Shown here piece after piece: positions 1-64,000 of a stretch of DNA of 64,000 nucleotides. Made by a program: the position numbers and the translations under genes. The stretch comes from Pontibacter deserti (lineage in GTDB: Bacteria > Bacteroidota > Bacteroidia > Cytophagales > Hymenobacteraceae), in NCBI RefSeq assembly GCF_023630255.1, contig NZ_JALPRS010000001.1, forward strand, positions 1,922,001-1,986,000, given 5' to 3'. The notes under the pieces were generated by a model. It was not told the origin of the DNA, ran no database searches, and saw only the letters and a program-made list of their open reading frames with translations. Numbering within the stretch: position 1 is the stretch's first letter; the number at the start of each line of letters is the position of its first letter.

Positions 1-280
1 TCAGATCTGTCTTCAGAAAGTCCGCAGAAATAATGCGGTCTTCAAGCTGAGGAAAATGTTCTTTTAAATAAGCGATAGACTCGCGGTCGATATCCACTAC
101 CGTAGTTCTGTATTCTTTGTGCTGCAACAGGTACTGCGTGAGCACGCCCATACCCGGGCCAATTTCCAGCACATCCTGCACGCCTTCAGGCATTGTCAAC
201 TGGTCCACTATCTTCATAGCGATATTCTGGTCTACCAGGAAGTGCTGGCCTAAATGTTTCTTCGGACTTACTTTGCTCAC
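1..280 (-). CDS. rsmA: 16S rRNA dimethyladenosine transferase (partial, C-terminal part outside window)
   Basis: Dimethylates the two adjacent adenines near the 3' end of 16S rRNA during small-subunit assembly. My translation of the minus strand starts [18 protein letters not shown] and continues with the SAM-binding motif [10 protein letters not shown] and the acidic VVDIDRE, all typical of the KsgA/RsmA N-terminal Rossmann domain. The start is a GTG at 278-280: an in-frame TAA lies about 11 codons upstream with no ATG between. Only the first 93 codons or so are present; the gene runs off the left edge. It is divergent from the aminopeptidase gene, with about 150 nt between the two starts. 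Confidence 0.9.
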
Positions 281-411
281 GGTGTATACTTTATAGTTTG
301 CGGCCGGATATTATACTTTTTGCCGGAAACCCGTTATAACTCTATTGTGCGATAAACTGCTACGGCTGCTTGTTTTCGCATTACGTTTTATAGTTACTAT
401 ATTGCAGCCTT

Positions 412-441
412 CAAAGATACGAACGACAAATGCCAACACAA
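412..441 (-). promoter_or_regulatory. Bacteroidota-type promoter for rsmA
   Basis: On the minus strand, TATCTTTG (complement of 412-419) matches the -7 consensus TAnnTTTG, with TTG (complement of 439-441) 19 nt upstream. This would give an rsmA leader of about 125 nt. The promoter overlaps the start codon of the divergent aminopeptidase, so the two genes may interfere with each other. Motif match only. Confidence 0.55.
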
Positions 442-1863
442 CTTAAATACGACACAAGCTTAGCTAAAAATACCGATCTGGCACTTATTATAGCTGCAGA
501 CAAGGTAAACCAACTGCAGGAACTGCAGCCTGAAGAGCAAAACTATGTGCAGCAGCAAGTAGCGCAGGAAGCCAAGTTCATTTACCTGAACCGCTATTCG
601 CACCGCGTGTATGTGGTGGTTACACCAGAAGCTAAAACCGAAGACCTGAAGAACGAAGCACTTCGACAGGCTGGGCATGCGCTGCTAAAACAACTAAAAA
701 CAGATAAGTCTGAAAGTATAACTATACTTGATAAATCCGGCAGCAATGCCAGTTTATACTTGGCCGAAGGCTTATACCTAAGCAACTATCAATACTTTAA
801 GCATAAAACCAAAGACACCAAGGAAACCACGCTTAAAACAATAACTATAGCTGACGAAACTATAGATGCGCAGCAGGTGCAGGAACTGGCTAATGTACTG
901 GAAGCAGTGTATAAAGTACGTAACTTAATTAACGAGCCACACAGCCATCAGTCGGCGCCGCAGTTTAGCGAGCAACTGGAAGAATTGGCCAACGAAGCTG
1001 GTTTCGATATTGAGATTCTGGATGAGCTAAGAATTCAGTCGCTGAAAATGGGTGGTCTGCTGGCCGTAAACCAAGGCAGTGAGGAGCCTGCTACCTTTAA
1101 TATATTAGAGTGGAAGCCTGAGAAGGCCAAGAACAGTAAACCTTATGTGCTGGTAGGTAAAGGCGTAGTTTACGATACCGGTGGTTTAAGTATAAAGCCA
1201 ACCCCAATGTCGATGGACTATATGAAGTCTGACATGGCGGGCGCGGCGGCTGTAACCGGTGTATTGTATGCTGCTGCCAAAAACAAGCTGCCGCTTCATA
1301 TCATAGGTCTTATTCCGGCAACAGATAACCGTCCGGGCGGACAGGCAGTAGCTCCAGGAGACGTAATTACCATGCACAGTGGCCTAACTGTGGAAGTACT
1401 GAACACCGATGCCGAAGGCCGACTTATACTTGCCGATGCCCTAAGCTTTGCTAAAAAGTATAACCCCGAATTGGTAATTGACCTGGCTACTTTAACAGGT
1501 TCTGCTATGCGTGCCTTAGGTAAAGAAGCCCTTGCTGCCATGGGAACTGCCGGCGATGAGGTGATGGCTGACCTGAAAAGGATTGGTAATAAAGTACACG
1601 AGCGTATAGTGGATTTCCCGTTGTACGATGAGTATAAAAAGCAGCTGGAGTCTGATATCGCTGACCTGAAAAACATTGGTGGTGCTGATGCAGGCCATAT
1701 TACAGCAGGCAAGTTCCTGGAGGCGTTTACATCTTACCCTTGGGTACATTTTGATATTGCCGGCACAGCTTACCTGCACGCCGAAGATTCTTACCGCGGA
1801 AAACTGGCTACCGGCACAGGTGTACGCTTAGTGTATAACTTCCTTAGCGAGAAGGCTAACTAA
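430..1863 (+). CDS. Leucyl aminopeptidase, M17 family
   Basis: Cytosolic dinuclear-metal peptidase that removes N-terminal amino acids from peptides. At 477 aa it has the usual M17 length. The divergent N-terminal half (about 1-170) is the regulatory domain. The catalytic C-terminal domain has VGKGVVYDTGG near residue 243 (metal-binding Lys and Asp), MKSDMAGAAAV near 264 (metal Asp) and the family signature NTDAEGRLILADAL near 324 (metal Asp and Glu plus the catalytic Arg). All expected ligands are present, so it should be active. pdxA follows after 3 nt, so the two are probably co-transcribed. No Shine-Dalgarno sequence is visible, as is usual for this phylum. Confidence 0.93.
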   Translation: MPTQLKYDTSLAKNTDLALIIAADKVNQLQELQPEEQNYVQQQVAQEAKFIYLNRYSHRVYVVVTPEAKTEDLKNEALRQAGHALLKQLKTDKSESITILDKSGSNASLYLAEGLYLSNYQYFKHKTKDTKETTLKTITIADETIDAQQVQELANVLEAVYKVRNLINEPHSHQSAPQFSEQLEELANEAGFDIEILDELRIQSLKMGGLLAVNQGSEEPATFNILEWKPEKAKNSKPYVLVGKGVVYDTGGLSIKPTPMSMDYMKSDMAGAAAVTGVLYAAAKNKLPLHIIGLIPATDNRPGGQAVAPGDVITMHSGLTVEVLNTDAEGRLILADALSFAKKYNPELVIDLATLTGSAMRALGKEALAAMGTAGDEVMADLKRIGNKVHERIVDFPLYDEYKKQLESDIADLKNIGGADAGHITAGKFLEAFTSYPWVHFDIAGTAYLHAEDSYRGKLATGTGVRLVYNFLSEKAN

Positions 1864-1866
1864 AAC

Positions 1867-2886
1867 ATGGACAACAGATTTAAAGCCAGACTGGGCTTAA
1901 CTATAGGCGACACCAATGGCATTGGCCCGGAAGTGATCATCAAAACATTATCAGACCAGCGTATACTTAACTTCTGTACGCCGGTTATTTATGCATCTGC
2001 CAATGTGCTCAACAGAGTACGCAAAGCCCTGAGTGCAGAACATTTCCATTACCAGCAGGTGCAGGCTAATGCCCTGATACCACGCAAGGTAAACCTGATC
2101 AGCTGCCTGGACGAGACCCTGGAAGTGAACCTGGGTAACCCGACACCGGAATCTGGTAAAGCTTCTCTGGACTCATTAATGGCTGCATGCCGTGACCTGA
2201 AAGCAGGTTTGCTGGATGGTATCGTTACAGCGCCTATCGATAAGGAGAATATACAGACAGAAGAATTCCGTTTCCCGGGCCATACAGAATTTCTGACATC
2301 TTATTTTGATGCACCTGAAAGCCTGATGCTACTGGTAAGCGGTGATCTGCGTGTAGCTACTGTAACTGGCCACATGGCTGTTAAAGATGTATCTGATAAG
2401 ATCACATTCGACCTGATCATCCGGAAGGTGACTATACTTTTAGAATCGCTGAAGAAAGATTTCGGAATTTTAAAACCACGCATAGCTATACTTGGCCTGA
2501 ATCCGCATGCCGGTGAAAACGGTTTACTTGGTACTGAAGAAGTGGAAATTATACGCCCTGCCATCATGCACCTTAAAGAAAAAGGACATCTGGTATTTGG
2601 GCCTTTTCCTGCCGATGGCTTTTTTGGTATGCAGCAGTACAAGCAAGTGGATGCCGTAGTATCTATGTACCACGACCAGGGGCTTATACCATTTAAAACA
2701 CTGGCTTTTGAGAGCGGCGTTAACTTTACAGCAGGTTTGCCGGTAGTGCGCACCTCTCCTGACCACGGCACAGCATACGATATTGCAGGCAAACACATCG
2801 CCAGTGAAACGTCTTTCCGGGAAGCATTGTTCTTGGCCTGCGACGTAATAAAAAAGAGAACTGCCGAACAAATGCCGGTTGTTTAA
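1867..2886 (+). CDS. pdxA: 4-hydroxythreonine-4-phosphate dehydrogenase
   Basis: NAD-dependent oxidation and decarboxylation of 4-phosphohydroxy-L-threonine in the DXP-dependent pyridoxal phosphate pathway. The 339 aa protein has normal length. Family motifs are in order: GLTIGDTNGIGPEV at the N-terminus, TAPIDKENI then FPGHTEFL, LGLNPHAGENG, YHDQGLIPFK (metal-site His) and TSPDHGTAYDIAGK near the C-terminus. It follows the aminopeptidase stop by 3 nt, which implies one transcript. The 63 nt after its stop carry the next promoter. Confidence 0.95.
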   Translation: MDNRFKARLGLTIGDTNGIGPEVIIKTLSDQRILNFCTPVIYASANVLNRVRKALSAEHFHYQQVQANALIPRKVNLISCLDETLEVNLGNPTPESGKASLDSLMAACRDLKAGLLDGIVTAPIDKENIQTEEFRFPGHTEFLTSYFDAPESLMLLVSGDLRVATVTGHMAVKDVSDKITFDLIIRKVTILLESLKKDFGILKPRIAILGLNPHAGENGLLGTEEVEIIRPAIMHLKEKGHLVFGPFPADGFFGMQQYKQVDAVVSMYHDQGLIPFKTLAFESGVNFTAGLPVVRTSPDHGTAYDIAGKHIASETSFREALFLACDVIKKRTAEQMPVV

Positions 2887-2919
2887 TACACAGGTATTTT
2901 ATTTGTCAGAATAATGTTC

Positions 2920-2927
2920 TAATTTTG
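2920..2927 (+). promoter_or_regulatory. -7 element upstream of yceD-rpmF-plsX
   Basis: TAATTTTG matches TAnnTTTG exactly and lies 23 nt before the GTG start of the DUF177 gene. No well-spaced -33 TTG is visible; the nearest TTTG is only 14 nt upstream, so the call rests on the -7 box and its position. Confidence 0.5.
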
Positions 2928-2949
2928 CAACTTGCAATAAAAAAAGGTA

Positions 2950-3495
2950 GTGAAGAAGCTAAAAGAATACGAAATCAACATTGCCAAACTCAGCAATAAA
3001 ACGCACCAGTACGAGTTTGATATGGATGATTCTTTCTTTGACCTTTTCAGCGGAGAGATCATTCATGGCGGCAAACTGCATGCTGATGTAGAGCTTGAGA
3101 AGACCGAAACGCTGCTGACACTGCATTTTGATATTAAAGGAACCGTACGCTTAACCTGCGACAGAAGCTTGGAAGAGTTTGATCAGCCGGTAGATGTGCA
3201 GGAAACATTCCGCATGAAGTTTGGTCCGGAAGATAAAGAGCTGGACGAAGACCTGTGGCAGATAGCAAGCGATACGCAGCAGATCAATGTAGCACAGCAC
3301 CTGTACGATTATATAGGTTTGTCGCTGCCGATGAAGAAGCTGCACCCTCGGTTCCTGGCTGAGATGGATGAAGACAGTGATGAAGATATCCTGATCTACT
3401 CCTCAAAGAATACCGGTGACACAGACAGCGGCAGCGATGATGATGACGATGATGACATTGACCCGCGCTGGGACGCTCTGAAGAACCTGAACTAG
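2950..3495 (+). CDS. DUF177 / YceD family protein
   Basis: Member of the YceD (DUF177) family, linked in other organisms to 23S rRNA accumulation and almost always encoded just before rpmF. It has 181 aa. The central part carries the family-like stretch GTVRLTCDRSLEEF, followed by FRMKFGP. The C-terminus is very acidic, with a run of seven Asp (about residues 161-167) before DPRWDALKNLN. The only start in good position is GTG at 2950, about 23 nt after a -7 promoter box. The order yceD-rpmF-plsX-fabH is widely conserved. The molecular activity is not established. Confidence 0.85.
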   Translation: MKKLKEYEINIAKLSNKTHQYEFDMDDSFFDLFSGEIIHGGKLHADVELEKTETLLTLHFDIKGTVRLTCDRSLEEFDQPVDVQETFRMKFGPEDKELDEDLWQIASDTQQINVAQHLYDYIGLSLPMKKLHPRFLAEMDEDSDEDILIYSSKNTGDTDSGSDDDDDDDIDPRWDALKNLN

Positions 3496-3545
3496 TAATA
3501 GCTTAACGAATTATAAACACAGTAAATAAATTATTTAACTAAAAA

Positions 3546-3743
3546 ATGGCACATCCTAAACGTAAGATTTCGAAGACCAGAAGAGATAAGAGAAGAACTC
3601 ATTATAAACTTTCTGAGAAAGCCATTGCGATCTGCCCTACTACAGATACTCCGCACCTGTTCCACCACGCTTATGTTGTAGAAGGTGACCTGTACCACAA
3701 AGGCAAACTGGCAATCAAAAATTATACAACTAACGCCCAGTAA
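3546..3743 (+). CDS. rpmF: 50S ribosomal protein L32
   Basis: Large-subunit protein of 65 aa. It begins with [20 protein letters not shown], the basic L32 signature. Many L32 proteins carry a four-Cys zinc ribbon; this one has a single Cys ([11 protein letters not shown]) and then HH, so it is a zinc-free (C-minus) type. It sits 50 nt after yceD and 51 nt before plsX in the conserved yceD-rpmF-plsX order. Confidence 0.96.
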
Positions 3744-3794
3744 GCATTAGCTGCTTTTAGTTTTAGTTCTGTATAGTTTAACATCAACCACTAC

Positions 3795-4736
3795 ATGAGG
3801 ATCGCCTTAGATGCAATGGGCGGCGATTATGCACCGGAAGCAATTGTTAAAGGTGCTATACTTGCCGAAAAGCAGCTTGACGAACAATATGAGATTTTGC
3901 TGATAGGCAAAGAAGATGTTGTAAAGTCGCTGTTACAAGAATATGGGTATACTGGTACAGGCATTAAAGTGGTTAATGCTACCCAGGTTATTGAAATGGG
4001 GGAACACCCCACAAAAGCCCTTACCCAGAAACCTGACTCCAGCATAGCTGTTGGTTACGGACTCCTGAAAGCTGGAAAAGCAGATGCTTTCTGTAGCGCA
4101 GGAAATACCGGAGCCATGCTTGTGGGAGCAATGTTTAGCGTTAAAGCTATAGACGGTATACTTAGGCCATCTATAGCCGGGCTTGTTCCGAAGCTAAATG
4201 GTGCCTATGGCATTATGCTGGATGTTGGCGCAAACGCAGACTGCAAACCGGAAGTACTGGAGCAGTTTGCCGAACTTGGCTCGATCTATGCCAAGTATGT
4301 GCTCAATATCGAGAACCCAAAAGTTGGTTTGATGAACCTGGGCGAAGAGGAAGGCAAAGGTACTGTGAACACGCAGGCTGCTCACCAACGCTTAAAGGTA
4401 AACCAGACAATCAACTTTATCGGCAACATAGAAGGCCGCGACGTTTTCAATGATAAGGCAGACGTTATTGTTTGCGACGGTTATACCGGTAACATTATCC
4501 TGAAAATGGCGGAGTCGATTTACGACATCTTAAACGAGAAGAACATGCACGATCCGTTCTTCGATAAGTTTAACTATGAAGCCGAAGGTGGTAGTCCTAT
4601 TCTGGGTATCAACGGCAATGCTGTAATTGGTCATGGGGTCTCTACTCCAAAGGCTATATGCAATATGGTGCTGCAGGCTCAGAAAATGGTAGCAACTAAC
4701 TTATCAGAGCGCTTCAGAAGGAACTATAGCGAATAA
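3795..4736 (+). CDS. plsX: Phosphate acyltransferase PlsX
   Basis: Converts acyl-ACP and phosphate to acyl-phosphate, the donor for glycerol-3-phosphate acylation in phospholipid synthesis. It has 313 aa. The N-terminus [21 protein letters not shown] is the family signature, and [27 protein letters not shown] and [10 protein letters not shown] are further conserved blocks. It is soluble and peripheral to the membrane. A terminator-like hairpin separates it from fabH, although the two are functionally linked. Confidence 0.95.
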
Positions 4737-4765
4737 TATCAGTGGCTACTTATTGCCACACCTTT

Positions 4766-4828
4766 AACTTGGCACACGCTGTTTCAGTTATCTTTTTATA
4801 GAACTGAGAGCATGTGCCAAGTTTTTTT
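4766..4828 (+). terminator. Rho-independent terminator after plsX
   Basis: AACTTGGCACACGCT (from 4766) pairs with AGCATGTGCCAAGTT (ending at 4823) with one mismatch, and inner CAGTT/AACTG pairs extend the stem. A run of seven T (4822-4828) follows. It lies between plsX and fabH, so fabH probably also has its own promoter. Confidence 0.8.
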
Positions 4829-4870
4829 GTATCTTGCCCGCCTTAACCAATAAACCTAATACCTTTTAAA

Positions 4871-5869
4871 ATGAGTAAGATTACTGCCGCGATAACAGGT
4901 GTAGCAGGCTACGTACCCGATTACGTGCTAACCAACAAGGAGCTTGAAACAATGGTGGAGACCAATGATGAATGGATAACCTCCCGTACCGGCATTAAAG
5001 AAAGGCGTATTTTAAAAGGTGAAGGGAAAGGTACCTCACATATTGCAGTGCCTGCAGTACTGGACCTACTCAAAAAAACAAATACAAAACCAGAAGAAAT
5101 AGAGTTACTGATTTGTGCCACTACCACTCCGGATATGGTGTTTCCGGCAACAGCTAACCTCATTACGGCTGAGGTAGGTGCAATTAACGCTTTTGGTTAC
5201 GACCTTCAGGCGGCCTGCTCAGGCTTTCTTTTCGCATTGGTAACTGCTTCTAAATTCATAGAATCTGGCCAGTATAAAAAAGTGATCGTAGTAGGCGCTG
5301 ATAAAATGTCTTCTATTATAGATTATAATGACAGAGCAACGTGTATCATTTTTGGTGATGGCGGTGGCGCAGTAATGCTGGAGCCTAACACTGAAGGCTA
5401 TGGTATACTTGACTCTGTTCTGAAATCGGATGGTACTGGCGCCCAGTTCCTGCACATGAAAGCTGGTGGTAGCCGCAAGCCGGCCACTGTAGATACTGTT
5501 CTGGCAAGAGAGCACTTCGCTTACCAGGAAGGTCAGCAGGTATTTAAATTTGCTGTAAAAGGCATGGCAGATGTATCGGCGGAAGTGATGGAACGCAACC
5601 ACCTGACAGGAGAAGATGTGGCATGGCTTGTACCGCACCAGGCAAACAAGCGTATTATTGAAGCTACTGCTAACCGCATGGGCCTGAGCAACGAAAAAGT
5701 AATGCTGAATATCCAGAAGTATGGCAATACCACCAGCGGCACTATTCCACTTTGCTTATGGGAGTATGAAAGTCAACTTAAAAAAGGAGATAATCTGGTA
5801 TTAGCAGCATTTGGCGGTGGTTTCACCTGGGGAGCTATCTACCTGAAGTGGGCTTACGATCCGAAATAA
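4871..5869 (+). CDS. fabH: Beta-ketoacyl-ACP synthase III
   Basis: Initiates fatty acid synthesis by condensing acyl-CoA with malonyl-ACP. It has 332 aa, the normal length. The thiolase-fold catalytic triad is visible: Cys near residue 115 in [12 protein letters not shown], His near 256 in [11 protein letters not shown] and Asn near 285 in [11 protein letters not shown]. It is cytosolic. It follows plsX after a terminator and ends in its own strong terminator, so it may be monocistronic. Confidence 0.96.
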
Positions 5870-5890
5870 CGATATCAACTATAACAGAAA

Positions 5891-5914
5891 AGCGGCCTTT
5901 CAGCCGCTTTTTTT
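5891..5914 (+). terminator. Rho-independent terminator after fabH
   Basis: AGCGGC (5891-5896) and GCCGCT (5903-5908) form a short GC-rich hairpin followed by a run of T to 5914. Confidence 0.85.
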
Positions 5915-5958
5915 GTTTCTGTAAATCCCTCCTACCTGATATTACAATAATTTATACT

Positions 5959-6396
5959 TTAGCCAAGCATTTGCTCGGTACCATATCTTGATGCCACTCC
6001 CCCTTCAGGTTTATCTGCCTCAGAGAGTTGTGCCAGGCAGAAAGCTCCGACAGCCATTACCAGATCCCGAACCGCAATATCAAAATACTCTCCTGTAGTG
6101 ATCAGGTTTATAGCTATACCTACCAGCCATAGTGCTACAATGTAACCACCAATGCGTGGCCGCAGCAGCACAATAACCCCGGCTATTATCTCGATAACTC
6201 CAACTATAAGCATAAACGTGTGCGGGCTAAACGGAATGATGTCTGCAACTATTGGGCTCAGGTATTTGTCCCAGTCGGTAAGTAAATGTGTGAACTTATC
6301 TATACCTGCCACTATAGGCACTATAGCGTAAGTATACTTTAAAAGCGACCATACTGTATGCAGGCGGTCAGTTGAAATACTTGTTGCTGTATTCAT
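5959..6396 (-). CDS. DoxX-like four-helix membrane protein
   Basis: Small integral membrane protein with four hydrophobic segments (around YTYAIVPIVAGI, HTFMLIVGVIEIIAGVIVLL, GGYIVALWLVGIAINLI and LVMAVGAFCLAQL), resembling the DoxX/DoxX-like fold. No catalytic motif is seen, and the function is unknown. A start five codons further upstream (6411) is possible. I prefer the ATG at 6394-6396 because GGAGG lies 8 nt before it, a rare Shine-Dalgarno match for this window. It is divergent from an ECF-type sigma factor gene about 110 nt away, so regulation by that sigma factor is an attractive but unproven idea. Confidence 0.65.
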   Translation of the reverse strand: MNTATSISTDRLHTVWSLLKYTYAIVPIVAGIDKFTHLLTDWDKYLSPIVADIIPFSPHTFMLIVGVIEIIAGVIVLLRPRIGGYIVALWLVGIAINLITTGEYFDIAVRDLVMAVGAFCLAQLSEADKPEGGVASRYGTEQMLG

Positions 6397-6467
6397 GGCT
6401 TTATCCTCCATTTTAATTAATGATTTTTGTAGTTAGATGCTTCACTCAAAAATCCGTTACAAAAAGT

Positions 6468-6493
6468 GTAACCCTCTGATAAGAAACTCATCC
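6468..6493 (+). promoter_or_regulatory. Possible ECF-sigma-type promoter upstream of the sigma factor gene
   Basis: GTAACC at 6468-6473, then CATCC at 6489-6493, resembles the GTAAC / CGTC-like form often seen before stress-type ECF sigma genes in Bacteroidota. It would suit autoregulation if translation starts at 6509. Weak motif evidence; the -10 half is imperfect. Confidence 0.3.
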
Positions 6494-6508
6494 AATTATA
6501 AAAAAGCC

Positions 6509-7174
6509 ATGCAAGCACTACATTATAGTATACCATTAGATAGGCAGCTACCGGATGCAGAAGTGATAACAAAAGTATTGGCGGGAGAGAAAGAGTTGTA
6601 TGAACTCCTGATGCGCCGGCACAACCAGAAGCTTTATCGTGTGATCAGGAGCTACCTGAAAAATGAACGGGAAGTGGAAGATGCCATGCAGGATACTTAC
6701 CTAAAAGCTTACGAAAAACTTTACCAGTTCAGGCAGGACTCCCAGTTCTCGACATGGTTGATTCGGATAGGTATAAATGCGGCACTGGGCAAATTACGGA
6801 AGTATAAACAATTAGCCGAAGCTCCCTCCGACCTGATTGACTACGATGTACTCCCCTCTTCAGAAACCTTACCTATGGACCCTGAAAATATAATCATCAG
6901 AAACGAAGCAAAACTATTACTGGAGAAAGCCATAGATGCCATACCAGAAAAGTATAGAATTGTATATACGCTCCGGGAGTTGGAAGACTTGAGTGTGCAG
7001 GAAGTAATGAATTGCCTGGAGCTCTCTGAAAGCAATGTAAAGATTCGCCTGCACCGTGCCAAAGCTTTGTTAAAAGACAATCTGTATAAACTTACACAGG
7101 ATAAGCAGGTATTTGAATTTGGAAATAAACGTTGCGACGCACTCGTGCACCAGGTATTGAAGGCACTGCCGTAA
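6509..7174 (+). CDS. RNA polymerase sigma factor, ECF / sigma-70 family
   Basis: Alternative sigma factor. Region 2 is recognisable in RRHNQKLYRVIRSYLKN, then EVEDAMQDTYLKAYEKL and FSTWLIRIGINAAL. Region 4 is in AIDAIPEKYRIVYTLRE, then LSVQEVMNCLELSESNVKIRLHRAK, the helix-turn-helix for -35 recognition. The open frame extends upstream to 6437. I place the start at the ATG at 6509 (MQALHYSIPL, 221 aa) because the upstream extension looks like promoter DNA. No anti-sigma factor gene follows. The divergent neighbour is a DoxX-like membrane protein. Confidence 0.85.
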   Translation: MQALHYSIPLDRQLPDAEVITKVLAGEKELYELLMRRHNQKLYRVIRSYLKNEREVEDAMQDTYLKAYEKLYQFRQDSQFSTWLIRIGINAALGKLRKYKQLAEAPSDLIDYDVLPSSETLPMDPENIIIRNEAKLLLEKAIDAIPEKYRIVYTLRELEDLSVQEVMNCLELSESNVKIRLHRAKALLKDNLYKLTQDKQVFEFGNKRCDALVHQVLKALP

Positions 7175-7464
7175 ACTCTTCCTTTATAGTTGCTCCACAT
7201 CATTCCCGGACCTGCTACAGGTAGTATTACAACTATAGCTTTACGGCCTAATTAGTCTTGTTTAAACTGTAACTATAACCGGGAACAGCGGCCCTAAAAT
7301 ATGTTGCGCATGCATAACATATTAAATAAAAGCATAAAGCACAACTTAAAATCATACCTTTTTTCAGGACAAATCAGGTAGAATAACTAACTTTGTTTGC
7401 AGAACATAGTTTTCCGCTATACTTTTATCGTTTCATTTAAGTACAACACGATTCAGAATACTAT
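7175..7464. other. 290-nt intergenic region between the sigma factor gene and efp
   Basis: Contains four copies of the abundant AA(G/C)TATA heptamer or its complement, a perfect 8-bp inverted repeat AATATGTT/AACATATT (7298-7305 and 7316-7323, 10-nt loop), and the efp -7 box. No gene is apparent. The inverted repeat could be an operator, but nothing else supports that. Confidence 0.4.
7388..7395 (+). promoter_or_regulatory. -7 element upstream of efp-accB-accC
   Basis: TAACTTTG matches TAnnTTTG, 69 nt before the efp start. No convincing -33 TTG at the right distance. Confidence 0.5.
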
Positions 7465-8028
7465 ATGGCAACTACAGCTGATATAAAAAATGGCGTTGTG
7501 ATCGAGTACAACAACGACCTTTACCAGGTAATAGATTTCCAGCACGTAAAGCCAGGCAAAGGCCCTGCATTCGTAAGAACAAAACTACGCAATGTAAGAT
7601 CGGGCAAAGTGGTGGATAACACGTTCTCAGCTGGTCATAAAATTACAACTGCCCGTGTAGAGCAGCGCCCGCACCAGTTCATTTACAAAGATGACATGGG
7701 CTACAACTTTATGGACATGAACACTTTTGAGCAGGTAACCCTGAACGAAGCCATGGTTCCATTTGCCGACCTGATGAAAGAAGGACAGGAAGTAACTATA
7801 CTTTTCCACGCTGAAACGGAAACGCCGCTTACCTGCGAGATCCCTCCTTTTGTAGAGCTTACTATTACGTATACTGAGCCAGGCATTAAAGGCGATACAG
7901 CAACAAATGCATCAAAACCAGCCATTGTAGAGACAGGTGCAACTATACAGGTGCCTCTTTTCATTGGTCAGGACGAAAAAATAAAAGTAGACACTCGTAC
8001 TTATTCTTACGCAGAAAGAGTAAAATAA
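7465..8028 (+). CDS. efp: Translation elongation factor P
   Basis: Relieves ribosome stalling at polyproline stretches. It has 187 aa, with the usual KOW-like N-terminal domain followed by two OB domains. The tip loop reads VKPGKGPA, so the residue that reaches the peptidyl-transferase centre is Lys32. The modification enzyme cannot be told from this window. It is followed by accB after 3 nt, so both are likely on one transcript. The pairing of efp with accBC is conserved in many bacteria. Confidence 0.97.
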   Translation: MATTADIKNGVVIEYNNDLYQVIDFQHVKPGKGPAFVRTKLRNVRSGKVVDNTFSAGHKITTARVEQRPHQFIYKDDMGYNFMDMNTFEQVTLNEAMVPFADLMKEGQEVTILFHAETETPLTCEIPPFVELTITYTEPGIKGDTATNASKPAIVETGATIQVPLFIGQDEKIKVDTRTYSYAERVK

Positions 8029-8031
8029 CAC

Positions 8032-8523
8032 ATGAAAGCTAAAGAAATCCAGGACCTTATCGACTTCATCGCCAAATCCGGCCTGAACAAAGTCAACATC
8101 GAGACAGAAGAATTCAAGATATCGGTACAGCGCGAGCCAAACCAGAAGGTAAAGTATGTTAGCGAGCCGGCACACCATGCTGCTCCTGCTGCTGCACCAG
8201 CTCAGATGGCTGCTCCACAGGCTGCTCCTGCTCCATCGGCACCTGCTGCTCCTGCTGCTGCACCAGCTTCAGAAGAAAGCAAGTATGTAGCTATCAAAGC
8301 GCCGATGATCGGTACATTCTACCGTGCATCAAGCCCGGAAGCTCCGATTTTTGTTAACGTTGGCGACGAAGTGAAAAAAGGACAGGTGATCTGTATTATC
8401 GAAGCCATGAAGCTGTTCAACGAGATCGAGTCTGAAGTATCAGGTAAGATCGTGAAGGTGCTGGTAGATAACGCCACTCCTGTTGAGTACGATCAGCCGC
8501 TGTTCCTGGTAGATCCTAGCTAA
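8032..8523 (+). CDS. accB: Acetyl-CoA carboxylase biotin carboxyl carrier protein
   Basis: Carries biotin between the carboxylase and transferase reactions of acetyl-CoA carboxylase, the first step of fatty acid synthesis. It has 163 aa: a short N-terminal segment, an Ala/Pro-rich flexible linker (about 45-80) and a C-terminal biotinyl domain. The biotinylation motif EAMKL is present, with the target lysine at residue 127. accC follows after 124 nt of repeat-rich DNA. The gene contains no AA(G/C)TATA heptamer, unlike most of the window. Confidence 0.97.
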
Positions 8524-8526
8524 TAG

Positions 8527-8640
8527 TTCAAATTTGAAAATTTGGAAATGAGAAAATTTGGAGATGGAGATGGTGTGAAAAACGTCTCCATTTTCATTGT
8601 TCATAATTTTCAAATCTACAAATCTTCAAATCTTCTAATC
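8527..8640. repeat. AT-rich imperfect inverted repeat between accB and accC
   Basis: Left half is built of units like AAATTTGGA and ends GGAGATGGAGA; the right half begins TCTCCATTTTC and continues as CAAATCTAC-AAATCTTC-AAATCTTC-TAATCT. The two halves pair imperfectly around a loop near 8573-8582. The right half ends 8 nt before the accC start. It resembles other periodic repeats near 15.7, 21.7, 26.6 and 38.1 kb. Confidence 0.6.
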
Positions 8641-8647
8641 TGACATT

Positions 8648-9994
8648 ATGTTTAAGAAAATATTAATTGCCAACCGTGGCGAGATTGCGCTGCGTATCAT
8701 CCGTACGTGCAAAGAGATGGGTATTAAAACGGTGGCCGTATACTCAACCGCTGACAAGGAAAGCCTGCACGTGCGCTTTGCTGACGAAGCTGTTTGTATC
8801 GGTCCGGCTCCAAGCTCACAATCTTACCTGAACATACCGCACATTATTGCAGCTGCCGAAATTACGAACGCAGATGCCATACACCCGGGTTATGGTTTCC
8901 TGTCTGAGAATGCTGAATTCTCCCGTATTTGTGCTGAAAACAATATCAAGTTTATAGGTGCTTCGCCAGAGATGATCAACCAGATGGGTGATAAAGCCTC
9001 TGCAAAAGACACCATGAAAAAGGCTGGTGTACCTACTATACCTGGTTCTGATGGTTTATTAAAGAATGTAGAAGAAGGTATAAAGCTTGCCAAAAAGATC
9101 AAATATCCGGTTATCATCAAAGCTACAGCTGGTGGTGGTGGTCGTGGTATGCGTATCATCAAAGAAGAATCTGAATTCGAGAAAATGTGGAATGATGCCC
9201 GTACAGAAGCTGCTGCAGCTTTTGGTAACGATGGCATTTACCTGGAGAAGTTCATTGAAGAGCCGCGCCACATCGAGATTCAGCTGATAGGTGACCAGCA
9301 TGGTAATGTAGCTCACCTTTCAGAGCGTGACTGCTCTATCCAGCGTCGTCACCAGAAACTGGTGGAAGAAACCCCTTCTCCGTTTATCACTGACAAACTT
9401 CGCGAAGAAATGGGCCAGGCTGCTATTGCCGGTGCCAAAGCCATTAACTACGAAGGTGTTGGAACAATAGAATTCCTGGTAGACAAGAACCGCGATTTCT
9501 ATTTCATGGAGATGAACACACGTATACAGGTGGAGCACCCGATTACAGAGGAAGTTATTGATTACGACCTGATTAAGGAGCAGATTAAGGTTGCTGCCGG
9601 TGAGAAGATCACAGGTAAGAACTACTATCCTAAAATGCATGCTATTGAGTGCCGTATTAATGCTGAGGATCCAAAGAACGGTTTCCGTCCGAGCCCGGGT
9701 AGAATTACCAACCTGCACGTACCAGGTGGCCACGGTGTTCGCGTAGACTCTCACGTATACTCAGGTTACTCTATCCCGGCTAACTACGACTCTATGATCG
9801 CTAAATTGATCGTAAGTGCTCAGACCCGTGAAGAAGCCCTTGTTAAAATGAAGCGTGCCCTGAGCGAATTCGTGATTGAAGGTATTAAAACAACAGTACC
9901 TTTCCACCTGAAGCTAATGGATGACGAAGGTTTTAAAGCAGGTAACTTTACAACTGCTTACCTGGAAAGCTTCGACTTCAGTAAAATCGACTAA
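8648..9994 (+). CDS. accC: Acetyl-CoA carboxylase biotin carboxylase subunit
   Basis: ATP-dependent carboxylation of biotin on AccB. It has 448 aa in ATP-grasp architecture. The N-terminal domain starts [20 protein letters not shown], the glycine-rich ATP loop [10 protein letters not shown] lies near residue 161, then [25 protein letters not shown] and [13 protein letters not shown] with the catalytic Glu/Asn/Arg. The C-terminal domain is complete. It forms an operon with efp and accB and ends in a strong terminator. Confidence 0.97.
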
Positions 9995-10013
9995 GTTAAA
10001 AGAACTTATACTT

Positions 10014-10044
10014 AAAAAGCCGGTGCATCAGTACCGGCTTTTTT
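10014..10044 (+). terminator. Rho-independent terminator after accC
   Basis: AAAAAGCCGGT (10014-10024) pairs with ACCGGCTTTTT (from 10033), followed by T residues to 10044. Confidence 0.9.
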
Positions 10045-10144
10045 GTTAGACGAAAGTTTATTTAACATAATTAGCAAACTTCAAAAATTACTTGTTCCGG
10101 TTTATAGTTTTCCCTTTTCTACATTAACTAAATATAGTTTATGC

Positions 10145-10152
10145 TATATTTG
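10145..10152 (+). promoter_or_regulatory. -7 element of the lipoprotein gene at 10183
   Basis: TATATTTG fits TAnnTTTG. It overlaps an upstream in-frame ATG (10141), which argues that translation begins at the later ATG at 10183. Confidence 0.55.
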
Positions 10153-10182
10153 AGATTATATTTCCAAGCTATACTTAAACAA

Positions 10183-10620
10183 ATGAAAAACCTTCTACTC
10201 CAATTTGCCCTTATACTTATTGTATTCCTTAGTCTTACTTCCTGTAGCAAAGATGAGCCAACTCCTGACTATGAAAAATTACTGACTGCCCATACTTGGG
10301 TTAAAGGAAATATCAGAGCAGAGAGTGACAGCAAAGAAGCACTAGAATTCTTTGATGGTTACTTAATGTTGCACGATGATTATAAAATCACTTTTAATGA
10401 AGATGGCACTTATGAAGTAAATGGTGGCAAAGGTACTTGGGAATTGTCCGCTGATAAAAAGAAAATAATGTTTGACCAAGCATCCTGGAGTAAATCATAT
10501 TTTCCTATACATGAGTTAAAAGCAAACTCGTTAAAAGTAAGCTGGATCTCCCGTTTTGCAGGCGCAGAAGGAGCTGTTTATGAAGCCAATATTTATTTGG
10601 ATTTGGTACCTCAGGAGTAA
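10183..10620 (+). CDS. Lipocalin-like acidic lipoprotein (family copy 1)
   Basis: Predicted exported lipoprotein of 145 aa. The signal sequence has a hydrophobic core and a lipobox ending LTSC (Cys21). The body resembles small lipocalin-like lipoproteins of Bacteroidota: LLTAHTWVKG, then ITFNEDGTYEVNGGKGTWEL and a C-terminal strand segment. Two related proteins sit at 23.1 and 23.7 kb. The in-frame ATG at 10141 overlaps the -7 promoter box, so I use 10183. Function unknown; ligand binding is only suggested by the fold family. Confidence 0.8.
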   Translation: MKNLLLQFALILIVFLSLTSCSKDEPTPDYEKLLTAHTWVKGNIRAESDSKEALEFFDGYLMLHDDYKITFNEDGTYEVNGGKGTWELSADKKKIMFDQASWSKSYFPIHELKANSLKVSWISRFAGAEGAVYEANIYLDLVPQE

Positions 10621-10648
10621 TGTTAGCCTAATCGTAAAGCATAAAAAA

Positions 10649-10684
10649 GGGAAGCAAGTATAAGTTTGCTTCCCTCTTTATTTT
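10649..10684 (+). terminator. Terminator between convergent genes (lipoprotein and DUF3109)
   Basis: GGGAAGCAA (10649-10657) pairs with TTGCTTCCC (10666-10674), followed by a T-rich stretch. A-rich sequence before the stem makes it usable from both directions. Confidence 0.8.
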
Positions 10685-10698
10685 AATACTTTTATAGT

Positions 10699-11274
10699 TT
10701 ATACCTTCTCCGGTTCCTCTTCCATCAGCTGTGTTAACTCATTATACCAGCCTTCCCCATACTTTCTGATTAGCGGCTCTTTCAGGAATTGGTAAACTTT
10801 TACACCTAAGTCCTGACCAAAATTACAGGCGGCAGCGCAAATGCTCCAGCGATCATAATTCAGGGCTTCAAAATCATCGTACTTGGTAATCCGAATCGGG
10901 TATAAATGACAGGAGATTGGTTTTTTCCAGCTGATCTTGCCATCATAGTAAGCCTGCTCAATGGCACATTTTAGTATTCCTTTTTCATCGTAAAGGGCAT
11001 AAGCACACTCCCGGTTTTCTATAGTTGGGGTAGAAAAATCGCCTTCAAAATCGGTAATATATAAGCCTTGTTCTTCCACAGCCAGCTTGCCGGCACCGGT
11101 CATGTAAGGTTTAATGTGCTCGTAATTTTCAGCAAGTATAGCCAGTTCACTTTCCTCTAATGGGGCGCCAAGGTCACCTTCAACACAGCAGGCACCTTTA
11201 CATTTCTCAAGGTTACAAACAAAAAAATTATCGCGGATGTCGTCGCTGATGACGGTTTTCTGAAGGACTATCAT
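10699..11274 (-). CDS. DUF3109 family Cys-rich protein
   Basis: Cytosolic protein of 191 aa matching DUF3109, a Bacteroidota-rich family of unknown function. It is Cys-rich: [14 protein letters not shown] near residue 25, NRECAYAL near 89, a single Cys in [15 protein letters not shown], and [10 protein letters not shown]. The pattern suggests a metal or Fe-S site, but this is inference. It has its own promoter and is convergent with the upstream lipoprotein gene. Confidence 0.85.
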
Positions 11275-11334
11275 AGTAATCTAAATGCAAGTATAGCAGT
11301 GTAAAAGTTATAGTTACTGCCTGTTTAAGAGAGA

Positions 11335-11342
11335 CAAAGGTA
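11335..11342 (-). promoter_or_regulatory. -7 element of the DUF3109 gene
   Basis: Minus-strand TACCTTTG (complement of 11335-11342) matches TAnnTTTG and lies about 60 nt before the start codon. A TTC rather than TTG sits at the -33 distance. Confidence 0.5.
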
Positions 11343-11407
11343 ATGAGAAAATAGTTTAGAAGGTGTTTATGTTATACTTCTCAATAGGTTTATGAAGTAT
11401 AGCCGTT

Positions 11408-11441
11408 AAAAAAGGAGTACATGTTTCAACACATACTCCTT
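11408..11441 (-). terminator. Terminator after the Sel1/ankyrin gene
   Basis: On the minus strand, AAGGAGTATGT pairs with ACATGTACTCCTT and is followed by a short T run (complement of 11408-11413). It lies just downstream of the Sel1/ankyrin gene stop. Confidence 0.75.
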
Positions 11442-11470
11442 CAAAATTAAGGATCTAACTTTTATACTTG

Positions 11471-13123
11471 CTAATTCTTCCTCTGCGGTGAGCCAGCTGC
11501 CATTAGGATGTTCGTTACATTCTCCTGCTTGGTATAATCAATGGCAGCTTTACCGGATTGATCAAGCAATTTAGGATCTGCGCCAGCTTGTACCAGCGCA
11601 AGTATAATTTCAAAATTAGCGTTCAGTTCGCAGGCCAGCATTAATGGTGTTTTACCCTCATTGTTCTGCAGGTTTGGGTTAGCTCCGGAAGCCAGTAATT
11701 TTTCCAGCTCCATAATACCAATATGCTGCCCGTTGGTAGATTGCAGAGCTGCGGTAAGTGCTGTGTTGCCTTCTTTATCCTTCAGGTTAAGATCTGCTTT
11801 ATACTTTAACAAGGTATCTAATAACTGTACCTGCTCCTGTTCAAATAACTGCGAATTACTAATCCGGGCACCTGCAACGGTATAGTGCAAAGCTGTTCTG
11901 CCGTCTGCGTCCTGTGCATTCACATCAGCACCATTTTTCAGGAGTTTGCCAATCATGGCCGGACGTACTTCCGGTTCGTAGATCACACCGAACTCTTCCA
12001 GTAAAAGCGGGATATATAACGTATGCATTAAAGGTGTACGCTTGCCCAATTCTTCTGCCTCATAATCATCAGGTACAGCCAGTGTATTTGCATCTGCCTT
12101 GTTTTTAAGTGCACGCTCCAACATTTCCGGGTTACGGGTAATAGATGCGATCACCAGTTTCTGATCAGGAGTCTGGTTCATGTAACGTAGCTGCTCGTAG
12201 GCACTTACACTACCTTTTGAGATAGCCTGTCGGTACAGTTTGCGGGCTTCGCCCAGGTTAGGCTCTCCTATAGTTCCTTCTTCGTATAGTAAACCCAAAG
12301 TATAAAGTGCTTCGCGGTCGCCGGCAGCAACCCCTTTTTTGAGCCAGAAAAGCGCTTTCTCATTGTTCTTCTCCACTCCTTCCCCATCCAGGTATAAGTT
12401 TGCCAGGTAAGTATAAGCTACAACATCGCCTTTATTGGCAGCACGGTTCAGGTAGTTAAAAGCATAACCAAGATCCTTCATCTCGCCGTAGCCGGTATAG
12501 TACATACTGCCTAGCATACGGTTACTGAACGCATCGCCTTCTACAGCTTTCTCCCGGATAACCACAGCTGCCGTGCGCATCTTCTGCAAAAAGTTCTGCT
12601 TGTCTTCTTCAGATTTAAGGATCATCAGCTCAGCCATACCTAACTGGCCCAGCGGACTGTTTTCTTCTATGGCACGTTCGTAGTAGTAGCTAGCTGAATC
12701 GGTGTTGGCAGAAAAGAACTTGGTACGGTTCTGTAATTCTGCCAGCGTATCTATCTGCACCGTGTCATACTTCAGCTCACGGTACTGGTGCATGCGGCCC
12801 AGAAAGTATAAAGCCTCCGGTTCGCCTTGTGCTGCTGCTTCCTTAAACTTTGCATGTGCCTCCTTATACTTCAGCGAAGTATAAAATGCCATCGCTTCCT
12901 GCATTGCCGGAGTGCGCCAGATTAATTTCTCAGGAGCCTTCTCTACAGGTTTAGCAGTTACAGGTGCTGTTTTGGTTGTAGTTGTTTTCTTTTTAGTTGT
13001 TGCCGATTTGGTAGTGGCTGTTTTCTTTACAGGTGCTTTGCCACTCTTTTGTGTCGATTTACTTTGTGCAGGGCTTAACTGCGCGCTAAAAACGAACAGG
13101 GCAAGCAGCAATAGTTTTTTCAT
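11471..13123 (-). CDS. Exported protein with Sel1-like and ankyrin repeats
   Basis: A 550 aa protein with a signal peptide (MKKLLLLALFVFSAQLSPAQ), then a Lys/Thr-rich low-complexity linker (about 22-60). Several Sel1-like repeats follow, for example AYTYLANLYLDGEGVEKNNE and ALYTLGLLYEEGTIGEPN. The C-terminal third has ankyrin repeats, including DGRTALHYTV, EGNTALTAAL and EGKTPLMLACE. Both repeat types mediate protein contacts; no enzymatic domain is seen. An in-frame ATG at 13159 exists, but 13123 gives a proper signal peptide and fits the promoter at about 13200. Probably periplasmic. Confidence 0.85.
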   Translation of the reverse strand: MKKLLLLALFVFSAQLSPAQSKSTQKSGKAPVKKTATTKSATTKKKTTTTKTAPVTAKPVEKAPEKLIWRTPAMQEAMAFYTSLKYKEAHAKFKEAAAQGEPEALYFLGRMHQYRELKYDTVQIDTLAELQNRTKFFSANTDSASYYYERAIEENSPLGQLGMAELMILKSEEDKQNFLQKMRTAAVVIREKAVEGDAFSNRMLGSMYYTGYGEMKDLGYAFNYLNRAANKGDVVAYTYLANLYLDGEGVEKNNEKALFWLKKGVAAGDREALYTLGLLYEEGTIGEPNLGEARKLYRQAISKGSVSAYEQLRYMNQTPDQKLVIASITRNPEMLERALKNKADANTLAVPDDYEAEELGKRTPLMHTLYIPLLLEEFGVIYEPEVRPAMIGKLLKNGADVNAQDADGRTALHYTVAGARISNSQLFEQEQVQLLDTLLKYKADLNLKDKEGNTALTAALQSTNGQHIGIMELEKLLASGANPNLQNNEGKTPLMLACELNANFEIILALVQAGADPKLLDQSGKAAIDYTKQENVTNILMAAGSPQRKN

Positions 13124-13426
13124 GGCAGATATCGTAGGGCGGTATTTTTGATAGATCATCAGTAAAAATTCTTCTTTTGCAGAAGCTTGTTATGAAGCAA
13201 AAGTAGCCATAACCTGCTTCTAATTCAAACGGGCAAGTATAGCCTGTGTTCTGATTGCAATTTCCGGGCCTGTTTAATTGGCCTGTTATAAAACGCTTTT
13301 GAGGTTGCTATTGTTCATATGGTAACAGTTGCAGGTATAGCAGCACCAATTTGCAAAGGCAATTCAGAAAACGGATTTGTATTCGTAAATTGCATAGTTT
13401 TTAAAGACGCACGCTGAAGAGAAGAA
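13124..13426. other. Divergent intergenic region, Sel1/ankyrin gene and pcrA
   Basis: About 300 nt without a gene. It holds the minus-strand promoter at 13198-13229. For pcrA I see no full promoter match on the plus strand, only a TAGTTTTT near 13395. No RNA gene is apparent. Confidence 0.5.
13198..13229 (-). promoter_or_regulatory. Promoter of the Sel1/ankyrin gene
   Basis: Minus strand TTTG (complement of 13226-13229), 20-nt spacer, TACTTTTG (complement of 13198-13205): a full match to the Bacteroidota consensus TTTG-N19-21-TAnnTTTG. Confidence 0.75.
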
Positions 13427-15679
13427 ATGGATTATATCAGTTTATTGAACGAGTCGCAACGCAAGGCGGTACTTCACACCGAAGGCCCGGCCATGATCAT
13501 TGCGGGTGCCGGCTCAGGCAAAACAAGAGTACTTACCTATCGGATTGCTCACCTTATAAGTTTAGGTATCGATCCCTTTAATATACTAGCGCTTACCTTT
13601 ACCAACAAGGCGGCCAAAGAAATGCGTCACCGTATCGAGAAAGTGATTGGCAACGAAGCCAAGAACATCTGGATGGGTACATTTCACTCGGTTTTCTCTC
13701 GTATACTTCGCGCTGAGGCCGACAAAATTGGCTACCCGAAAAGCTTTACCATTTACGATACCGATGACTCCAAAACGCTCATTCGCAATATTGTGAAAGA
13801 GATGAACCTGGACGACAAACTATACAAGCCGAACGTGGTGCTGGGCCGTATCTCGTCTGCCAAAAACAAATTGATTTCGCATAAGCAGTACATGAGCGAC
13901 CCGGTGATACAAGCCGACGACGAAGCTGCTATGCGTCCTAAAATCGGTAAGATATACGAGCAGTACCAGAACCGTTGCTTTAAGGCTGGTGCCATGGACT
14001 TCGACGACCTGCTGTTCCAGACCAACGTGCTTTTCCGCGACCACCCCGATGCGCTGAACAAATACCAGAACATCTTTAAGTTTGTGATGGTGGATGAGTA
14101 CCAGGATACAAACTACTCGCAGTACCTGATCACGCGAAAACTGGCTGCCCAAAACAGAAATATTGTGGTGGTGGGTGATGATGCCCAGTCTATTTATGCG
14201 TTCCGTGGCGCCGATATCCAGAACATATTAAACTTTGAGCGCGACTACCCGGAACTGGAAGTATTTAAGCTGGAGCAGAACTATAGATCAACCAAAAACA
14301 TTGTGCATGCGGCCAACTCAGTTATTAAAAATAACACGGCACAGCTACGCAAAGATGTTTTCACTGATAACGAGCAGGGCCCGCTGATTGAAGTAATAAA
14401 GGCCAACTCTGATAACGAAGAAGGCAAACTGGTGGCTACAACCATTTTCGAAGAGAAGATGAACAACCACCTCTCCTACGACGATTTTGCTATACTTTAC
14501 CGTACCAATGCGCAGTCCAGGGCCATGGAAGAAGCGTTGCGTCGCATGAACATCAAGTATAAAATCGTGGGTGGCTTGTCGTTCTATCAGCGTAAGGAAA
14601 TTAAAGACCTGATTGCCTACCTGCGCCTGACGGTTAACCCGAACGATGAACAGGCGCTACGTCGCGTTATAAACTACCCGAAACGTGGTATTGGTGAAAC
14701 TACGGAGTCGAAGCTTTTTGTGACGGCTGACGAAATAAACCATAGCGTTTGGGAAGTGGTACAAAATGCAACAGAGTTCTTAGGTAACCGTGTAGGTACT
14801 GCCATCGAGAACTTCTCACTCATGATTCGCGAATTTGCGATTATGGCCGAGCAGAACGATGCCTTTGAAGTTGCTAAGCACGTAGCCAAGCGCTCAGGTA
14901 TAGTAGATGATCTGTACCAGGACAAGACCGTGGAAGGCCTTGCCCGATACGAGAACATCCAGGAATTGCTGAACGGTATTAAGGAATATGTAGATGACCC
15001 GGAGAAGGAAGATAAAAGTCTATCCGCGTTCCTGCAGGACATTGCCCTTATTACCGACGCTGATACCAAAGCAGACGATATTGGTGAGCATGTAACGCTT
15101 ATGACCATTCACTCGGCCAAAGGTCTGGAGTTTAAGAACGTATTTATAGTTGGTATGGAAGAGAACCTTTTCCCGAGCCAGATGATGCTGAACTCCCGCG
15201 CCGATTTGGAAGAAGAACGCCGCCTGTTTTATGTGGCCATTACCCGTGCCGAAAAGAAATTATACTTAACGTACGCTACCAGCCGCTACCAGTGGGGTAA
15301 CCTACGCGCCTGCGAAAAGAGCCGTTTCCTGGATGAGATCGATCCGAAGTACCTGAACTTTAAGTATGGCGATACAGGCAACGTAGCCACCAACAGCGTA
15401 TTCGAGAGAGTATTGCAGCGTAAGAGTAGTGTCAGTAGTTTGGTACAACAACCTGCCCGTAAACAGGCAGCTACAGCTTACACTGCCCCAGCCGATTTTA
15501 AGCCAAGCGATACAAGCAACCTGGCTGTCGGCATGAAGGTAGAACACCCTAAATTCGGATTTGGCGTAGTAACACTTGTAGATACTCAGGGCAACAGTAC
15601 AAAAGCAACTATAAACTTCGACGAAGTAGGCGAAAAAACCCTGCTCCTGAGCTTCGCCAAGCTACGCATACATGAGTAA
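13427..15679 (+). CDS. ATP-dependent 3'-5' DNA helicase, PcrA/UvrD family
   Basis: SF1A helicase for repair and replication restart. It has 750 aa. Motifs in order: Walker A GAGSGKT (27-33), VDEYQDTN near 221 (Walker B), GDDAQSIYAFRGA near 250, QNYRSTKNIV near 284, YRTNAQSRAMEE, TIHSAKGLEF near 559 and FYVAITRAEKKL near 601. A C-terminal Tudor-like segment starts near 700 (VGMKVEHPKFGFGVV), as in PcrA proteins that contact RNA polymerase. Complete and probably functional. Divergent from the Sel1/ankyrin gene. Confidence 0.95.
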   Translation: MDYISLLNESQRKAVLHTEGPAMIIAGAGSGKTRVLTYRIAHLISLGIDPFNILALTFTNKAAKEMRHRIEKVIGNEAKNIWMGTFHSVFSRILRAEADKIGYPKSFTIYDTDDSKTLIRNIVKEMNLDDKLYKPNVVLGRISSAKNKLISHKQYMSDPVIQADDEAAMRPKIGKIYEQYQNRCFKAGAMDFDDLLFQTNVLFRDHPDALNKYQNIFKFVMVDEYQDTNYSQYLITRKLAAQNRNIVVVGDDAQSIYAFRGADIQNILNFERDYPELEVFKLEQNYRSTKNIVHAANSVIKNNTAQLRKDVFTDNEQGPLIEVIKANSDNEEGKLVATTIFEEKMNNHLSYDDFAILYRTNAQSRAMEEALRRMNIKYKIVGGLSFYQRKEIKDLIAYLRLTVNPNDEQALRRVINYPKRGIGETTESKLFVTADEINHSVWEVVQNATEFLGNRVGTAIENFSLMIREFAIMAEQNDAFEVAKHVAKRSGIVDDLYQDKTVEGLARYENIQELLNGIKEYVDDPEKEDKSLSAFLQDIALITDADTKADDIGEHVTLMTIHSAKGLEFKNVFIVGMEENLFPSQMMLNSRADLEEERRLFYVAITRAEKKLYLTYATSRYQWGNLRACEKSRFLDEIDPKYLNFKYGDTGNVATNSVFERVLQRKSSVSSLVQQPARKQAATAYTAPADFKPSDTSNLAVGMKVEHPKFGFGVVTLVDTQGNSTKATINFDEVGEKTLLLSFAKLRIHE

Positions 15680-15845
15680 TTAGGAATTAAGAATTAGAAA
15701 TTACGAATTAAGAATTTAGAATAGTGGTTTAGCCGTTGGCGAAACTATAAAGGTAGTTTTACTCTCTTCGAACATTCATTTATACCTATTATTCGTAAAT
15801 CTGATTTTTTAATTCGTAATTCGTAATTCATAATTCTTAATTAAT
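15680..15845. repeat. AATTCG-type inverted repeat between pcrA and DUF4290
   Basis: The left arm (about 15680-15720) is a run of units such as GAATTAAGAATTAG, AATTACG. The right arm (about 15808-15845) is its near-complement, TTAATTCGTAATTCGTAATT and onward. The 87 nt between hold a few AA(G/C)TATA-type words but no gene. The right arm ends 4 nt before the DUF4290 start. TAATTCGTAATTCATAATT within it recurs exactly near 38.13 kb. Confidence 0.75.
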
Positions 15846-15848
15846 AGA

Positions 15849-16517
15849 ATGGAAGCAAGTACCTCCTTTAAACAAGAACTGTTGTTGCGCGAATATGGCC
15901 GCAACGTGCAGGATCTTGTAAACCATATACTGACCATACAAGATAGGGCCGAACGTACACGCCTTTCGCAGTTGCTGATAAACCTGATGGCCAAACTTAA
16001 CCCGCAGCTCCGCGACACACAGGATTACCAGCAAAAACTCTGGAACCACCTGTTTGTAATGTCGGGCTCGCAACTGGACGTGGACTCTCCTTACCCGCTT
16101 AGCGCGATGGAGTACCTTAACGATAAGCCTCAGCGCATGCGCTACCCACTCGAAACGCCAAAGTACAAGCACTACGGCCAGAACGTGGAACTGCTGATAC
16201 AGCGTGCAACCGAGCTGGAAGATGAAAAAGAGCGCGAATCAGCCATCATCTCCATCGGTAAACTGATGAAAACGCTGTACCGCTCTTACAACAAAGACAG
16301 CATAACAGACGATGTGATCCTGAGCGACATCCGCCAGTTATCGAAAGGTAAACTGAACATGGACCTGGCTTATATTGAGAGCAATAACCTGTTCGAGTCT
16401 AATGTAGGTGGCAGCAACAGGCAGGATAACCAGCAGCGTAGCCAGCAACAAAACCGCGGCGGCGGCGACCGCAACCGCAACAAGAATACAAGATCTTCCA
16501 ATCAAAGAAATAAATAG
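15849..16517 (+). CDS. DUF4290 domain-containing protein
   Basis: A 222 aa Bacteroidota-specific protein matching DUF4290. The core is conserved (LLREYGRNVQDLVNHIL near the N-terminus, LNPQLRD, KLWNHLF, KYKHYGQNVE). The last 35 residues or so are a low-complexity Asn/Gln/Arg/Gly tail resembling an RNA-binding tail. It lies 3 nt upstream of murA, so both are co-transcribed; the pairing with murA is frequent in the phylum. The function is unknown, and the context hints at envelope synthesis. Confidence 0.88.
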   Translation: MEASTSFKQELLLREYGRNVQDLVNHILTIQDRAERTRLSQLLINLMAKLNPQLRDTQDYQQKLWNHLFVMSGSQLDVDSPYPLSAMEYLNDKPQRMRYPLETPKYKHYGQNVELLIQRATELEDEKERESAIISIGKLMKTLYRSYNKDSITDDVILSDIRQLSKGKLNMDLAYIESNNLFESNVGGSNRQDNQQRSQQQNRGGGDRNRNKNTRSSNQRNK

Positions 16518-16520
16518 TAA

Positions 16521-17825
16521 ATGGCTTCATTTGAAGTAATTGGTGGTAACAAGTTAAAAGGCGAGATTATACCGCAGGGAGCAAAAAACGAAGCACTGCA
16601 GATTCTGTGTGCAGTACTCCTGACTTCCGAAACAGTTACCATTTCCAACATTCCTGACATACGGGATGTAAATAAGCTTATCGAATTGCTGCAGGGTTTA
16701 GGAGTAGCTGTTGAAAGAATAGCACCTGATACCTATACTTTCCGAGCTGATAATGTAGATCTGGATTACCTGGAAACAGATGCATTTGTAGCGCAAGGTC
16801 GTGCTATACGTGGCTCGGTAATGATTGTAGGCCCAATGCTGGCCCGCTTTGGTAAGTCTAAAATGCCTAAGCCGGGTGGCGATAAAATTGGCCGTCGCCG
16901 ACTGGATACCCACTTTGAAGGTTTTGAGAAATTAGGTGCTAAGTTTACTTATAACGCTGCTGATAATTTCTTTATCGCAACTGCTGATAAATTGAAAGGT
17001 GCTTACATGCTGCTGGATGAGGCGTCGGTAACTGGTACAGCTAACATATTAATGGCTGCTGTACTGGCTGAAGGTACAACAACCATATACAATGCTGCCT
17101 GCGAGCCTTACGTGCAGCAGCTTTGCCGTATGCTTAACCGCATGGGCGCTAAGATTAGTGGCATCGGCTCTAACCTGCTGGTAATTGAGGGTGTGGAGAG
17201 ATTAGGTGGTACTGAACACCGCATGCTGCCTGACATGATCGAGATCGGCTCGTTTATTGGCCTTGCTGCCATGACGGGTTCAGAGATAACTATAAAAGAT
17301 TGCCAGATACCGGAACTTGGTTTGATTCCAGACACATTCCGACGCTTAGGTATAAAAATGGAGTTCCGTGGTGATGATATTCATATTCCGGCGCAGGACC
17401 ATTATGAGATTGATACTTATATTGACGGCAGCATCCTGAACATATCAGATCATACCTGGCCGGGCTTAACTCCTGACCTGCTGAGTGTGGCGCTGGTAGT
17501 AGCAACGCAGGCAAAAGGTACGGCGCTTATCCATCAGAAAATGTTTGAGAGCCGCCTGTTCTTTGTTGACAAACTGATAGACATGGGTGCTCAGATCATA
17601 CTTTGCGACCCGCACAGAGCTACGGTTATCGGCCATAACAACAACATTCCGTTACGCGGCATCCGCATGACCTCCCCGGATATTCGTGCCGGCGTGGCCC
17701 TGCTTATTGCAGCGCTTTCCGCAGAAGGTACCAGCATCATCGACAACGTAGAGCAGATCGACCGTGGTTACCAGAACATTGATGGCCGCCTAAATGCCAT
17801 TGGCGCGCAGATAAGAAGGATATAA
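16521..17825 (+). CDS. murA: UDP-N-acetylglucosamine 1-carboxyvinyltransferase
   Basis: First committed step of peptidoglycan synthesis: enolpyruvyl transfer from PEP to UDP-GlcNAc. It has 434 aa, full length. GAKNEALQIL at the N-terminus holds the conserved Lys-Asn pair. The active-site loop reads KPGGDKIGRR, with Asp121 where E. coli has Cys115. A Cys-to-Asp change at this position is known from several bacteria and makes MurA insensitive to fosfomycin; catalysis is retained. It shares a transcript with the DUF4290 gene and is separate from the dcw cluster. Confidence 0.96.
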   Translation: MASFEVIGGNKLKGEIIPQGAKNEALQILCAVLLTSETVTISNIPDIRDVNKLIELLQGLGVAVERIAPDTYTFRADNVDLDYLETDAFVAQGRAIRGSVMIVGPMLARFGKSKMPKPGGDKIGRRRLDTHFEGFEKLGAKFTYNAADNFFIATADKLKGAYMLLDEASVTGTANILMAAVLAEGTTTIYNAACEPYVQQLCRMLNRMGAKISGIGSNLLVIEGVERLGGTEHRMLPDMIEIGSFIGLAAMTGSEITIKDCQIPELGLIPDTFRRLGIKMEFRGDDIHIPAQDHYEIDTYIDGSILNISDHTWPGLTPDLLSVALVVATQAKGTALIHQKMFESRLFFVDKLIDMGAQIILCDPHRATVIGHNNNIPLRGIRMTSPDIRAGVALLIAALSAEGTSIIDNVEQIDRGYQNIDGRLNAIGAQIRRI

Positions 17826-17846
17826 AGTATAGATTTATACTTATAC

Positions 17847-17881
17847 AAAAAAAGAGCACCTGGAAATGGGTGCTCTTTTTT
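17847..17881 (+). terminator. Rho-independent terminator after murA
   Basis: AAAAGAGCACC pairs with GGGTGCTCTTTT, followed by T residues to 17881; A-rich on the upstream side. Confidence 0.9.
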
Positions 17882-17917
17882 GTGGTGAGATTATAGTTTG
17901 TAGTTGTTATATTAGCT

Positions 17918-18002
17918 AAAACATATACGTTGGTTCATTTAACAATAGTAATTCCGGCAGGCTTTGGAAGTTACGTACATAGTGCAGATAAGCGTATGTT
18001 TT
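17918..18002. repeat. Inverted repeat upstream of the cassette
   Basis: AAAACATATACG (17918-17929) and CGTATGTTTT (17993-18002) are imperfectly complementary and 63 nt apart. The spacing to the next GTTAGCA is too long for a normal attC, so I do not call it one. Confidence 0.35.
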
Positions 18003-18016
18003 CGTTTATACTATAG

Positions 18017-18652
18017 TTAGCATTAATATATGACATATAAGTTCTATGCTTTTAGGGAAGACTTTGAAGAAATCGTAAGGTTCATTTACGGAGAATTAGG
18101 TCTTTCTGTATTCCAAAGCTATTCACAGCCTGAAAAGCCTTTGCAGGAATACGGAACTGCCGAACAACTTTTAACAGAACTAGAAACTGGACAAAATCAA
18201 ATTCAACTTGCGCTTTGGAAAAAATCTTTCGGCTTTGATTATCGAATCAACAAAATTGACCTGAACCCAAAATACTGCAACGGTCATACCTTCAGATACA
18301 GAATTGACGGATGGGGATTGATTCATTTTCAAATAAGCGGACTAACGGGAGAGCGGCTAGAAACTTGCTCAATTTCCCACAACACGGAAAAGCGAGCAAC
18401 TACATGGGAATCGACTAATCCCGATATTGGAAAAGTAAGTGAGGTAAATTGGGAGGAAGTAAACAAGACCTCCAGAAAACTAAAATATTTAATCAGTAAA
18501 AAGTTGGCCAAAACTAGAATCAATGAGATAGATACACTATCACAAGCAAAAGAATACTTAGAGTTGGCAAAAGCATAAAGAGAAATACTAATGCTAACAA
18601 GGTGTAAACGTCAGCTTCGGCCGACGGCCTCCGCCGCCGCTTACACTAGCCG
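18017..18652 (+). mobile_element. Apparent solitary integron gene cassette
   Basis: The unit begins at G^TTAGCA (18016-18022) and ends at G^TTAAAA (18652-18658), and carries one short-leadered gene plus an attC-like site. If excised as a circle, its core sites would be TGCTAAC (18592-18598) and GTTAGCA, which are perfectly complementary, exactly what a cassette attC requires. In the inserted state the right-hand core is GTTAAAA, from the host flank. Removing it would restore CTATAGTTAAAAAACT in front of the DUF1810 gene. No integron integrase is in the window. Confidence 0.7.
18030..18578 (+). CDS. Hypothetical cassette-borne protein
   Basis: A 182 aa soluble protein that I do not recognise. 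It begins MTYKFYAFREDFEEIVRFIY, has no signal peptide and no membrane segment, and contains many aromatic and acidic residues. The start codon lies only 7 nt after the putative cassette boundary, typical of integron cassettes. Codon usage is visibly more AT-rich (AAA, AAT, ATT, CAA) than its neighbours, and the abundant AA(G/C)TATA heptamer is absent. Its stop is 13 nt before the attC-like site. Acquired origin is inferred from these features. Confidence 0.75.
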   Translation: MTYKFYAFREDFEEIVRFIYGELGLSVFQSYSQPEKPLQEYGTAEQLLTELETGQNQIQLALWKKSFGFDYRINKIDLNPKYCNGHTFRYRIDGWGLIHFQISGLTGERLETCSISHNTEKRATTWESTNPDIGKVSEVNWEEVNKTSRKLKYLISKKLAKTRINEIDTLSQAKEYLELAKA

Positions 18653-18658
18653 TTAAAA
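18592..18658 (+). other. attC-like recombination site
   Basis: 67 nt. R'' TGCTAAC (18592-18598), short spacer, L'' GTGTAA (18602-18607), a GC-rich central part with CGGCC-type self-complementarity, L' TTACAC (18641-18646), spacer TAGCC, R' GTTAAAA (18652-18658). The order of boxes, unpaired spacers and overall size fit integron attC sites. Confidence 0.7.
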
Positions 18659-18669
18659 AACTATTCACT

Positions 18670-19098
18670 ATGCCCGACAACTATAACCTTAACCGTTTTT
18701 TAGAAGCCCAAGAAAGTACCTACCAGGCAGCATTGGCAGAAATCAGAAATGGGAGAAAGCGTAGCCATTGGATGTGGTTTATATTTCCGCAGTTGGCTGG
18801 TTTGGGTTTTACTGAAACATCTCAGTTCTACGCCATCAAAAGTATAGACGAAGCCACTGCCTATTTACACCACCCTGTTTTAGGGAAGCGCTTGTTAGAG
18901 ATTACAGAAGCATTGCTAACTATAGAAGGCAAATCAGCAAACCAGATCTTCGGCAGCCCCGATGATGCCAAACTAAAATCTAGCATGACGCTATTTGCTG
19001 CTATCAGCGATGAAAACTCTGTGTTTCGTAAAGTGTTGGAAAAATATTTTAACGGCCAGAAGGATACAAAGACCTTACAACTTCTGGAGAGCAATTAA
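18670..19098 (+). CDS. DUF1810 family protein
   Basis: A 142 aa cytosolic protein of the DUF1810 family. Typical features are LNRFLEAQESTYQAALAEI, SHWMWFIFPQLAGLG and SQFYAIKSIDEATAYL. The family has no established function. It starts 11 nt after the right core of the cassette, so the insertion appears to separate it from its original promoter. No second attC follows it, so I treat it as a resident gene and not as a cassette. Confidence 0.85.
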   Translation: MPDNYNLNRFLEAQESTYQAALAEIRNGRKRSHWMWFIFPQLAGLGFTETSQFYAIKSIDEATAYLHHPVLGKRLLEITEALLTIEGKSANQIFGSPDDAKLKSSMTLFAAISDENSVFRKVLEKYFNGQKDTKTLQLLESN

Positions 19099-19118
19099 CT
19101 TTTCAAAATATAAAATTG

Positions 19119-19268
19119 CTATGGCGCGAGTGTCCTCGCTCGTGACGAACTATAGTTGGGCCTCTGGCCCAGTGGAATTACAATTCAGTAGAACTATACT
19201 TATTGAATTGTGGGTTGTGGCCAGAGGCCACCCTATACTAAACACGAGCGAGGACGCTCGCGCCATTA
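19119..19268. repeat. MITE-like 150-bp inverted repeat
   Basis: Outer arms ATGGCGCGAGTGTCCTCGCTC (from 19121, continuing GTG) and its near-complement ending GACGCTCGCGCCAT (19266) pair with about one mismatch over 24 nt. Inside are complementary GGCCTCTGGCC copies (about 19159-19169 and 19219-19229) and ACAATTCA/TGAATTGT arms around a small loop. No target-site duplication is obvious. It could fold into one long hairpin. A related short module lies at 20303-20326. Confidence 0.75.
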
Positions 19269-19313
19269 TGTTATAACGATAGTTTTGCTTCTTATACAAG
19301 AAGCTGAAAACCA

Positions 19314-19345
19314 TTTGAGCTAAACTATAGAATACCTTACCTTTG
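19314..19345 (+). promoter_or_regulatory. menB promoter
   Basis: TTTG (19314-19317), 20-nt spacer, TACCTTTG (19338-19345): a full match to the Bacteroidota consensus, 17 nt before the menB start. Confidence 0.8.
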
Positions 19346-19362
19346 AGGTAAATAATTGAGAT

Positions 19363-20205
19363 ATGAGCAAAGCAAATTGGATAACCGCTAAGGAATACGA
19401 AGATATAACCTATAAAAAGTTAGGCGGCGTAGCCCGCATAGCCTTTAACCGACCGAACGTGCGCAATGCGTTTCGCCCTAAAACGGTGTTCGAGCTTTTC
19501 GATGCGTTTCTGGATGCGCGTGAGGACACAAGTATAGGCGTGGTGTTGCTTTCTGCAGAAGGCCCGTCTACAAAAGATGGTGTTTATAGTTTCTGCAGCG
19601 GCGGCGACCAGAATGCCCGTGGTTTCCAGGGATATGTGGATGAAGGTGGTATTCCGCGCCTGAACATACTGGAAGTACAGCGCCTGATCCGTTTTATGCC
19701 GAAAGTAGTTATTGCTGTTGTTCCGGGTTGGGCAGTTGGTGGCGGCCATAGTTTGCACGTAGTCTGCGACCTCACACTTGCCAGCAAAGAGCACGCAATC
19801 TTTAAACAAACCGATGCCGACGTGACCAGTTTTGATGGTGGTTATGGTTCGGCTTACCTGGCTAAAATGGTAGGTCAGAAACGTGCTCGCGAAATCTTCT
19901 TCTTAGGCCGCAACTACTCTGCCCAGGAAGCTTACGACATGGGCATGGTAAATGCTGTTATTCCGCACGACGAACTGGAAGATACTGCCTACGAGTGGGC
20001 TCAGGAAATATTGGCTAAATCACCTACATCAATCAAAATGCTGAAGTTTGCCTTTAACCTGACCGACGATGGCATGGTAGGTCAGCAGGTTTTTGCCGGC
20101 GAAGCTACCCGCCTAGCTTACATGACCGAAGAAGCCAAAGAAGGTAGAAATGCCTTTTTGGAGAAGCGTAAGCCAGATTTTAAGAACATTCCGTGGATTT
20201 CTTAA
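19363..20205 (+). CDS. menB: 1,4-dihydroxy-2-naphthoyl-CoA synthase
   Basis: Ring closure of o-succinylbenzoyl-CoA in menaquinone synthesis. It has 280 aa in the crotonase fold. FNRPNVRNAFRP lies near the N-terminus; FCSGGDQ and GWAVGGGHSLHVVCDLT form the CoA site and oxyanion hole; TDADVTSFDGGYGSAYLAK is a MenB-specific block. No other men gene is nearby, so it stands alone behind its own promoter. Menaquinone fits the sdhCAB-type respiratory complex in this window. Confidence 0.95.
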   Translation: MSKANWITAKEYEDITYKKLGGVARIAFNRPNVRNAFRPKTVFELFDAFLDAREDTSIGVVLLSAEGPSTKDGVYSFCSGGDQNARGFQGYVDEGGIPRLNILEVQRLIRFMPKVVIAVVPGWAVGGGHSLHVVCDLTLASKEHAIFKQTDADVTSFDGGYGSAYLAKMVGQKRAREIFFLGRNYSAQEAYDMGMVNAVIPHDELEDTAYEWAQEILAKSPTSIKMLKFAFNLTDDGMVGQQVFAGEATRLAYMTEEAKEGRNAFLEKRKPDFKNIPWIS

Positions 20206-20215
20206 CCCACCCCTG

Positions 20216-20231
20216 CCCCTCCGAGGAGGGG
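20216..20231. repeat. Short GC palindrome after menB
   Basis: CCCCTCCGAGGAGGGG, a 7-bp perfect stem with a 2-nt loop, 11 nt after the menB stop and just before the terminator. Confidence 0.6.
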
Positions 20232-20242
20232 ATTTATACTAT

Positions 20243-20280
20243 AAAAGCCTGCTACTTAACTGTAGCAGGCTTTTGTTTTA
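20243..20280 (+). terminator. Rho-independent terminator after menB
   Basis: AAAAGCCTGCTAC pairs with GTAGCAGGCTTTT, followed by GTTTTA. Strong GC-rich stem. Confidence 0.9.
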
Positions 20281-20302
20281 TAGAATCATACTTGTATTTA
20301 TA

Positions 20303-20326
20303 GCGTGAGCGTCTTCGCTCGCGTCA
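20303..20326. repeat. Solo copy of the GCGAGCG module
   Basis: GCGTGAGCGTCTTCGCTCGC plus GTCA resembles the outer arm of the inverted repeat at 19119-19268. It is itself a small imperfect palindrome, located between convergent menB and the RNA methyltransferase gene. Confidence 0.55.
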
Positions 20327-20349
20327 TTTACTATACTTCAAACTATAAA

Positions 20350-21555
20350 TTATACTACCTTCTTCTGCTCTTCTCCCCTTTTGCTGCCGCCATATAGTTC
20401 ATACTTCAGCAAACGGCAATCTATAGCGCCATTGTAGAGCGGCGTGCGGCGTGATGCGCGTAGGCCTATACTTTTAGCTGCATCCAGATTACCGGTAAAC
20501 ACGAAAGCATCGAAGCCCTGGTAGTTATTCTTCAACGTATCACCGATGTTTTTATACAGCAGGTTAATGTCATCTGAAAGTATACGCTCGTTATATGGCG
20601 GGTTCATCACCAATACACCATGGTCAGCAGGAGCATTCGTCTTGAAGAAGTCAGCCTGTTCTACTTTAATTACTTGCTCCAGGCCAGCATTGGCAATGTT
20701 GGTACGGGCAGCTTCCACGTAATCTTCATCAATATCATAACCAATAATTTTGGCTTGCGGCTCACGCTTTTCTTTGGCTTCGGCGGTGCGCCACACCATT
20801 TCAAACAGTTCTTCGTTGTAGTCATTCCACTTCTCGAAGCCAAATGGGTCGCGGCGGAAAAGACCAGGCGCTATGTTCTGAGCCATCATCGCAGCTTCAA
20901 TCAGGAACGTACCAGAACCAGCCATCGGGTCTATGAACGTAGCTTTCTTATCCCAACCGGAAAGCGAAATAATGCCCGCAGCCAACACTTCGTTTAGCGG
21001 TGCCACGTTAGTTTGCAAGCGGTAACCACGGCGGTGCAGCGAGTCTCCGGACGAATCCAGCGAGAGCGTAACCATGTTTTCGTGCATGTGCAGGTTCAGG
21101 CGCACATCCGGCCTTATCTTATCTACAGAGGGGCGCTCACCGGTTTTCTTACGGAACTGGTCAACTATAGCATCTTTAGTAAGCTGGGCCACAAACAGCG
21201 AGTGTTCAAAAGTAGAATGGCTCACCACCGCATCAATGGCAAAGGTTTGGTCAAGGCCAAAAAACTCAGACCAGTTTGTTTTCTGCACCTGTTCGTACAG
21301 GTCGTCTTCGTTGCGGGCCTTAAAATTACGGATGGGTTTAAGTATACGAATAGCAGTGCGGCACCACAGGTTAGCCTCGTATAGTTGGCGCAGGTTACCA
21401 GAGCAGGTTACTACGCGGTTCCCGACCTTTACATATTCCATTTCCAGAGCGCGCAGCTCTTCAGCCAATACCTCTTCCAGCCCGGCCAGCGTAGTGGCAA
21501 TTATATTAAAGTTCTCCGTTGGTTTCTGCTTCTGTTTTGGCTTAGGTTTATGCAT
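20350..21555 (-). CDS. THUMP-domain class I RNA methyltransferase (RlmL-like N2-guanine methylase)
   Basis: SAM-dependent methylase of 401 aa. The N-terminal THUMP RNA-binding region (about 15-150) begins NFNIIATTLAGLEEVLAEEL. The Rossmann domain has FIDPMAGSGTFLIEAA (SAM loop), GYDIDEDYVEAA, and the catalytic NPPY in VLVMNPPYNER. This set matches RlmL-type m2G methylases of 23S rRNA. A TATCTTTG promoter box overlaps codons 2-5 of a longer reading (21588), so I start at the next in-frame ATG (MHKPKPKQKQ). Confidence 0.88.
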   Translation of the reverse strand: MHKPKPKQKQKPTENFNIIATTLAGLEEVLAEELRALEMEYVKVGNRVVTCSGNLRQLYEANLWCRTAIRILKPIRNFKARNEDDLYEQVQKTNWSEFFGLDQTFAIDAVVSHSTFEHSLFVAQLTKDAIVDQFRKKTGERPSVDKIRPDVRLNLHMHENMVTLSLDSSGDSLHRRGYRLQTNVAPLNEVLAAGIISLSGWDKKATFIDPMAGSGTFLIEAAMMAQNIAPGLFRRDPFGFEKWNDYNEELFEMVWRTAEAKEKREPQAKIIGYDIDEDYVEAARTNIANAGLEQVIKVEQADFFKTNAPADHGVLVMNPPYNERILSDDINLLYKNIGDTLKNNYQGFDAFVFTGNLDAAKSIGLRASRRTPLYNGAIDCRLLKYELYGGSKRGEEQKKVV

Positions 21556-21575
21556 GGCATGTAAGTATAATCTTG

Positions 21576-21583
21576 CAAAGATA
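21576..21583 (-). promoter_or_regulatory. -7 element of the RNA methyltransferase gene
   Basis: Minus-strand TATCTTTG (complement of 21576-21583), exact to TAnnTTTG, 20 nt before the chosen start. No clear -33 partner. Confidence 0.55.
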
Positions 21584-21725
21584 GGCATTGCAGCCAGAAA
21601 GTTGGGAAGTTATAAAGCTAGAAAGGGTTTTATAGTTACAATTATACTTTAAAACGAGTGTTAGCGCTTTTTAACAAATATTTGATATGTTGCATCACTG
21701 CTTTGCGCAGGGCTACTTTTGTCTA

Positions 21726-21776
21726 TTGTCTAACTACCTTTCTAACTTCCAAACTTTCTGACTTTCTAATTTCAAT
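21726..21776. repeat. Periodic T/C-rich repeat upstream of murB
   Basis: Iterated units such as CTTTCTAACTTC, CAAACTTTCTGA, CTTTCTAATTTC directly before the murB -7 box. Style and position resemble the right half of the accB-accC repeat. No clear left arm. Confidence 0.45.
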
Positions 21777-21780
21777 GACT

Positions 21781-21788
21781 TATCTTTG
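21781..21788 (+). promoter_or_regulatory. -7 element of murB
   Basis: TATCTTTG matches TAnnTTTG, 16 nt before the ATG at 21805. It lies inside a longer open frame and so sets the likely start. Confidence 0.6.
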
Positions 21789-21804
21789 CAGTAAATACGT
21801 GCCT

Positions 21805-22821
21805 ATGAAACTGCAGTCTGATTTCCCACTTAAGCCTTATAATACGTTTGGTATAGATGTAAAAGCAAAGCTTTTTGCCCGCTTCGATAGTGTGCAGGAG
21901 TTGCAGGAATTGCTGCAGATGCCTGAACTAAAGCAGGAACAGAAACTTATACTAGGGGGCGGAAGCAACTTGCTCTTTACAAAAGACTTTGATGGCGTAG
22001 TGCTGCAGAATGGTATAAAAGGTATTGAGGTTGTACACGAAGATGAGAACTATACTTATGTAAAAGCCGGTGGCGGCGAAGTATGGCATGAGTTTGTACT
22101 TTATACTTTAGAGCATAATTTAGGCGGCGTAGAGAACCTGTCGCTGATACCGGGCACGGTAGGTGCAGCACCGTTGCAAAATATTGGCGCCTATGGCGTG
22201 GAGCTGAAAGATGTATTTTATGAACTGGAAGCCCTGCACCTGGAGACTGGCCAGATGCATACTTTCAGCAACGAAGATTGCAAGTTTGGCTACCGCGAAA
22301 GTGTATTTAAGAACGAGCTGAAAGGCCAGTTTATAGTTACTTCGGTTACGTTCAGGCTGCACAAAAACCATAAAGTAAATACCAGCTACGGCGCCATTAA
22401 AACCACCCTGGAAGAAATGCAGGTTACGCAGCCAACTATACAGGATGTTAGCGCAGCCGTTTGCTACATTCGCCAGAGCAAGTTACCTGATCCCAAACAG
22501 ATCGGAAACGCTGGAAGCTTCTTCAAAAACCCTGAAATACCGATTATACTTTTCGATATCCTGAAAGAGCACTACCCGGATATGCCTGCTTACCCGGTGT
22601 CGGAACTAACCGTGAAAGTACCTGCAGGCTGGCTGATTGAACAGTGCGGCTGGAAAGGGAAAGTAATTGAAAACTATGGCGTGCATAAAAACCAGGCGCT
22701 GGTGCTTGTAAACTATGGCGGTGCCTCCGGCGAAAAAGTACGTCAACTGGCCTACGACATCATACACTCAGTAGAAGAAAAATTCGGAATACATCTGAAT
22801 CCTGAAGTAAATATCATGTAA
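21805..22821 (+). CDS. murB: UDP-N-acetylenolpyruvoylglucosamine reductase
   Basis: NADPH-dependent reduction that completes UDP-MurNAc. It has 338 aa from MKLQSDFPLKPYNTFGIDV. FAD-binding blocks are LILGGGSNLLF and LIPGTVGAAPLQNIGAYG; FGYRESVFK is the active-site Arg region; the proton-donor Ser is residue 238 in GNAGSFFKNP. The open frame reaches back to 21658, but that extension covers a promoter box and a low-complexity repeat, so the shorter start is right. It is a long (E. coli-type) MurB, located outside the dcw cluster. Confidence 0.95.
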   Translation: MKLQSDFPLKPYNTFGIDVKAKLFARFDSVQELQELLQMPELKQEQKLILGGGSNLLFTKDFDGVVLQNGIKGIEVVHEDENYTYVKAGGGEVWHEFVLYTLEHNLGGVENLSLIPGTVGAAPLQNIGAYGVELKDVFYELEALHLETGQMHTFSNEDCKFGYRESVFKNELKGQFIVTSVTFRLHKNHKVNTSYGAIKTTLEEMQVTQPTIQDVSAAVCYIRQSKLPDPKQIGNAGSFFKNPEIPIILFDILKEHYPDMPAYPVSELTVKVPAGWLIEQCGWKGKVIENYGVHKNQALVLVNYGGASGEKVRQLAYDIIHSVEEKFGIHLNPEVNIM

Positions 22822-23060
22822 TCTTCTCTAAAAGGTAGATCAGTTTTTTACTATACTTGAAAGACATTTAGGTTTCTTTCTGGTATTCTTCTTAACTTAA
22901 AACTTTCTAGCCCATTCTTTATTAGGTTAGTAAAAACATTTACCTTGTTTAATTTAAGCTCAGGTTAAGCAATCGGTTAACTGCTTCCTGTAGCTTTCGT
23001 ATAACTCCAATCCGAAACTAACACGGACTATCTTCATTTAAAACTTAAATAAAATAGAAC

Positions 23061-23489
23061 ATGAAAAAACTACAGTTCCTTACTTACCTATTTGCTGCAC
23101 TGCTAATGGTTACTACAGTTAGCTGCGATGAAGACGATGATGATACAACTCCAGATAAAGAGTCCCTTTTAACTGCTGGGGAATGGACTGGGGATAAAAT
23201 TTATGTTCAGGGAGTTGACGCAACTGACGATTTTGCTGAACTTTTTGATTTTGATGTAAAGAATTCAACCATTAGTTTTAGTGCAGATGGTACATATACA
23301 GCAGATAGTGACTTTGGTTCAGATGAGGGAACCTGGGAATTCTCAGAAGATGAAACCCAGATTATTTTAGATGAAGGAACAGATGACGAGACAACCGTGG
23401 AAGTTAACAGACTCACTAGCTCCGAATTTTGGGCCGAGGGCGACTTAGCTGATATGGGTCAGGATGTTGAGATTCGATTTGTACGCTAA
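23061..23489 (+). CDS. Lipocalin-like acidic lipoprotein (family copy 2)
   Basis: A 142 aa predicted lipoprotein. Lipobox TVSC at Cys22 is followed by the acidic DEDDDD. The body has LLTAGEWTGDKIYV, ISFSADGTYT and EGTWEFSEDET, the lipocalin-like pattern shared with the genes at 10183 and 23664. Very acidic overall. Function unknown; location likely the outer membrane or periplasmic face, by lipobox only. Confidence 0.82.
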   Translation: MKKLQFLTYLFAALLMVTTVSCDEDDDDTTPDKESLLTAGEWTGDKIYVQGVDATDDFAELFDFDVKNSTISFSADGTYTADSDFGSDEGTWEFSEDETQIILDEGTDDETTVEVNRLTSSEFWAEGDLADMGQDVEIRFVR

Positions 23490-23503
23490 CACATAACGTT
23501 TAT

Positions 23504-23534
23504 AAAAAAGGCTCCTGTTAAAGGAGCCTTTTTT
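23504..23534 (+). terminator. Terminator after lipoprotein copy 2
   Basis: AAAAAAGGCTCC pairs with GGAGCCTTTTTT. The same stem recurs almost unchanged after copy 3. Confidence 0.9.
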
Positions 23535-23663
23535 AATGCTATAAACTATAAACATAAGGTTTAGCAAATCAAAATTGCGTATTTTTAAGTACATACCATT
23601 ATTAACACATAGCTATACCCCATTGCCATAATATTCTGCTTTGTTATACTTAAATTATATTTT

Positions 23664-24080
23664 ATGAACAGATATCAATTACGTTACTTTCTGTTAGCCA
23701 TTCTGTTTCCGCTATTTCTGGTAAGTTGTGGAGACGATGATGACGATGATGTTTCACCAAATATAGCACAGCTAACTGCTGGAGAATGGACAGGGGACGC
23801 CATAATAGTTGACGGGGAAGATATTACAGATGAGTTATTAGAAGAAGAAGAGCCTTTTGATTTCAGGCAGTATACATCTCAATTTGAAAGAGCTGGCACT
23901 TATAATGAAAGTTATCAGGGTAGAACAGTAGCAGAAGGAGATTGGGAATACCAAAATAATGATAGAATAATCGTGTTTGACGAAGGGACTAGTAGAGAAT
24001 ATTATGTTGTTATCGCGAAGTTAGATGACGATGAACTCTTTTATGTTCAGGATGGTGTAGAATACAGATTTGTAAGGTAA
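23664..24080 (+). CDS. Lipocalin-like acidic lipoprotein (family copy 3)
   Basis: A 138 aa predicted lipoprotein. Lipobox LVSC at Cys22, then GDDDDDDV. LTAGEWTGDAIIVDGEDITD parallels LTAGEWTGDKIYVQG in the gene just upstream, and the C-termini share a final RFVR. Tandem duplication followed by divergence is likely. The gene is AT-richer than its surroundings. Function unknown. Confidence 0.8.
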   Translation: MNRYQLRYFLLAILFPLFLVSCGDDDDDDVSPNIAQLTAGEWTGDAIIVDGEDITDELLEEEEPFDFRQYTSQFERAGTYNESYQGRTVAEGDWEYQNNDRIIVFDEGTSREYYVVIAKLDDDELFYVQDGVEYRFVR

Positions 24081-24098
24081 TCCTACTGACAAAACCGT

Positions 24099-24130
24099 AA
24101 AAAAGGCTCCCTTACCGGGAGCCTTTTTTT
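24099..24130. terminator. Bidirectional terminator, lipoprotein copy 3 and mutS2
   Basis: AAAAAAGGCTCCC pairs with GGGAGCCTTTTTT around a 5-nt loop, with A and T tracts on either side. It sits between convergent genes. Confidence 0.88.
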
Positions 24131-24145
24131 ATCTATATTTTATAC

Positions 24146-26545
24146 TTACTTCAATACTGCCAGTGTAGCACCATCGCCGCCTCGTTCTTCAGCTTCGCTG
24201 CCCAGGCTGGCTACTTCCGGCACCGAGTAAAGGTAATCACGCACTACCTGACGCAGTATACCGTTGCCACGGCCATGTATGATCTTGATTTCCGGAATGC
24301 CCAGCATTATCGCCTCGTCGGTAAAGTTCATCACTTTATTAAGCGCATCTTCTGCATACTCTCCACGAATATCCAAGGTACTTCCAAAATCAGCCATGCG
24401 TTGGGTAATGTTCATGCCGCGGGTATAGCCTTCTTCGGCTTTGGCAGCTGCTTTCTTCTGCTTCGCGGCCTGCGCATCTACACGCTCCAGGTTATCAATC
24501 TTAACTATAGTCTTCAAGCCACCAAACATTACCTCGGCAGTCTTACCTTTTACACTTACGATCTGCCCTACCGAATCCTGGCCCACTAAGGCTACATTGT
24601 CTCCTTCTTTTAATGGGCCACCCGTTGTAAGGCGTTTATGTGCCGGGCGCGGCTCTTCTTTGCGCACCTGCTCGTTGGCAAATGTTTCGAGGTCGCGGCG
24701 TGCTTCCTTGGTCTTTTCCTTTTCGGCCTGGCTCTGCTTTATCTGCTGTATAGTTGCTTCTATTTTCTGGTTGGCATCCTTCAGCAACAGCTTCGCTTTG
24801 CCCTTGGCTTCACGCATCACGTCCTGCTTGCTCTCCTCCAGGAAGTTCTTCAGGTCGTTATACTCTTTTACATTGCGCTTCAACTTCTGCTCCAGTTTGG
24901 TAGCTTCGGCAAGTTTCTTCTCCAGTTCCTGCTTTTCAGTTTCCAGTTCTTCCAGCAGGCGGTCGTATCGGATCTTGTCTTTACCTACCAAGCTACTGGC
25001 TTTGTCAACTATAGCTTTTGGCAAACCAATTTTACGAGCAATTTCGATAGCAAAAGACGAACCTGGCTTACCAATCTCCAGTTGGTAAAGCGGCTGCAGG
25101 TGCTTATGGTCGTAGCGCATGGCACCGTTCACAATACCCGGCGTTTTCTCGGCAAAGTTTTTCAGGTTAGTATAGTGCGTGGTTATCACACCGTATACTT
25201 TACTGTTATTAAGCGTTTGTAACACAGCTTCGGCAATGGCACCACCCAGCACTGGCTCTGTACCTGTACCAAATTCGTCGATCAGCACTAAACTCTTGTT
25301 ATCCGCCACCGTCACAAATTTCTTCATGTTGGTGAGGTGCGAACTATAAGTACTCAGGTCGTTTTCAATAGACTGCTCATCCCCGATGTCGATAAAGATG
25401 TCGTGGAAGATACCAGCCTCAGAGCCTTCTTCTACAGGTATCAGCATACCCGTTTGCAGCATATACTGCACCAGGCCTACTGTTTTTAAGCTCACCGATT
25501 TACCACCTGCGTTCGGACCAGAGATCAACAGGATACGCTGGTCACGGGTGAGTTCCAGGTCCATTGGCACAGTTGGCTTACCCAGCTGGCGGTGCGACAA
25601 GTATAGCAACGGATGAATGGCTTGTTTCCAACTGATGTGCGGGAACTTGTGCAGTTGTGGCATTGTGGCCTCTACCCTACGCGCAAATGCCGCCTTGGCA
25701 CGGATAAAGTCCAGCAGACCCAGGTACTGGTATGCCTTGCGCAACTCCGGTATGTGGTGACGCAACGTATTGGTAAGGCCAGTTAAAATACGAATGAGCT
25801 CACGGTGATACGCATTCTCCAGATCCTTGATATCGTTGTTAAGTTCAAAGATAGATTCCGGCTCAATGTAAACCGTTTGCCCTGTATTCGACTCATCATG
25901 TATCAGACCTTTGATACGGCGTTTGTGCTCGGCAATAACAGGTATAACCAAACGGCCGCCACGTATCGTTGGCTCCACATCGCCGGGCGTCCAGCCTTCG
26001 TTTTTGGCGTGGCGGATAATGGAGCTGATCGTTTTGCGAAGTATAGCCTGCTGTGCGATCAGGTCGCGTTTCAGACGCTGTAGTTCCGGCGTGGCATCGT
26101 CGCGCACGGCTCCGGCATCGTCTACCACTTTATCTAACGCAGCAATCAGTGAGCGTTCTACCGTTACGTCGGCACCCAGAGCTTTCAAGGCTTCAAATTT
26201 CCCTTCTTCTGTACCCGAAATAAAGCGTTGCGAATCGCGGATGGTACGCAACGACATCTTGATCTCGAAGAACTGACTCACATCCAGGAATGTACCAGGA
26301 ATGGCAGCCCGGTCAAGGTAGGCAGTTACGTCGAAGTAATGGCTCAGCGGAATCTCGGCTTCGGATTCCAGCAGTTGTTTAAATTCGTTTGTTTGTTGTA
26401 ACAGTCGCTGTACCAGGTCGTGGCGGTTCAGAAACTGCATGCGGTTTACGAACTGGCGGCCCAGCGGACTTAAGCAAAGCTCAGCCAGCATTTCGCGCAC
26501 TTGTGCAAACCCAATCTTTATTTCAAAATTTTCTGGATAGATCAA
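24146..26545 (-). CDS. mutS2: Endonuclease MutS2
   Basis: MutS-family ATPase without the mismatch-reading domain. Related proteins suppress recombination or rescue collided ribosomes. It has 799 aa: helical core, ATPase with Walker A GPNAGGKS near residue 342 and Walker B LVLIDEFGTGTEP, a Lys/Glu-rich coiled coil (about 520-620), a KOW-like segment, and a C-terminal Smr nuclease domain (about 720-799) with LDIRGEYAEDAL and IIHGRGNGILR. The start is TTG at 26543-26545 (MIYPENFEIK): a TAA lies two codons upstream and no earlier ATG exists. A -7 box lies about 22 nt before it. Confidence 0.94.
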   Translation of the reverse strand: MIYPENFEIKIGFAQVREMLAELCLSPLGRQFVNRMQFLNRHDLVQRLLQQTNEFKQLLESEAEIPLSHYFDVTAYLDRAAIPGTFLDVSQFFEIKMSLRTIRDSQRFISGTEEGKFEALKALGADVTVERSLIAALDKVVDDAGAVRDDATPELQRLKRDLIAQQAILRKTISSIIRHAKNEGWTPGDVEPTIRGGRLVIPVIAEHKRRIKGLIHDESNTGQTVYIEPESIFELNNDIKDLENAYHRELIRILTGLTNTLRHHIPELRKAYQYLGLLDFIRAKAAFARRVEATMPQLHKFPHISWKQAIHPLLYLSHRQLGKPTVPMDLELTRDQRILLISGPNAGGKSVSLKTVGLVQYMLQTGMLIPVEEGSEAGIFHDIFIDIGDEQSIENDLSTYSSHLTNMKKFVTVADNKSLVLIDEFGTGTEPVLGGAIAEAVLQTLNNSKVYGVITTHYTNLKNFAEKTPGIVNGAMRYDHKHLQPLYQLEIGKPGSSFAIEIARKIGLPKAIVDKASSLVGKDKIRYDRLLEELETEKQELEKKLAEATKLEQKLKRNVKEYNDLKNFLEESKQDVMREAKGKAKLLLKDANQKIEATIQQIKQSQAEKEKTKEARRDLETFANEQVRKEEPRPAHKRLTTGGPLKEGDNVALVGQDSVGQIVSVKGKTAEVMFGGLKTIVKIDNLERVDAQAAKQKKAAAKAEEGYTRGMNITQRMADFGSTLDIRGEYAEDALNKVMNFTDEAIMLGIPEIKIIHGRGNGILRQVVRDYLYSVPEVASLGSEAEERGGDGATLAVLK

Positions 26546-26566
26546 TTGTTATCTCTTAATTTAAGG

Positions 26567-26574
26567 CAAATTTA
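26567..26574 (-). promoter_or_regulatory. -7 element of mutS2
   Basis: Minus-strand TAAATTTG fits TAnnTTTG and lies 21 nt before the TTG start, supporting that start. Confidence 0.5.
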
Positions 26575-26605
26575 GCATTTTATAACAAGTAAAACCTGTG
26601 GTTTA

Positions 26606-26666
26606 GTTCTGAGTCTCGAGTTATGAGTTACGAGTTTTTTCGCACACATAACTCGAGACTCAGAAC
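26606..26666. repeat. Perfect 20-bp inverted repeat between mutS2 and the YhcH gene
   Basis: GTTCTGAGTCTCGAGTTATG (26606-26625) and its exact complement (26647-26666) around a 21-nt loop. The following bases to 26715 repeat AACTC/TTAACTC words up to 4 nt before the next start codon. It reads like a C-for-T variant of the AATTCG repeat at 15.7 and 38.1 kb. Confidence 0.8.
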
Positions 26667-26718
26667 TCAGAACTTTTAACTCGTTAACTCTTAAATTCCT
26701 ACACTCTTAATTACAAAT

Positions 26719-27177
26719 ATGGTTCTCGATAAACTCACCAATGCCGACCGATACGTTTGTATGCACCCGCTTTTTGCACAGGCTTTTAAATTTTTACAGG
26801 AAACTGATCTGGCAACTATAGAAACCGGTGTTTTGGAGATTGAAGGCAGAAAGCTTTTCGCCATAGTTTCGGAAGCGGCCGGCGTAACCAAAGACAACTA
26901 TAAACTGGAAGTGCACCGCAAGTATATTGATATTCAGTACGTGATTTCAGGTACCGACCACATGGGCTGGAAAGACCTGGCACTTTGCGATGAACCCAAC
27001 GACCCTTACAACGAGGAACGCGAAGCCGCTTTCTTCCCGGACAGAACTGATAACTGGTTTGATGTGCCGGCAGGCTCTTTCACTATTTTTTACCCAGATG
27101 ATGCACATGCAGCTATGGTAACCGGTGAGCACGTGGTAAGAAAAGTGGTGTTAAAGATTGCAGTAGAAAATAAATAA
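26719..27177 (+). CDS. YhcH/YjgK/YiaL family protein
   Basis: A 152 aa double-stranded beta-helix protein of the YhcH/YjgK/YiaL (DUF386) family. Conserved segments are LEVHRKYIDIQYVISG and FTIFYPDDAHAAMV with the metal-site His residues. Some members act on sugars or are linked to sialic acid and biofilm functions. No sugar operon surrounds this one, so its role here is open. Divergent from mutS2. Confidence 0.88.
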   Translation: MVLDKLTNADRYVCMHPLFAQAFKFLQETDLATIETGVLEIEGRKLFAIVSEAAGVTKDNYKLEVHRKYIDIQYVISGTDHMGWKDLALCDEPNDPYNEEREAAFFPDRTDNWFDVPAGSFTIFYPDDAHAAMVTGEHVVRKVVLKIAVENK

Positions 27178-27238
27178 ACTTTGTTCAAAGGGTAAAGAAA
27201 GGTATTCTTACTGTTATCCAGTAGTTGGTGGTATTGAA

Positions 27239-28204
27239 ATGAATATATTGAAAAACATAGCATTCTACTCTTGCCTGATTTTGTTGCCCATAGTACAAGT
27301 TCTAAGAGCGCAGGACATAAGTGGCAGTAATTTGCTCCTCTTGTTACTATTGAGTGTCTTGTTCATATACTTCGCAGTACAGGCTGCTAAAGAGATCATT
27401 CATAGGAAAGTTAGTATCAGCAATGTTTCGATTTATACTTTACTGCTCCTATCAACTATCACGCTTTTTGCAAAGTACTTCGGAAGAACTTTCTGGGACT
27501 ACCCTTCTTTTCTGATAATACCTTCCTTTATCATTTTCTTTATCTACTTTATAAGGAAGAAAGATGAGCCTGTCAAACTCAAAGCGGTAACATCAGTTTA
27601 CATGTTGTTCATGGTCCCTTTATTTCTCCTTATCTATGGAGGGGCGTTAGGCGATCACGTCCCCAGTTGGTGGTATCAGCGTTACCAGGTAGGCGAATCA
27701 AGTGCTGTGGAATTGCCCTATAGTTTTGAATATGCTGAGGCTGAGAATCTGAGCGTACAGGGATTCGAACTCAGAAAGCAGGAGAAGTATGAAGAAGCAA
27801 TTCTTGTTTACAAACATGCTTTACAGATAGAGCCAAAGAACCCAAGATTGTATTTTGATCTGTCTACGTGCTACGCCTACACTAACCAGTTGGGGAAAGC
27901 TGTATCTATGCTAAACACGGCCATCAAGTTAGATAGCGCTTTCGCACCTTTTTACAACAACAGAGGATTGTTGCATTACCAACTCTACCAGAACAAATTA
28001 GCTATCAGGGACTATAAAGCCGCTATTGCTTTAGATTCAACGGAAGGCACATATTATGCTAATCTCGCACTGGCACAAAATGATCAAGGGCTTATATCTG
28101 AGGCATGTGTGTCAGTCCAAAAGGCAACAGTCTTAGGTACAGACGTTGATAATTATGATCAGCTAAAGAAAATAATTAACAACTGCCACCAACAAAAACT
28201 ATAG
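27239..28204 (+). CDS. Membrane protein with C-terminal TPR repeats
   Basis: A 321 aa protein. The N-terminal half has about five hydrophobic segments (within residues 5-140). The C-terminal half (about 165-310) holds tetratricopeptide repeats, for example EEAILVYKHALQIEPKNPRL, GKAVSMLNTAIKLDSAFAPF and KLAIRDYKAAIALDSTEGTY. It probably anchors a TPR scaffold at the inner membrane. I do not recognise a named family. No operon partner is obvious. Confidence 0.8.
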   Translation: MNILKNIAFYSCLILLPIVQVLRAQDISGSNLLLLLLLSVLFIYFAVQAAKEIIHRKVSISNVSIYTLLLLSTITLFAKYFGRTFWDYPSFLIIPSFIIFFIYFIRKKDEPVKLKAVTSVYMLFMVPLFLLIYGGALGDHVPSWWYQRYQVGESSAVELPYSFEYAEAENLSVQGFELRKQEKYEEAILVYKHALQIEPKNPRLYFDLSTCYAYTNQLGKAVSMLNTAIKLDSAFAPFYNNRGLLHYQLYQNKLAIRDYKAAIALDSTEGTYYANLALAQNDQGLISEACVSVQKATVLGTDVDNYDQLKKIINNCHQQKL

Positions 28205-28271
28205 TGCATAAATGTACTATAATCAAGCGTTTACTCAACATTCTTAATTCACCACAATAAAACTATAGCCA

Positions 28272-29111
28272 ATGGTCCCAATCATTAAACCGCAGGAGCT
28301 AACTGCCATTTACCCGGACAAAAACCTGGTATTGATAGATGCTCGAACCGGAAAAGATGCTTTGGCAAAGTATAAAGCTGAACACCTGGCTGGCGCACTA
28401 TATGTCGACCTTGAAACAGATTTAGCTCAGAAAACAGCAGACCCAGCAGAAGGTGGCAGGCACCCTTTACCTCCTATTGCAGATTTTGCGACGCTACTCG
28501 GCAAGTTGGGCATTACTCCGGAGAGCCATGTAGTGGTTTACGACGATAAGAACGGGGCAAACGCAGCTGCGCGTTTTTGGTGGATGTTACGGGCTATAGG
28601 ACATGAACGGGTGCAGGTACTGGATGGAGGCTACAATGCAGCAATTCAGGCTGACATTCCTACCAGTTCAGGTTCAGAAAAACCAGCTATACTTTCGGCT
28701 TACCCACACAGCAAATGGCTGCTGCCAACTGCAACTATCACTGAAGTGGAGCAATTAGCGCAGAATCCAGACTATTTAGTGATTGATGTACGGGAAGCGG
28801 CACGTTTTAAAGGCGAAACAGAACCTATCGATCTGGTTGCCGGGCACATACCGGGTGCGGTAAACATTCCGTTTAGTACAAACCTTACTGGTTCTGGTGC
28901 CTTACTTACTCCCGAAGAACTAAAAGCAAAGTATACTTCAGCACTTGGTAACCGAAACCCTGAAAACATTATTGTGCATTGCGGCTCCGGTGTTACTGCC
29001 TGCCATACCTTATTAGCCATGGATTATGCCGGCTTGGGAATACCTAAATTATACGTAGGCTCCTGGAGCGAATGGTCGAGAAGTGACCGCCCGATAGCCA
29101 CTGGTGGTTGA
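28272..29111 (+). CDS. Sulfurtransferase (thiosulfate / 3-mercaptopyruvate type)
   Basis: A 279 aa protein with two rhodanese domains. The N-terminal domain (about 1-140) includes VVYDDKNGANAARFWWML and is non-catalytic. The C-terminal domain carries the active Cys237 in CGSGVTACH; CGSGVTA is more like 3-mercaptopyruvate sulfurtransferase than classic rhodanese. Probably cytosolic, moving sulfane sulfur to thiols or cyanide. Confidence 0.92.
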   Translation: MVPIIKPQELTAIYPDKNLVLIDARTGKDALAKYKAEHLAGALYVDLETDLAQKTADPAEGGRHPLPPIADFATLLGKLGITPESHVVVYDDKNGANAAARFWWMLRAIGHERVQVLDGGYNAAIQADIPTSSGSEKPAILSAYPHSKWLLPTATITEVEQLAQNPDYLVIDVREAARFKGETEPIDLVAGHIPGAVNIPFSTNLTGSGALLTPEELKAKYTSALGNRNPENIIVHCGSGVTACHTLLAMDYAGLGIPKLYVGSWSEWSRSDRPIATGG

Positions 29112-29137
29112 TAGTTGTCCTAAATAAAATTTACAGG

Positions 29138-29443
29138 TTATTTCAGAGAAGTAATACTTTCATCTACGAGAGCTGCTGCTCCGGCGTAATTTCCATCAGG
29201 GAAAAACTCTGCACTAATTTTAAGTATGGCAAACAGGTGGTTCTTCAGCGAAGTCTCTCTTATCGTGTCACCTTTCAGCGCGTCCTGTGCCAAATGTAGC
29301 GCCAGGTCAGCTAATAAAAGCCTGCGCTTTTCGGCCCACTGCGGTGTGTCTTTGTAAACAGCTTCTTCCGGGTAAAATGATTCTACTTTGGCGTGGGCGG
29401 TATCCACCAGTTTCAATATTTCTCTTCTGTTTTCCTGGTTCAT
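29138..29443 (-). CDS. Hypothetical small helical protein
   Basis: A 101 aa soluble, largely helical protein that I do not recognise (starts MNQENRREILKLVDTAHAK). No signal peptide or motif. It starts 11 nt after the CPBP-like gene stop, so the two are probably co-transcribed. Confidence 0.6.
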   Translation of the reverse strand: MNQENRREILKLVDTAHAKVESFYPEEAVYKDTPQWAEKRRLLLADLALHLAQDALKGDTIRETSLKNHLFAILKISAEFFPDGNYAGAAALVDESITSLK

Positions 29444-29454
29444 AGTTTACACGA

Positions 29455-30261
29455 TTAAGCAAATTGTGATGTAGCTATAGGCTGATTTTCAGGTATAGTT
29501 GCGTTGGTCTTCCTGTTTCGGAGCAGCAAGTATAAAACCGGGAACAGGTGCGCTGTAACCAGCAGGCTGATGTATTCATATTGCACTCCCTCGGTTACGT
29601 TCTCTACCTTCCATATCCCCTGCCCGTCAAAACCAGACATCATGCGATACATCACGTTACTACCCCAGTGTATGCCAATCGTCATCCAGATAGAGCCGGT
29701 CTTCAGCACCGTATAAGCCAGCGAAATGCCCAACACAGCTGAAAAAACCAGGTTCATCACATCTATTCCTTCGTTCCAGGAGTCGTCTAAAGCATAAAGC
29801 ACTGTGGCAAGTAGTAGGTACCAGCGCAATAGGTTCTCTTTTTTACAGAAAGCAAAGCTGTATCCCCGGATCATCAGGTCATTAATAGCAGAGGCAAAGA
29901 ACATCCCGAGCAGTGCCTGCGCAAGCATTGGGTAAATGTAGCTGGCCTTCATCATACCTGTTACTTCAAACTTACCCATACTATAAAACACCAGGTTTTT
30001 AAGGCTCCAGATGCCAAAGCCAAGTATAAAACCGATCAGCAGATTCCTGCCCCAGCCTTGGTGCAACTGCATCCCAAGCGATTGCAGCCCTTTAAGCCGG
30101 AGTACATACCTGCCCAGCAGAAAAGCCACTACAAAGAAACCGACCGCCCAGCCCAGCCAGGGCAACGGACTCAGTTGAAACAGTTTCGGGACCAAGTTGG
30201 CGTATAGGTTCAGAAGTATGAACCCGGATATCCAAAATATAAGGACAATCTTATTTTTCAT
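29455..30261 (-). CDS. CPBP-family membrane protein with degenerate active site
   Basis: A 268 aa protein with about eight hydrophobic segments, resembling CPBP (CAAX-prenyl-protease-like, Abi) intramembrane proteases. Motif 3, HxxxN, is intact (His198, Asn202 in IGIHWGSNV). Motif 1, normally EExxxR, reads NDLMIR (Asn127, Asp128, Arg132), and motif 2, FxxxH, is YALDD without His. Proteolysis is therefore doubtful, and it may be a pseudoenzyme. An upstream in-frame ATG at 30291 is possible; I chose MKNKIVLIFW, which leads straight into the first helix. A small gene follows in the same transcript. Confidence 0.72.
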   Translation of the reverse strand: MKNKIVLIFWISGFILLNLYANLVPKLFQLSPLPWLGWAVGFFVVAFLLGRYVLRLKGLQSLGMQLHQGWGRNLLIGFILGFGIWSLKNLVFYSMGKFEVTGMMKASYIYPMLAQALLGMFFASAINDLMIRGYSFAFCKKENLLRWYLLLATVLYALDDSWNEGIDVMNLVFSAVLGISLAYTVLKTGSIWMTIGIHWGSNVMYRMMSGFDGQGIWKVENVTEGVQYEYISLLVTAHLFPVLYLLLRNRKTNATIPENQPIATSQFA

Positions 30262-30372
30262 AGTCTTACATGAGGTATCGGAGACCTGCAAAATACTATA
30301 ACTTTTTCAACATAATCTATAAGCTTTCGTTATTATTTATATAGATTCTTTCTATGTATAAAATATCTGTCT

Positions 30373-30918
30373 ATGGAAAGGGGAAATATAATTTGTGCGG
30401 CTGGCTTACTAATTTTAATGTTGCTGTTTGGTTGCGATGAGGCCAGGACAAGCGGGGCAACTATGGAAGCAAACATCGCCCAAACAAAGCAAGCTACTCC
30501 AACAGCAACGCAGCAAGGTGGAGATATGGGGAAAAAGCCCTGGGTGATTGACATAGAACAGGCAACGTTAAACAACCCGAACTACCGCCAGGTACAGTGG
30601 ACAGGCGAACACTTGCAAATGGTGCTTATGTCGCTTAAGCCAGGTGAGGAAATAGATCTGGAGTTACATGGAGATGTGGACCAGTTTCTACGGATTGAGC
30701 AAGGCCAGGCGCAGGTACGCATGGGAAAGTCAAAAGATAAACTTAGCTTTGACAAAAAGGTGTCTGAGAACTGGGCAATACTTATCCCCTCCGGCCATTG
30801 GCATCATATAAAGAACATAGGCAAGGAGGAGCTCAAATTATACACCATCTATGCTCCTGCACAGCACCCGGCAGGCACGATACACAAGACATACAAAGAA
30901 GCTAAGGAACACGATTAA
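30373..30918 (+). CDS. Cupin-domain lipoprotein
   Basis: A 181 aa predicted lipoprotein. Lipobox LFGC at Cys21, then a Thr/Gln-rich linker (about 25-55), then a single cupin domain with LHGDVDQFLRIEQGQAQV and IPSGHWHHIKNIG. The His and Glu residues match cupin metal positions. PWVIDIEQAT at the domain start is common in this group. Such cupins usually lack signal sequences, so an exported form is slightly unusual. Substrate unknown. Confidence 0.8.
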   Translation: MERGNIICAAGLLILMLLFGCDEARTSGATMEANIAQTKQATPTATQQGGDMGKKPWVIDIEQATLNNPNYRQVQWTGEHLQMVLMSLKPGEEIDLELHGDVDQFLRIEQGQAQVRMGKSKDKLSFDKKVSENWAILIPSGHWHHIKNIGKEELKLYTIYAPAQHPAGTIHKTYKEAKEHD

Positions 30919-30959
30919 CTATTTTGGCTGATCATAGGAAAGCATAAGTTATCAAAAGC

Positions 30960-30994
30960 AACGCCCTCTCTGGTTTAGCCAGAGAGGGCGTTTA
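30960..30994. terminator. Terminator between the cupin lipoprotein and fabD
   Basis: ACGCCCTCTCTGG (30961-30973) pairs perfectly with CCAGAGAGGGCGT (30979-30991). Few T residues follow, so termination may be imperfect; it lies between convergent genes. Confidence 0.75.
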
Positions 30995-31018
30995 TACTTT
31001 GTATGTTCAGCTTAAGCC

Positions 31019-31900
31019 TTACTCTACTGAGCTAACTTCAGCTGTACGTTCGATCTTCTTAACCAAGCCTTGTAACACTTTGCCCGGACCACACTCGATA
31101 AAGTGCGTAGCACCATCGGCCACCATCTGCTGCACCGACTGTGTCCAGCGAACCGGCGCTGTTAATTGCTTTATCAGGTTTTCTTTGATCTCTGCCGGGT
31201 CGGTATGTAGTTTGGCATCCACGTTCTGGTAAACCGGGCATATACCTTTGCTAAATGTAGTTTCGTTGATAGCTTTTGCCAGTTCTTCTTCAGCCGGCTT
31301 CATCAGCGGCGAATGGAAAGCGCCACCTACCGGTAATGGCAAGGCACGCTTGGCACCGGCTTCTTTCATCTTTTCGCAGGCAATCTCGATACCTTTGTTT
31401 GATCCTGAAATTACCAATTGGCCCGGGCAGTTATAATTGGCTGCAACCACTACTTCGCCTTCTATAGATGCACAAACCTCTTCTACTTTCTCATCTTCCA
31501 GGCCAAGTATAGCTGCCATAGTTGATGGGTTTGCTTCGCAGGCAGCCTGCATGGCCAACGCTCTTTTAGAAACTAGTCTAAGGCCATCTTCAAAGCTCAG
31601 AACCTTACTCGCCACCAGTGCAGAGAACTCACCCAGCGAGTGACCGGCTACCATATCCGGAGCAAAATCTTTGGCAACTGCCGCCTGCGCTACCGAGTGA
31701 AGGAAAATAGCTGGTTGTGTTACTTTAGTTTGCTTCAGCTCTTCGTCGGTACCGTTAAACATGATCTCGGTGATATTGAATCCCAGTATCTCATTTGCCT
31801 TATCAAACAGTCTCTTTGCTTCTTCGTGCTGCTCGTACAGGTCCTTGCCCATACCTACAAATTGAGAACCCTGTCCCGGGAAAACGTATGCTTTCTTCAT
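31019..31900 (-). CDS. fabD: Malonyl-CoA-ACP transacylase
   Basis: Transfers malonyl from CoA to ACP for fatty acid synthesis. It has 293 aa. FPGQGSQFVGMGKD lies at the N-terminus, nucleophile Ser88 in AGHSLGEFSAL, and catalytic His196 in GGAFHSPLM. All needed residues are present. It stands apart from fabH and accBC, convergent with the cupin lipoprotein gene. The 146 nt upstream are AT-rich with TTAATTGATAATTGG-like words and no exact promoter match. Confidence 0.96.
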   Translation of the reverse strand: MKKAYVFPGQGSQFVGMGKDLYEQHEEAKRLFDKANEILGFNITEIMFNGTDEELKQTKVTQPAIFLHSVAQAAVAKDFAPDMVAGHSLGEFSALVASKVLSFEDGLRLVSKRALAMQAACEANPSTMAAILGLEDEKVEEVCASIEGEVVVAANYNCPGQLVISGSNKGIEIACEKMKEAGAKRALPLPVGGAFHSPLMKPAEEELAKAINETTFSKGICPVYQNVDAKLHTDPAEIKENLIKQLTAPVRWTQSVQQMVADGATHFIECGPGKVLQGLVKKIERTAEVSSVE

Positions 31901-32046
31901 TCTTATTGTTAATTGATAATTGGCTGTTAGATGTTAGTATAGACACAAGATTTAAGACACAGACCACCAGACAAAGCTTAAATTAAATCAGATGACCTTG
32001 TTAAGCTTAAAATCAGAAGTCTATTATCTTTTGTCTATTTTCCTTT

Positions 32047-32469
32047 TTAACCTATAAACCGTGCCCGCTGCTCAGGTGCCGGAAGTATACAGGAATCCTG
32101 CCGGCCGGCAATTTTATAGCGGTGCTTAGCTACAAAGCTATACACTTTATCGCGGAAAGATACTGGAATAAACCTGAAATAGGAAAGTATAGAAAGCGGA
32201 AAGTTAAGATGACGGGCAATTTGGAGGGCTGCATCGGAGGCTGCGTATAGTTTACCATGTTCATAAAACAAAACTGCATCGGGCAAAGGATCAGGTACTT
32301 GATTTAGCGGCACTATCTGCTCTAATACTCCACTTTGCAGCGATGAGAAGTATAAATCCTGATGCTTGTTATACTTTAAAACCAATTGTACGCTGACCTG
32401 GCAAAAGCCACAGGAGCCATCATAAAACACGATGGATTTATCCTGCAGCTTTTCCCGGTCAGTTACCAT
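32047..32469 (-). CDS. DCC-family thiol-disulfide oxidoreductase (DUF393)
   Basis: A 140 aa protein of the DUF393 / DCC family, with YDGSCGFCQVSVQ supplying the CxxC pair near residue 20. Family members are predicted thiol-disulfide oxidoreductases; substrates are mostly unknown. Its ATG overlaps the stop of the preceding surface-protein gene by one base (TAATG), so translation is probably coupled. Confidence 0.88.
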   Translation of the reverse strand: MVTDREKLQDKSIVFYDGSCGFCQVSVQLVLKYNKHQDLYFSSLQSGVLEQIVPLNQVPDPLPDAVLFYEHGKLYAASDAALQIARHLNFPLSILSYFRFIPVSFRDKVYSFVAKHRYKIAGRQDSCILPAPEQRARFIG

Positions 32470-35228
32470 TAACGTACAATCTCTACCCAGCCTTTATACT
32501 TCTTAAAGGTATTAGCCGGATCTATTGAGAAGAATTCTACCTGTGCTTCGTAGTAATAAATACCATCACTTAAGCGCTTGCCGTCAGTGTCAGTACCAGC
32601 CCAGTTTATACTTTTATCGTTGCCTTCATACACTCTTACGCCCCAACGGTTAAACACCGTAAACTTGATTGTCTTGATAAAGCGAGCTTTTTCATCAGGT
32701 CTGAACACTTCATTTTTATCATCACCATTCGGAGTAATGATATTTGGAAGCATAAAGAAGAAGCAGTTGTCTTTACATTGTTCGTTGCTGAAATCGCTCT
32801 CAGTACCATTTACATCCGTGGCAGTTACCTTGTAGCAACCAGCAAAAGATTCCAGACCGGTGTGCGTGAACGTAGTCTGAGGTGCCGGTACTTGTGCCAA
32901 CGCTGCGTATTCTGTTTGTCCGGGTCCTCTAAAGTAAATGGTATAGAACGCGATATCAGGAGTACAGTCGCCGGTTAATTGCGGTACCCACGTCAGCACG
33001 TTCTGATAAGGCGGATCCGTCGGATTTGCCAAAAATTCATCGCAATTCAGTTGATCTATACTTAGCTCAGGAGGACATACCAGTTTTGGCAGCAGTGCAC
33101 AAATTTGCTGGCTTCTGTTTTGCAACGGTTCTTTTATTTCTGATAACTGGTAGGTACCGTTTGCACGAACATAATAGCAGTAGGTTTTACCTCGTTCCAA
33201 AGGGGCAGCCTCCGTACCCACATCCGTAAAGGTACCACCGCTCGTTGAAGCCATTACATCTGCTATTTTAACGAAACCGCCGCTGGTACCTTCGCGTCTG
33301 AAAATTTCATGTTGCAGCACTTCATTTCGCCACGGCACATTATAAGTCCAGTTTAATACGATGTTTTTAGTTTCATTATCAGATGGTGTCACCGTCAGGA
33401 AAACACTTGAAGCCGAGGTACTATCGTGCAGAATATTTGGAGGCCCCGCTGATGTAGCAGACTCATAGAACTCCAGTTTATACCTGTAAGATTTCTCTAA
33501 CGTATTCAGGTTTTTGTCAGTAAAGGTCGTATCAATAAGCCTGTTGAAGGTAGTTATTAAAGTATAGGCACCACCTGGCTGCTGACCTTCTTTACGGTAT
33601 AAGCGATATTGGAAAGGTCCGGTCAGGTCATCTATCTCGCGGGGTTGTGTCCAGGCTACGAATATCTGGCCGGCTGTAGTGCTGGTACTTGTTACATCCA
33701 CATTTGTCAGGTAAGGTATATCCTGATCAACCATGATACATACTTCACGGCTCGCTATACTTTTACCTCTGCCCGGCGATGGGAACTCAGCATAAATGAT
33801 ATAACAGTATTGAACACCTGCCTTTAAGTTCTGATTATCTGTAAAAGTTGTAGCCCATGTACCATTGGCAGCTTTACGCACTTCACCTATCCGCACATAA
33901 CCTGTACTGGATGGCACACCGGTTTCGCAATCGTCAGGCACAAAGTTAGATGGCCCCTCGCGGCGGTAAATATACATTACCTCCGCATTCTGGCAAACAT
34001 ACCTGTCCCAGTTCAGCACTACGGCTTTATCCCCACTTTCAGCACGCAGATTTTGAGGAGGTGGCCCAACCACCCTGATGTTCCATGGTTGCAGGTCAGC
34101 TAACTTGATTGCACCCGTTTGCTTTACGTCTTCAGCTTTAAATATAACCTGGTAAGGTCGTTCACGCACATCCAGGCATTCTGTACCCCAGGTAAAACGG
34201 CCGGTGGCAAGGCCAGGTGTATTCGTAAGCTGACTAAAAGTTGCAGGAGGGATAATTCCACTTGTTGCAGTAAGTGTTATCAGGTCTTGGTCAGGGTCAG
34301 TTGCCCGTATTACCCCTGTTAAAGTTGTTCCCGCTATTACACAGGTATCAAGCGGTTCCAATACAGGAGGACGGTTTGGGGTTTCCTTTACCAGTATCTG
34401 CATATCACGCACTACTTCGCCTAATTTTACAGCGCCCCCGTTAGGTGCTACGCGCCATTCTTCTACTACAAAAGCTACGTTGTATTCGCCTTGTCTGCAG
34501 GGAGCATCCCAGACTAACTGACCGTCTTCCAGGTCTAGTGTAAATATTGCCGCCCCACTGCCCGTAGAAGTGTTACAACCAAATATACGGTTAGGTAAAG
34601 CATAGCCTGGTACTGGTACAATATTGCCAGCGGCATCTGTACGAAGAGGGACTCTTAATTTAAAGGCAAGGCTATCACCATCGCGGTCGAAGGCACCCGG
34701 GTTATGCACAAACTTCTCTCCTACTGCGGCCAGATCTATAGGTGCTACCGTTAGTACCGGCGTACTGTTAAACCCGCGTAGCGAGTTAATATTGATGGTG
34801 GTAGATATAAGAAAGGAATATTGATCAGTTGGAGGTGTCATGTTTAGGATACCGCCATTTCGGTTCACACCGTTCCAGGAAATAGTATAGGTACCATCTG
34901 CTCCGTAGGTATACTCCCAGGTAAATACTTCTTTATCTGTTTCGTTACCAATTGGAGTAACTGATTTTCGTGGTACTGTAATGGTGTTACCATCCCCCAT
35001 CGAGATCTGCACCTGCGGGTCATCAGCCTGCGAAGCCTGATCCGTGTACATGATCATGGTAAAGAAAAACCGGCGGGGATTAGGGTTGGCAGTAGTATCA
35101 CGTTTGGCTGTGATGTCTCCAGCTCTAATATGCGTAGCCTGTGCCTCAGTAAGTGAACCCAACAGCAGTATCAACACCCACAACAAACTACCCGGCAACA
35201 GGTACCTTAAGCGTAGACTTTTTGGCAT
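32469..35228 (-). CDS. Large secreted protein with T9SS C-terminal (CHU_C) domain
   Basis: A 919 aa exported protein. Signal peptide (about 1-30) ends at EAQATHIRAGD. The middle contains several beta-sandwich segments resembling cadherin or fibronectin type III repeats (TPVLTVAPIDLAAVGEKF, then RPPVLEPLDTCVIAG, then PPPQNLRAESGDKAVVLNWD and similar later). The C-terminal about 85 residues match the gliding-motility-associated (CHU_C) domain: LPNIITPNGDDKNEVFRP, FNRWGVRVYEG, SDGIYYYEAQ, and the final KGWVEIVR. This predicts export by the type IX system and surface attachment. Role unknown; adhesion is plausible. Confidence 0.88.
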   Translation of the reverse strand: MPKSLRLRYLLPGSLLWVLILLLGSLTEAQATHIRAGDITAKRDTTANPNPRRFFFTMIMYTDQASQADDPQVQISMGDGNTITVPRKSVTPIGNETDKEVFTWEYTYGADGTYTISWNGVNRNGGILNMTPPTDQYSFLISTTININSLRGFNSTPVLTVAPIDLAAVGEKFVHNPGAFDRDGDSLAFKLRVPLRTDAAGNIVPVPGYALPNRIFGCNTSTGSGAAIFTLDLEDGQLVWDAPCRQGEYNVAFVVEEWRVAPNGGAVKLGEVVRDMQILVKETPNRPPVLEPLDTCVIAGTTLTGVIRATDPDQDLITLTATSGIIPPATFSQLTNTPGLATGRFTWGTECLDVRERPYQVIFKAEDVKQTGAIKLADLQPWNIRVVGPPPQNLRAESGDKAVVLNWDRYVCQNAEVMYIYRREGPSNFVPDDCETGVPSSTGYVRIGEVRKAANGTWATTFTDNQNLKAGVQYCYIIYAEFPSPGRGKSIASREVCIMVDQDIPYLTNVDVTSTSTTAGQIFVAWTQPREIDDLTGPFQYRLYRKEGQQPGGAYTLITTFNRLIDTTFTDKNLNTLEKSYRYKLEFYESATSAGPPNILHDSTSASSVFLTVTPSDNETKNIVLNWTYNVPWRNEVLQHEIFRREGTSGGFVKIADVMASTSGGTFTDVGTEAAPLERGKTYCYYVRANGTYQLSEIKEPLQNRSQQICALLPKLVCPPELSIDQLNCDEFLANPTDPPYQNVLTWVPQLTGDCTPDIAFYTIYFRGPGQTEYAALAQVPAPQTTFTHTGLESFAGCYKVTATDVNGTESDFSNEQCKDNCFFFMLPNIITPNGDDKNEVFRPDEKARFIKTIKFTVFNRWGVRVYEGNDKSINWAGTDTDGKRLSDGIYYYEAQVEFFSIDPANTFKKYKGWVEIVR

Positions 35229-35250
35229 ATAGGTAGGGTTAGGCGGTAAA

Positions 35251-35258
35251 CAAAGGTA
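35251..35258 (-). promoter_or_regulatory. -7 element of the T9SS-substrate gene
   Basis: Minus-strand TACCTTTG (complement of 35251-35258), 22 nt before the ATG at 35228. No good -33 TTG. Confidence 0.55.
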
Positions 35259-35378
35259 TAACTTTAACTTAAAATTTCATTTTTTATTGCTAACAAATGC
35301 AGGTATAGCAGGTTATTAAGGTAAGATTCTTTGTCCTACGCATTGCAATTTAGATTGATTCAAAATACGATATTAAAA

Positions 35379-35409
35379 TTGTTTTATATAACACGCGCTA
35401 GTACCTTTG
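35379..35409 (+). promoter_or_regulatory. sdhCAB promoter
   Basis: TTG (35379-35381), 20-nt spacer, TACCTTTG (35402-35409), 41 nt before sdhC. Full consensus match. Confidence 0.75.
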
Positions 35410-35450
35410 AGAATTAAAAAGCTTATAAACTTAACCTTTAACGAATACAG

Positions 35451-36122
35451 ATGAATTGGTTTACTAAAACGTTTTCCAGTACAGTCGGACGCAAGATCAT
35501 CATGTCGATCACGGGTCTTTTCCTCTGCTCTTTCCTGGTGGTTCACCTGATCGGTAACCTGCAGCTCTTTAAAGACGATGGAGGCCTTGCCTTTAATGTT
35601 TATTCAGAGTTTATGGGGCACAACCCGGTAATCCGCACTATGGAAATCGTGCTGCTACTGGGCTTTTTGTTCCACATTTACGATGCTTTGGTGCTTACCC
35701 GCCGCAACAAAAGTGCGCGCCCTGTAGGTTACGCAAACAATCATCCTGAAGAAAACAGTACCTGGTCATCCCGTAACATGGGTCTTCTGGGCACCGTGAT
35801 CCTGGTGTTCCTGATCATTCACCTTTACAACTTCTTCTGGCGTGCCCGCTTCGGCGAACTTGCCCTTGACAGCGCAGGTGTACCAGATCTGTATATTGTA
35901 GTAAAGGAATCATTTCAGCAGTGGTGGTATGTTGCCTTATACGTAATATCTATGATTGCGCTTGCATACCACTTAATTCATGGTTTCCAGAGTGCTTTCC
36001 AGTCATTGGGCCTTACCCACAAGAAGTATACACCGTTCATTCAGCAGTTTGGTTACGCGTTCTCTATCATCGTGTGCCTTGGTTTTGCTGCTATGCCGCT
36101 ATATTTCTTTTTCTTCGAATAA
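35451..36122 (+). CDS. sdhC: Succinate dehydrogenase / fumarate reductase cytochrome b subunit (b558 type)
   Basis: Single membrane anchor subunit carrying heme and the quinone site. It has 223 aa with five hydrophobic helices. Candidate heme-ligand His residues are His32 (VVHLIGN), His75 (FLFHIYDAL), His124 (LIIHLYNFF) and the pair in YHLIHGFQ. A single polypeptide anchor fits the Bacteroidota/Gram-positive type of complex II. First gene of sdhCAB. Confidence 0.92.
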   Translation: MNWFTKTFSSTVGRKIIMSITGLFLCSFLVVHLIGNLQLFKDDGGLAFNVYSEFMGHNPVIRTMEIVLLLGFLFHIYDALVLTRRNKSARPVGYANNHPEENSTWSSRNMGLLGTVILVFLIIHLYNFFWRARFGELALDSAGVPDLYIVVKESFQQWWYVALYVISMIALAYHLIHGFQSAFQSLGLTHKKYTPFIQQFGYAFSIIVCLGFAAMPLYFFFFE

Positions 36123-36143
36123 TAACAAGATTCTATAGTTGAT

Positions 36144-38078
36144 ATGATATTAGATTCTAAAATCCCTGAAGGGCCGTTGGCCGATAAGTGGGAAAAGCAT
36201 AAATTCAATGTAAAGCTGGTGAACCCGGCTAACAAGCGTAAATATGATGTTATTGTAGTAGGTACTGGTCTTGCCGGTGCTTCTGCTGCTGCAACCCTGG
36301 GCGAGCTTGGCTATAACGTTAAAGCATTCTGCTTCCAGGATTCTCCACGCCGTGCACACTCTATTGCGGCACAGGGTGGTATCAATGCTGCTAAAAACTA
36401 TCAGAACGATGGTGACTCAGTTTTCCGTCTGTTCTACGATACTATAAAAGGTGGTGATTACCGTGCCCGTGAAGCTAACGTTTACCGTTTGGCTCAGGTA
36501 TCTGTAGATATCATTGACCAATGCGTGGCACAGGGTGTTCCTTTTGCCCGTGAATATGGTGGCTTGCTTGCAAACCGCTCCTTTGGTGGTGCACAGGTTT
36601 CCCGTACGTTCTATGCCCGCGGTCAAACTGGTCAGCAGCTTCTTTTAGGTGCTTACTCAGCCCTTAACCGCCAGATTGCTTATGGTAAAGTAAAGATGTT
36701 CCCTAGAACTGAAATGCTTGACCTGGTAATGGTAGATGGCAAAGCACGTGGTATTGTGGTACGTAACCTGATCACAGGTAAGATCGAATCGCACAGTGCA
36801 CATGCAGTAGTATTAGCAACAGGTGGTTACGGTAACGTATTCTTCCTTTCTACTAACGCAATGGGCTCAAATGCTACGGCAGCCTGGAGAGCACACAAAA
36901 AAGGCGCGTTGTTCGCTAACCCTTGCTTCACGCAGATCCACCCTACCTGTATTCCGGTTTCAGGCGATTACCAGTCTAAGCTGACGCTGATGTCTGAGTC
37001 GCTTCGTAACGATGGCCGCGTATGGGTACCTAAAACTGTAGAAATTGCCCAGAAATTAAGAAGAGGTGAAATCCGGGTATCTGATATTGCTGAACAGGAT
37101 CGTGACTACTACCTGGAGCGTAAATACCCTGCTTTCGGTAACCTTGTACCACGTGACGTGGCATCACGTAACGCCAAATTGATGTGCGACGAAGGACGTG
37201 GTGTGGGTGCCTCTGGCCTTGCAGTATTCCTCGATTTTGCTGATGCTATCAAGCGTGACGGACAGCCTGCCATTGCTGCCAAGTATGGTAACTTGTTTGA
37301 GATGTATGCGAAGATCACAGATGAGAACCCATACGAAAGCCCGATGCGTATTTACCCGGCTGTGCACTATACTATGGGTGGCCTTTGGGTAGACTATAAC
37401 CTGATGACCAACATCCCTGGTTTATATGCAACTGGTGAATGTAACTTCTCTGATCACGGTGCTAACCGTCTAGGTGCATCTGCGCTGATGCAAGGTCTGG
37501 CTGATGGTTACTTCGTTATACCTTACACTATCGGTGATTACCTGGCACAAACTCCTTATGACAGAGTAAGCACAGATCACCCTGCCTTTAAAGAGGCGGA
37601 GCAGGCAGTAATTGCTAAAAATCAGCAATTGCTTTCTATAAACGGTACCCGTACTGTAGATGACTTCCACAAAGCACTTGGTTTACTGATGTGGGATTAC
37701 TGCGGTATGGCCCGTAACGCAGAAGGCCTGAAGTTTGCTAAACAGGAGATCCGTAAGCTGCGCGATGAGTTCTGGAGAGATGTTAAAGTAACTGGTGTAA
37801 ACGAGGAGCTGAACATTACGCTTGAGAAAGCTAACCGTGTTGCCGACTTCCTGGAACTTGGTGAACTGATGGTAGAAGACGCGTTGCAAAGAAACGAATC
37901 TTGTGGTGGTCACTTCCGTGAAGAATACCAGACACCTGAGAACGAAGCTCTACGCGACGATGAGAACTATGCTTATGTAGCTGCCTGGGAGTTTACAGGT
38001 GTTGGCAATGAGCCGGTGCTGCATAAGGAAGACCTCAAGTTCGAGAACGTGAAGCTAACACAGCGTAGCTATAAATAA
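36144..38078 (+). CDS. sdhA: Succinate dehydrogenase / fumarate reductase flavoprotein subunit
   Basis: Catalytic FAD subunit interconverting succinate and fumarate. It has 644 aa. FAD-binding GTGLAGA (40-46); His72 in [11 protein letters not shown] is at the position that usually bonds FAD covalently; HPTCIPVSG lies in the active-site region; the C-terminal helical region is complete. It follows sdhC by 21 nt, and sdhB follows after an 80-nt repeat. The gene lacks the AA(G/C)TATA heptamer, consistent with high expression and selected codons. Confidence 0.95.
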
Positions 38079-38083
38079 TTGAT

Positions 38084-38152
38084 AATGAATAATTATGAAT
38101 GATCAATAACTATAAACTCATTCGTAATTCTTAATTCGTAATTCATAATTGA
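38084..38152. repeat. AATTCG-type repeat between sdhA and sdhB
   Basis: Left part ATAATGAATAATTATGAAT, right part ATTCGTAATTCTTAATTCG followed by TAATTCATAATTG. The right part shares the 19-mer TAATTCGTAATTCATAATT with the repeat near 15.82 kb. It ends 6 nt before the sdhB start. Confidence 0.7.
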
Positions 38153-38158
38153 AATAAA

Positions 38159-38944
38159 ATGGCTGGAAGTAATCCAAATGCTAAACCAATGGACCTGACA
38201 CTAAAGGTTTGGCGCCAAAAAAATAAAGATGCGGCAGGTGCTATGGTAACATACCCTGTTAAAGGTATTTCCCCGGACATGTCATTCCTGGAGATGCTGG
38301 ATGTACTTAATGAGGACCTGTTGCGCCGTGGTGATGATCCTATTGCTTTCGACCACGACTGTCGCGAAGGTATTTGTGGTATGTGTAGCTTGTTCATTAA
38401 CGGTCGTGCGCATGGTCCTGAGCGTGGGACAACTACGTGCCAGCTGCACATGCGCCACTTTAAAGATGGCGACACTATTACCATTGAACCATGGAGAGCA
38501 GCTGCGTTCCCGGTACACAAAGACCTTGTTGTAGACCGTTCAGCTTTTGACCGTATTCAGCAGGCTGGAGGTTATGTATCGGTTAACACAGGTGGTGTAC
38601 CTGATGCCAATTCTATTCCTATTCCAAAAACCATAGCTGATAAAGCATTTGATGCTGCAACCTGTATCCAATGCGGTGCTTGTGTAGCGGCCTGTAAAAA
38701 TGCATCAGCAATGCTATTTGTTAGTGCAAAGGTATCTCAGCTTGCTTTGTTACCACAAGGTCAGGCAGAGCGTAAAACTCGTGTTGAGAACATGGTGGCT
38801 CAGATGGATGTAGAAGGATTTGGAGCATGTACAAACATCGGATCTTGCGCTGCAGAATGCCCAGTAGGTATCTCACTGGAGAACATTGCCATGTTGAGAA
38901 GAGAATATATTTCAGCTAAGGCTACTTCAGAAAACTTAGCTTAA
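38159..38944 (+). CDS. sdhB: Succinate dehydrogenase / fumarate reductase iron-sulfur subunit
   Basis: Passes electrons from FAD to quinone through three Fe-S clusters. It has 261 aa. The N-terminal [2Fe-2S] ligands lie in [12 protein letters not shown] (Cys68, Cys73, Cys76) with a later Cys in TTTCQLHM. The C-terminal clusters are held by [13 protein letters not shown] and [14 protein letters not shown]. Last gene of sdhCAB, ended by a strong terminator. Confidence 0.96.
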
Positions 38945-38959
38945 TATTAAACTAAATCA

Positions 38960-39000
38960 CAAAAGAGGCGAAACAGCAATGTTTTCGCCTCTTTTGTTTT
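38960..39000 (+). terminator. Rho-independent terminator after sdhB
   Basis: AAAAGAGGCGAAA (38961-38973) pairs with TTTCGCCTCTTTT; T-rich tail to 39000. Confidence 0.9.
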
Positions 39001-39089
39001 AAGGGCTTTACTGCTTATTATTGCCACTCCAATCACTTAAGTATAACTTTACTCTTATTTGGGGGTTAAATAAGTAAAAACACCACCGT

Positions 39090-39614
39090 ATGATCACACT
39101 TATTTCAGGAACAAACAGACCTGAATCTAATAGTATAGCCATTGTAAAAATGTATGCTAAGCTCCTGCAGAAGCATGATATACCTTATCAGATATTAGAC
39201 TTAGCTGAACTTCCTTCTGATTTTATTTCTACGGCCCTTTACGATAATACAGGAAAGAATGAGCAGTTCAACAAACTGGCAGACATGATTTCTAATTCAG
39301 ATAAGTTTGTTTTTGTAGTACCAGAGTATAACTCATCCTACCCGGGCGTGCTAAAAGCCTTTATTGATGGTCTCTCCTATCCTAACACGTTTAAGAATAA
39401 AAAGGGAGCTTTAATAGGCTTATCTTCGGGCATGCAGGGCAGTGGGCTAGCACTTAGCCACTTATCTGATGTGCTGAACTACCTTGGAATGCATATAATG
39501 GCTATGCGCCTTAAATTAGCTCATATTGAAAAGAACTTCGATGGCACGCAATTGACTAACCAATTATACCAGGAGTTATTGGAGCAGCACGTAGAGCAGT
39601 TTCTGAAATTTTAA
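39090..39614 (+). CDS. NAD(P)H-dependent FMN reductase-like protein
   Basis: A 174 aa flavodoxin-like quinone or flavin reductase. ISGTNRPESNS at the N-terminus binds the FMN phosphate, and VPEYNSSYPGVLKAFID is the family signature. Cytosolic. Substrate could be quinones, azo compounds or free flavin. Monocistronic, convergent with ftsZ. Confidence 0.9.
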   Translation: MITLISGTNRPESNSIAIVKMYAKLLQKHDIPYQILDLAELPSDFISTALYDNTGKNEQFNKLADMISNSDKFVFVVPEYNSSYPGVLKAFIDGLSYPNTFKNKKGALIGLSSGMQGSGLALSHLSDVLNYLGMHIMAMRLKLAHIEKNFDGTQLTNQLYQELLEQHVEQFLKF

Positions 39615-39642
39615 GTATAGCACCAGATACGAATAAGATACG

Positions 39643-39700
39643 TCTACCATAAAACAGAAAAGGCTACCGAAATCGGTAGCCTTTTCTGTTTTATGGTAGA
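39643..39700. terminator. Perfect 28-bp hairpin, bidirectional terminator
   Basis: 28 bases (39643-39670) are perfectly complementary to 39673-39700 around a 2-nt loop. The core is AAAAGGCTACCGA / TCGGTAGCCTTTT, so both directions end in T-rich sequence. It lies between the convergent FMN reductase gene and ftsZ, 4 nt from the ftsZ stop. Confidence 0.92.
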
Positions 39701-39704
39701 TCAC

Positions 39705-41231
39705 TTAGTCAACGTTATCGTGTAGAAAACGGTTATCGCCAAGTATTTCGTTATCATCGTTCAGGTTGAAGCGGGAAATGTTACGCTCAGAAGAGTGTGC
39801 AACAGACTCCAATGCTACATTACGACGCAAGTAAGCAGGAACCTCTAACTTTTCTTTGATCGCTTCAGAAGTAATCTCAGAGCTTAGCCTGCGAAGGCGC
39901 TCACGGCGCTCTTCCTGCCTGCGCTGCATTAATTCACGCTCTTCCAGTTCACGTGCAGCACGGGTATCAACCTGTGGAGCATAGAAGGAATCCGCTACGT
40001 TTGAAGAACCCAGATCAAACACTATACGGTTTGGCTGTGGTTGCTCAACAGGTTTACGAGCTGCCTCATACTGTGGTGCTGGAGCAGGTGCAGGGATTGG
40101 AGCTGGTGCTGGTGCCTGAGCTACAGGAGCTGGCGCAACAACCTGCTTGGGTACAAAAGTAGTAACTTCTACTACCTCTGGCTTAGCCGGCTCTACAACT
40201 TCAATTTTTTTTTGGCTTTCCAGGTCAAATACTGTCTTCTTTGGCTCCATCAGGTTATCTGAACTGCTGGCAAAGCCTGTTGCAATTACAGTAACACGGA
40301 TGCTCTGACCCAGGTCAGCATCGATACCATGACCAAAGATTACCTCAGCCTCCTGGCCAGCTTTATCCTGGATATATTCTGTGATCTCAGTCAGTTCGTC
40401 CATTTCAAGTTCTGCCTGCTCACCAGACATGATAGATAGAAGGATTTTCTGAGCACCGTGGATATCAGTGTTATTCAATAACGGAGATGAAAGAGCTTCT
40501 TCAGCTGCACGTAACGCACGGCCTTCGCCTTCTGTTATCGCAGAACCCATCACTGCGGCACCAGAATCTTTCATTACCGTTTTAACGTCTTCAAAGTCCA
40601 CGTTTACTTCAGCTGTTACTGTAATAATCTCAGCTATAGATTTAGCAGCTGTAGTTAACACGTTATCAGCTTTTGCAAATGCTTCACGAATGGTCAGGTT
40701 ACCGAACATCTCGCGCAACTTGTCGTTCAAGATAACCAGGATCGTGTCGCAATTCTCGCTTAGTTCTTTAACACCGTCTTCAGCAGCCTGCTTTTTCTTA
40801 CGGCCTTCGAAGCCAAATGGGGCTGTAACTATACCTACAGTAAGTATACCAAGCTCTTTGGCAACTTTTGCGATAACCGGGGCAGCGCCAGTACCGGTAC
40901 CACCACCCATACCAGCTGTAATAAATACCATTTTGGTATCATTGCTCAGCATTTCACGGATCTCTTCTTTACTTTCCAGAGCGGCTTGGCGGCCTTTCTC
41001 AGGGTTGGCACCAGCACCCAGACCTTCCGTCAGGTTTTGGCCAATGGCTAGTCTTGTAGGAACGCTGCTGCTTTTAAGGGCCTGCGCATCGGTATTACAT
41101 ATGATAAACTCAACATCTTTAATGCCCTGGTTATACATATGGTTCACAGCGTTGCTTCCACCGCCCCCGACACCAATCACCTTAATGATAGACTTACTGC
41201 TTGACGGTAAGTCGAAAGTGTACATGCTCAT
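39705..41231 (-). CDS. ftsZ: Cell division protein FtsZ
   Basis: Tubulin-like GTPase that forms the division ring. It has 508 aa, longer than the usual 380-400 because of its tail. The GTPase domain has GVGGGGSNAVNHM near residue 20 and the tubulin signature GGGTGTGAAP (109-118); the T7 loop NVDFEDVKTVM lies near 210. Residues about 335-470 form a Pro/Ala/Glu-rich linker. A partner-binding peptide VPAYLRR lies about 45 residues before the end and is followed by an extra SRFNLNDDNEI segment. Last gene of the dcw cluster. Confidence 0.96.
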   Translation of the reverse strand: MSMYTFDLPSSSKSIIKVIGVGGGGSNAVNHMYNQGIKDVEFIICNTDAQALKSSSVPTRLAIGQNLTEGLGAGANPEKGRQAALESKEEIREMLSNDTKMVFITAGMGGGTGTGAAPVIAKVAKELGILTVGIVTAPFGFEGRKKKQAAEDGVKELSENCDTILVILNDKLREMFGNLTIREAFAKADNVLTTAAKSIAEIITVTAEVNVDFEDVKTVMKDSGAAVMGSAITEGEGRALRAAEEALSSPLLNNTDIHGAQKILLSIMSGEQAELEMDELTEITEYIQDKAGQEAEVIFGHGIDADLGQSIRVTVIATGFASSSDNLMEPKKTVFDLESQKKIEVVEPAKPEVVEVTTFVPKQVVAPAPVAQAPAPAPIPAPAPAPQYEAARKPVEQPQPNRIVFDLGSSNVADSFYAPQVDTRAARELEERELMQRRQEERRERLRRLSSEITSEAIKEKLEVPAYLRRNVALESVAHSSERNISRFNLNDDNEILGDNRFLHDNVD

Positions 41232-41257
41232 GCTAATTTCTCCTGCTCGGTTATGGG

Positions 41258-42562
41258 TTAATAACTTTGTTTGTTGTTGTCTATGTCATCTGATAAGAAG
41301 CCTTTGATCATGCTAATGATACCGCCTTCTTTATTGCCAGATTTCTGTGCTGGCTTTTGATATTCTTTTCTTTCTGGTACTTCAGTGATCTTTTCTGCTC
41401 CACGCTGATCCAGTGACTGGTAACCTGCAAGCACAAGGCCTACGCTTGTAGCATACATCGGGCTCTTAACAGCATCTACTTTAGATTTACCTAAGTGCTC
41501 GTTCGGGTAACCAATTCGGGTATCCATACCAGAGATATACTCTACTAACTGCACCAGATTCTGAAGCTGAGCACCGCCACCTGTAATTACAATACCTGCT
41601 GCCAGGCTGTTTGCGTAGCCACTACGAACGATCTCTGCATATACCAGCTCCACGATCTCTTCCATTCTTGCCTCGATAATATAAGCAAGATTTTTCAAAG
41701 ATATCTCTTTAGGTGTACGGTCTCTTAAACCTGGTATCGAAACAATCTCATTTTCAGACGCTTCGTCTGCAATAGCTTTACCAAATTTAACTTTCAGCTG
41801 CTCAGCCTGGTTCTGCATTACCATGCAGCCCTGCTTAATATCAGAGGTGATGATGTTACCGCCGAAAGGTAGAACTGCTGTATGACGTATAATATTGTCT
41901 TTAAAGATAGCAACATCTGTTGTACCGCCACCAATATCAACCAAGGCTACACCAGCTTCTTTCTCTTCTTCACTCAGCACCGACATGCAAGATGCCAATG
42001 GCTCAAGTATAAGCTGATCGATCTCGAGGCCAGCACGGGCAATACATTTGTTTATGTTGCTGATAGCATTTGACTGAGCGGTTATGATATGGAAGTTACC
42101 TTCCAGACGCACCCCAGACATTCCTACCGGATCTACAATACCTTCTTCGTAATCAACTTTGTATTCCTGTGGCATTACATGGATGATCTCGCTGCCCGGA
42201 GGTGTAACCAAACGGTACATATCGTTGGTTAAGCGGTTTACATCTTCCACTGTAATCTCATTATCCGTAACGGCACGGGTAATGCTGCCATTGTGTTGCA
42301 AACTCTTGATATGCTGACCGGCAATCCCCACATTCACTACACCAATGTTGATATCTGCCTGCGCTTCGGCCTGACTTACAGCTTTTCTAATAGCTTCTAC
42401 CGTCTTGTCGATGTTGCTGACCATACCACGTACCACTCCCTCAGAAGCTGCTTTTCCCATACCCAGGATCTCCAGCTTACCATACTCGTTTCTCCGACCT
42501 ACCAGTGCGCAAACTTTGGTTGTTCCGATGTCCAAGCCTACTACTATTTTGTCGTTCTGCAT
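41258..42562 (-). CDS. ftsA: Cell division protein FtsA
   Basis: Actin-like ATPase that tethers FtsZ to the membrane. From MQNDKIVVGLDIGTTKVCAL it has 434 aa. DIGGGTTDVAIF is the phosphate-binding motif, and VITGGGAQLQNLV follows. The C-terminus has a basic amphipathic stretch (GGIISMIKGFLSDDID) that could be the membrane helix. An in-frame ATG at 42583 overlaps ftsQ; I prefer 42562. ftsZ starts 26 nt after its stop. Confidence 0.95.
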   Translation of the reverse strand: MQNDKIVVGLDIGTTKVCALVGRRNEYGKLEILGMGKAASEGVVRGMVSNIDKTVEAIRKAVSQAEAQADINIGVVNVGIAGQHIKSLQHNGSITRAVTDNEITVEDVNRLTNDMYRLVTPPGSEIIHVMPQEYKVDYEEGIVDPVGMSGVRLEGNFHIITAQSNAISNINKCIARAGLEIDQLILEPLASCMSVLSEEEKEAGVALVDIGGGTTDVAIFKDNIIRHTAVLPFGGNIITSDIKQGCMVMQNQAEQLKVKFGKAIADEASENEIVSIPGLRDRTPKEISLKNLAYIIEARMEEIVELVYAEIVRSGYANSLAAGIVITGGGAQLQNLVQLVEYISGMDTRIGYPNEHLGKSKVDAVKSPMYATSVGLVLAGYQSLDQRGAEKITEVPERKEYQKPAQKSGNKEGGIISMIKGFLSDDIDNNKQSY

Positions 42563-42573
42563 ATCTGTATATC

Positions 42574-43335
42574 TTATTCGCAAATTATCTGATCTTCGTA
42601 CTCTACATTCACTCTTTTATATTTGTCCCAACCCATTACAGGCAGCACTTCCTTATAAAAGATCATCAGCTTCTTAAATTTCTGCTCCGGGTTAAATGGC
42701 TTTCCAAACTCTATGGTATGGTCGCCAACCTGCGGCAGAAAAGAAACTTTACCCTTGCCATCTATATGCATTTGGGCTAATTGGGCCTTCCAGAACTCGT
42801 CGTTCTCAATGAACTGTAGTAATGAAAGGTAAGCTTGGCCGGTCGAATCCTGAAAAAACTCCTGGTTCAGGGGTTTTAAAAGAGCCGACTTTGTAATAGG
42901 GATTACACGAGCGGTGTATCGGTCTGAAAGGGGCAGGATGTGCCCTTCTACATCGATGTATACATCTTGATCTGGTCGTATAATTCTTGCTATAGGCCTG
43001 TTTTGTTTAACATTTACTTTGATATTGCCATCGAGTCCCCGGTATACTTCTGCATCTTCCACAAATTTATGTGCTTCAATGCGTTTTTCAAGGTTCTTCA
43101 GGTCAATGTTTTTATTGGAAATGCCTTCTAATTTTCGCTCGCCATCTCGGGTTAGCAGGTCTTTTATTTCTTTATCCCCAATAAAGTAATTATTGTATTC
43201 ATTATCAATATTTATTGACACTTTTTTACAAGTTTTTTCATTTTGCTTAGATGCGGCAAAACCTGCAAGTGTGCCAATTGTAATGATACTACAACCTGCA
43301 AAAATTAAAGATTTTATTTTACTATTCAAGCCCAT
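42574..43335 (-). CDS. ftsQ: Cell division protein FtsQ/DivIB
   Basis: Bitopic divisome protein of 253 aa. Short cytosolic N-terminus, one membrane helix (about 8-28, IKSLIFAGCSIITIGTLAGF), then a POTRA-like domain (about 40-110, with VEDAEVYRGLDGNIKVNVKQ) and the FtsQ beta domain. AT-richer than its neighbours. It starts 1 nt after the murC stop and ends 11 nt before the ftsA start chosen here. Confidence 0.9.
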   Translation of the reverse strand: MGLNSKIKSLIFAGCSIITIGTLAGFAASKQNEKTCKKVSINIDNEYNNYFIGDKEIKDLLTRDGERKLEGISNKNIDLKNLEKRIEAHKFVEDAEVYRGLDGNIKVNVKQNRPIARIIRPDQDVYIDVEGHILPLSDRYTARVIPITKSALLKPLNQEFFQDSTGQAYLSLLQFIENDEFWKAQLAQMHIDGKGKVSFLPQVGDHTIEFGKPFNPEQKFKKLMIFYKEVLPVMGWDKYKRVNVEYEDQIICE

Positions 43336-43336
43336 G

Positions 43337-44731
43337 CTACACTTTTTCTAAAATATTTTTGATAGGCTTTACCAATGTATCAATATCCCCTGCTCCTATA
43401 GTTGCCAACACTTCAAAATCAATGTTTAGAGCTAATTTATCCACAATTTCGGCCTTTGTTATCAACGATTTTACAGGGCAGGTTATCCGCTCCAGAAGCA
43501 TCTCAGAAGTTACTCCAGGTATAGGTTTTTCGCGGGCCGGGTATATGTCCAGCAACACTACTTCATCCGCCTTGCTTAGGCTCTCTGCAAACTCATTTGC
43601 GAAGTCGCGGGTGCGGGTATAAAGGTGCGGCTGAAATATCACTTTAATTCGCTTGTTTGGGTACAGGGCACGCACCGAAGACATGAAAGCATCAATCTCT
43701 TTCGGATGGTGTGCATAGTCGTCGATGTATACTACACCTTTGCCTTCATATACAAATTCGAAACGTCGTTTTACTCCATTATAAGTTTCCACTCCGCCAC
43801 GAATCTGCTCTTCAGGCACTTGCAGAATTTGCGCTACAAGTATAGCTGCCAGTACGTTCTCGGCATTATGAAAACCAGGTACTCCAAGGCTAAGTGAGCC
43901 TATGTTACCAAATGTACTTTCAACATCAAATTTAAACCAGCGACCATCTATAGTAAGCCCCTGAATATGAGCATCTCCGGCATCTAAACTATAGTTTATG
44001 ATGCGAACACCAGGCTGAATCTGGGCTGTTAAACGTGGATCTGTATTCTTATTCAGTAACAAAAAGCCTCTTGGTTTTATCTGGCTTATGAACCTCTGAA
44101 AGGTGCGTATCAGTTCCTCGCTGTCACCATAAATATCTAAATGGTCTGGGTCTGCGGAAGTTACGATTGCAATATCCGGAAACAGGGTCAGGAAAGAACG
44201 GTCATATTCATCAGCTTCTACCACTACCATCTCCTTTTCGCACTCCCCTTTACTGATGAGCAGGTTAGAATTAATGTTAGTAGCGATACCACCTAAAAAA
44301 GCGGAAGCATCTACCCCGGCATGGTGCAGCAAATGTGTGACCATAGACGAAGTAGTTGTTTTACCATGCGTACCAGCCACTGCAATTGTAAACGCATTGG
44401 CTGTAATGATGCCCAACACTTCAGAACGTTTCTTTATAGTATAACCCTGTTCTTTCAGGTAAGCCCATTCAGTGTGCTCGGCAGGTATGGCCGGAGTAAG
44501 TATCACCAGCGTATTTTCTTTATCCCGAATAATTTCCTGCGGAAGATTTGCTACATCATCATCGTAATGCACTTTTATACCTTCCTGCTCCAGCGCCTGG
44601 GTGAGCGGAGTACTGGTTTTATCATAACCCCACACCGGAAAACCTTTGGCATGAAACCATCTGGCAATGGCGCTCATACCAATACCACCAATGCCTAAAA
44701 AGTAGATATACTTGTAGTCTTCCAGTCTCAC
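43337..44731 (-). CDS. murC: UDP-N-acetylmuramate-L-alanine ligase
   Basis: Adds L-Ala to UDP-MurNAc. It has 464 aa. GIGGIGM (13-19) binds the UDP moiety, AGTHGKTTTSS near residue 117 is the ATP loop, and EADEYDRSF and YAHHPKEI are further Mur-ligase blocks. The start is GTG (44729-44731), which shares four bases with the murG stop (GTGA), so translation is coupled. Confidence 0.96.
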   Translation of the reverse strand: MRLEDYKYIYFLGIGGIGMSAIARWFHAKGFPVWGYDKTSTPLTQALEQEGIKVHYDDDVANLPQEIIRDKENTLVILTPAIPAEHTEWAYLKEQGYTIKKRSEVLGIITANAFTIAVAGTHGKTTTSSMVTHLLHHAGVDASAFLGGIATNINSNLLISKGECEKEMVVVEADEYDRSFLTLFPDIAIVTSADPDHLDIYGDSEELIRTFQRFISQIKPRGFLLLNKNTDPRLTAQIQPGVRIINYSLDAGDAHIQGLTIDGRWFKFDVESTFGNIGSLSLGVPGFHNAENVLAAILVAQILQVPEEQIRGGVETYNGVKRRFEFVYEGKGVVYIDDYAHHPKEIDAFMSSVRALYPNKRIKVIFQPHLYTRTRDFANEFAESLSKADEVVLLDIYPAREKPIPGVTSEMLLERITCPVKSLITKAEIVDKLALNIDFEVLATIGAGDIDTLVKPIKNILEKV

Positions 44732-45840
44732 TTTATCAGTTTTACAAGTTCGTTTACAATATCGGCTGCCGCGTTAGGGCGCGCCATTGTTTTTATGTTT
44801 TCAGAGAGTTGTTTTTGCTCCTGCTCGTTTTGTGCCAGTTGTAAGGTTGCCTGCACTAACTTTTGCGACGCTTCTGCATCCCGTACAAGTATAGCTGCAT
44901 GCTGCTGCACCAGAGCCATTGCATTTTTTGTTTGATGGTCTTCTGCTACATTTGGCGATGGCACAAGTATAGCTGGTTTGGCAGCCAGGCACAGTTCCGA
45001 GATTGATAGCGCACCAGCTCTTGACACCACTATATCTGCTGCTGCATAAGCCAGGTCCATGCGCTTGATGAAGTCAAACACGCGTACCCCCTGATCTGTA
45101 TAGTTTTTCTCAAGCCCTTTTGCTTCAGCATAAAAGCCTTTACCCGTCTGCCAGATGAGCTGGTAGCCAGCATCTGTGATTTGTTTTAAACCTGCTGCTA
45201 TACTTTGATTTATAGTTCTGGCTCCCAGGCTACCACCTATCACCAGTATGGTTTTCTTCTCTGAAGTTAGCCCGAAATGCAACAGTGCTTCCTTTCTTTT
45301 GGCTGATACATCCAGGATATCCTGGCGAACCGGGTTACCAGTAAGTACAAGTTTATCTGCCGGGAAGAAACTACCCATGTTTTCGTAAGCCACGCACACC
45401 TTGTTCACACGCTTTGCCAGTAGCTTATTGGTGATACCGGCATAAGAGTTTTGCTCCTGTATAAGCGAAGGAATACCTTGTGCAGTAGCTGCATACAGCA
45501 ACGGACCACTGGCATAACCACCCACGCCAACTACAGCATCGGGTTTAAAGTCTTTTATGATCTTGTGCGACTTGCGTATACTTGATAACACTTTCAGCGG
45601 AAATGAGAGGTTATCCATTGTAAGCCTACGCTGTAACCCGCTGATCCAGAGCCCTATAATTTTGTAACCTGCTTCCGGCACGCGTGTCATCTCCATACGG
45701 CCCTGGGCTCCCACAAACAGGATCTCCGACTCAGGGTTAATAGCTTTAATCTGGTTGGCAATAGCTACCGCCGGGTAAATATGCCCACCTGTGCCACCTC
45801 CGCTGATGATGATGCGATATGGTCTTTGTATATTAGGCAT
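44728..45840 (-). CDS. murG: UDP-GlcNAc:MurNAc-pentapeptide undecaprenol GlcNAc transferase
   Basis: Makes lipid II from lipid I on the inner face of the membrane. It has 370 aa in GT-B fold. ISGGGTGGHIYPAVAIAN near the N-terminus, GGSLGARTIN mid-protein, and SRAGALSISELCLAAKPAIL for UDP-GlcNAc binding. Overlaps ftsW by 8 nt and murC by 4 nt. Confidence 0.96.
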   Translation of the reverse strand: MPNIQRPYRIIISGGGTGGHIYPAVAIANQIKAINPESEILFVGAQGRMEMTRVPEAGYKIIGLWISGLQRRLTMDNLSFPLKVLSSIRKSHKIIKDFKPDAVVGVGGYASGPLLYAATAQGIPSLIQEQNSYAGITNKLLAKRVNKVCVAYENMGSFFPADKLVLTGNPVRQDILDVSAKRKEALLHFGLTSEKKTILVIGGSLGARTINQSIAAGLKQITDAGYQLIWQTGKGFYAEAKGLEKNYTDQGVRVFDFIKRMDLAYAAADIVVSRAGALSISELCLAAKPAILVPSPNVAEDHQTKNAMALVQQHAAILVRDAEASQKLVQATLQLAQNEQEQKQLSENIKTMARPNAAADIVNELVKLIK

Positions 45841-46996
45841 TTACAGGAATTTTAGCATTTATATCTTTCGCTCCAACTGCTGCGCGGGTCACTTCACTAT
45901 CGGTGCGGCTTACACTAAGTATAATACCCAACGATATACCTGTAAAGATCAGAGAGGTACCACCCATACTTAAAAGCGGTAAGGGCAAACCTGTGATCGG
46001 GCCTAGCCCGACTGCTACCCCCATGTTTATCATACCCTGTATCACAAGGCTAAAACTTAACCCCGCAGAAAGAAGTCCGCCAAAGGCACCCGTACTGTTC
46101 ACAACCGTAACCATCCCTCTGTAAAGCAAAGCCAGGTATAAGAATAAAACAGCGGCACCTCCCCATAAACCATATTCTTCAATAATAATGGCAAAAATAA
46201 AATCTGAGTACGGGTGCGGCAGTATATCACGTTGGTCGCTATTACCCGGCCCTTTGCCTACCACGCCACCTGTTGCTATGGCAATGTAAGACTGCTCTAA
46301 CTGGAAAGGAGTTTCTGATTCATCCAAAAAAGCTTCAACACGACTAACAGCTGTACCAAGTCGCTGACCAGCTGCCAGTGCCCCACTACCCACTACCAAT
46401 ACAATTACAAAAACGGTCATCAGGTATCTGAAAGGTACACGCCCAATAAACATGAGCAACATACAGGTAGCAAATAACAACACCGCCGTGGAAGTATTGG
46501 TAAGTGCAATCAGACCGCAGATAGCCACTGTCCAGAGCAGCATCGGCACCAAGGTTTTTCGCCAGTCTTTTACCTGCAGCTGTACTTTTGCCAGCATACT
46601 TGCCAGGTAAGAGATCAGGGCCAGCTTAGCTAAATCTGAAGGCTGAAAAGTCTGGTTAATAACTGGGATAGTGATCCAACGGGAGGCATCGTTAATATTA
46701 GATCCCCAGAAAAAAGCAAACAGAAGCAACGGCACCGAAAGCACCAGCGCAACCAAGGATAATCTGGAGTAATAGCGATAATTGATTTTATGTGCAGCCC
46801 ACATAAATGCCAGACCTACTAAGATCAGGGATGAATGCTTTAGCAGGAAGTACTCCGTATTGCCTTCATGAGATTTGTAAGCAAGCGTACCTGTGGCAGA
46901 ATATACCACTGCCACGCTTATCAGCGAGAACATCAGGACAATTCCCCACAACACGGGATCTCCCTGCAGGTTTTTCTGTAACCACTGCTTTACCAT
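45833..46996 (-). CDS. ftsW: Septal peptidoglycan polymerase FtsW (SEDS family)
   Basis: Polymerises lipid II at the septum. It has 387 aa and about ten membrane helices. SEDS features include GSNINDASRWI, the Gln/Ser-rich loop SYIAIATGGVVGKGPGNSDQ, and the C-terminal GLPLPLLSMGGTSLIF. It pairs with the transpeptidase encoded upstream in the cluster. Confidence 0.95.
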   Translation of the reverse strand: MVKQWLQKNLQGDPVLWGIVLMFSLISVAVVYSATGTLAYKSHEGNTEYFLLKHSSLILVGLAFMWAAHKINYRYYSRLSLVALVLSVPLLLFAFFWGSNINDASRWITIPVINQTFQPSDLAKLALISYLASMLAKVQLQVKDWRKTLVPMLLWTVAICGLIALTNTSTAVLLFATCMLLMFIGRVPFRYLMTVFVIVLVVGSGALAAGQRLGTAVSRVEAFLDESETPFQLEQSYIAIATGGVVGKGPGNSDQRDILPHPYSDFIFAIIIEEYGLWGGAAVLFLYLALLYRGMVTVVNSTGAFGGLLSAGLSFSLVIQGMINMGVAVGLGPITGLPLPLLSMGGTSLIFTGISLGIILSVSRTDSEVTRAAVGAKDINAKIPVNA

Positions 46997-47021
46997 AACC
47001 TTTGGCTAAAAATTGTTATGC

Positions 47022-48365
47022 CTATCTCTTTAAAACTATTTTCTCTACTGCTTCTTTAAAGCGTTCTCCACGGTGCTCGTAGTTGTTGAACAGGTCGAAA
47101 CTTGCACAGGCCGGTGACAACAGCACTACATCACCAGGCACCGCCAGTAATTTTGCCATGCGCACCGCATATTCAATCGAATCTGTTTCGGCAATAATTG
47201 GCACAACCTTGTTAAATGATCGCTCCAGTTTTTTGTTATCCTTGCCCAGGCAGATCAGCACTTTCACTTTTTCGCGAGCCAACGGCTCCAGCGTGGTATA
47301 GTCATTACCTTTATCTACCCCACCCGCAATCCAGATGATCGGTTGTTTTATACCTTCCAGTGCATACCACACTGCTTCCACGTTGGTTGCTTTCGAGTCG
47401 TTGATGTAGCTTACATCTTTGGCCACACCTACCAGTTGCAATCTGTGATCTGCGTTCTGGAATGTCTCCAGCGATCTGGCTATACTTTCTTCGGACACCT
47501 GCAGCAATTTTGCTACCGCCACAGCGGCCATGGTATTGTATTGGTTGTGCTTTCCAATAAGACTGGATTTGGAGGCATCTATACTTGCTTCAGAAGTATT
47601 AATACCCAGCTTTATAGTTGAGCCGTCGTATTTTATTTTGGCACCTTCCGCACCCTCCAGCGAGAAAGGAATTGTTGTCCCTGCAAAAGCTGCTGCATCA
47701 AAAGCCTTCCGGATATTCTGGTCATCTGCATTGTAAATGAAGTAGTCGCTGCCGGTCATGTTCTGGGCTACACGTAATTTTGACGCTGCGTATTTTTCCA
47801 TGCTATAACCGTAGCGGTCCAGGTGATCTGGTGTAATATTCAGTAAAACCGCAATGTTGGCTTTGAACTGGTACATGTTATCCAGTTGGAAACTACTCAG
47901 CTCCAGCACATAGTAATCGTGCTTATCGTCGATCACTTTTTCTGCCAGGCTCTCGCCTATGTTGCCTGCCAGGCCTACATTCAAGCCAGCACTCTTCAGC
48001 AGGTGATAAGTAAGCAAGGTTGTAGTGGTTTTGCCGTTAGTACCTGTTATGCAGATAAACTTGGCATCAGTATACCTGCCGGCAAACTCTATTTCTGAAA
48101 TTACCGGTATCTGTCTTTTGGCTGCTTCTTGTATAATTGCAGCTTTATCAGGAATGCCAGGACTTTTAATGATTTCGTTAGCATCTAAAATTCTATCAAG
48201 GGTGTGTGTTCCTTCTTCGAATGGGATAGCAGCTGTCGCCAGCTTGGCTTTATACTGATCTTTGATCTGCCCCATGTCCGACACAAAAACATCAAGCCCT
48301 TTGGCCTGTGCCAGTAATGCGGCTCCAACGCCACTTTCTCCCGCTCCAAGTATAGCTATCTTCAT
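47022..48365 (-). CDS. murD: UDP-N-acetylmuramoyl-L-alanine-D-glutamate ligase
   Basis: Adds D-Glu to the peptide stem. It has 447 aa. GAGESGVGAALLA near the N-terminus, ATP loop ITGTNGKTTTT near residue 110, ELSSFQLDNM and NDSKATNVEAV as Mur-ligase blocks. ftsW starts 26 nt after its stop. Confidence 0.96.
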   Translation of the reverse strand: MKIAILGAGESGVGAALLAQAKGLDVFVSDMGQIKDQYKAKLATAAIPFEEGTHTLDRILDANEIIKSPGIPDKAAIIQEAAKRQIPVISEIEFAGRYTDAKFICITGTNGKTTTTLLTYHLLKSAGLNVGLAGNIGESLAEKVIDDKHDYYVLELSSFQLDNMYQFKANIAVLLNITPDHLDRYGYSMEKYAASKLRVAQNMTGSDYFIYNADDQNIRKAFDAAAFAGTTIPFSLEGAEGAKIKYDGSTIKLGINTSEASIDASKSSLIGKHNQYNTMAAVAVAKLLQVSEESIARSLETFQNADHRLQLVGVAKDVSYINDSKATNVEAVWYALEGIKQPIIWIAGGVDKGNDYTTLEPLAREKVKVLICLGKDNKKLERSFNKVVPIIAETDSIEYAVRMAKLLAVPGDVVLLSPACASFDLFNNYEHRGERFKEAVEKIVLKR

Positions 48366-48377
48366 TGTTTTGTTGTC

Positions 48378-49598
48378 TTAGCGAAGTTTAAGAGTTGCCA
48401 GTGTTAAAATGGCCAGCATGATACCTACAATCCAGAAACGGCCAACGATCTTAGACTCATGGTAACCCAGCTTCTGATAGTGGTGGTGCAATGGTGACAT
48501 TTTAAAAATGCGGCGTCCTTCGCCATACTTCTTTTTTGTGTACTTAAAGTAACTTACCTGCAGCATCACCGATAAATTTTCGATCAGGAAAATGCCGCAA
48601 AGTATAGGTATAAGTAGTTCTTTTCTAACGATAAGGGCCAGCACTGCAATGATACCACCAATAGATAAGCTACCTGTATCGCCCATAAAAACCTGCGCCG
48701 GATAGGTATTATACCACAGGAAACCAACACATGCCCCTACAAAAGCCAGACAGAAAATAGTAAGCTCACCTGAGTTCGGAATGAACATGATATCCAGGTA
48801 ATCAGCAAAAATGGTGTTACCGGAAACCCATGCAAAAATAGCCAGCGTCAGACCAATAATTGCCGAAGTACCAGCTGCCAGACCATCAATACCATCGGTT
48901 ATATTAGCGCCATTTGATACAGCTGTTATCACCAGGATAACGAAGGGAATGTACAGGTAGCAAGACCAGCCCTGGAACAACGGACCAGCAAATGAGAACA
49001 GGTTACAGTAGTCTAATTCGTTATTTTTGCGGAACGGGATGGTCGTGATCATGCTGTGCACATCCATGTACTTTTTAGATGCGTTTACAGCTGAAGTTCC
49101 ACCATCTGAAAAGATATACTGACGCACTACCACGTCATCGTTAAAGTATAAGGTAAGGCCAACTATAAGCCCAAGCCCGATCTGTCCCAGAATTTTGAAG
49201 CGACCTGCCAGCCCCTCCTTGTTCTTTCTGAATACCTTGATATAATCATCGAGGAAACCTATGATACCTAACCAAACTGTAGATACCAGCATCAGGATGA
49301 TATAGATATTGTCCAGTCTTGCAAATAGGAGTGTAGGTACAAGTATAGCTAACAGAATGATAAGGCCACCCATTGTTGGTGTACCCTTTTTCTCCATCTG
49401 TCCCTCCAGGCCCAGATCGCGGATACTTTCACCCACCTGCTTGCGCTGTAATACTCTGATTAGTTTACCGCCAAAAATCATCGCGATCAGCAGCGACACC
49501 AGTACGGCCATACCAGCACGGAAGGAAATGTACTGGAACACGCCGGCTCCAAACAAATCATATTCCCGATCCAGGTAAGTAAAAAGGTAGTATAGCAT
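48378..49598 (-). CDS. mraY: Phospho-N-acetylmuramoyl-pentapeptide transferase
   Basis: Forms lipid I in the membrane. It has 406 aa, about ten helices. Active-site motifs are [28 protein letters not shown] and [31 protein letters not shown] lies near the C-terminus. The loop near residues 145-190 is longer than in E. coli MraY. 12 nt separate it from murD. Confidence 0.96.
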
Positions 49599-49640
49599 TT
49601 AAATTTATTCGTTACTCTTGGCTAAAAGATGTAATAAGTT

Positions 49641-51104
49641 TTATTTCCCCAGTTGCTGAAAAGTTTCCTGCAGCACCTGCTTGTCATCAAAAGGATATTT
49701 CACCCCTTGAATTTCCTGGTAAGTTTCGTGGCCTTTGCCAGCCACAAGTATAATATCGTTTGGTTCGGCCAGCATACAGGCTGTTTTAATCGCTTCCTTT
49801 CTATCCAGCACCGACAGCGTCTTTTTATAATCCAGCGGTTTCACGCCTTTCTGCATGTCAGCAAGTATGGTTTGCGGCTCCTCAAAGCGCGGATTATCAG
49901 AAGTAAGTATAACCTTGTCGCTCAGGCGGCAGGCAATATCCGCCATAACCGGGCGTTTGGCTGCATCGCGGTTACCACCACAACCAACTATGGTTATTAC
50001 TTTCTGCAACGGCGTACGGATCTGTTGCACTGTATTCAGTACATTCTCCAAGGCATCAGGCGTATGTGCATAGTCAATTATACCTGTTATCTGTGTATCA
50101 GAAACGATATAATCAAAACGGCCGGCAGCTGAATCCAGGGCAGAAAGTATAGTTAAGGTTTCTGTCGGATCTTCACCTAACAATACAGCCACGCCATAAG
50201 CACCCAGCAGGTTGTACGCGTTAAAAGTACCGATCAGTTTGCACCAGATCTCATTCCCATCAATCTCAAGGTGTAGTCCCTGAATGGTATTATCGATAAT
50301 TCGCGCTTTAAACTCTGTGGCTTTGCGGAGGGAAAACTCGTGTATACTTGCCTTTGTATTCTGCACCATTACAGAGCCACGCTTATCGTCAGCATTTACC
50401 AGTGCAAAAGCACCTTTCGGTAACATATCGAAGAATGATTTCTTTGCTTTGATATACTCGTCGAAGCTACCGTGGTAGTCCAGGTGGTCGTGGGTGATAT
50501 TGGTAAAAACACCACCTGCAAAAGTTAACCCAGCCACACGGTGCTGCACCATAGCATGCGAACTCACCTCCATAAAGCAATGCGTACAACCAGCTTTCAC
50601 CATTTTAGCCAGCAGTTCATTTAGTGTTACAGCATCAGGTGTCGTATGCGTGGCAGGTATAACCTCCTCATCTATCTGGTTTTGCACCGTAGAAAGCAAA
50701 CCTACATGGTAGCCCAGCTCACGGAACAACTTGTGCAACAGCGTTACCGAAGTAGTTTTACCGTTTGTACCGGTAACGCCTACCAATTGCAGTTTAGCAG
50801 AAGGATTATCGTAGAAGTTGGATGCCATCTGGCCTAAAGCTTCTGCCGAATCTTTGACTACTACATAGGTAACAGCCGCATTTTTCTCTTCCGGTAACTC
50901 TTCGCAAACTATAGCTACTGCATTTGCCTCAGCCGCCTTTGCCATATAAGCATGACCATCTGCCTGCACACCGCGCACTGCTACAAACAACACACCCGCC
51001 TGCACCTTACGCGAGTCAAAAGTTATACTTTCAACAGGCACGTCAAGGGAGCCAATTGTGTTAAGTACCTGTACTTTGTGTAATAATGTTTGCAGCAACT
51101 GCAT
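49641..51104 (-). CDS. murE: UDP-MurNAc-tripeptide synthetase, meso-DAP adding
   Basis: Adds the third residue of the peptide stem. It has 487 aa. ATP loop VTGTNGKTTSVTLL, then HDHLDYHGSFDEY, and DNPR near residue 402, the motif that selects meso-diaminopimelate over lysine. Its ATG overlaps the ftsI stop by one base (TAATG). No murF follows at its usual place. Confidence 0.95.
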   Translation of the reverse strand: MQLLQTLLHKVQVLNTIGSLDVPVESITFDSRKVQAGVLFVAVRGVQADGHAYMAKAAEANAVAIVCEELPEEKNAAVTYVVVKDSAEALGQMASNFYDNPSAKLQLVGVTGTNGKTTSVTLLHKLFRELGYHVGLLSTVQNQIDEEVIPATHTTPDAVTLNELLAKMVKAGCTHCFMEVSSHAMVQHRVAGLTFAGGVFTNITHDHLDYHGSFDEYIKAKKSFFDMLPKGAFALVNADDKRGSVMVQNTKASIHEFSLRKATEFKARIIDNTIQGLHLEIDGNEIWCKLIGTFNAYNLLGAYGVAVLLGEDPTETLTILSALDSAAGRFDYIVSDTQITGIIDYAHTPDALENVLNTVQQIRTPLQKVITIVGCGGNRDAAKRPVMADIACRLSDKVILTSDNPRFEEPQTILADMQKGVKPLDYKKTLSVLDRKEAIKTACMLAEPNDIILVAGKGHETYQEIQGVKYPFDDKQVLQETFQQLGK

Positions 51105-53203
51105 TAGCTTAAAACTATTGTTATCTGTTTTACTTTATTTATTGGCGTACCAGCCTCTAACGACTGTTTTTCTACACGCTTGCCTACTCCCTGCACATTC
51201 ACTTTCAGGCGCTGGTTACCAAGTATAAACAAGGCATCACGCAAGGTTAAACCTACTACATCCGGTACTTTTCCATCTAGCACAGGATTAGGCACAAAAT
51301 CAAGTGAACGCAGATTTGGATTTACTTTAACCCATTCTTCATCTGAATTTTTAGGATGGCTGCTGATACCAAGGCGGTTACAGATCGTGGAGAGGTCATC
51401 CAAGCTACCTGCTTTTACCTGTGGCAGGCTGTCTTTATTTGGTACTACTCGAGCACGAAGCGGTTTGTGCATTCCCAGGTCACGGGCGTAGGCTTTATCT
51501 GCCAGCTCTTTAAATACCGGTGCTGCTACATCAGAGCCATACACATTCACCCCTTTAGGGCTATCGATGATCACAATGCAGCTATACTTCGGATTATCAG
51601 CAGGGAAATAACCAGCAAATGAAGTAGAGTATTCCATTACATACTTCCCGTCTTTTACTTTTCGGGCTGTACCTGTTTTGCCTGCAACTTTATAATCGGC
51701 GCTTTTTATGTTTTTGGCTGTACCGTTCTCCACAACCCCTTCCAGCATCAATTTGATTTTTTTCAACGTCTCATCCGAGCATACCTTATCAACCAGCACT
51801 CTTGTTTTAAAAGTCTGAATTACTTTATCCGATTTGCGGATTTCCTTTACAATAATAGGCTGAATCTTTGTGCCGTTGTTAGCAACTGCATTGTAAAAAG
51901 CCAGTGTTTGCAATGGCGAAAGCTTTGTTTCATAGCCAATTGCCATAGAGGTAAGGGTAGTGCCATACCAGGTTCTGTCCTGCGGATGCTTAATAAACGG
52001 ACGAGCTTCCCCATCCATCTGGAAACCTAGTGTATTGCCTAAACCAAACTTATCCAGGTAATCTACATAAGCTTGCTGGTTGGCACTGAAGTGCTTCTCC
52101 ATCAGCTTGGCTACCCCAATATTGGATGATTTCTCGAATACTTCCTGCACAGTTATTTTTCCATAACCACCTGTCTTAGCATCGGTCATGTACGTATTTT
52201 TGATGCGGTATTTCCCGTTACCTGTATCAATAGAATCTGTCAGCTTTACTCCCGGAGCATATTCGAACAAGGCCATCATAGAAGCAAGCTTAAAAGTGGA
52301 GCCTGGCTCAGTACGTCCCTGATCCCCTACAGCATAGTTATAATCTTCTATATAACCGCCCTTGGTCTTCCCCAGATTAGCTAATGCCTTAATTTCCCCT
52401 GTCTTCACCTCCATCATAATCACTGTACCATATTCAGCATCTGTTTTCTCCAGAGCTTTGTACAGCGCATTCTCTGCTACGTCCTGCAGGTTAATATCAA
52501 TTGTTGTTTTGATATCGTAACCATGCTGCGGCTTTACTTCGGTACCATCGTAAATTGGCTTGCTACCTCCGGCAATACGTTCAAAAAGCGCTTCGCCATC
52601 CGTACCTGATAAATCGTTGTTGAAGCTGAACTCAAGTCCTGCTCCGTTTTTATCTTCGTTTATAAAACCAATGGTGCGCTCAGCCAGCATACCAAAAGGC
52701 TTAAAACGCTTCTCTACTTTTTCAAAGATCACTCCACCTTTATTTTTACCAGACCGGAAGATCGGCCATTTCGCCATCATCTTCTTATCCTGGTAATTAA
52801 TCTGACGACTATTCAGACGGATATACTTGCGTCCGGAAAGGCGTGCATTTTTGATCTTGCGACGGTAATAATCTTCTGACCTGTCTCCGTAAAAGCGCGA
52901 CAGTAATAAAGCCAGCGAATCGATTCCGGCATTAAAAGTTCTGGCCTCAGCTATAGTAGGATCAAAGGCCACACGGTAAAATGGCAGCGATGTAGCCAGT
53001 ATACTTTCATTATCAGAGTAGATGTTTCCGCGGGTAGCAAACACCGGCTGGTAATGGATGCGGCGCTCTTTGGATATCGCTTTCCACTTTTCGCCATCCT
53101 TAAACTGGATCACTCCAATTTTGTAAACTATGGCGCACGCAAAAAGGCAGATAACCAAAAAGGCTAACCGTATACGTATAACTATGGATTTCTTAATATT
53201 CAT
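51104..53203 (-). CDS. ftsI: Septal transpeptidase FtsI (class B PBP with PASTA domain)
   Basis: Cross-links septal peptidoglycan. It has 699 aa. One N-terminal membrane helix (about 8-28), a pedestal domain, and a transpeptidase domain with nucleophile Ser near 301 in EPGSTFKLAS (SxxK), SSN near 355 and KTGTAR near 508. A C-terminal PASTA domain (about 638-699, VPDVVGLTLRDALFIL) is typical of Bacteroidota and Gram-positive FtsI/PBP2x types. Overlaps ftsL by 11 nt and murE by 1 nt. Confidence 0.95.
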   Translation of the reverse strand: MNIKKSIVIRIRLAFLVICLFACAIVYKIGVIQFKDGEKWKAISKERRIHYQPVFATRGNIYSDNESILATSLPFYRVAFDPTIAEARTFNAGIDSLALLLSRFYGDRSEDYYRRKIKNARLSGRKYIRLNSRQINYQDKKMMAKWPIFRSGKNKGGVIFEKVEKRFKPFGMLAERTIGFINEDKNGAGLEFSFNNDLSGTDGEALFERIAGGSKPIYDGTEVKPQHGYDIKTTIDINLQDVAENALYKALEKTDAEYGTVIMMEVKTGEIKALANLGKTKGGYIEDYNYAVGDQGRTEPGSTFKLASMMALFEYAPGVKLTDSIDTGNGKYRIKNTYMTDAKTGGYGKITVQEVFEKSSNIGVAKLMEKHFSANQQAYVDYLDKFGLGNTLGFQMDGEARPFIKHPQDRTWYGTTLTSMAIGYETKLSPLQTLAFYNAVANNGTKIQPIIVKEIRKSDKVIQTFKTRVLVDKVCSDETLKKIKLMLEGVVENGTAKNIKSADYKVAGKTGTARKVKDGKYVMEYSTSFAGYFPADNPKYSCIVIIDSPKGVNVYGSDVAAPVFKELADKAYARDLGMHKPLRARVVPNKDSLPQVKAGSLDDLSTICNRLGISSHPKNSDEEWVKVNPNLRSLDFVPNPVLDGKVPDVVGLTLRDALFILGNQRLKVNVQGVGKRVEKQSLEAGTPINKVKQITIVLS

Positions 53204-53624
53204 CTGCCGGCACTATAACTTGATAAGGTGGAGATGAACTTTCTTCGAGGCCCAGCGGCGCCACATTACGGGCAACTTCTGATTGCTTGCTGGCTTCCAT
53301 GTAGTCTGACTTCAAAGTAGTATAGTCAGCGCGCAGGTCTTCGGTTTCTACTTTAACCTTGTCTATTCTGCGTATGGTTTTTTCGGCATAATGGGTATTA
53401 CCGATATAGAAAAGGGTAAGCAGTGTTAGAAATAAAATTCTTGGCAGGTACTTAAGGGGAACACCTTCTTCAAAAAGAGCATCTACGTTGGCATATTTCT
53501 CCAGTAAACCAAAGATACTGAAGCCTTTGCGCTTTTTAGGCTTTGGAGCCTTCTCTTCTGGCTTCAGACGCACCGTGTTTGCTCTTGGTGCGCTTGCTTT
53601 CTTAGTCATAAGGTTAGAAGCCAT
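53193..53624 (-). CDS. FtsL-like cell division protein
   Basis: A 143 aa bitopic protein at the ftsL position. A long basic cytosolic segment (about 1-60, many Lys and Pro), a membrane helix (about 62-80, ILFLTLLTLFYIGNTHY), then a charged coiled coil (KTIRRIDKVKVETEDLRADY and onward). Sequence similarity to E. coli FtsL is low, but position and layout match the Bacteroidota FtsL-like family. The ftsI ATG lies inside its last codons. Confidence 0.85.
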   Translation of the reverse strand: MASNLMTKKASAPRANTVRLKPEEKAPKPKKRKGFSIFGLLEKYANVDALFEEGVPLKYLPRILFLTLLTLFYIGNTHYAEKTIRRIDKVKVETEDLRADYTTLKSDYMEASKQSEVARNVAPLGLEESSSPPYQVIVPADEY

Positions 53625-53663
53625 AGTTACTCTTTAAAAATTACAGCCTTTCAGGCCAGGTGT

Positions 53664-54578
53664 TTAATCATCTAAATGTCTTTTCTCTGCTATTCTTAGC
53701 TTAGCGCTTCTGGAGCGACTGTTTATAAGTAGTTCTTCTTCTGTAGGCACTACCGGTTTCCGGCTTACAGCATCCAGGGGTTTTATCTCATTCCCAAACA
53801 GATCCTTCTCTACCTCCCCGAAGAACTTACCTTTTGCGATAAAGTTCTTTACTAACCGGTCTTCAAGTGAGTGATAGGAGATCACTGCTAACCTTCCGCC
53901 GGGTTTCAGCACTTCTGCCGCTTGTACCAGCATTTCTTCCAGCGCCTTCATCTCGTCGTTTACCTCAATCCGGAGCGCCTGGAAAACCTGCGCCAGGTAT
54001 TTATTCTCCTTCCCTTTCGGCGTACAGGAGCGTATGGCCTGTTTAAAATCCCCTATTGTCTCAATTGGCTTTCTAGCCCTTTGCTCAACTATAGTTCTGG
54101 CCAGCGTTTTGGCATTTTTAACTTCACCGTAGATACCGAAAATGCGGTGCAGCTGCTCTTCCGAGTAATTCTCCACTACATCCTTAGCCGAATCACCATG
54201 CTCATAGTTCATGCGCATATCCAAAGGGCCATCAAAGCGGGTAGAAAAACCACGGCTTGCTTCATCGAACTGATGCGATGAAACGCCTAAGTCAGCCAGT
54301 ATGCCATCCACCTCTTTTACACGGTACAGCCGCAGGTACTTTTTCAGGTCGCGGAAGTTGGCCCTTACAAACTGAAAGTTTGGTCCTTCCAGCTTTTTAG
54401 ACTGTTCTTCTGCGTCACGGTCCTGATCAAAACTATAAAGCTTACCGGTCGTAAGCTTACTAACTATAAGTGCCGAGTGTCCGCCACCACCAAAGGTCAC
54501 ATCCACATACACACCATCCGGTTTTATCGCCAACGCTTCAACCGACTCTTCCAACATTACGGGACGATGGTATTCCAT
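53664..54578 (-). CDS. rsmH: 16S rRNA (cytosine-N4) methyltransferase
   Basis: Methylates N4 of C1402 in 16S rRNA. It has 304 aa. EYHRPVMLEESVEAL at the N-terminus, SAM loop DVTFGGGGHSALIV, DLGVSSHQFDEASRGFS, and LAVISYHSLEDRLVKNF near the C-terminus are all family signatures. Its ATG overlaps the mraZ stop by one base. Confidence 0.96.
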   Translation of the reverse strand: MEYHRPVMLEESVEALAIKPDGVYVDVTFGGGGHSALIVSKLTTGKLYSFDQDRDAEEQSKKLEGPNFQFVRANFRDLKKYLRLYRVKEVDGILADLGVSSHQFDEASRGFSTRFDGPLDMRMNYEHGDSAKDVVENYSEEQLHRIFGIYGEVKNAKTLARTIVEQRARKPIETIGDFKQAIRSCTPKGKENKYLAQVFQALRIEVNDEMKALEEMLVQAAEVLKPGGRLAVISYHSLEDRLVKNFIAKGKFFGEVEKDLFGNEIKPLDAVSRKPVVPTEEELLINSRSRSAKLRIAEKRHLDD

Positions 54579-55045
54579 TACTGCAACGGTTCGGTTTCCT
54601 GTTTATCACCTAAAAACTTCTGGGCCAGCTGCGAGAAGTTCTGCTGATCCTTGATCAGGAACTCTTCATACTTATCCGGATTCCAGATCTCTACGCGGTT
54701 ACCTAATCCAACTATAATCACTTCCTTATCCAGCTCGGCAAAGCGCGCCATCGTACGCGGAAGTATAAAACGACCTGTACCATCCAGCTCAATCTCAGTG
54801 TTTCCTCTAAAGAAGTTACGCTGAAAGTGGCGATACTCTTCATTAAACTCATTCAGGCCGGCTACCTTATCATAGATCACTTTCCACTCTGCCTTTGGGT
54901 ATAACACCAGGCAGGGCTCAAAACCACGCATCAGCACCACATGATTGCCAGACGCCTCCGGCAGGTTGGCTTTTATCTTTGCAGGTAAAACCAACCTTCC
55001 CTTAGGGTCTATCTTGCATTCAAATTCGCCTGACAGGAAGTTCAT
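54578..55045 (-). CDS. mraZ: Transcriptional regulator MraZ
   Basis: First gene of the dcw cluster. A DNA-binding protein of 155 aa with two AbrB-like domains: FECKIDPKGRLVLPAKIKA at the start and IELDGTGRFILPRTMARF in the second half. MraZ rings bind short direct repeats before their own operon and repress it. AAAGTGG repeats with 10-bp period lie right upstream of its -33 promoter element. The C-terminal tail (about 145-155) is acidic. Confidence 0.96.
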   Translation of the reverse strand: MNFLSGEFECKIDPKGRLVLPAKIKANLPEASGNHVVLMRGFEPCLVLYPKAEWKVIYDKVAGLNEFNEEYRHFQRNFFRGNTEIELDGTGRFILPRTMARFAELDKEVIIVGLGNRVEIWNPDKYEEFLIKDQQNFSQLAQKFLGDKQETEPLQ

Positions 55046-55084
55046 GTTTTTCTATAGGTTCGTCCGTATAGTTTTCGGAGTATA

Positions 55085-55114
55085 CAAATGTAGCGATTCA
55101 ACAAAACACCACAA
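55085..55114 (-). promoter_or_regulatory. mraZ / dcw promoter
   Basis: Minus strand TTG (complement of 55112-55114), 19-nt spacer, TACATTTG (complement of 55085-55092). It predicts a leader of about 33 nt to mraZ. Confidence 0.8.
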
Positions 55115-55141
55115 CCACAATCTCCCACTTTTTACCACTTT
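55109..55141 (-). promoter_or_regulatory. Putative MraZ operator array (dcw side)
   Basis: On the minus strand AAAGTGG (complement 55135-55141), AAAGTGG (55125-55131) and ATTGTGG (55115-55121), exactly 10 bp apart, plus a fourth GTGG (55109-55112). The last units overlap the -33 element, a classic place for a repressor. AAAGTG-type boxes with this period are reported for MraZ in other bacteria. Confidence 0.7.
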
Positions 55142-55187
55142 GTGGATAAATTATGGTAATCCACACCACTTATCCACATTATCCACA
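55141..55187. promoter_or_regulatory. Cluster of DnaA boxes
   Basis: TTATCCACA occurs perfectly at 55170-55178 and 55179-55187 (abutting, same direction) and inverted at 55141-55149; TAATCCACA with one mismatch is at 55157-55165. Four boxes in 47 bp. Confidence 0.65.
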
Positions 55188-55314
55188 TACGTTTCAACCC
55201 ACTTTGGGTATAACTATATTTGAATATTTGAATGTTATCTACTATTATACGAGGCATTTAAATATTAACAAATTGATTACCAGTACCTTATAAACCATCA
55301 GTACATAAGAGGTT
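55188..55314. other. AT-rich stretch between the two box arrays
   Basis: Strongly AT-rich, including GAATATTTGAATG and CATTTAAATATTAACAAATTG. One further AAAGTGG (minus strand, complement of 55199-55205) lies at its left edge. No gene. It could be a DNA-unwinding region if the DnaA boxes are functional, or simply promoter spacer. Confidence 0.4.
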
Positions 55315-55374
55315 AAAGTGGAAGGCATTTCCACAGCAAAAGTGGAACAAAGTGGGGATTGTGGAAGAAAGTGG
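55315..55374 (+). promoter_or_regulatory. Second AAAGTGG array (metal-module side)
   Basis: Plus-strand AAAGTGG at 55315, 55339, 55349 and 55368 and ATTGTGG at 55358: the last four are spaced 10, 9 and 10 bp. This mirrors the dcw-side array in the opposite direction and ends 12 nt before the -7 box of the divergent gene. Confidence 0.65.
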
Positions 55375-55385
55375 AAGATATTACC

Positions 55386-55393
55386 TAACTTTG
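55386..55393 (+). promoter_or_regulatory. -7 element of the Cys-rich gene at 55399
   Basis: TAACTTTG fits TAnnTTTG. The ATG is only 5 nt downstream, so the transcript could be leaderless or nearly so. Confidence 0.6.
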
Positions 55394-55398
55394 CAACG

Positions 55399-55803
55399 AT
55401 GATTAACCTGATCAGGCATAGCGTCCTTTTACTACTTACGCTAAGTATAGCACTGGGCTCAGTGGGCGTTGCCATAGGTCAGCAGTTGTGCCAGATGGTA
55501 ATGGTTGGCAGCCACGAAGTACCTGAAAAGGAAATGGCTGGTTGCTGCTCTGAATCAGAAAGTTCGGACTCGGAAGATGATTGTTGCACCTTAGAGGTAA
55601 CCTACAAAAAGCTTGACCTGGTATCGACAGCTATGGTTGACGTTTTAAAGAAAGTATACCTGGCCTACACGGCTATAATTCCACAGCCTGCTTATGAGTT
55701 ACCAGTTCCGGCAATTATACAAGCTGTACTTACTTTTTCTGATAGTTCTCCCCCGCTCTCCGGGCGTAAAATACTGCTCTTAAAGCGCACCCTATTGGTA
55801 TAA
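55399..55803 (+). CDS. Small Cys-rich exported protein (HYC_CC_PP-like)
   Basis: A 134 aa protein with an N-terminal hydrophobic segment (MINLIRHSVLLLLTLSIALG). It then has a single Cys (GQQLCQMV), a Cys-rich acidic patch GCCSESESSDSEDDCCTLEV near residues 48-67, and SSPPLSGRKI near the C-terminus. Layout resembles the Bacteroidota HYC_CC_PP proteins, though the HYC motif is not intact. Cys pairs and acidic residues suggest metal binding. It precedes a TonB-dependent receptor by 79 nt. An upstream GTG frame exists from 55318, but it overlaps promoter DNA. Confidence 0.6.
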   Translation: MINLIRHSVLLLLTLSIALGSVGVAIGQQLCQMVMVGSHEVPEKEMAGCCSESESSDSEDDCCTLEVTYKKLDLVSTAMVDVLKKVYLAYTAIIPQPAYELPVPAIIQAVLTFSDSSPPLSGRKILLLKRTLLV

Positions 55804-55882
55804 ACCTGATTTGTAAACACTAAAGTTGCCATAACGGTAACTGTTATTCCCTTTTTGTTTACTTCATCAAGTTTATACTTAC

Positions 55883-58087
55883 ATGAAATCCCCTATTAAG
55901 AAATATACTTTACATCTGCTGCCGGCTTTACTGGTTATACTTATAACTATACCTGTGGCAGCACAACAACTTACCGGCAAGGTTACAGATGCAGCCAACC
56001 CCGGGCAACCCATTATAGGTGCCAGCGTGGCCTGGAAAGGCACCACCCATGCCACCACTACCAACGCCACCGGCGACTTTACACTTACCTTTTCTGATTC
56101 CATTATTTCAGAGATTATAGTTAACTATGTTGGCTATACTTCGCAGACCATAAATGTAACTGGCAAGCAATCGGTTATAGTTAGCCTGAGCCCAAACAGC
56201 ACCCTGAAAGAAGTAGTGATAGAAGGCCAACAGGAACGGTTTTCTTCCATATCGCCAACTAACTCCCAGATTATCACGAACCGCGACCTCGAGAAATCAG
56301 CGTGCTGTAACCTGGCTGAAAGCTTCGAGACCAGTGCATCAGTTGAAGTGTCGACCACCGATGCCGTTTCAGGAGCGAAGCAGATACAGATGCTGGGTTT
56401 AGATGGCGCTTATACTTTACTGACAACAGACAATGTGCCGGCACTGCAAGGACTGGCCACACCTTACAGACTTAATTACCTATCCGGTACTTTTATCGAA
56501 TCCATTGACATCATAAAAGGAATGGGATCTGTACTGAATGGGTATGAATCGATTTCGGGGCAGGTGAACGTGAAACTGAAAGATCCGGAGAAAACAGAAC
56601 GGCTATACCTGAACCTGTATGGCAACACGCAGGGCAAGTTTGATGCGAATGTAAATGTAGGCGTACAGGTAAACAAAGTATGGTCTACGGCGCTGATGCT
56701 GCATACGGCACAACTGCATCACCGCTCCGACCGCAACAACGATGGTTTTATGGACCTGCCCCTGAACAGCCAGTACAATGTGTACAACAAGTGGAAGTAT
56801 AACAATGGCAATTTTATATCGGAGTTTGGGGTAAATGCCTTGCGCGAAGACCGTATAGGTGGCCAGATGGATTTTGAAAAAGGCTCTGAAGTATACTATG
56901 GTACCACTTCCGAAACAGAGCGCGTATCGGCTTACAATAAAACATCTTATACCTTCGATGGCAAACCTTACCAAAGTATAGGCCTGATCAGCTCAGCTTC
57001 AAACCACGTGTTCGACTCAAAGTATGGCAACCGGATTTATGATGGCAACCAGCAAAACTCGAATGTGCGTTTGATTTTCCAGTCAATTATCGGACACACA
57101 GGGCATACTTATAAAACTGGACTAAGCTATACCTATGATAACACAGAGGAAAAACTGGACCTTACCAGATTTAAAAGAACGGAACATGTACCGGGCGCTT
57201 TTGCTGAGTATATCTTTAACAATTCTAACAATCTAACTATAGTTGCCGGCAGCCGTGTGGATTTCCACAATCTGTATGGCACTGTTTTCTCGCCACGCCT
57301 GAACGTAAAGTTTGATGCCACCAGGAACACCATTTTCAGGATAGCGGCAGGCAAAGGCTTCAGGGTAGCCAACCCAATAGCCGAAAACACAGCCAGTCTG
57401 GTTAGCAGTCGTGCCTTTGTTTTCGAAAATAACTTAAAACCAGAAGAAGCGTGGAATATTGGCGGTTCTTTCACCCAGTACTTTGAACTTGCCGGCAGAC
57501 CGGGCGCCTTCATCACAGATTATTATTACACCAATTTCACAAATCAGGTAGTGGCCGATATGTACACCACCCACGGGCAGGTGCGGTTCTCAAACCTGGA
57601 TGGAAAGTCGTTTGCTAAGAGTTTTCAGGCAGAGTTGCAATATGAAGTGCTGAAAGGCTTTGATGTGAAAGCAGCTTATAAGTACTACGATGTAAAAGCA
57701 ACTTATAACGGAGAACTGCGCCAGAAACCCATGGTACCGGAACATCGCTTTTTTGTAAATTTAGGTTTTGCTACCCCGTTCGATAAATGGCGCGCCGACC
57801 TGACTACACAATACTTTGGTGTAATGCCGCTGGCTTATTCGGAGAAGCAAAATGGTGCTGAGATGCCCCGCGCCTCTGAGCAGTTTGTTGTGCTGAACGG
57901 GCAAGTTTCGCGCGCATTTAAGCGTTGGGAACTATACACTGGCGTTGAGAATTTACTAAATTACCGGCAGCCTTCGCCTATAGTTGGCGCTTCTGATCCG
58001 TTTGGCCCTGATTTTGATGCCAGCATGGTTTGGGGGCCAATTGCAGGAAGAGTAGTTTACGCCGGACTCAGATTCAAAATAAATTAA
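55883..58087 (+). CDS. TonB-dependent outer membrane receptor, probably for a metal
   Basis: A 734 aa outer membrane receptor. Signal peptide (about 1-27), a carboxypeptidase-regulatory-like domain (about 29-115, LTGKVTDAANPGQPIIGASV), a plug domain (about 125-235) and a 22-strand-type barrel to the end (VVYAGLRFKIN). The plug contains an unusual Cys pair in EKSACCNLAESF, seen in receptors that sit next to HMA proteins. Flanked by Cys-rich and HMA genes, it probably imports copper or another soft metal or its complex; this is inference from context. Confidence 0.85.
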   Translation: MKSPIKKYTLHLLPALLVILITIPVAAQQLTGKVTDAANPGQPIIGASVAWKGTTHATTTNATGDFTLTFSDSIISEIIVNYVGYTSQTINVTGKQSVIVSLSPNSTLKEVVIEGQQERFSSISPTNSQIITNRDLEKSACCNLAESFETSASVEVSTTDAVSGAKQIQMLGLDGAYTLLTTDNVPALQGLATPYRLNYLSGTFIESIDIIKGMGSVLNGYESISGQVNVKLKDPEKTERLYLNLYGNTQGKFDANVNVGVQVNKVWSTALMLHTAQLHHRSDRNNDGFMDLPLNSQYNVYNKWKYNNGNFISEFGVNALREDRIGGQMDFEKGSEVYYGTTSETERVSAYNKTSYTFDGKPYQSIGLISSASNHVFDSKYGNRIYDGNQQNSNVRLIFQSIIGHTGHTYKTGLSYTYDNTEEKLDLTRFKRTEHVPGAFAEYIFNNSNNLTIVAGSRVDFHNLYGTVFSPRLNVKFDATRNTIFRIAAGKGFRVANPIAENTASLVSSRAFVFENNLKPEEAWNIGGSFTQYFELAGRPGAFITDYYYTNFTNQVVADMYTTHGQVRFSNLDGKSFAKSFQAELQYEVLKGFDVKAAYKYYDVKATYNGELRQKPMVPEHRFFVNLGFATPFDKWRADLTTQYFGVMPLAYSEKQNGAEMPRASEQFVVLNGQVSRAFKRWELYTGVENLLNYRQPSPIVGASDPFGPDFDASMVWGPIAGRVVYAGLRFKIN

Positions 58088-58118
58088 ATAACTAAATACT
58101 CCATTCAAATCAAGAACC

Positions 58119-58469
58119 ATGAATAAGCTAAAAGTATTATTACTTTCGATGGTACTGGCATTGGTAAGCTTTGCCACGCAAGCGCAAACTCAGGACGCTA
58201 ATCAAAAAACTATCACGATCAAAACATCAGCTGTTTGCGACATGTGTAAAAGCACTATTGAGAAAGCTATGGCCTACGAAAAAGGAGTAAAATCTTCTTC
58301 ACTGGATGTAGATTCTAAATTGCTAACTGTTGTTTTTGATACCCGCAAAACCGATGCAAACAAGTTAAAGAAAGCAGTAACAGAGGTTGGTTATGATGCA
58401 GATGAGCTACCTGCCCAGGAGCGCGCCTATAACAAACTGGACGATTGCTGCAAAAAAGGAGCACACTAG
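58119..58469 (+). CDS. Secreted heavy-metal-associated (HMA) domain protein
   Basis: A 116 aa periplasmic metal carrier. Signal peptide MNKLKVLLLSMVLALVSFAT plus QAQ, then an HMA fold with the metal-binding pair in VCDMCKS (Cys40, Cys43), and a second Cys pair near the C-terminus (DDCCKKGAH). HMA proteins bind Cu(I), Zn or similar. It follows the receptor by 31 nt and ends the module. Confidence 0.88.
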   Translation: MNKLKVLLLSMVLALVSFATQAQTQDANQKTITIKTSAVCDMCKSTIEKAMAYEKGVKSSSLDVDSKLLTVVFDTRKTDANKLKKAVTEVGYDADELPAQERAYNKLDDCCKKGAH

Positions 58470-58483
58470 TGATTCAGTTAAGT

Positions 58484-58523
58484 ATAAAATAAAAGGGAGC
58501 CGAATGGCTCCCTTTTATTTTAT
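58484..58523. terminator. Bidirectional terminator after the HMA gene
   Basis: ATAAAATAAAAGGGAGCC (58484-58501) pairs perfectly with 58506-58523 around GAAT. It lies between convergent genes. Confidence 0.92.
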
Positions 58524-58541
58524 ATATCTAAGTCTTCTATT

Positions 58542-59129
58542 TTAGAACTTAAAGCCGACATGCAAACCTATTGCAAATACAGGAGTACCTTTTGAGTAAT
58601 ATAAATATTCTATACGGCCACCGGCAATTCCATTTCTACCAAAGTTAAAGTCATTTTCAAGGAAACCGTTGAACCCGACATCTCCTGTTCTTATATGTGC
58701 TACCGAACCATCAAAAGTACCTTCTCCTTCAGGATCAGAATTAATTTCGGAACGATGTCTTGCCGATCCACCTGCGCCTATACGCAGGTTAACAGTTTCG
58801 TTGCTGAGCAGGTCAAAGCTGGCTTCAATCCCTCCCATGTAAAAAGTGTTTTTGATGGAGTAGAGCTGTTTGCCCTCGTCATACCGGGAAGCAGTTAATA
58901 AACCCAGGTTTAGACCTACTGCTACACGCTCACCTAAATAATGATTAAACCTATTACTGAACATTAACCCCTGACTATCGAAGTCTGAGAGCCATACAAA
59001 GCTTACACCTGCCTTAAATGCATTAGGATCTTTACTGGTAGCGCGTTTATAGCTATCTGCATAGCTATTAAAGCTGGATAAAAGAAAGAAGCACAAAAAT
59101 ATAAGGCAAAGTTGTATTGGGTGGCGCAT
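58542..59129 (-). CDS. Predicted outer membrane beta-barrel protein
   Basis: A 195 aa exported protein. Signal peptide MRHPIQLCLIFLCFFLLSSF, then alternating beta-strand patterns (FKAGVSFVWLSDFDS, VAVGLNLGLLTAS, VNLRIGAGGSARH) and a C-terminal aromatic end FAIGLHVGFKF typical of barrels. The frame is open upstream to 59189, but the extension is not signal-like and would overlap a possible ECF-type promoter. Function unknown. Confidence 0.78.
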   Translation of the reverse strand: MRHPIQLCLIFLCFFLLSSFNSYADSYKRATSKDPNAFKAGVSFVWLSDFDSQGLMFSNRFNHYLGERVAVGLNLGLLTASRYDEGKQLYSIKNTFYMGGIEASFDLLSNETVNLRIGAGGSARHRSEINSDPEGEGTFDGSVAHIRTGDVGFNGFLENDFNFGRNGIAGGRIEYLYYSKGTPVFAIGLHVGFKF

Positions 59130-59188
59130 AGAAGTGCTGTATAAGGGTATAAATTGCTTGTAGGTTTTAGAGGGTAAGTTTGTCCTCA

Positions 59189-59214
59189 TACGCAGGCCGC
59201 TTACCTACTGTTAC
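59189..59214 (-). promoter_or_regulatory. Possible ECF-type promoter of the beta-barrel gene
   Basis: Minus-strand GTAAC (complement of 59210-59214), 17-nt spacer, CGTA (complement of 59189-59192). It resembles the motif upstream of the ECF-type sigma gene at 6.5 kb. Weak. Confidence 0.3.
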
Positions 59215-59259
59215 ACCCTTAATAATATTAAAAATTTACAAATATTATACGGCTATAAT

Positions 59260-59949
59260 TCAACCCTTTACCTTATAGAGCTGCCACCATGGCAAGTAAG
59301 GTTTATCGTGGTGCTCGTAATGATAACCGAAAAAATAGCAACTTATAAATGCCCAGAAATGATTTTTATGCTGTGTTCCGGATTTATGCAGATTATCCGG
59401 AGCATGTTCTCCACGGTGCGGCAGGTAGGTTCCAAAATAAAATAACTGGAATGTAGCAAGTATAGCTGGAAGCATCCAGAACATCACCACATTCTCTACC
59501 GGGAAAAAAAACTTCAGCAGATTAAACGTAACAGCCATCATTAGTAATTGCCACCAAGTTATGTACTGCTTCAGAAAACTGAAATACCAGGGCCAGAATG
59601 AGCCATGATAATAGTCCGGGTCTTGCTCTGTAGCTACATGTTTGTGGTGCTGGTGGTGGCGAGGCAATAACCTGGGATACCAGTTATAGGCAAACAGAAA
59701 GGCCGTTATAGTTCCGATAGCTTTATTTAATTTGCGTCTGCCAGGGGCAGCTACGCCATGCATGGCATCGTGAGCAGTAATGAAAAGGCCGGTATACAAG
59801 TGCATCTGCACCAGCATAAAAAGGTAAGGAAGCGGAGATGTTAAATCAACTTTAAAAAACGCCAGCAGGTAAACCAGTAATGCTGACCAGGTAACAATTA
59901 TAGTCGCCGCAATCGCAATTCCCCTGCTATCTTTCTTTATTGTTGCCAT
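59260..59949 (-). CDS. crtW: Beta-carotene ketolase-like membrane di-iron enzyme (CrtW-like)
   Basis: A 229 aa integral membrane fatty-acid-desaturase-fold protein. His clusters fit CrtW: FITAHDAMHGVA, RHHQHHKH, YLPHRGEHA and FGYHYEHHDKPYLPWWQL. CrtW adds 4-keto groups to carotenoid rings. It lies 5 nt after ispH at the end of a carotenoid operon, which favours the ketolase over a lipid desaturase. Confidence 0.83.
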   Translation of the reverse strand: MATIKKDSRGIAIAATIIVTWSALLVYLLAFFKVDLTSPLPYLFMLVQMHLYTGLFITAHDAMHGVAAPGRRKLNKAIGTITAFLFAYNWYPRLLPRHHQHHKHVATEQDPDYYHGSFWPWYFSFLKQYITWWQLLMMAVTFNLLKFFFPVENVVMFWMLPAILATFQLFYFGTYLPHRGEHAPDNLHKSGTQHKNHFWAFISCYFFGYHYEHHDKPYLPWWQLYKVKG

Positions 59950-59954
59950 TCCTG

Positions 59955-60800
59955 TTATTCTTGCAGCAAAGCATCACGCACTTGCTCCATTAGCCACATG
60001 GGTGTAGATGTTGCTCCACATATACCTACAGTATCTCCGGCGTTAAACCACTCGGGTCTGAGTTCGTCGGCTTTTGAAATAAAGTATGTATTCGGGTTTG
60101 TGTTTTTGCATACCTGGTACAGTACCCGCCCATTTGATGACTTGGTACCTGAGACGAATACAATCTTATCGAACTGAGCAGCAAATTTTCGCAGTTCTTT
60201 ATCGCGGTTTGAGACCTGCCTGCAGATCGTATCATTTGCTTCTACTTCAAACCCCTTGGTTTCGAGCTGACTTTTAATGTTATAAAAGCTATCAGTACTT
60301 TTAGTGGTTTGGCTGTAAAGCGTAATTTTTGAAGGCAGTTTGTGCTGGAGCAGTTCGTCTATACTTTCAAAAACCACGGCCTTGTTATTGGTCTGTCCTA
60401 ACAAACCAAGCACTTCGGCGTGGCCATGTTTGCCGTAGATAAAAATCTGATCGTCTTTGTCGTAGGAGGTTTTAATTCGATTCTGCAATTTAAGCACTAC
60501 AGGGCAGCTGGCATCTATCAGTGTAAGGTTGTTGTTAAGTGCAGTCTGATACGTTTCAGGGGGTTCGCCATGCGCCCTGATCAGTACAGCTTCGTTTTGT
60601 AGTTCTTTAAACTGCTCATGATCAATAATGCGTAGCCCGCGCTGCTGCAGTCGCTCAATTTCTTCATCGTTATGCACAATGTCACCCAGGCAATAAAGAT
60701 AGCCCTGTTCATCCAGAATATCTTCTGCCATCTGGATAGCATATACTACCCCAAAGCAAAATCCGGAATTTGAATCGATGGTGACATTCAGGCGCTGCAT
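59955..60800 (-). CDS. ispH: 4-hydroxy-3-methylbut-2-enyl diphosphate reductase
   Basis: Last step of the MEP pathway, making IPP and DMAPP. It has 281 aa. The three [4Fe-4S] cysteines are Cys15 (SGFCFGVV), Cys99 (DASCPVV) and Cys193 (DTICRQV). Substrate residues are in IVHNDEE, IRAHGEP and YGKHGHAEV. Its place among crt genes suggests that precursor supply is co-regulated with pigment synthesis. Confidence 0.95.
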   Translation of the reverse strand: MQRLNVTIDSNSGFCFGVVYAIQMAEDILDEQGYLYCLGDIVHNDEEIERLQQRGLRIIDHEQFKELQNEAVLIRAHGEPPETYQTALNNNLTLIDASCPVVLKLQNRIKTSYDKDDQIFIYGKHGHAEVLGLLGQTNNKAVVFESIDELLQHKLPSKITLYSQTTKSTDSFYNIKSQLETKGFEVEANDTICRQVSNRDKELRKFAAQFDKIVFVSGTKSSNGRVLYQVCKNTNPNTYFISKADELRPEWFNAGDTVGICGATSTPMWLMEQVRDALLQE

Positions 60801-60805
60801 ACTGA

Positions 60806-61504
60806 TTATACAGTTAAAGGCTGATATTGTTTTACCGTCCGTCGCTGTCGCAAACCTTCATAAACAGAGATAGTTAACAACAGCATCAGCATAGAGTACA
60901 TGGTATCTTCTACAGGTATTGTTACGATGCGAAGACCCAGGTTATAGGCATCGTTATACCATACTACAGGCAAATAGGTAAGCACACCATTTACCAGCAG
61001 AAACGGCACCAAATGCACCAGGTAAGCCAGGTAAAAGCGGCCTAAATACTTTGTTTGGAAGAAGCGCAGATGTACCAGGTGCAGCATGGCCAGAAACATA
61101 AAAGTAATAGAAGTATACCAGCGCTCCATGTTGAAAACGGCTATCGCTGGCAGCGCAAGTATCAACACCAGTGCTATGCTTTTAGCGTAAGGTTGCAGCA
61201 GGTCTTTGCTTATGTAAGCATTCAATACATCGTAAATAAAGACACACGCATATGGCACTGTTATAAAGAACAGGATCTCTTCCAGGGGCAAGCCAACCAG
61301 GTAAATTCCAGTCAGGTATTCTTCATTAAAACCCCAGATACCATTTTTAGTAAAAAGTGCATCCCAAACTATAAATACTGCGGCATTTACAAGTATAGCA
61401 GGTAGTAAAGCCGGCCAGTTTCTGTAAAAAGCTACTTTTCTGTCGAATGAGAGCAGCAGCGGAAACAGAATGGTAAATATGTTCAGGTATAGGTAGATGT
61501 ACAC
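60806..61504 (-). CDS. Lycopene cyclase, CrtYcd-type fused protein
   Basis: A 232 aa membrane protein with about seven helices. It holds two similar halves, each with the acidic cyclase motif: GLPLEEILFFITVP in the first and IPVEDTMYSMLML in the second. This matches heterodimer-derived lycopene cyclases (CrtYc plus CrtYd fused). It forms beta-ionone rings from lycopene. The start is GTG (61502-61504); the previous gene stops 17 nt upstream and there is no ATG between. Confidence 0.88.
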   Translation of the reverse strand: MYIYLYLNIFTILFPLLLSFDRKVAFYRNWPALLPAILVNAAVFIVWDALFTKNGIWGFNEEYLTGIYLVGLPLEEILFFITVPYACVFIYDVLNAYISKDLLQPYAKSIALVLILALPAIAVFNMERWYTSITFMFLAMLHLVHLRFFQTKYLGRFYLAYLVHLVPFLLVNGVLTYLPVVWYNDAYNLGLRIVTIPVEDTMYSMLMLLLTISVYEGLRQRRTVKQYQPLTV

Positions 61505-61521
61505 TTTTTATAAGTATGAAT

Positions 61522-62055
61522 TTAAATCTTCAGGCTTTTTAAAAGCTTTTTCTCTTCTTCAGTAGAGCGGTCTCTTTCCAGCATTACATCACGCATGGTG
61601 CGGGCGAGTTGCGTATTTATTCCTGATTTAGGATGCTCCACCAGGCTTTCTATAATTATGGCTTTATCTTCTTCCAGGTGCTCACTCATGTTAAGGTAGC
61701 GCGGCACATGGTATTCCACTACAAATCGCAGAAACCGTATTTCAGGATGGTCTTTATCTAAGGCAACAGCCTCATTAAACAGGTCCATTGCCGTATTCAG
61801 GTGTTTCATCTTGAAGTATGGGTTCCAAGCGTATTTTGCCATTACTGCTTCGGATGCAGCTTTATAACCCAACACTACAGGATCTTTACCTGTGTATTTT
61901 TCCATTTTAGCATAAAAGTCTTTAGCTGCTTCTTCGTCTTTGCTTGCTGCCAAATATTCTACGCGTAGTTCGGGTAATTTATAGTTGGTTATGCCTGCAG
62001 CCTGAGCCATTTGCAAGCACACCATCAGAAGGGTGATCAATAAGAACCTGCTCAT
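61522..62055 (-). CDS. Hypothetical exported TPR-like protein in the carotenoid operon
   Basis: A 177 aa protein with a signal peptide (MSRFLLITLLMVCLQMAQAA) and a helical body with TPR-like pairs (KHLNTAMDLFNEAVALDKDH). I recognise no enzyme motif. Its ATG overlaps the crtB stop by one base (TAATG), so it is firmly part of the pigment operon. It may be a scaffold or export factor; this is speculation. Confidence 0.7.
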   Translation of the reverse strand: MSRFLLITLLMVCLQMAQAAGITNYKLPELRVEYLAASKDEEAAKDFYAKMEKYTGKDPVVLGYKAASEAVMAKYAWNPYFKMKHLNTAMDLFNEAVALDKDHPEIRFLRFVVEYHVPRYLNMSEHLEEDKAIIIESLVEHPKSGINTQLARTMRDVMLERDRSTEEEKKLLKSLKI

Positions 62056-62888
62056 TAAATTGCGTTTAGTCTATACCTGAGATATGAACTGACCAACAGG
62101 GCCAGCTTTGTGTTATCAGGTACTCTTACGCGTTGTTTAAGTATGTGGGTTGCAGGCAGGTTCTGTATTTTGCGGAAGAGCTTCATGTAATACTTGTAGG
62201 CCAGGTACACTCCCAGCCGTGCTGTTCGGGGCAATTCCATTATCCCTTTATAGGCATCTTCAAAATCCTGGCAGATATCTGCTTCTATTTCTGCTTTACT
62301 GATGTTATTAAATTGTGTGAACTCTACTTTAGGGAAATATACACGGCCCCGCTCCAGATAGTCGCTTTGCATATCGCGCAGGAAGTTCACTTTCTGAAAG
62401 GCAGAGCCTAAACTGCACGCTGGCTTTTTCAGGCGTTTAAACATTTCGTTGTCGCCTTCACAAAAAACCTTCAGGCACATTAATCCTACCACCTCGGCAG
62501 AGCCATAGATATAGTCATCGTAAAGCTGATGATCGTATTGCTGCTCTTCCAGGTCCATTTCCATACTTCTCAGGAAAGCCTCGATATAGGCATGATCTAT
62601 TTTATACTCATTTACAACGCACTGAAAGGCGTGCAGCACCGGGTTCAGACTTATACCTGTTTCTATGGCCTTATAGGTCTGCTCTTTAAATTCCTGCAAC
62701 AAAGCCTGCTTGTCATATTCATGAAAAGTATCAACAATCTCATCAGCGCAACGCACAAAACCATAAATGGCATAGATCGGAAAATGAAACTTAGCATCAA
62801 GTGTTTTGATACCCAACGTAAACGAAGTACTGTAAGCTTCTGTAACTACTTTGCTGCACTTCAGGCAGGTCTGTTTAAATAAATCCAT
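62055..62888 (-). CDS. crtB: Phytoene synthase
   Basis: Joins two geranylgeranyl diphosphates into phytoene. It has 277 aa. The two Asp-rich motifs are visible: CADEIVDTFHEY (Asp49, Glu50, Asp53) and LRDMQSDYLERGRVYFP (Asp172, Asp176). Context with crtI favours phytoene synthase over squalene synthase. It starts 21 nt after the crtI stop. Confidence 0.93.
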   Translation of the reverse strand: MDLFKQTCLKCSKVVTEAYSTSFTLGIKTLDAKFHFPIYAIYGFVRCADEIVDTFHEYDKQALLQEFKEQTYKAIETGISLNPVLHAFQCVVNEYKIDHAYIEAFLRSMEMDLEEQQYDHQLYDDYIYGSAEVVGLMCLKVFCEGDNEMFKRLKKPACSLGSAFQKVNFLRDMQSDYLERGRVYFPKVEFTQFNNISKAEIEADICQDFEDAYKGIMELPRTARLGVYLAYKYYMKLFRKIQNLPATHILKQRVRVPDNTKLALLVSSYLRYRLNAI

Positions 62889-62909
62889 AGGTGCGGTGTT
62901 TAGTACTGG

Positions 62910-64000
62910 TTATATTACTACAGGTGACCTGAATTCCTTCGCCACTTCCGTTGCTACCACCTGCCCTGATATAAGGGATGGTGGCACACCTGGTCCGGGC
63001 ACTGTTAACTGTCCGGTATAAAACAAGTTCTTTATTTTTTTGCTTTTCAGGCTTGGCTTAAGCAGCGCGGTTTGCAGAAGGGTGTTTGCTAAACCATAGG
63101 CATTGCCTTTAAAGGCGTTATAATCTTGTATAAAATCGTTGTGTGCATAACTGCGCTTATATATTACGTTATGACGTATTTGCTGGTTGGTAAGCTTCTC
63201 CAAACGGTCCATTACCAGCTTATAATACTTCTCGCGCATTTCATCTGTGTCCTGCAGATCCGGGGCAACCGGTATAAGTATAAACAGGTTCTCACAACCC
63301 TCGGGAGCTACACTAGGGTCGGTGACAGATGGTGCTGACACATAAAATAAGGGCTTGGTCGGCCACTTCGGATCAGTATAGATTTCGCGGGCATGTGGCC
63401 CGAAATCTTCGTCGAAGAATAGGTTATGGTGGCGGAGGTTTTTCAGGCGTTTGTTAATGCCCAGGTAAAAGATCAGCGAGGATGGCGCCATTACGCGAGT
63501 GTTCCAATACGCTTCCGTATAGCTTTGGTATTGCTCCGGCAACAGGTTTTTCTCTACATGGTGGTAATCGGCGCTGGCAACTATAACATCCGTTTCAAAA
63601 ACATCAGTGGCTGTAATAACACGGGTAGCTATACCTGCCGATACCTGGATTTCCTGTACAACCTGGTTATATTTAAACTCCACTCCTTTCTCCTGAGCCA
63701 GCTGTACCATGCCTTCAATTATCTTGTGCATCCCTCCCATAGGGTACCAGGTACCCAGGCTGATGTCAGCATAGTTCATTAAACTATAAAGTGCAGGCGT
63801 ATTTTCAGGCAGAGCTCCCAGGAAAAGTATAGGAAACTCCATTAACTTGATGATCTTGGGGTGCGAGAAGAAACTACGGATATGCTTATGGAAAGACTGG
63901 AAAACATCCATCCGCAACACATCCAGCAGTAAACGCAGGTTTATGAACTCAGCAACTGAGCGACCGGGTTTGTATACCAACTGGTTTATACCTACTTCAT
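62910..64000 (-). CDS. crtI: Phytoene desaturase (partial, N-terminus outside window)
   Basis: FAD-dependent desaturation of phytoene to lycopene. The frame stays open to the right edge; the last codons I read there are EVGINQLVYKPGRSV, typical of CrtI near residue 130. About 360 of roughly 490 residues are present, without the N-terminal FAD-binding fold. The C-terminal signature GQLTVPGPGVPPSLISGQVV is complete. First visible gene of the carotenoid operon. Confidence 0.92.
   Translation of the reverse strand, partial: EVGINQLVYKPGRSVAEFINLRLLLDVLRMDVFQSFHKHIRSFFSHPKIIKLMEFPILFLGALPENTPALYSLMNYADISLGTWYPMGGMHKIIEGMVQLAQEKGVEFKYNQVVQEIQVSAGIATRVITATDVFETDVIVASADYHHVEKNLLPEQYQSYTEAYWNTRVMAPSSLIFYLGINKRLKNLRHHNLFFDEDFGPHAREIYTDPKWPTKPLFYVSAPSVTDPSVAPEGCENLFILIPVAPDLQDTDEMREKYYKLVMDRLEKLTNQQIRHNVIYKRSYAHNDFIQDYNAFKGNAYGLANTLLQTALLKPSLKSKKIKNLFYTGQLTVPGPGVPPSLISGQVVATEVAKEFRSPVVI

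Follow-up and report, generated by a model that had tools for sequence, protein, structure and literature searches.

The integron integrase IntI can insert gene cassettes off-target, outside the classical integron platform, at a short degenerate core that is called attG. The term attG is used in PMC12901181. Integrons typically have one attI site, which lies close to the integrase gene (PMC9024848). In two further sources, an extra domain around patch III is given as characteristic of IntI and as part of the integron definition (PMC9668308, PMC4792948). One of them also states that the I2 domain, which accommodates the extrahelical attC bases, has not been identified elsewhere (PMC4792948). 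Beyond Chlorobi and Ignavibacteriae, the IntegronFinder 2.0 paper names one complete integron of Bacteroidetes, that of Salinibacter ruber (PMC9024848). Here, we describe a gene cassette of Pontibacter deserti that, with a probability of roughly 0.8, was captured at one of many scattered attI-like sites by a Xer-like recombinase system, the enzyme of which has since been lost from this genome.

The cassette is of the attC type, comprises 636 bp, and occupies positions 18017-18652 of the plus strand of the window, i.e. the whole stretch of 64,000 nucleotides that was analysed. Read from the letters, it runs from G18016^TTAGCA to G18652^TTAAAA. The left recombination core GTTAGCA (18016-18022), with the crossover G^TT after 18016, is complementary to the R'' element of the attC site (18592-18658). 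This site consists of R'' (TGCTAAC, 18592-18598), the spacer AAG, L'' (GTGTAA, 18602-18607), L' (TTACAC, 18641-18646), the spacer TAGCC, and R' (GTTAAAA, 18652-18658). An earlier note, made from the letters, had proposed an integron-type cassette with G^TT cores and a single attC at exactly these positions, and both its coordinates and its letters were confirmed. The cassette contains one ORF of 182 aa (18030-18578), the product of which matched no family over the cut-off in Pfam, NCBIfam, or PADLOC. Upstream lies a gene of the EPSP-synthase family (16521-17825, plus strand; Pfam EPSP_synthase, 5.4e-66), which we read as murA and which served for synteny comparisons, and the right flank is formed by a DUF1810 gene (18670-19098, plus strand; Pfam, 7.8e-63). 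In the neighbourhood read around the cassette no integrase gene was found, and Rfam yielded no match above the gathering scores at 17700-19400. Downstream of the DUF1810 gene, a long inverted repeat (GGCGCGAGTGTCCTCGCTCGTG ... CACGAGCGAGGACGCTCGCGCC) was observed at 19120-19270, and by eye a similar start is present at the same place in the sister species G017.

In its inserted form, the bottom strand of the 67-nt attC folds modestly (-14.3 kcal/mol, z -1.79; 11 of 200 shuffles did as well), and the top strand has z -0.32. When the cassette's own R' was restored, as in the circular form, the bottom strand formed R and L stems separated by an unpaired spacer, with -17.4 kcal/mol (z -3.12, 3 of 200 shuffles as good), and the top strand reached -12.4 kcal/mol (z -1.43, 17 of 200 shuffles as good). 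A covariance model, as the earlier note had recommended, was built from the attCs of several genomes, 34 in all, with this genome contributing ten. The window attC scored 59.6 bits and the next best site in the 64-kb window 8.5 bits, a result that is not independent because the window site was one of the training rows. With the same model, which was thus partly trained on this genome, 36 attC-like sites were found in the genome at E<=1, and this count may be low, as 150 of 1047 first-look candidates were scored. The earlier description of the cassette as solitary therefore holds for the locus, which has one attC, but not for the genome.

In the attC alignment, the L stem covaries strongly. Paired cells made up 91.4% of the structure as a whole, a percentage that leans high because some rows had been picked for having a stem. 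The covariation counts are the stronger part of this evidence: 67 cells were changed on both sides, compared with 23.7 in shuffles and at most 18 in slid alignments. The conserved structure with variable sequence that is expected of integron attCs is thus present, both in this covariation and in the bottom-strand fold of the window site. Since the stems persist while the sequences change, recognition of the attC probably involves the folded bottom strand, and the site would recombine in single-stranded form.

A BLAST search with the cassette against its own genome yielded three more attC-like stretches, and a common leader was read in their surroundings. In the window, this leader forms an attI-like module of about 50 bp (about 17967-18016, plus strand) with the arrangement GTTACGTAC ATAGTGCAGATAAGCGTATGTTTTCGTTTATA CTATAG^, which includes an inverted repeat (GATAAGCG / CGTTTATA; in the consensus the second arm is CGTTTATC). 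A 34-base version of the leader has ten copies in the genome at up to three mismatches. A slightly shorter pattern, again at up to three mismatches, has 14 copies in this genome and 121 in 35 of the 50 genomes of the genus (own genome included), and the reversed pattern gave 0 matches in all 50. Within the 64-kb window, the first 26 bases of the leader occur once at no more than three mismatches, and they occurred in none of 100 shuffles. Five more array heads carry divergent modules (C1:1367703, C1:1750849, C1:524914, C1:28722, and C2:4028), and the genome therefore has at least 19 modules, 14 close copies and five divergent ones. For the attC-like matches at C2:148184, C3:318879, C1:924098, and C1:679980 the left ends were not placed, and one further match follows a shorter attC. 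A side observation concerns AACTATAGTT, which, together with close variants, looked frequent in the intergenic stretches that were read and often stands directly left of attI-like modules.

A simple G^TT (attG-like) target for the insertion was rejected, as the left side belongs to a repeated family of modules: the genome holds 13 other close copies and five divergent ones. The simple empty site proposed in the earlier note (CTATAG joined to TTAAAAAACT) was not noticed among the 30 murA loci looked at.

To what extent cassettes follow the modules was quantified at 50 fetched A-type leader loci. A GTT core was sought 36-49 nt from the block's first base and was present in 45 loci; in all 45, the crossover G lay 37 bases after that base. 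For 44 loci, a GTT core was combined with at least 500 nt of downstream sequence; those left out were L075 and L077 (contig ends) as well as L076, L081, L082, and L083 (an IS110-family element at the crossover). Of these 44 loci, 41 had downstream an R'' that complements all 7 bases of the left core (100 shuffles: mean 5.6, maximum 12), and in 41 it was accompanied by a GTT 33-140 nt further on (mean 4.4, maximum 9). When an L stem with a score of at least 6 was also demanded, 34 loci remained (mean 1.0, maximum 4). A test with fixed stem spacing, which is too strict for the shorter class of attCs, was passed by 13 loci (200 shuffles: mean 0.045, maximum 1). A matching R'' was absent behind three modules (L065, L079, and L103), and the L stem was absent in seven more; in addition, some cassette calls of a first walk over the leader loci looked like chance. 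Taken together, arrays of cassettes bounded by G^TT, a feature of integrons, are present behind the modules. At five loci (L076, L077, L081, L082, and L083, in the genomes G015 and G020), elements that encode an IS110-family transposase and measure about 1.66 kb lie exactly at the crossover end of the module. Their junction reads GTAG followed by TGCCTGTATTG, a similar start is found in L235 (Sabulibacter), and Pfam DEDD_Tnp_IS110 was detected in both elements that were scanned. These elements sit as if they targeted the attI-like module.

An alternative is that the module is a promoter or another regulatory repeat, behind which cassettes collect as they are expressed and kept. ORFs do start soon after the module in the 18 stretches of this genome that were listed, all viewed on the module strand, as such a role would predict. 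However, the fixed 37-nt distance of the crossover G in every one of the 45 loci that have a GTT core, and the fixed distance at which the module follows a recombinase gene in relatives (see below), argue for a recombination site, and a regulatory repeat appears improbable.

The murA locus offers a direct comparison between species. In the sister species G017, murA and the attI-like module are followed by an unrelated cassette and then by the same DUF1810 flank. Homology with the window stops 3 nt past the left-core crossover and resumes 6 nt past the right-core G. The G017 cassette has its own left core GTTACCT, which is complementary to its R'' (AGGTAAC), and a change to ATT has occurred in its last core. 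Behind the module of G028, a third cassette and a different downstream gene were seen by eye. The A-type module is thus shared by this genome (G000), G017, and G028, while the cassette differs. Among the 30 murA loci, the A-type pattern was found in these three; divergent modules were seen by eye in G048, G049, and perhaps G034. By coordinates, a module also lies downstream of murA in G002 and G006. In G014, the closest relative examined (MurA 99% identical), no module is present at the murA locus. The cassette is a discrete and mobile unit.

Thirteen upstream flanks were mapped into six relatives. Several relatives have modules at the orthologous positions with other first-cassette cores, and in others the modules are absent. 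This dispersal has two readings: either the modules are fixed docking sites that change in sequence, or modules and cassettes move together as one larger mobile element, the scattered copies being its insertions. The difference in module sub-type between species at some orthologous loci, e.g. L020 and L023, is not accounted for by fixed docking alone and fits the second reading, as does the conservation upstream of the modules. It fades about 12 nt upstream of dispersed modules, unlike that of integrase-linked modules: at -60 to -13, 46 dispersed modules have 0.13 bits per column, compared with 1.06 bits for 18 linked ones. Nevertheless, the same module type persists while the cassettes change at the murA and L066 loci, and the arrays of this genome have, by eye, no conserved right end besides GTT. 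A co-moving element therefore seems unlikely to us, though less so than a regulatory repeat, and we favour docking sites that are scattered over the chromosome.

Relatives of the cassette protein were found in 10 of 200 sampled genomes of the family, own genome included (9 of 199 others). None came from another genome of this genus among these 200, and a scan of viral contigs revealed no relative. The closest homologue, L280 (72% identity), belongs to another genus. Its left end, GTTAGCATTAATAT-ATG (G^TTAGCATTAATAT-ATG), equals that of the window cassette, as does its right end, AATACTAATGCTAACAAGGT followed by the attC, and the flanks differ. L280 lies behind the attC of another cassette, which is about 130 nt long and the R'' of which, ACATAAC, has an exact left core upstream. 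The homologue L281 (56% identity, G099) also is a cassette, with a shorter attC and an R'' that matches the left core in 6 of 7 bases. It is inserted at GTAG^TTAGCA, the TAG of which by eye is the stop codon of the upstream frame, and an attI-like module was not visible in the 110 nt upstream. Six of seven distant homologues (33-38% identity, L282-L288) have by eye no attC-type flanks and look like ordinary genes; members of the protein family hence also exist outside cassettes. The seventh, L284, comes after an attC-like site and has no matching R'' downstream. The homologues bear on the possibility that an ordinary, vertically inherited gene has acquired attC-like flanks by accident. The as-inserted fold taken alone is weak (z -1.79), which would fit this possibility. 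Yet the matching ends in another genus, the exchange of cassettes in the sister species, and the R'' statistics (41 of 44 loci) leave this explanation a negligible probability.

The first sign of the recombinase was the end of a tyrosine recombinase gene in front of the module in two relatives, where both copies had decayed. The integrase genes beside the module at L105 (G020) and L106 (G015) are internally deleted or decayed, and intact members occur in other species. With one of the decayed copies as query, the family was found, fragments included, in 43 of the 50 genomes of the genus. In relatives, the integrase gene lies upstream of the module and is co-directional with it, and the module lies about 100-110 nt downstream. 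Thirty integrase loci were fetched, one of which could not be scored; in 21 of the 29 scorable loci the module was found 102-106 nt after the integrase stop codon, and in the other eight it was placed by eye. The stretch TATATTAGCTAAAACATATACG (17908-17929 of the window, plus strand) resembles, by eye, the integrase-to-attI spacer of these relatives when compared with the linked consensus and the downstream sequences. After the integrase-linked module of several named genomes, a recurrent sequence of about 590 bp was noticed, which mostly starts with GTTGGCCGTGATTGGG (L203, L213, and L218; starts in L211, L221, L225, and L231) and looks like a cassette that lacks a long ORF.

Intact integrases have about 485 aa and consist of an N-terminal extension of about 200 aa, a SAM-like domain, and the catalytic domain. 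Their best matches were XerA, both in NCBIfam (214 and 212 bits, cut-off 220) and in the PDB (4a8e). The integron-integrase model TIGR02249 gave 207-208 bits (cut-off 265) in two stretches. Similarly, the integrase profile aligned to XerA and XerD in one stretch and to IntI4 (2a3v) in two, and IntI4 has 67 residues where the profile has 24 positions. The motif spacing was 60 residues in 11 of 11 integrases of the new family and 60-61 in 6 of 18 distant relatives, namely the six in which both motifs were found. For the two Xer proteins encoded in this genome it was 66-68, and for canonical IntI it was 102 in all 16 frames that the 22 loci tried had yielded. The linked recombinase hence has no IntI-specific additional domain and, by this test, is not IntI. 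In a tree of 47 rows, IntI formed one fully supported group, and the new family together with 16 of the 18 distant relatives formed a separate group (97/95); two distant rows were unresolved between the two groups, and the Xer rows are long branches, which makes the wider rooting unsure.

In named genomes, 147 relatives of the integrase were found and 80 kept. Those with 55-100% identity belong to Pontibacter, Rufibacter, Adhaeribacter, Botryobacter, and Sabulibacter; those with 36-55% identity include Bacteroidales, Cytophagales, Flammeovirgaceae, Arundinibacter, Tenacibaculum, Salinimicrobium, and one MAG labelled Sericytochromatia. The locus of Salinimicrobium sp. TH3 (L275) has, 61 nt past the integrase match, an inverted repeat that ends in G^TT. 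Seven strict cassette calls come after this repeat, and the attC of the first cassette is about 130 nt long. The automatic cassette walk over the 80 named loci also included chance-like matches (e.g. L215, L238, L241, and L267), which were left out of the counts.

Another possibility is that the window holds an ordinary single cassette (SALIN-like), the off-target insertion of which at an attG-like G^TT was the work of a canonical IntI, either lost since or located on another replicon. Such an origin would account for the lack of an integrase beside the window cassette, and the homologue L281, at GTAG^TTAGCA with no visible module in 110 nt, indicates that off-target insertion may happen. However, a conserved module forms the left site, and in relatives this module adjoins another recombinase family. 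Moreover, the search of the genome for a distant intI, suggested in the earlier note, gave no TIGR02249 match over the cut-off, and canonical IntI exceeded it in 2 of 150 genomes of the family, both of another genus. Across the phylum, it did so in 105 of 395 sampled genomes, one listed as belonging to the same class and the others to other classes. An off-target IntI insertion thus has a small probability, and a lost canonical IntI was rejected as the source, IntI being over the cut-off in so few genomes of the family.

The enzyme of the new family is also missing from this genome. The earlier statement that an integrase is lacking, correct for the neighbourhood, extends to the genome searches: besides the lack of IntI, 0 members of the linked family were found at E<=1e-20, and the strict definition, an integrase gene in the same genome, does not apply here. 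Eight PF00589 matches exceeded the cut-off, and two Xer-like recombinases, 301 and 303 aa long, are read as XerD and XerC. At the array at C1:874249, homology reaches into the final 10-30 codons of the integrase gene, i.e. a remnant of its 3'-end; at the other 13 modules, homology begins, among the matches listed, 0-16 bases upstream of the block. We propose that this genome lost the recombinase gene and kept the docking sites and cassettes. Because no member of the family is present at E<=1e-20, the array may be inert. Modules apart from integrases are common in the genus: an integrase match precedes 20 of the 121 modules, at a distance of 109-110 nt in 18 cases and of 99 or 359 nt in one case each, and a number of these matches are gene fragments. 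The remaining 101 have no integrase match beside them, a count in which weaker fragments would be missed. In 18 of the 35 module-bearing genomes this applies to all modules. In G028, which is a single contig, eight A-type modules lack an adjoining integrase, and the integrase is encoded elsewhere in the genome.

The preferred reading, capture at a scattered attI-like site, can be outlined as follows. A mobile cassette would have been inserted by site-specific recombination between an attI-like site and attC, with the crossover at G^TT, and the module of the window, working as attI, would be one of many such docking sites. The enzyme was most likely a Xer-like tyrosine recombinase with the N-terminal extension and no IntI insert, which in relatives is encoded directly upstream of such a site. 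It would recombine attI with attC also in trans, on distant sites. To us, the system looks like an integron of Bacteroidota that has many dispersed attI sites and is operated by a Xer-like integrase. The wider claim that Bacteroidota possess a second kind of integron, in which a Xer-like integrase that has the extension and lacks an I2-type insert brings folded attC hairpins to scattered attI-like sites, so that the whole genome is a capture platform that this lineage kept after losing the enzyme, seems to us somewhat more probable than its negation.

As to the cargo, 20 other ORFs were picked from cassette arrays of this genome, eight of which had a Pfam family over the cut-off: DUF7683, DUF1493, dienelactone-hydrolase-like, DUF6843, CarbopepD_reg_2, DUF4348, Imm33, and CAAX-protease-like. 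PADLOC gave no match for ten scanned cassette ORFs, the window ORF included.

Among the openly licensed PMC papers that the searches covered, no recognisable description of the integrase family or of dispersed attI sites was found. Standard integron searches would be expected to miss this integron-like gene-capture system. The earlier note had suspected that single-attC insertions are under-recorded; this looks right, the larger reason being that the recombinase linked to the sites is not a canonical IntI. If the reading is true, surveys that rely on IntI models or on at least two attC sites under-count gene capture in Bacteroidota, and both the origin of folded-attC use by a Xer-like enzyme and the need for I2 can be tested directly.

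Compared with known systems, the locus shares with attG insertions that the cassette lies outside a classical integron platform; the target, however, is not a short non-attI core but a repeated, conserved module of about 50 bp. As in CALINs and single-attC loci, attC cassettes occur in this genome with no integrase gene nearby, but here the array heads with placed left ends carry modules of a repeated family that is linked to a recombinase in relatives. The new integrase resembles Xer proteins in that its catalytic domain is closest to XerA among the solved structures and NCBIfam models; it differs in that it is not the housekeeping pair and is linked to attI-like sites and attC cassettes. The system shares with chromosomal integrons the G^TT crossover, the R''-L''-L'-R' attC with covarying stems (the window site folding better on the bottom strand), the arrays of small genes, many of which belong to no known family, and an attI-like site beside the integrase gene, which is found in relatives but not in this genome. 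In contrast to chromosomal integrons, the integrase lacks the IntI-specific insert, falls outside the IntI clade, and has an N-terminal extension of about 200 aa; 101 of 121 attI-like sites have no integrase match beside them; and the integrase gene points towards the cassettes.
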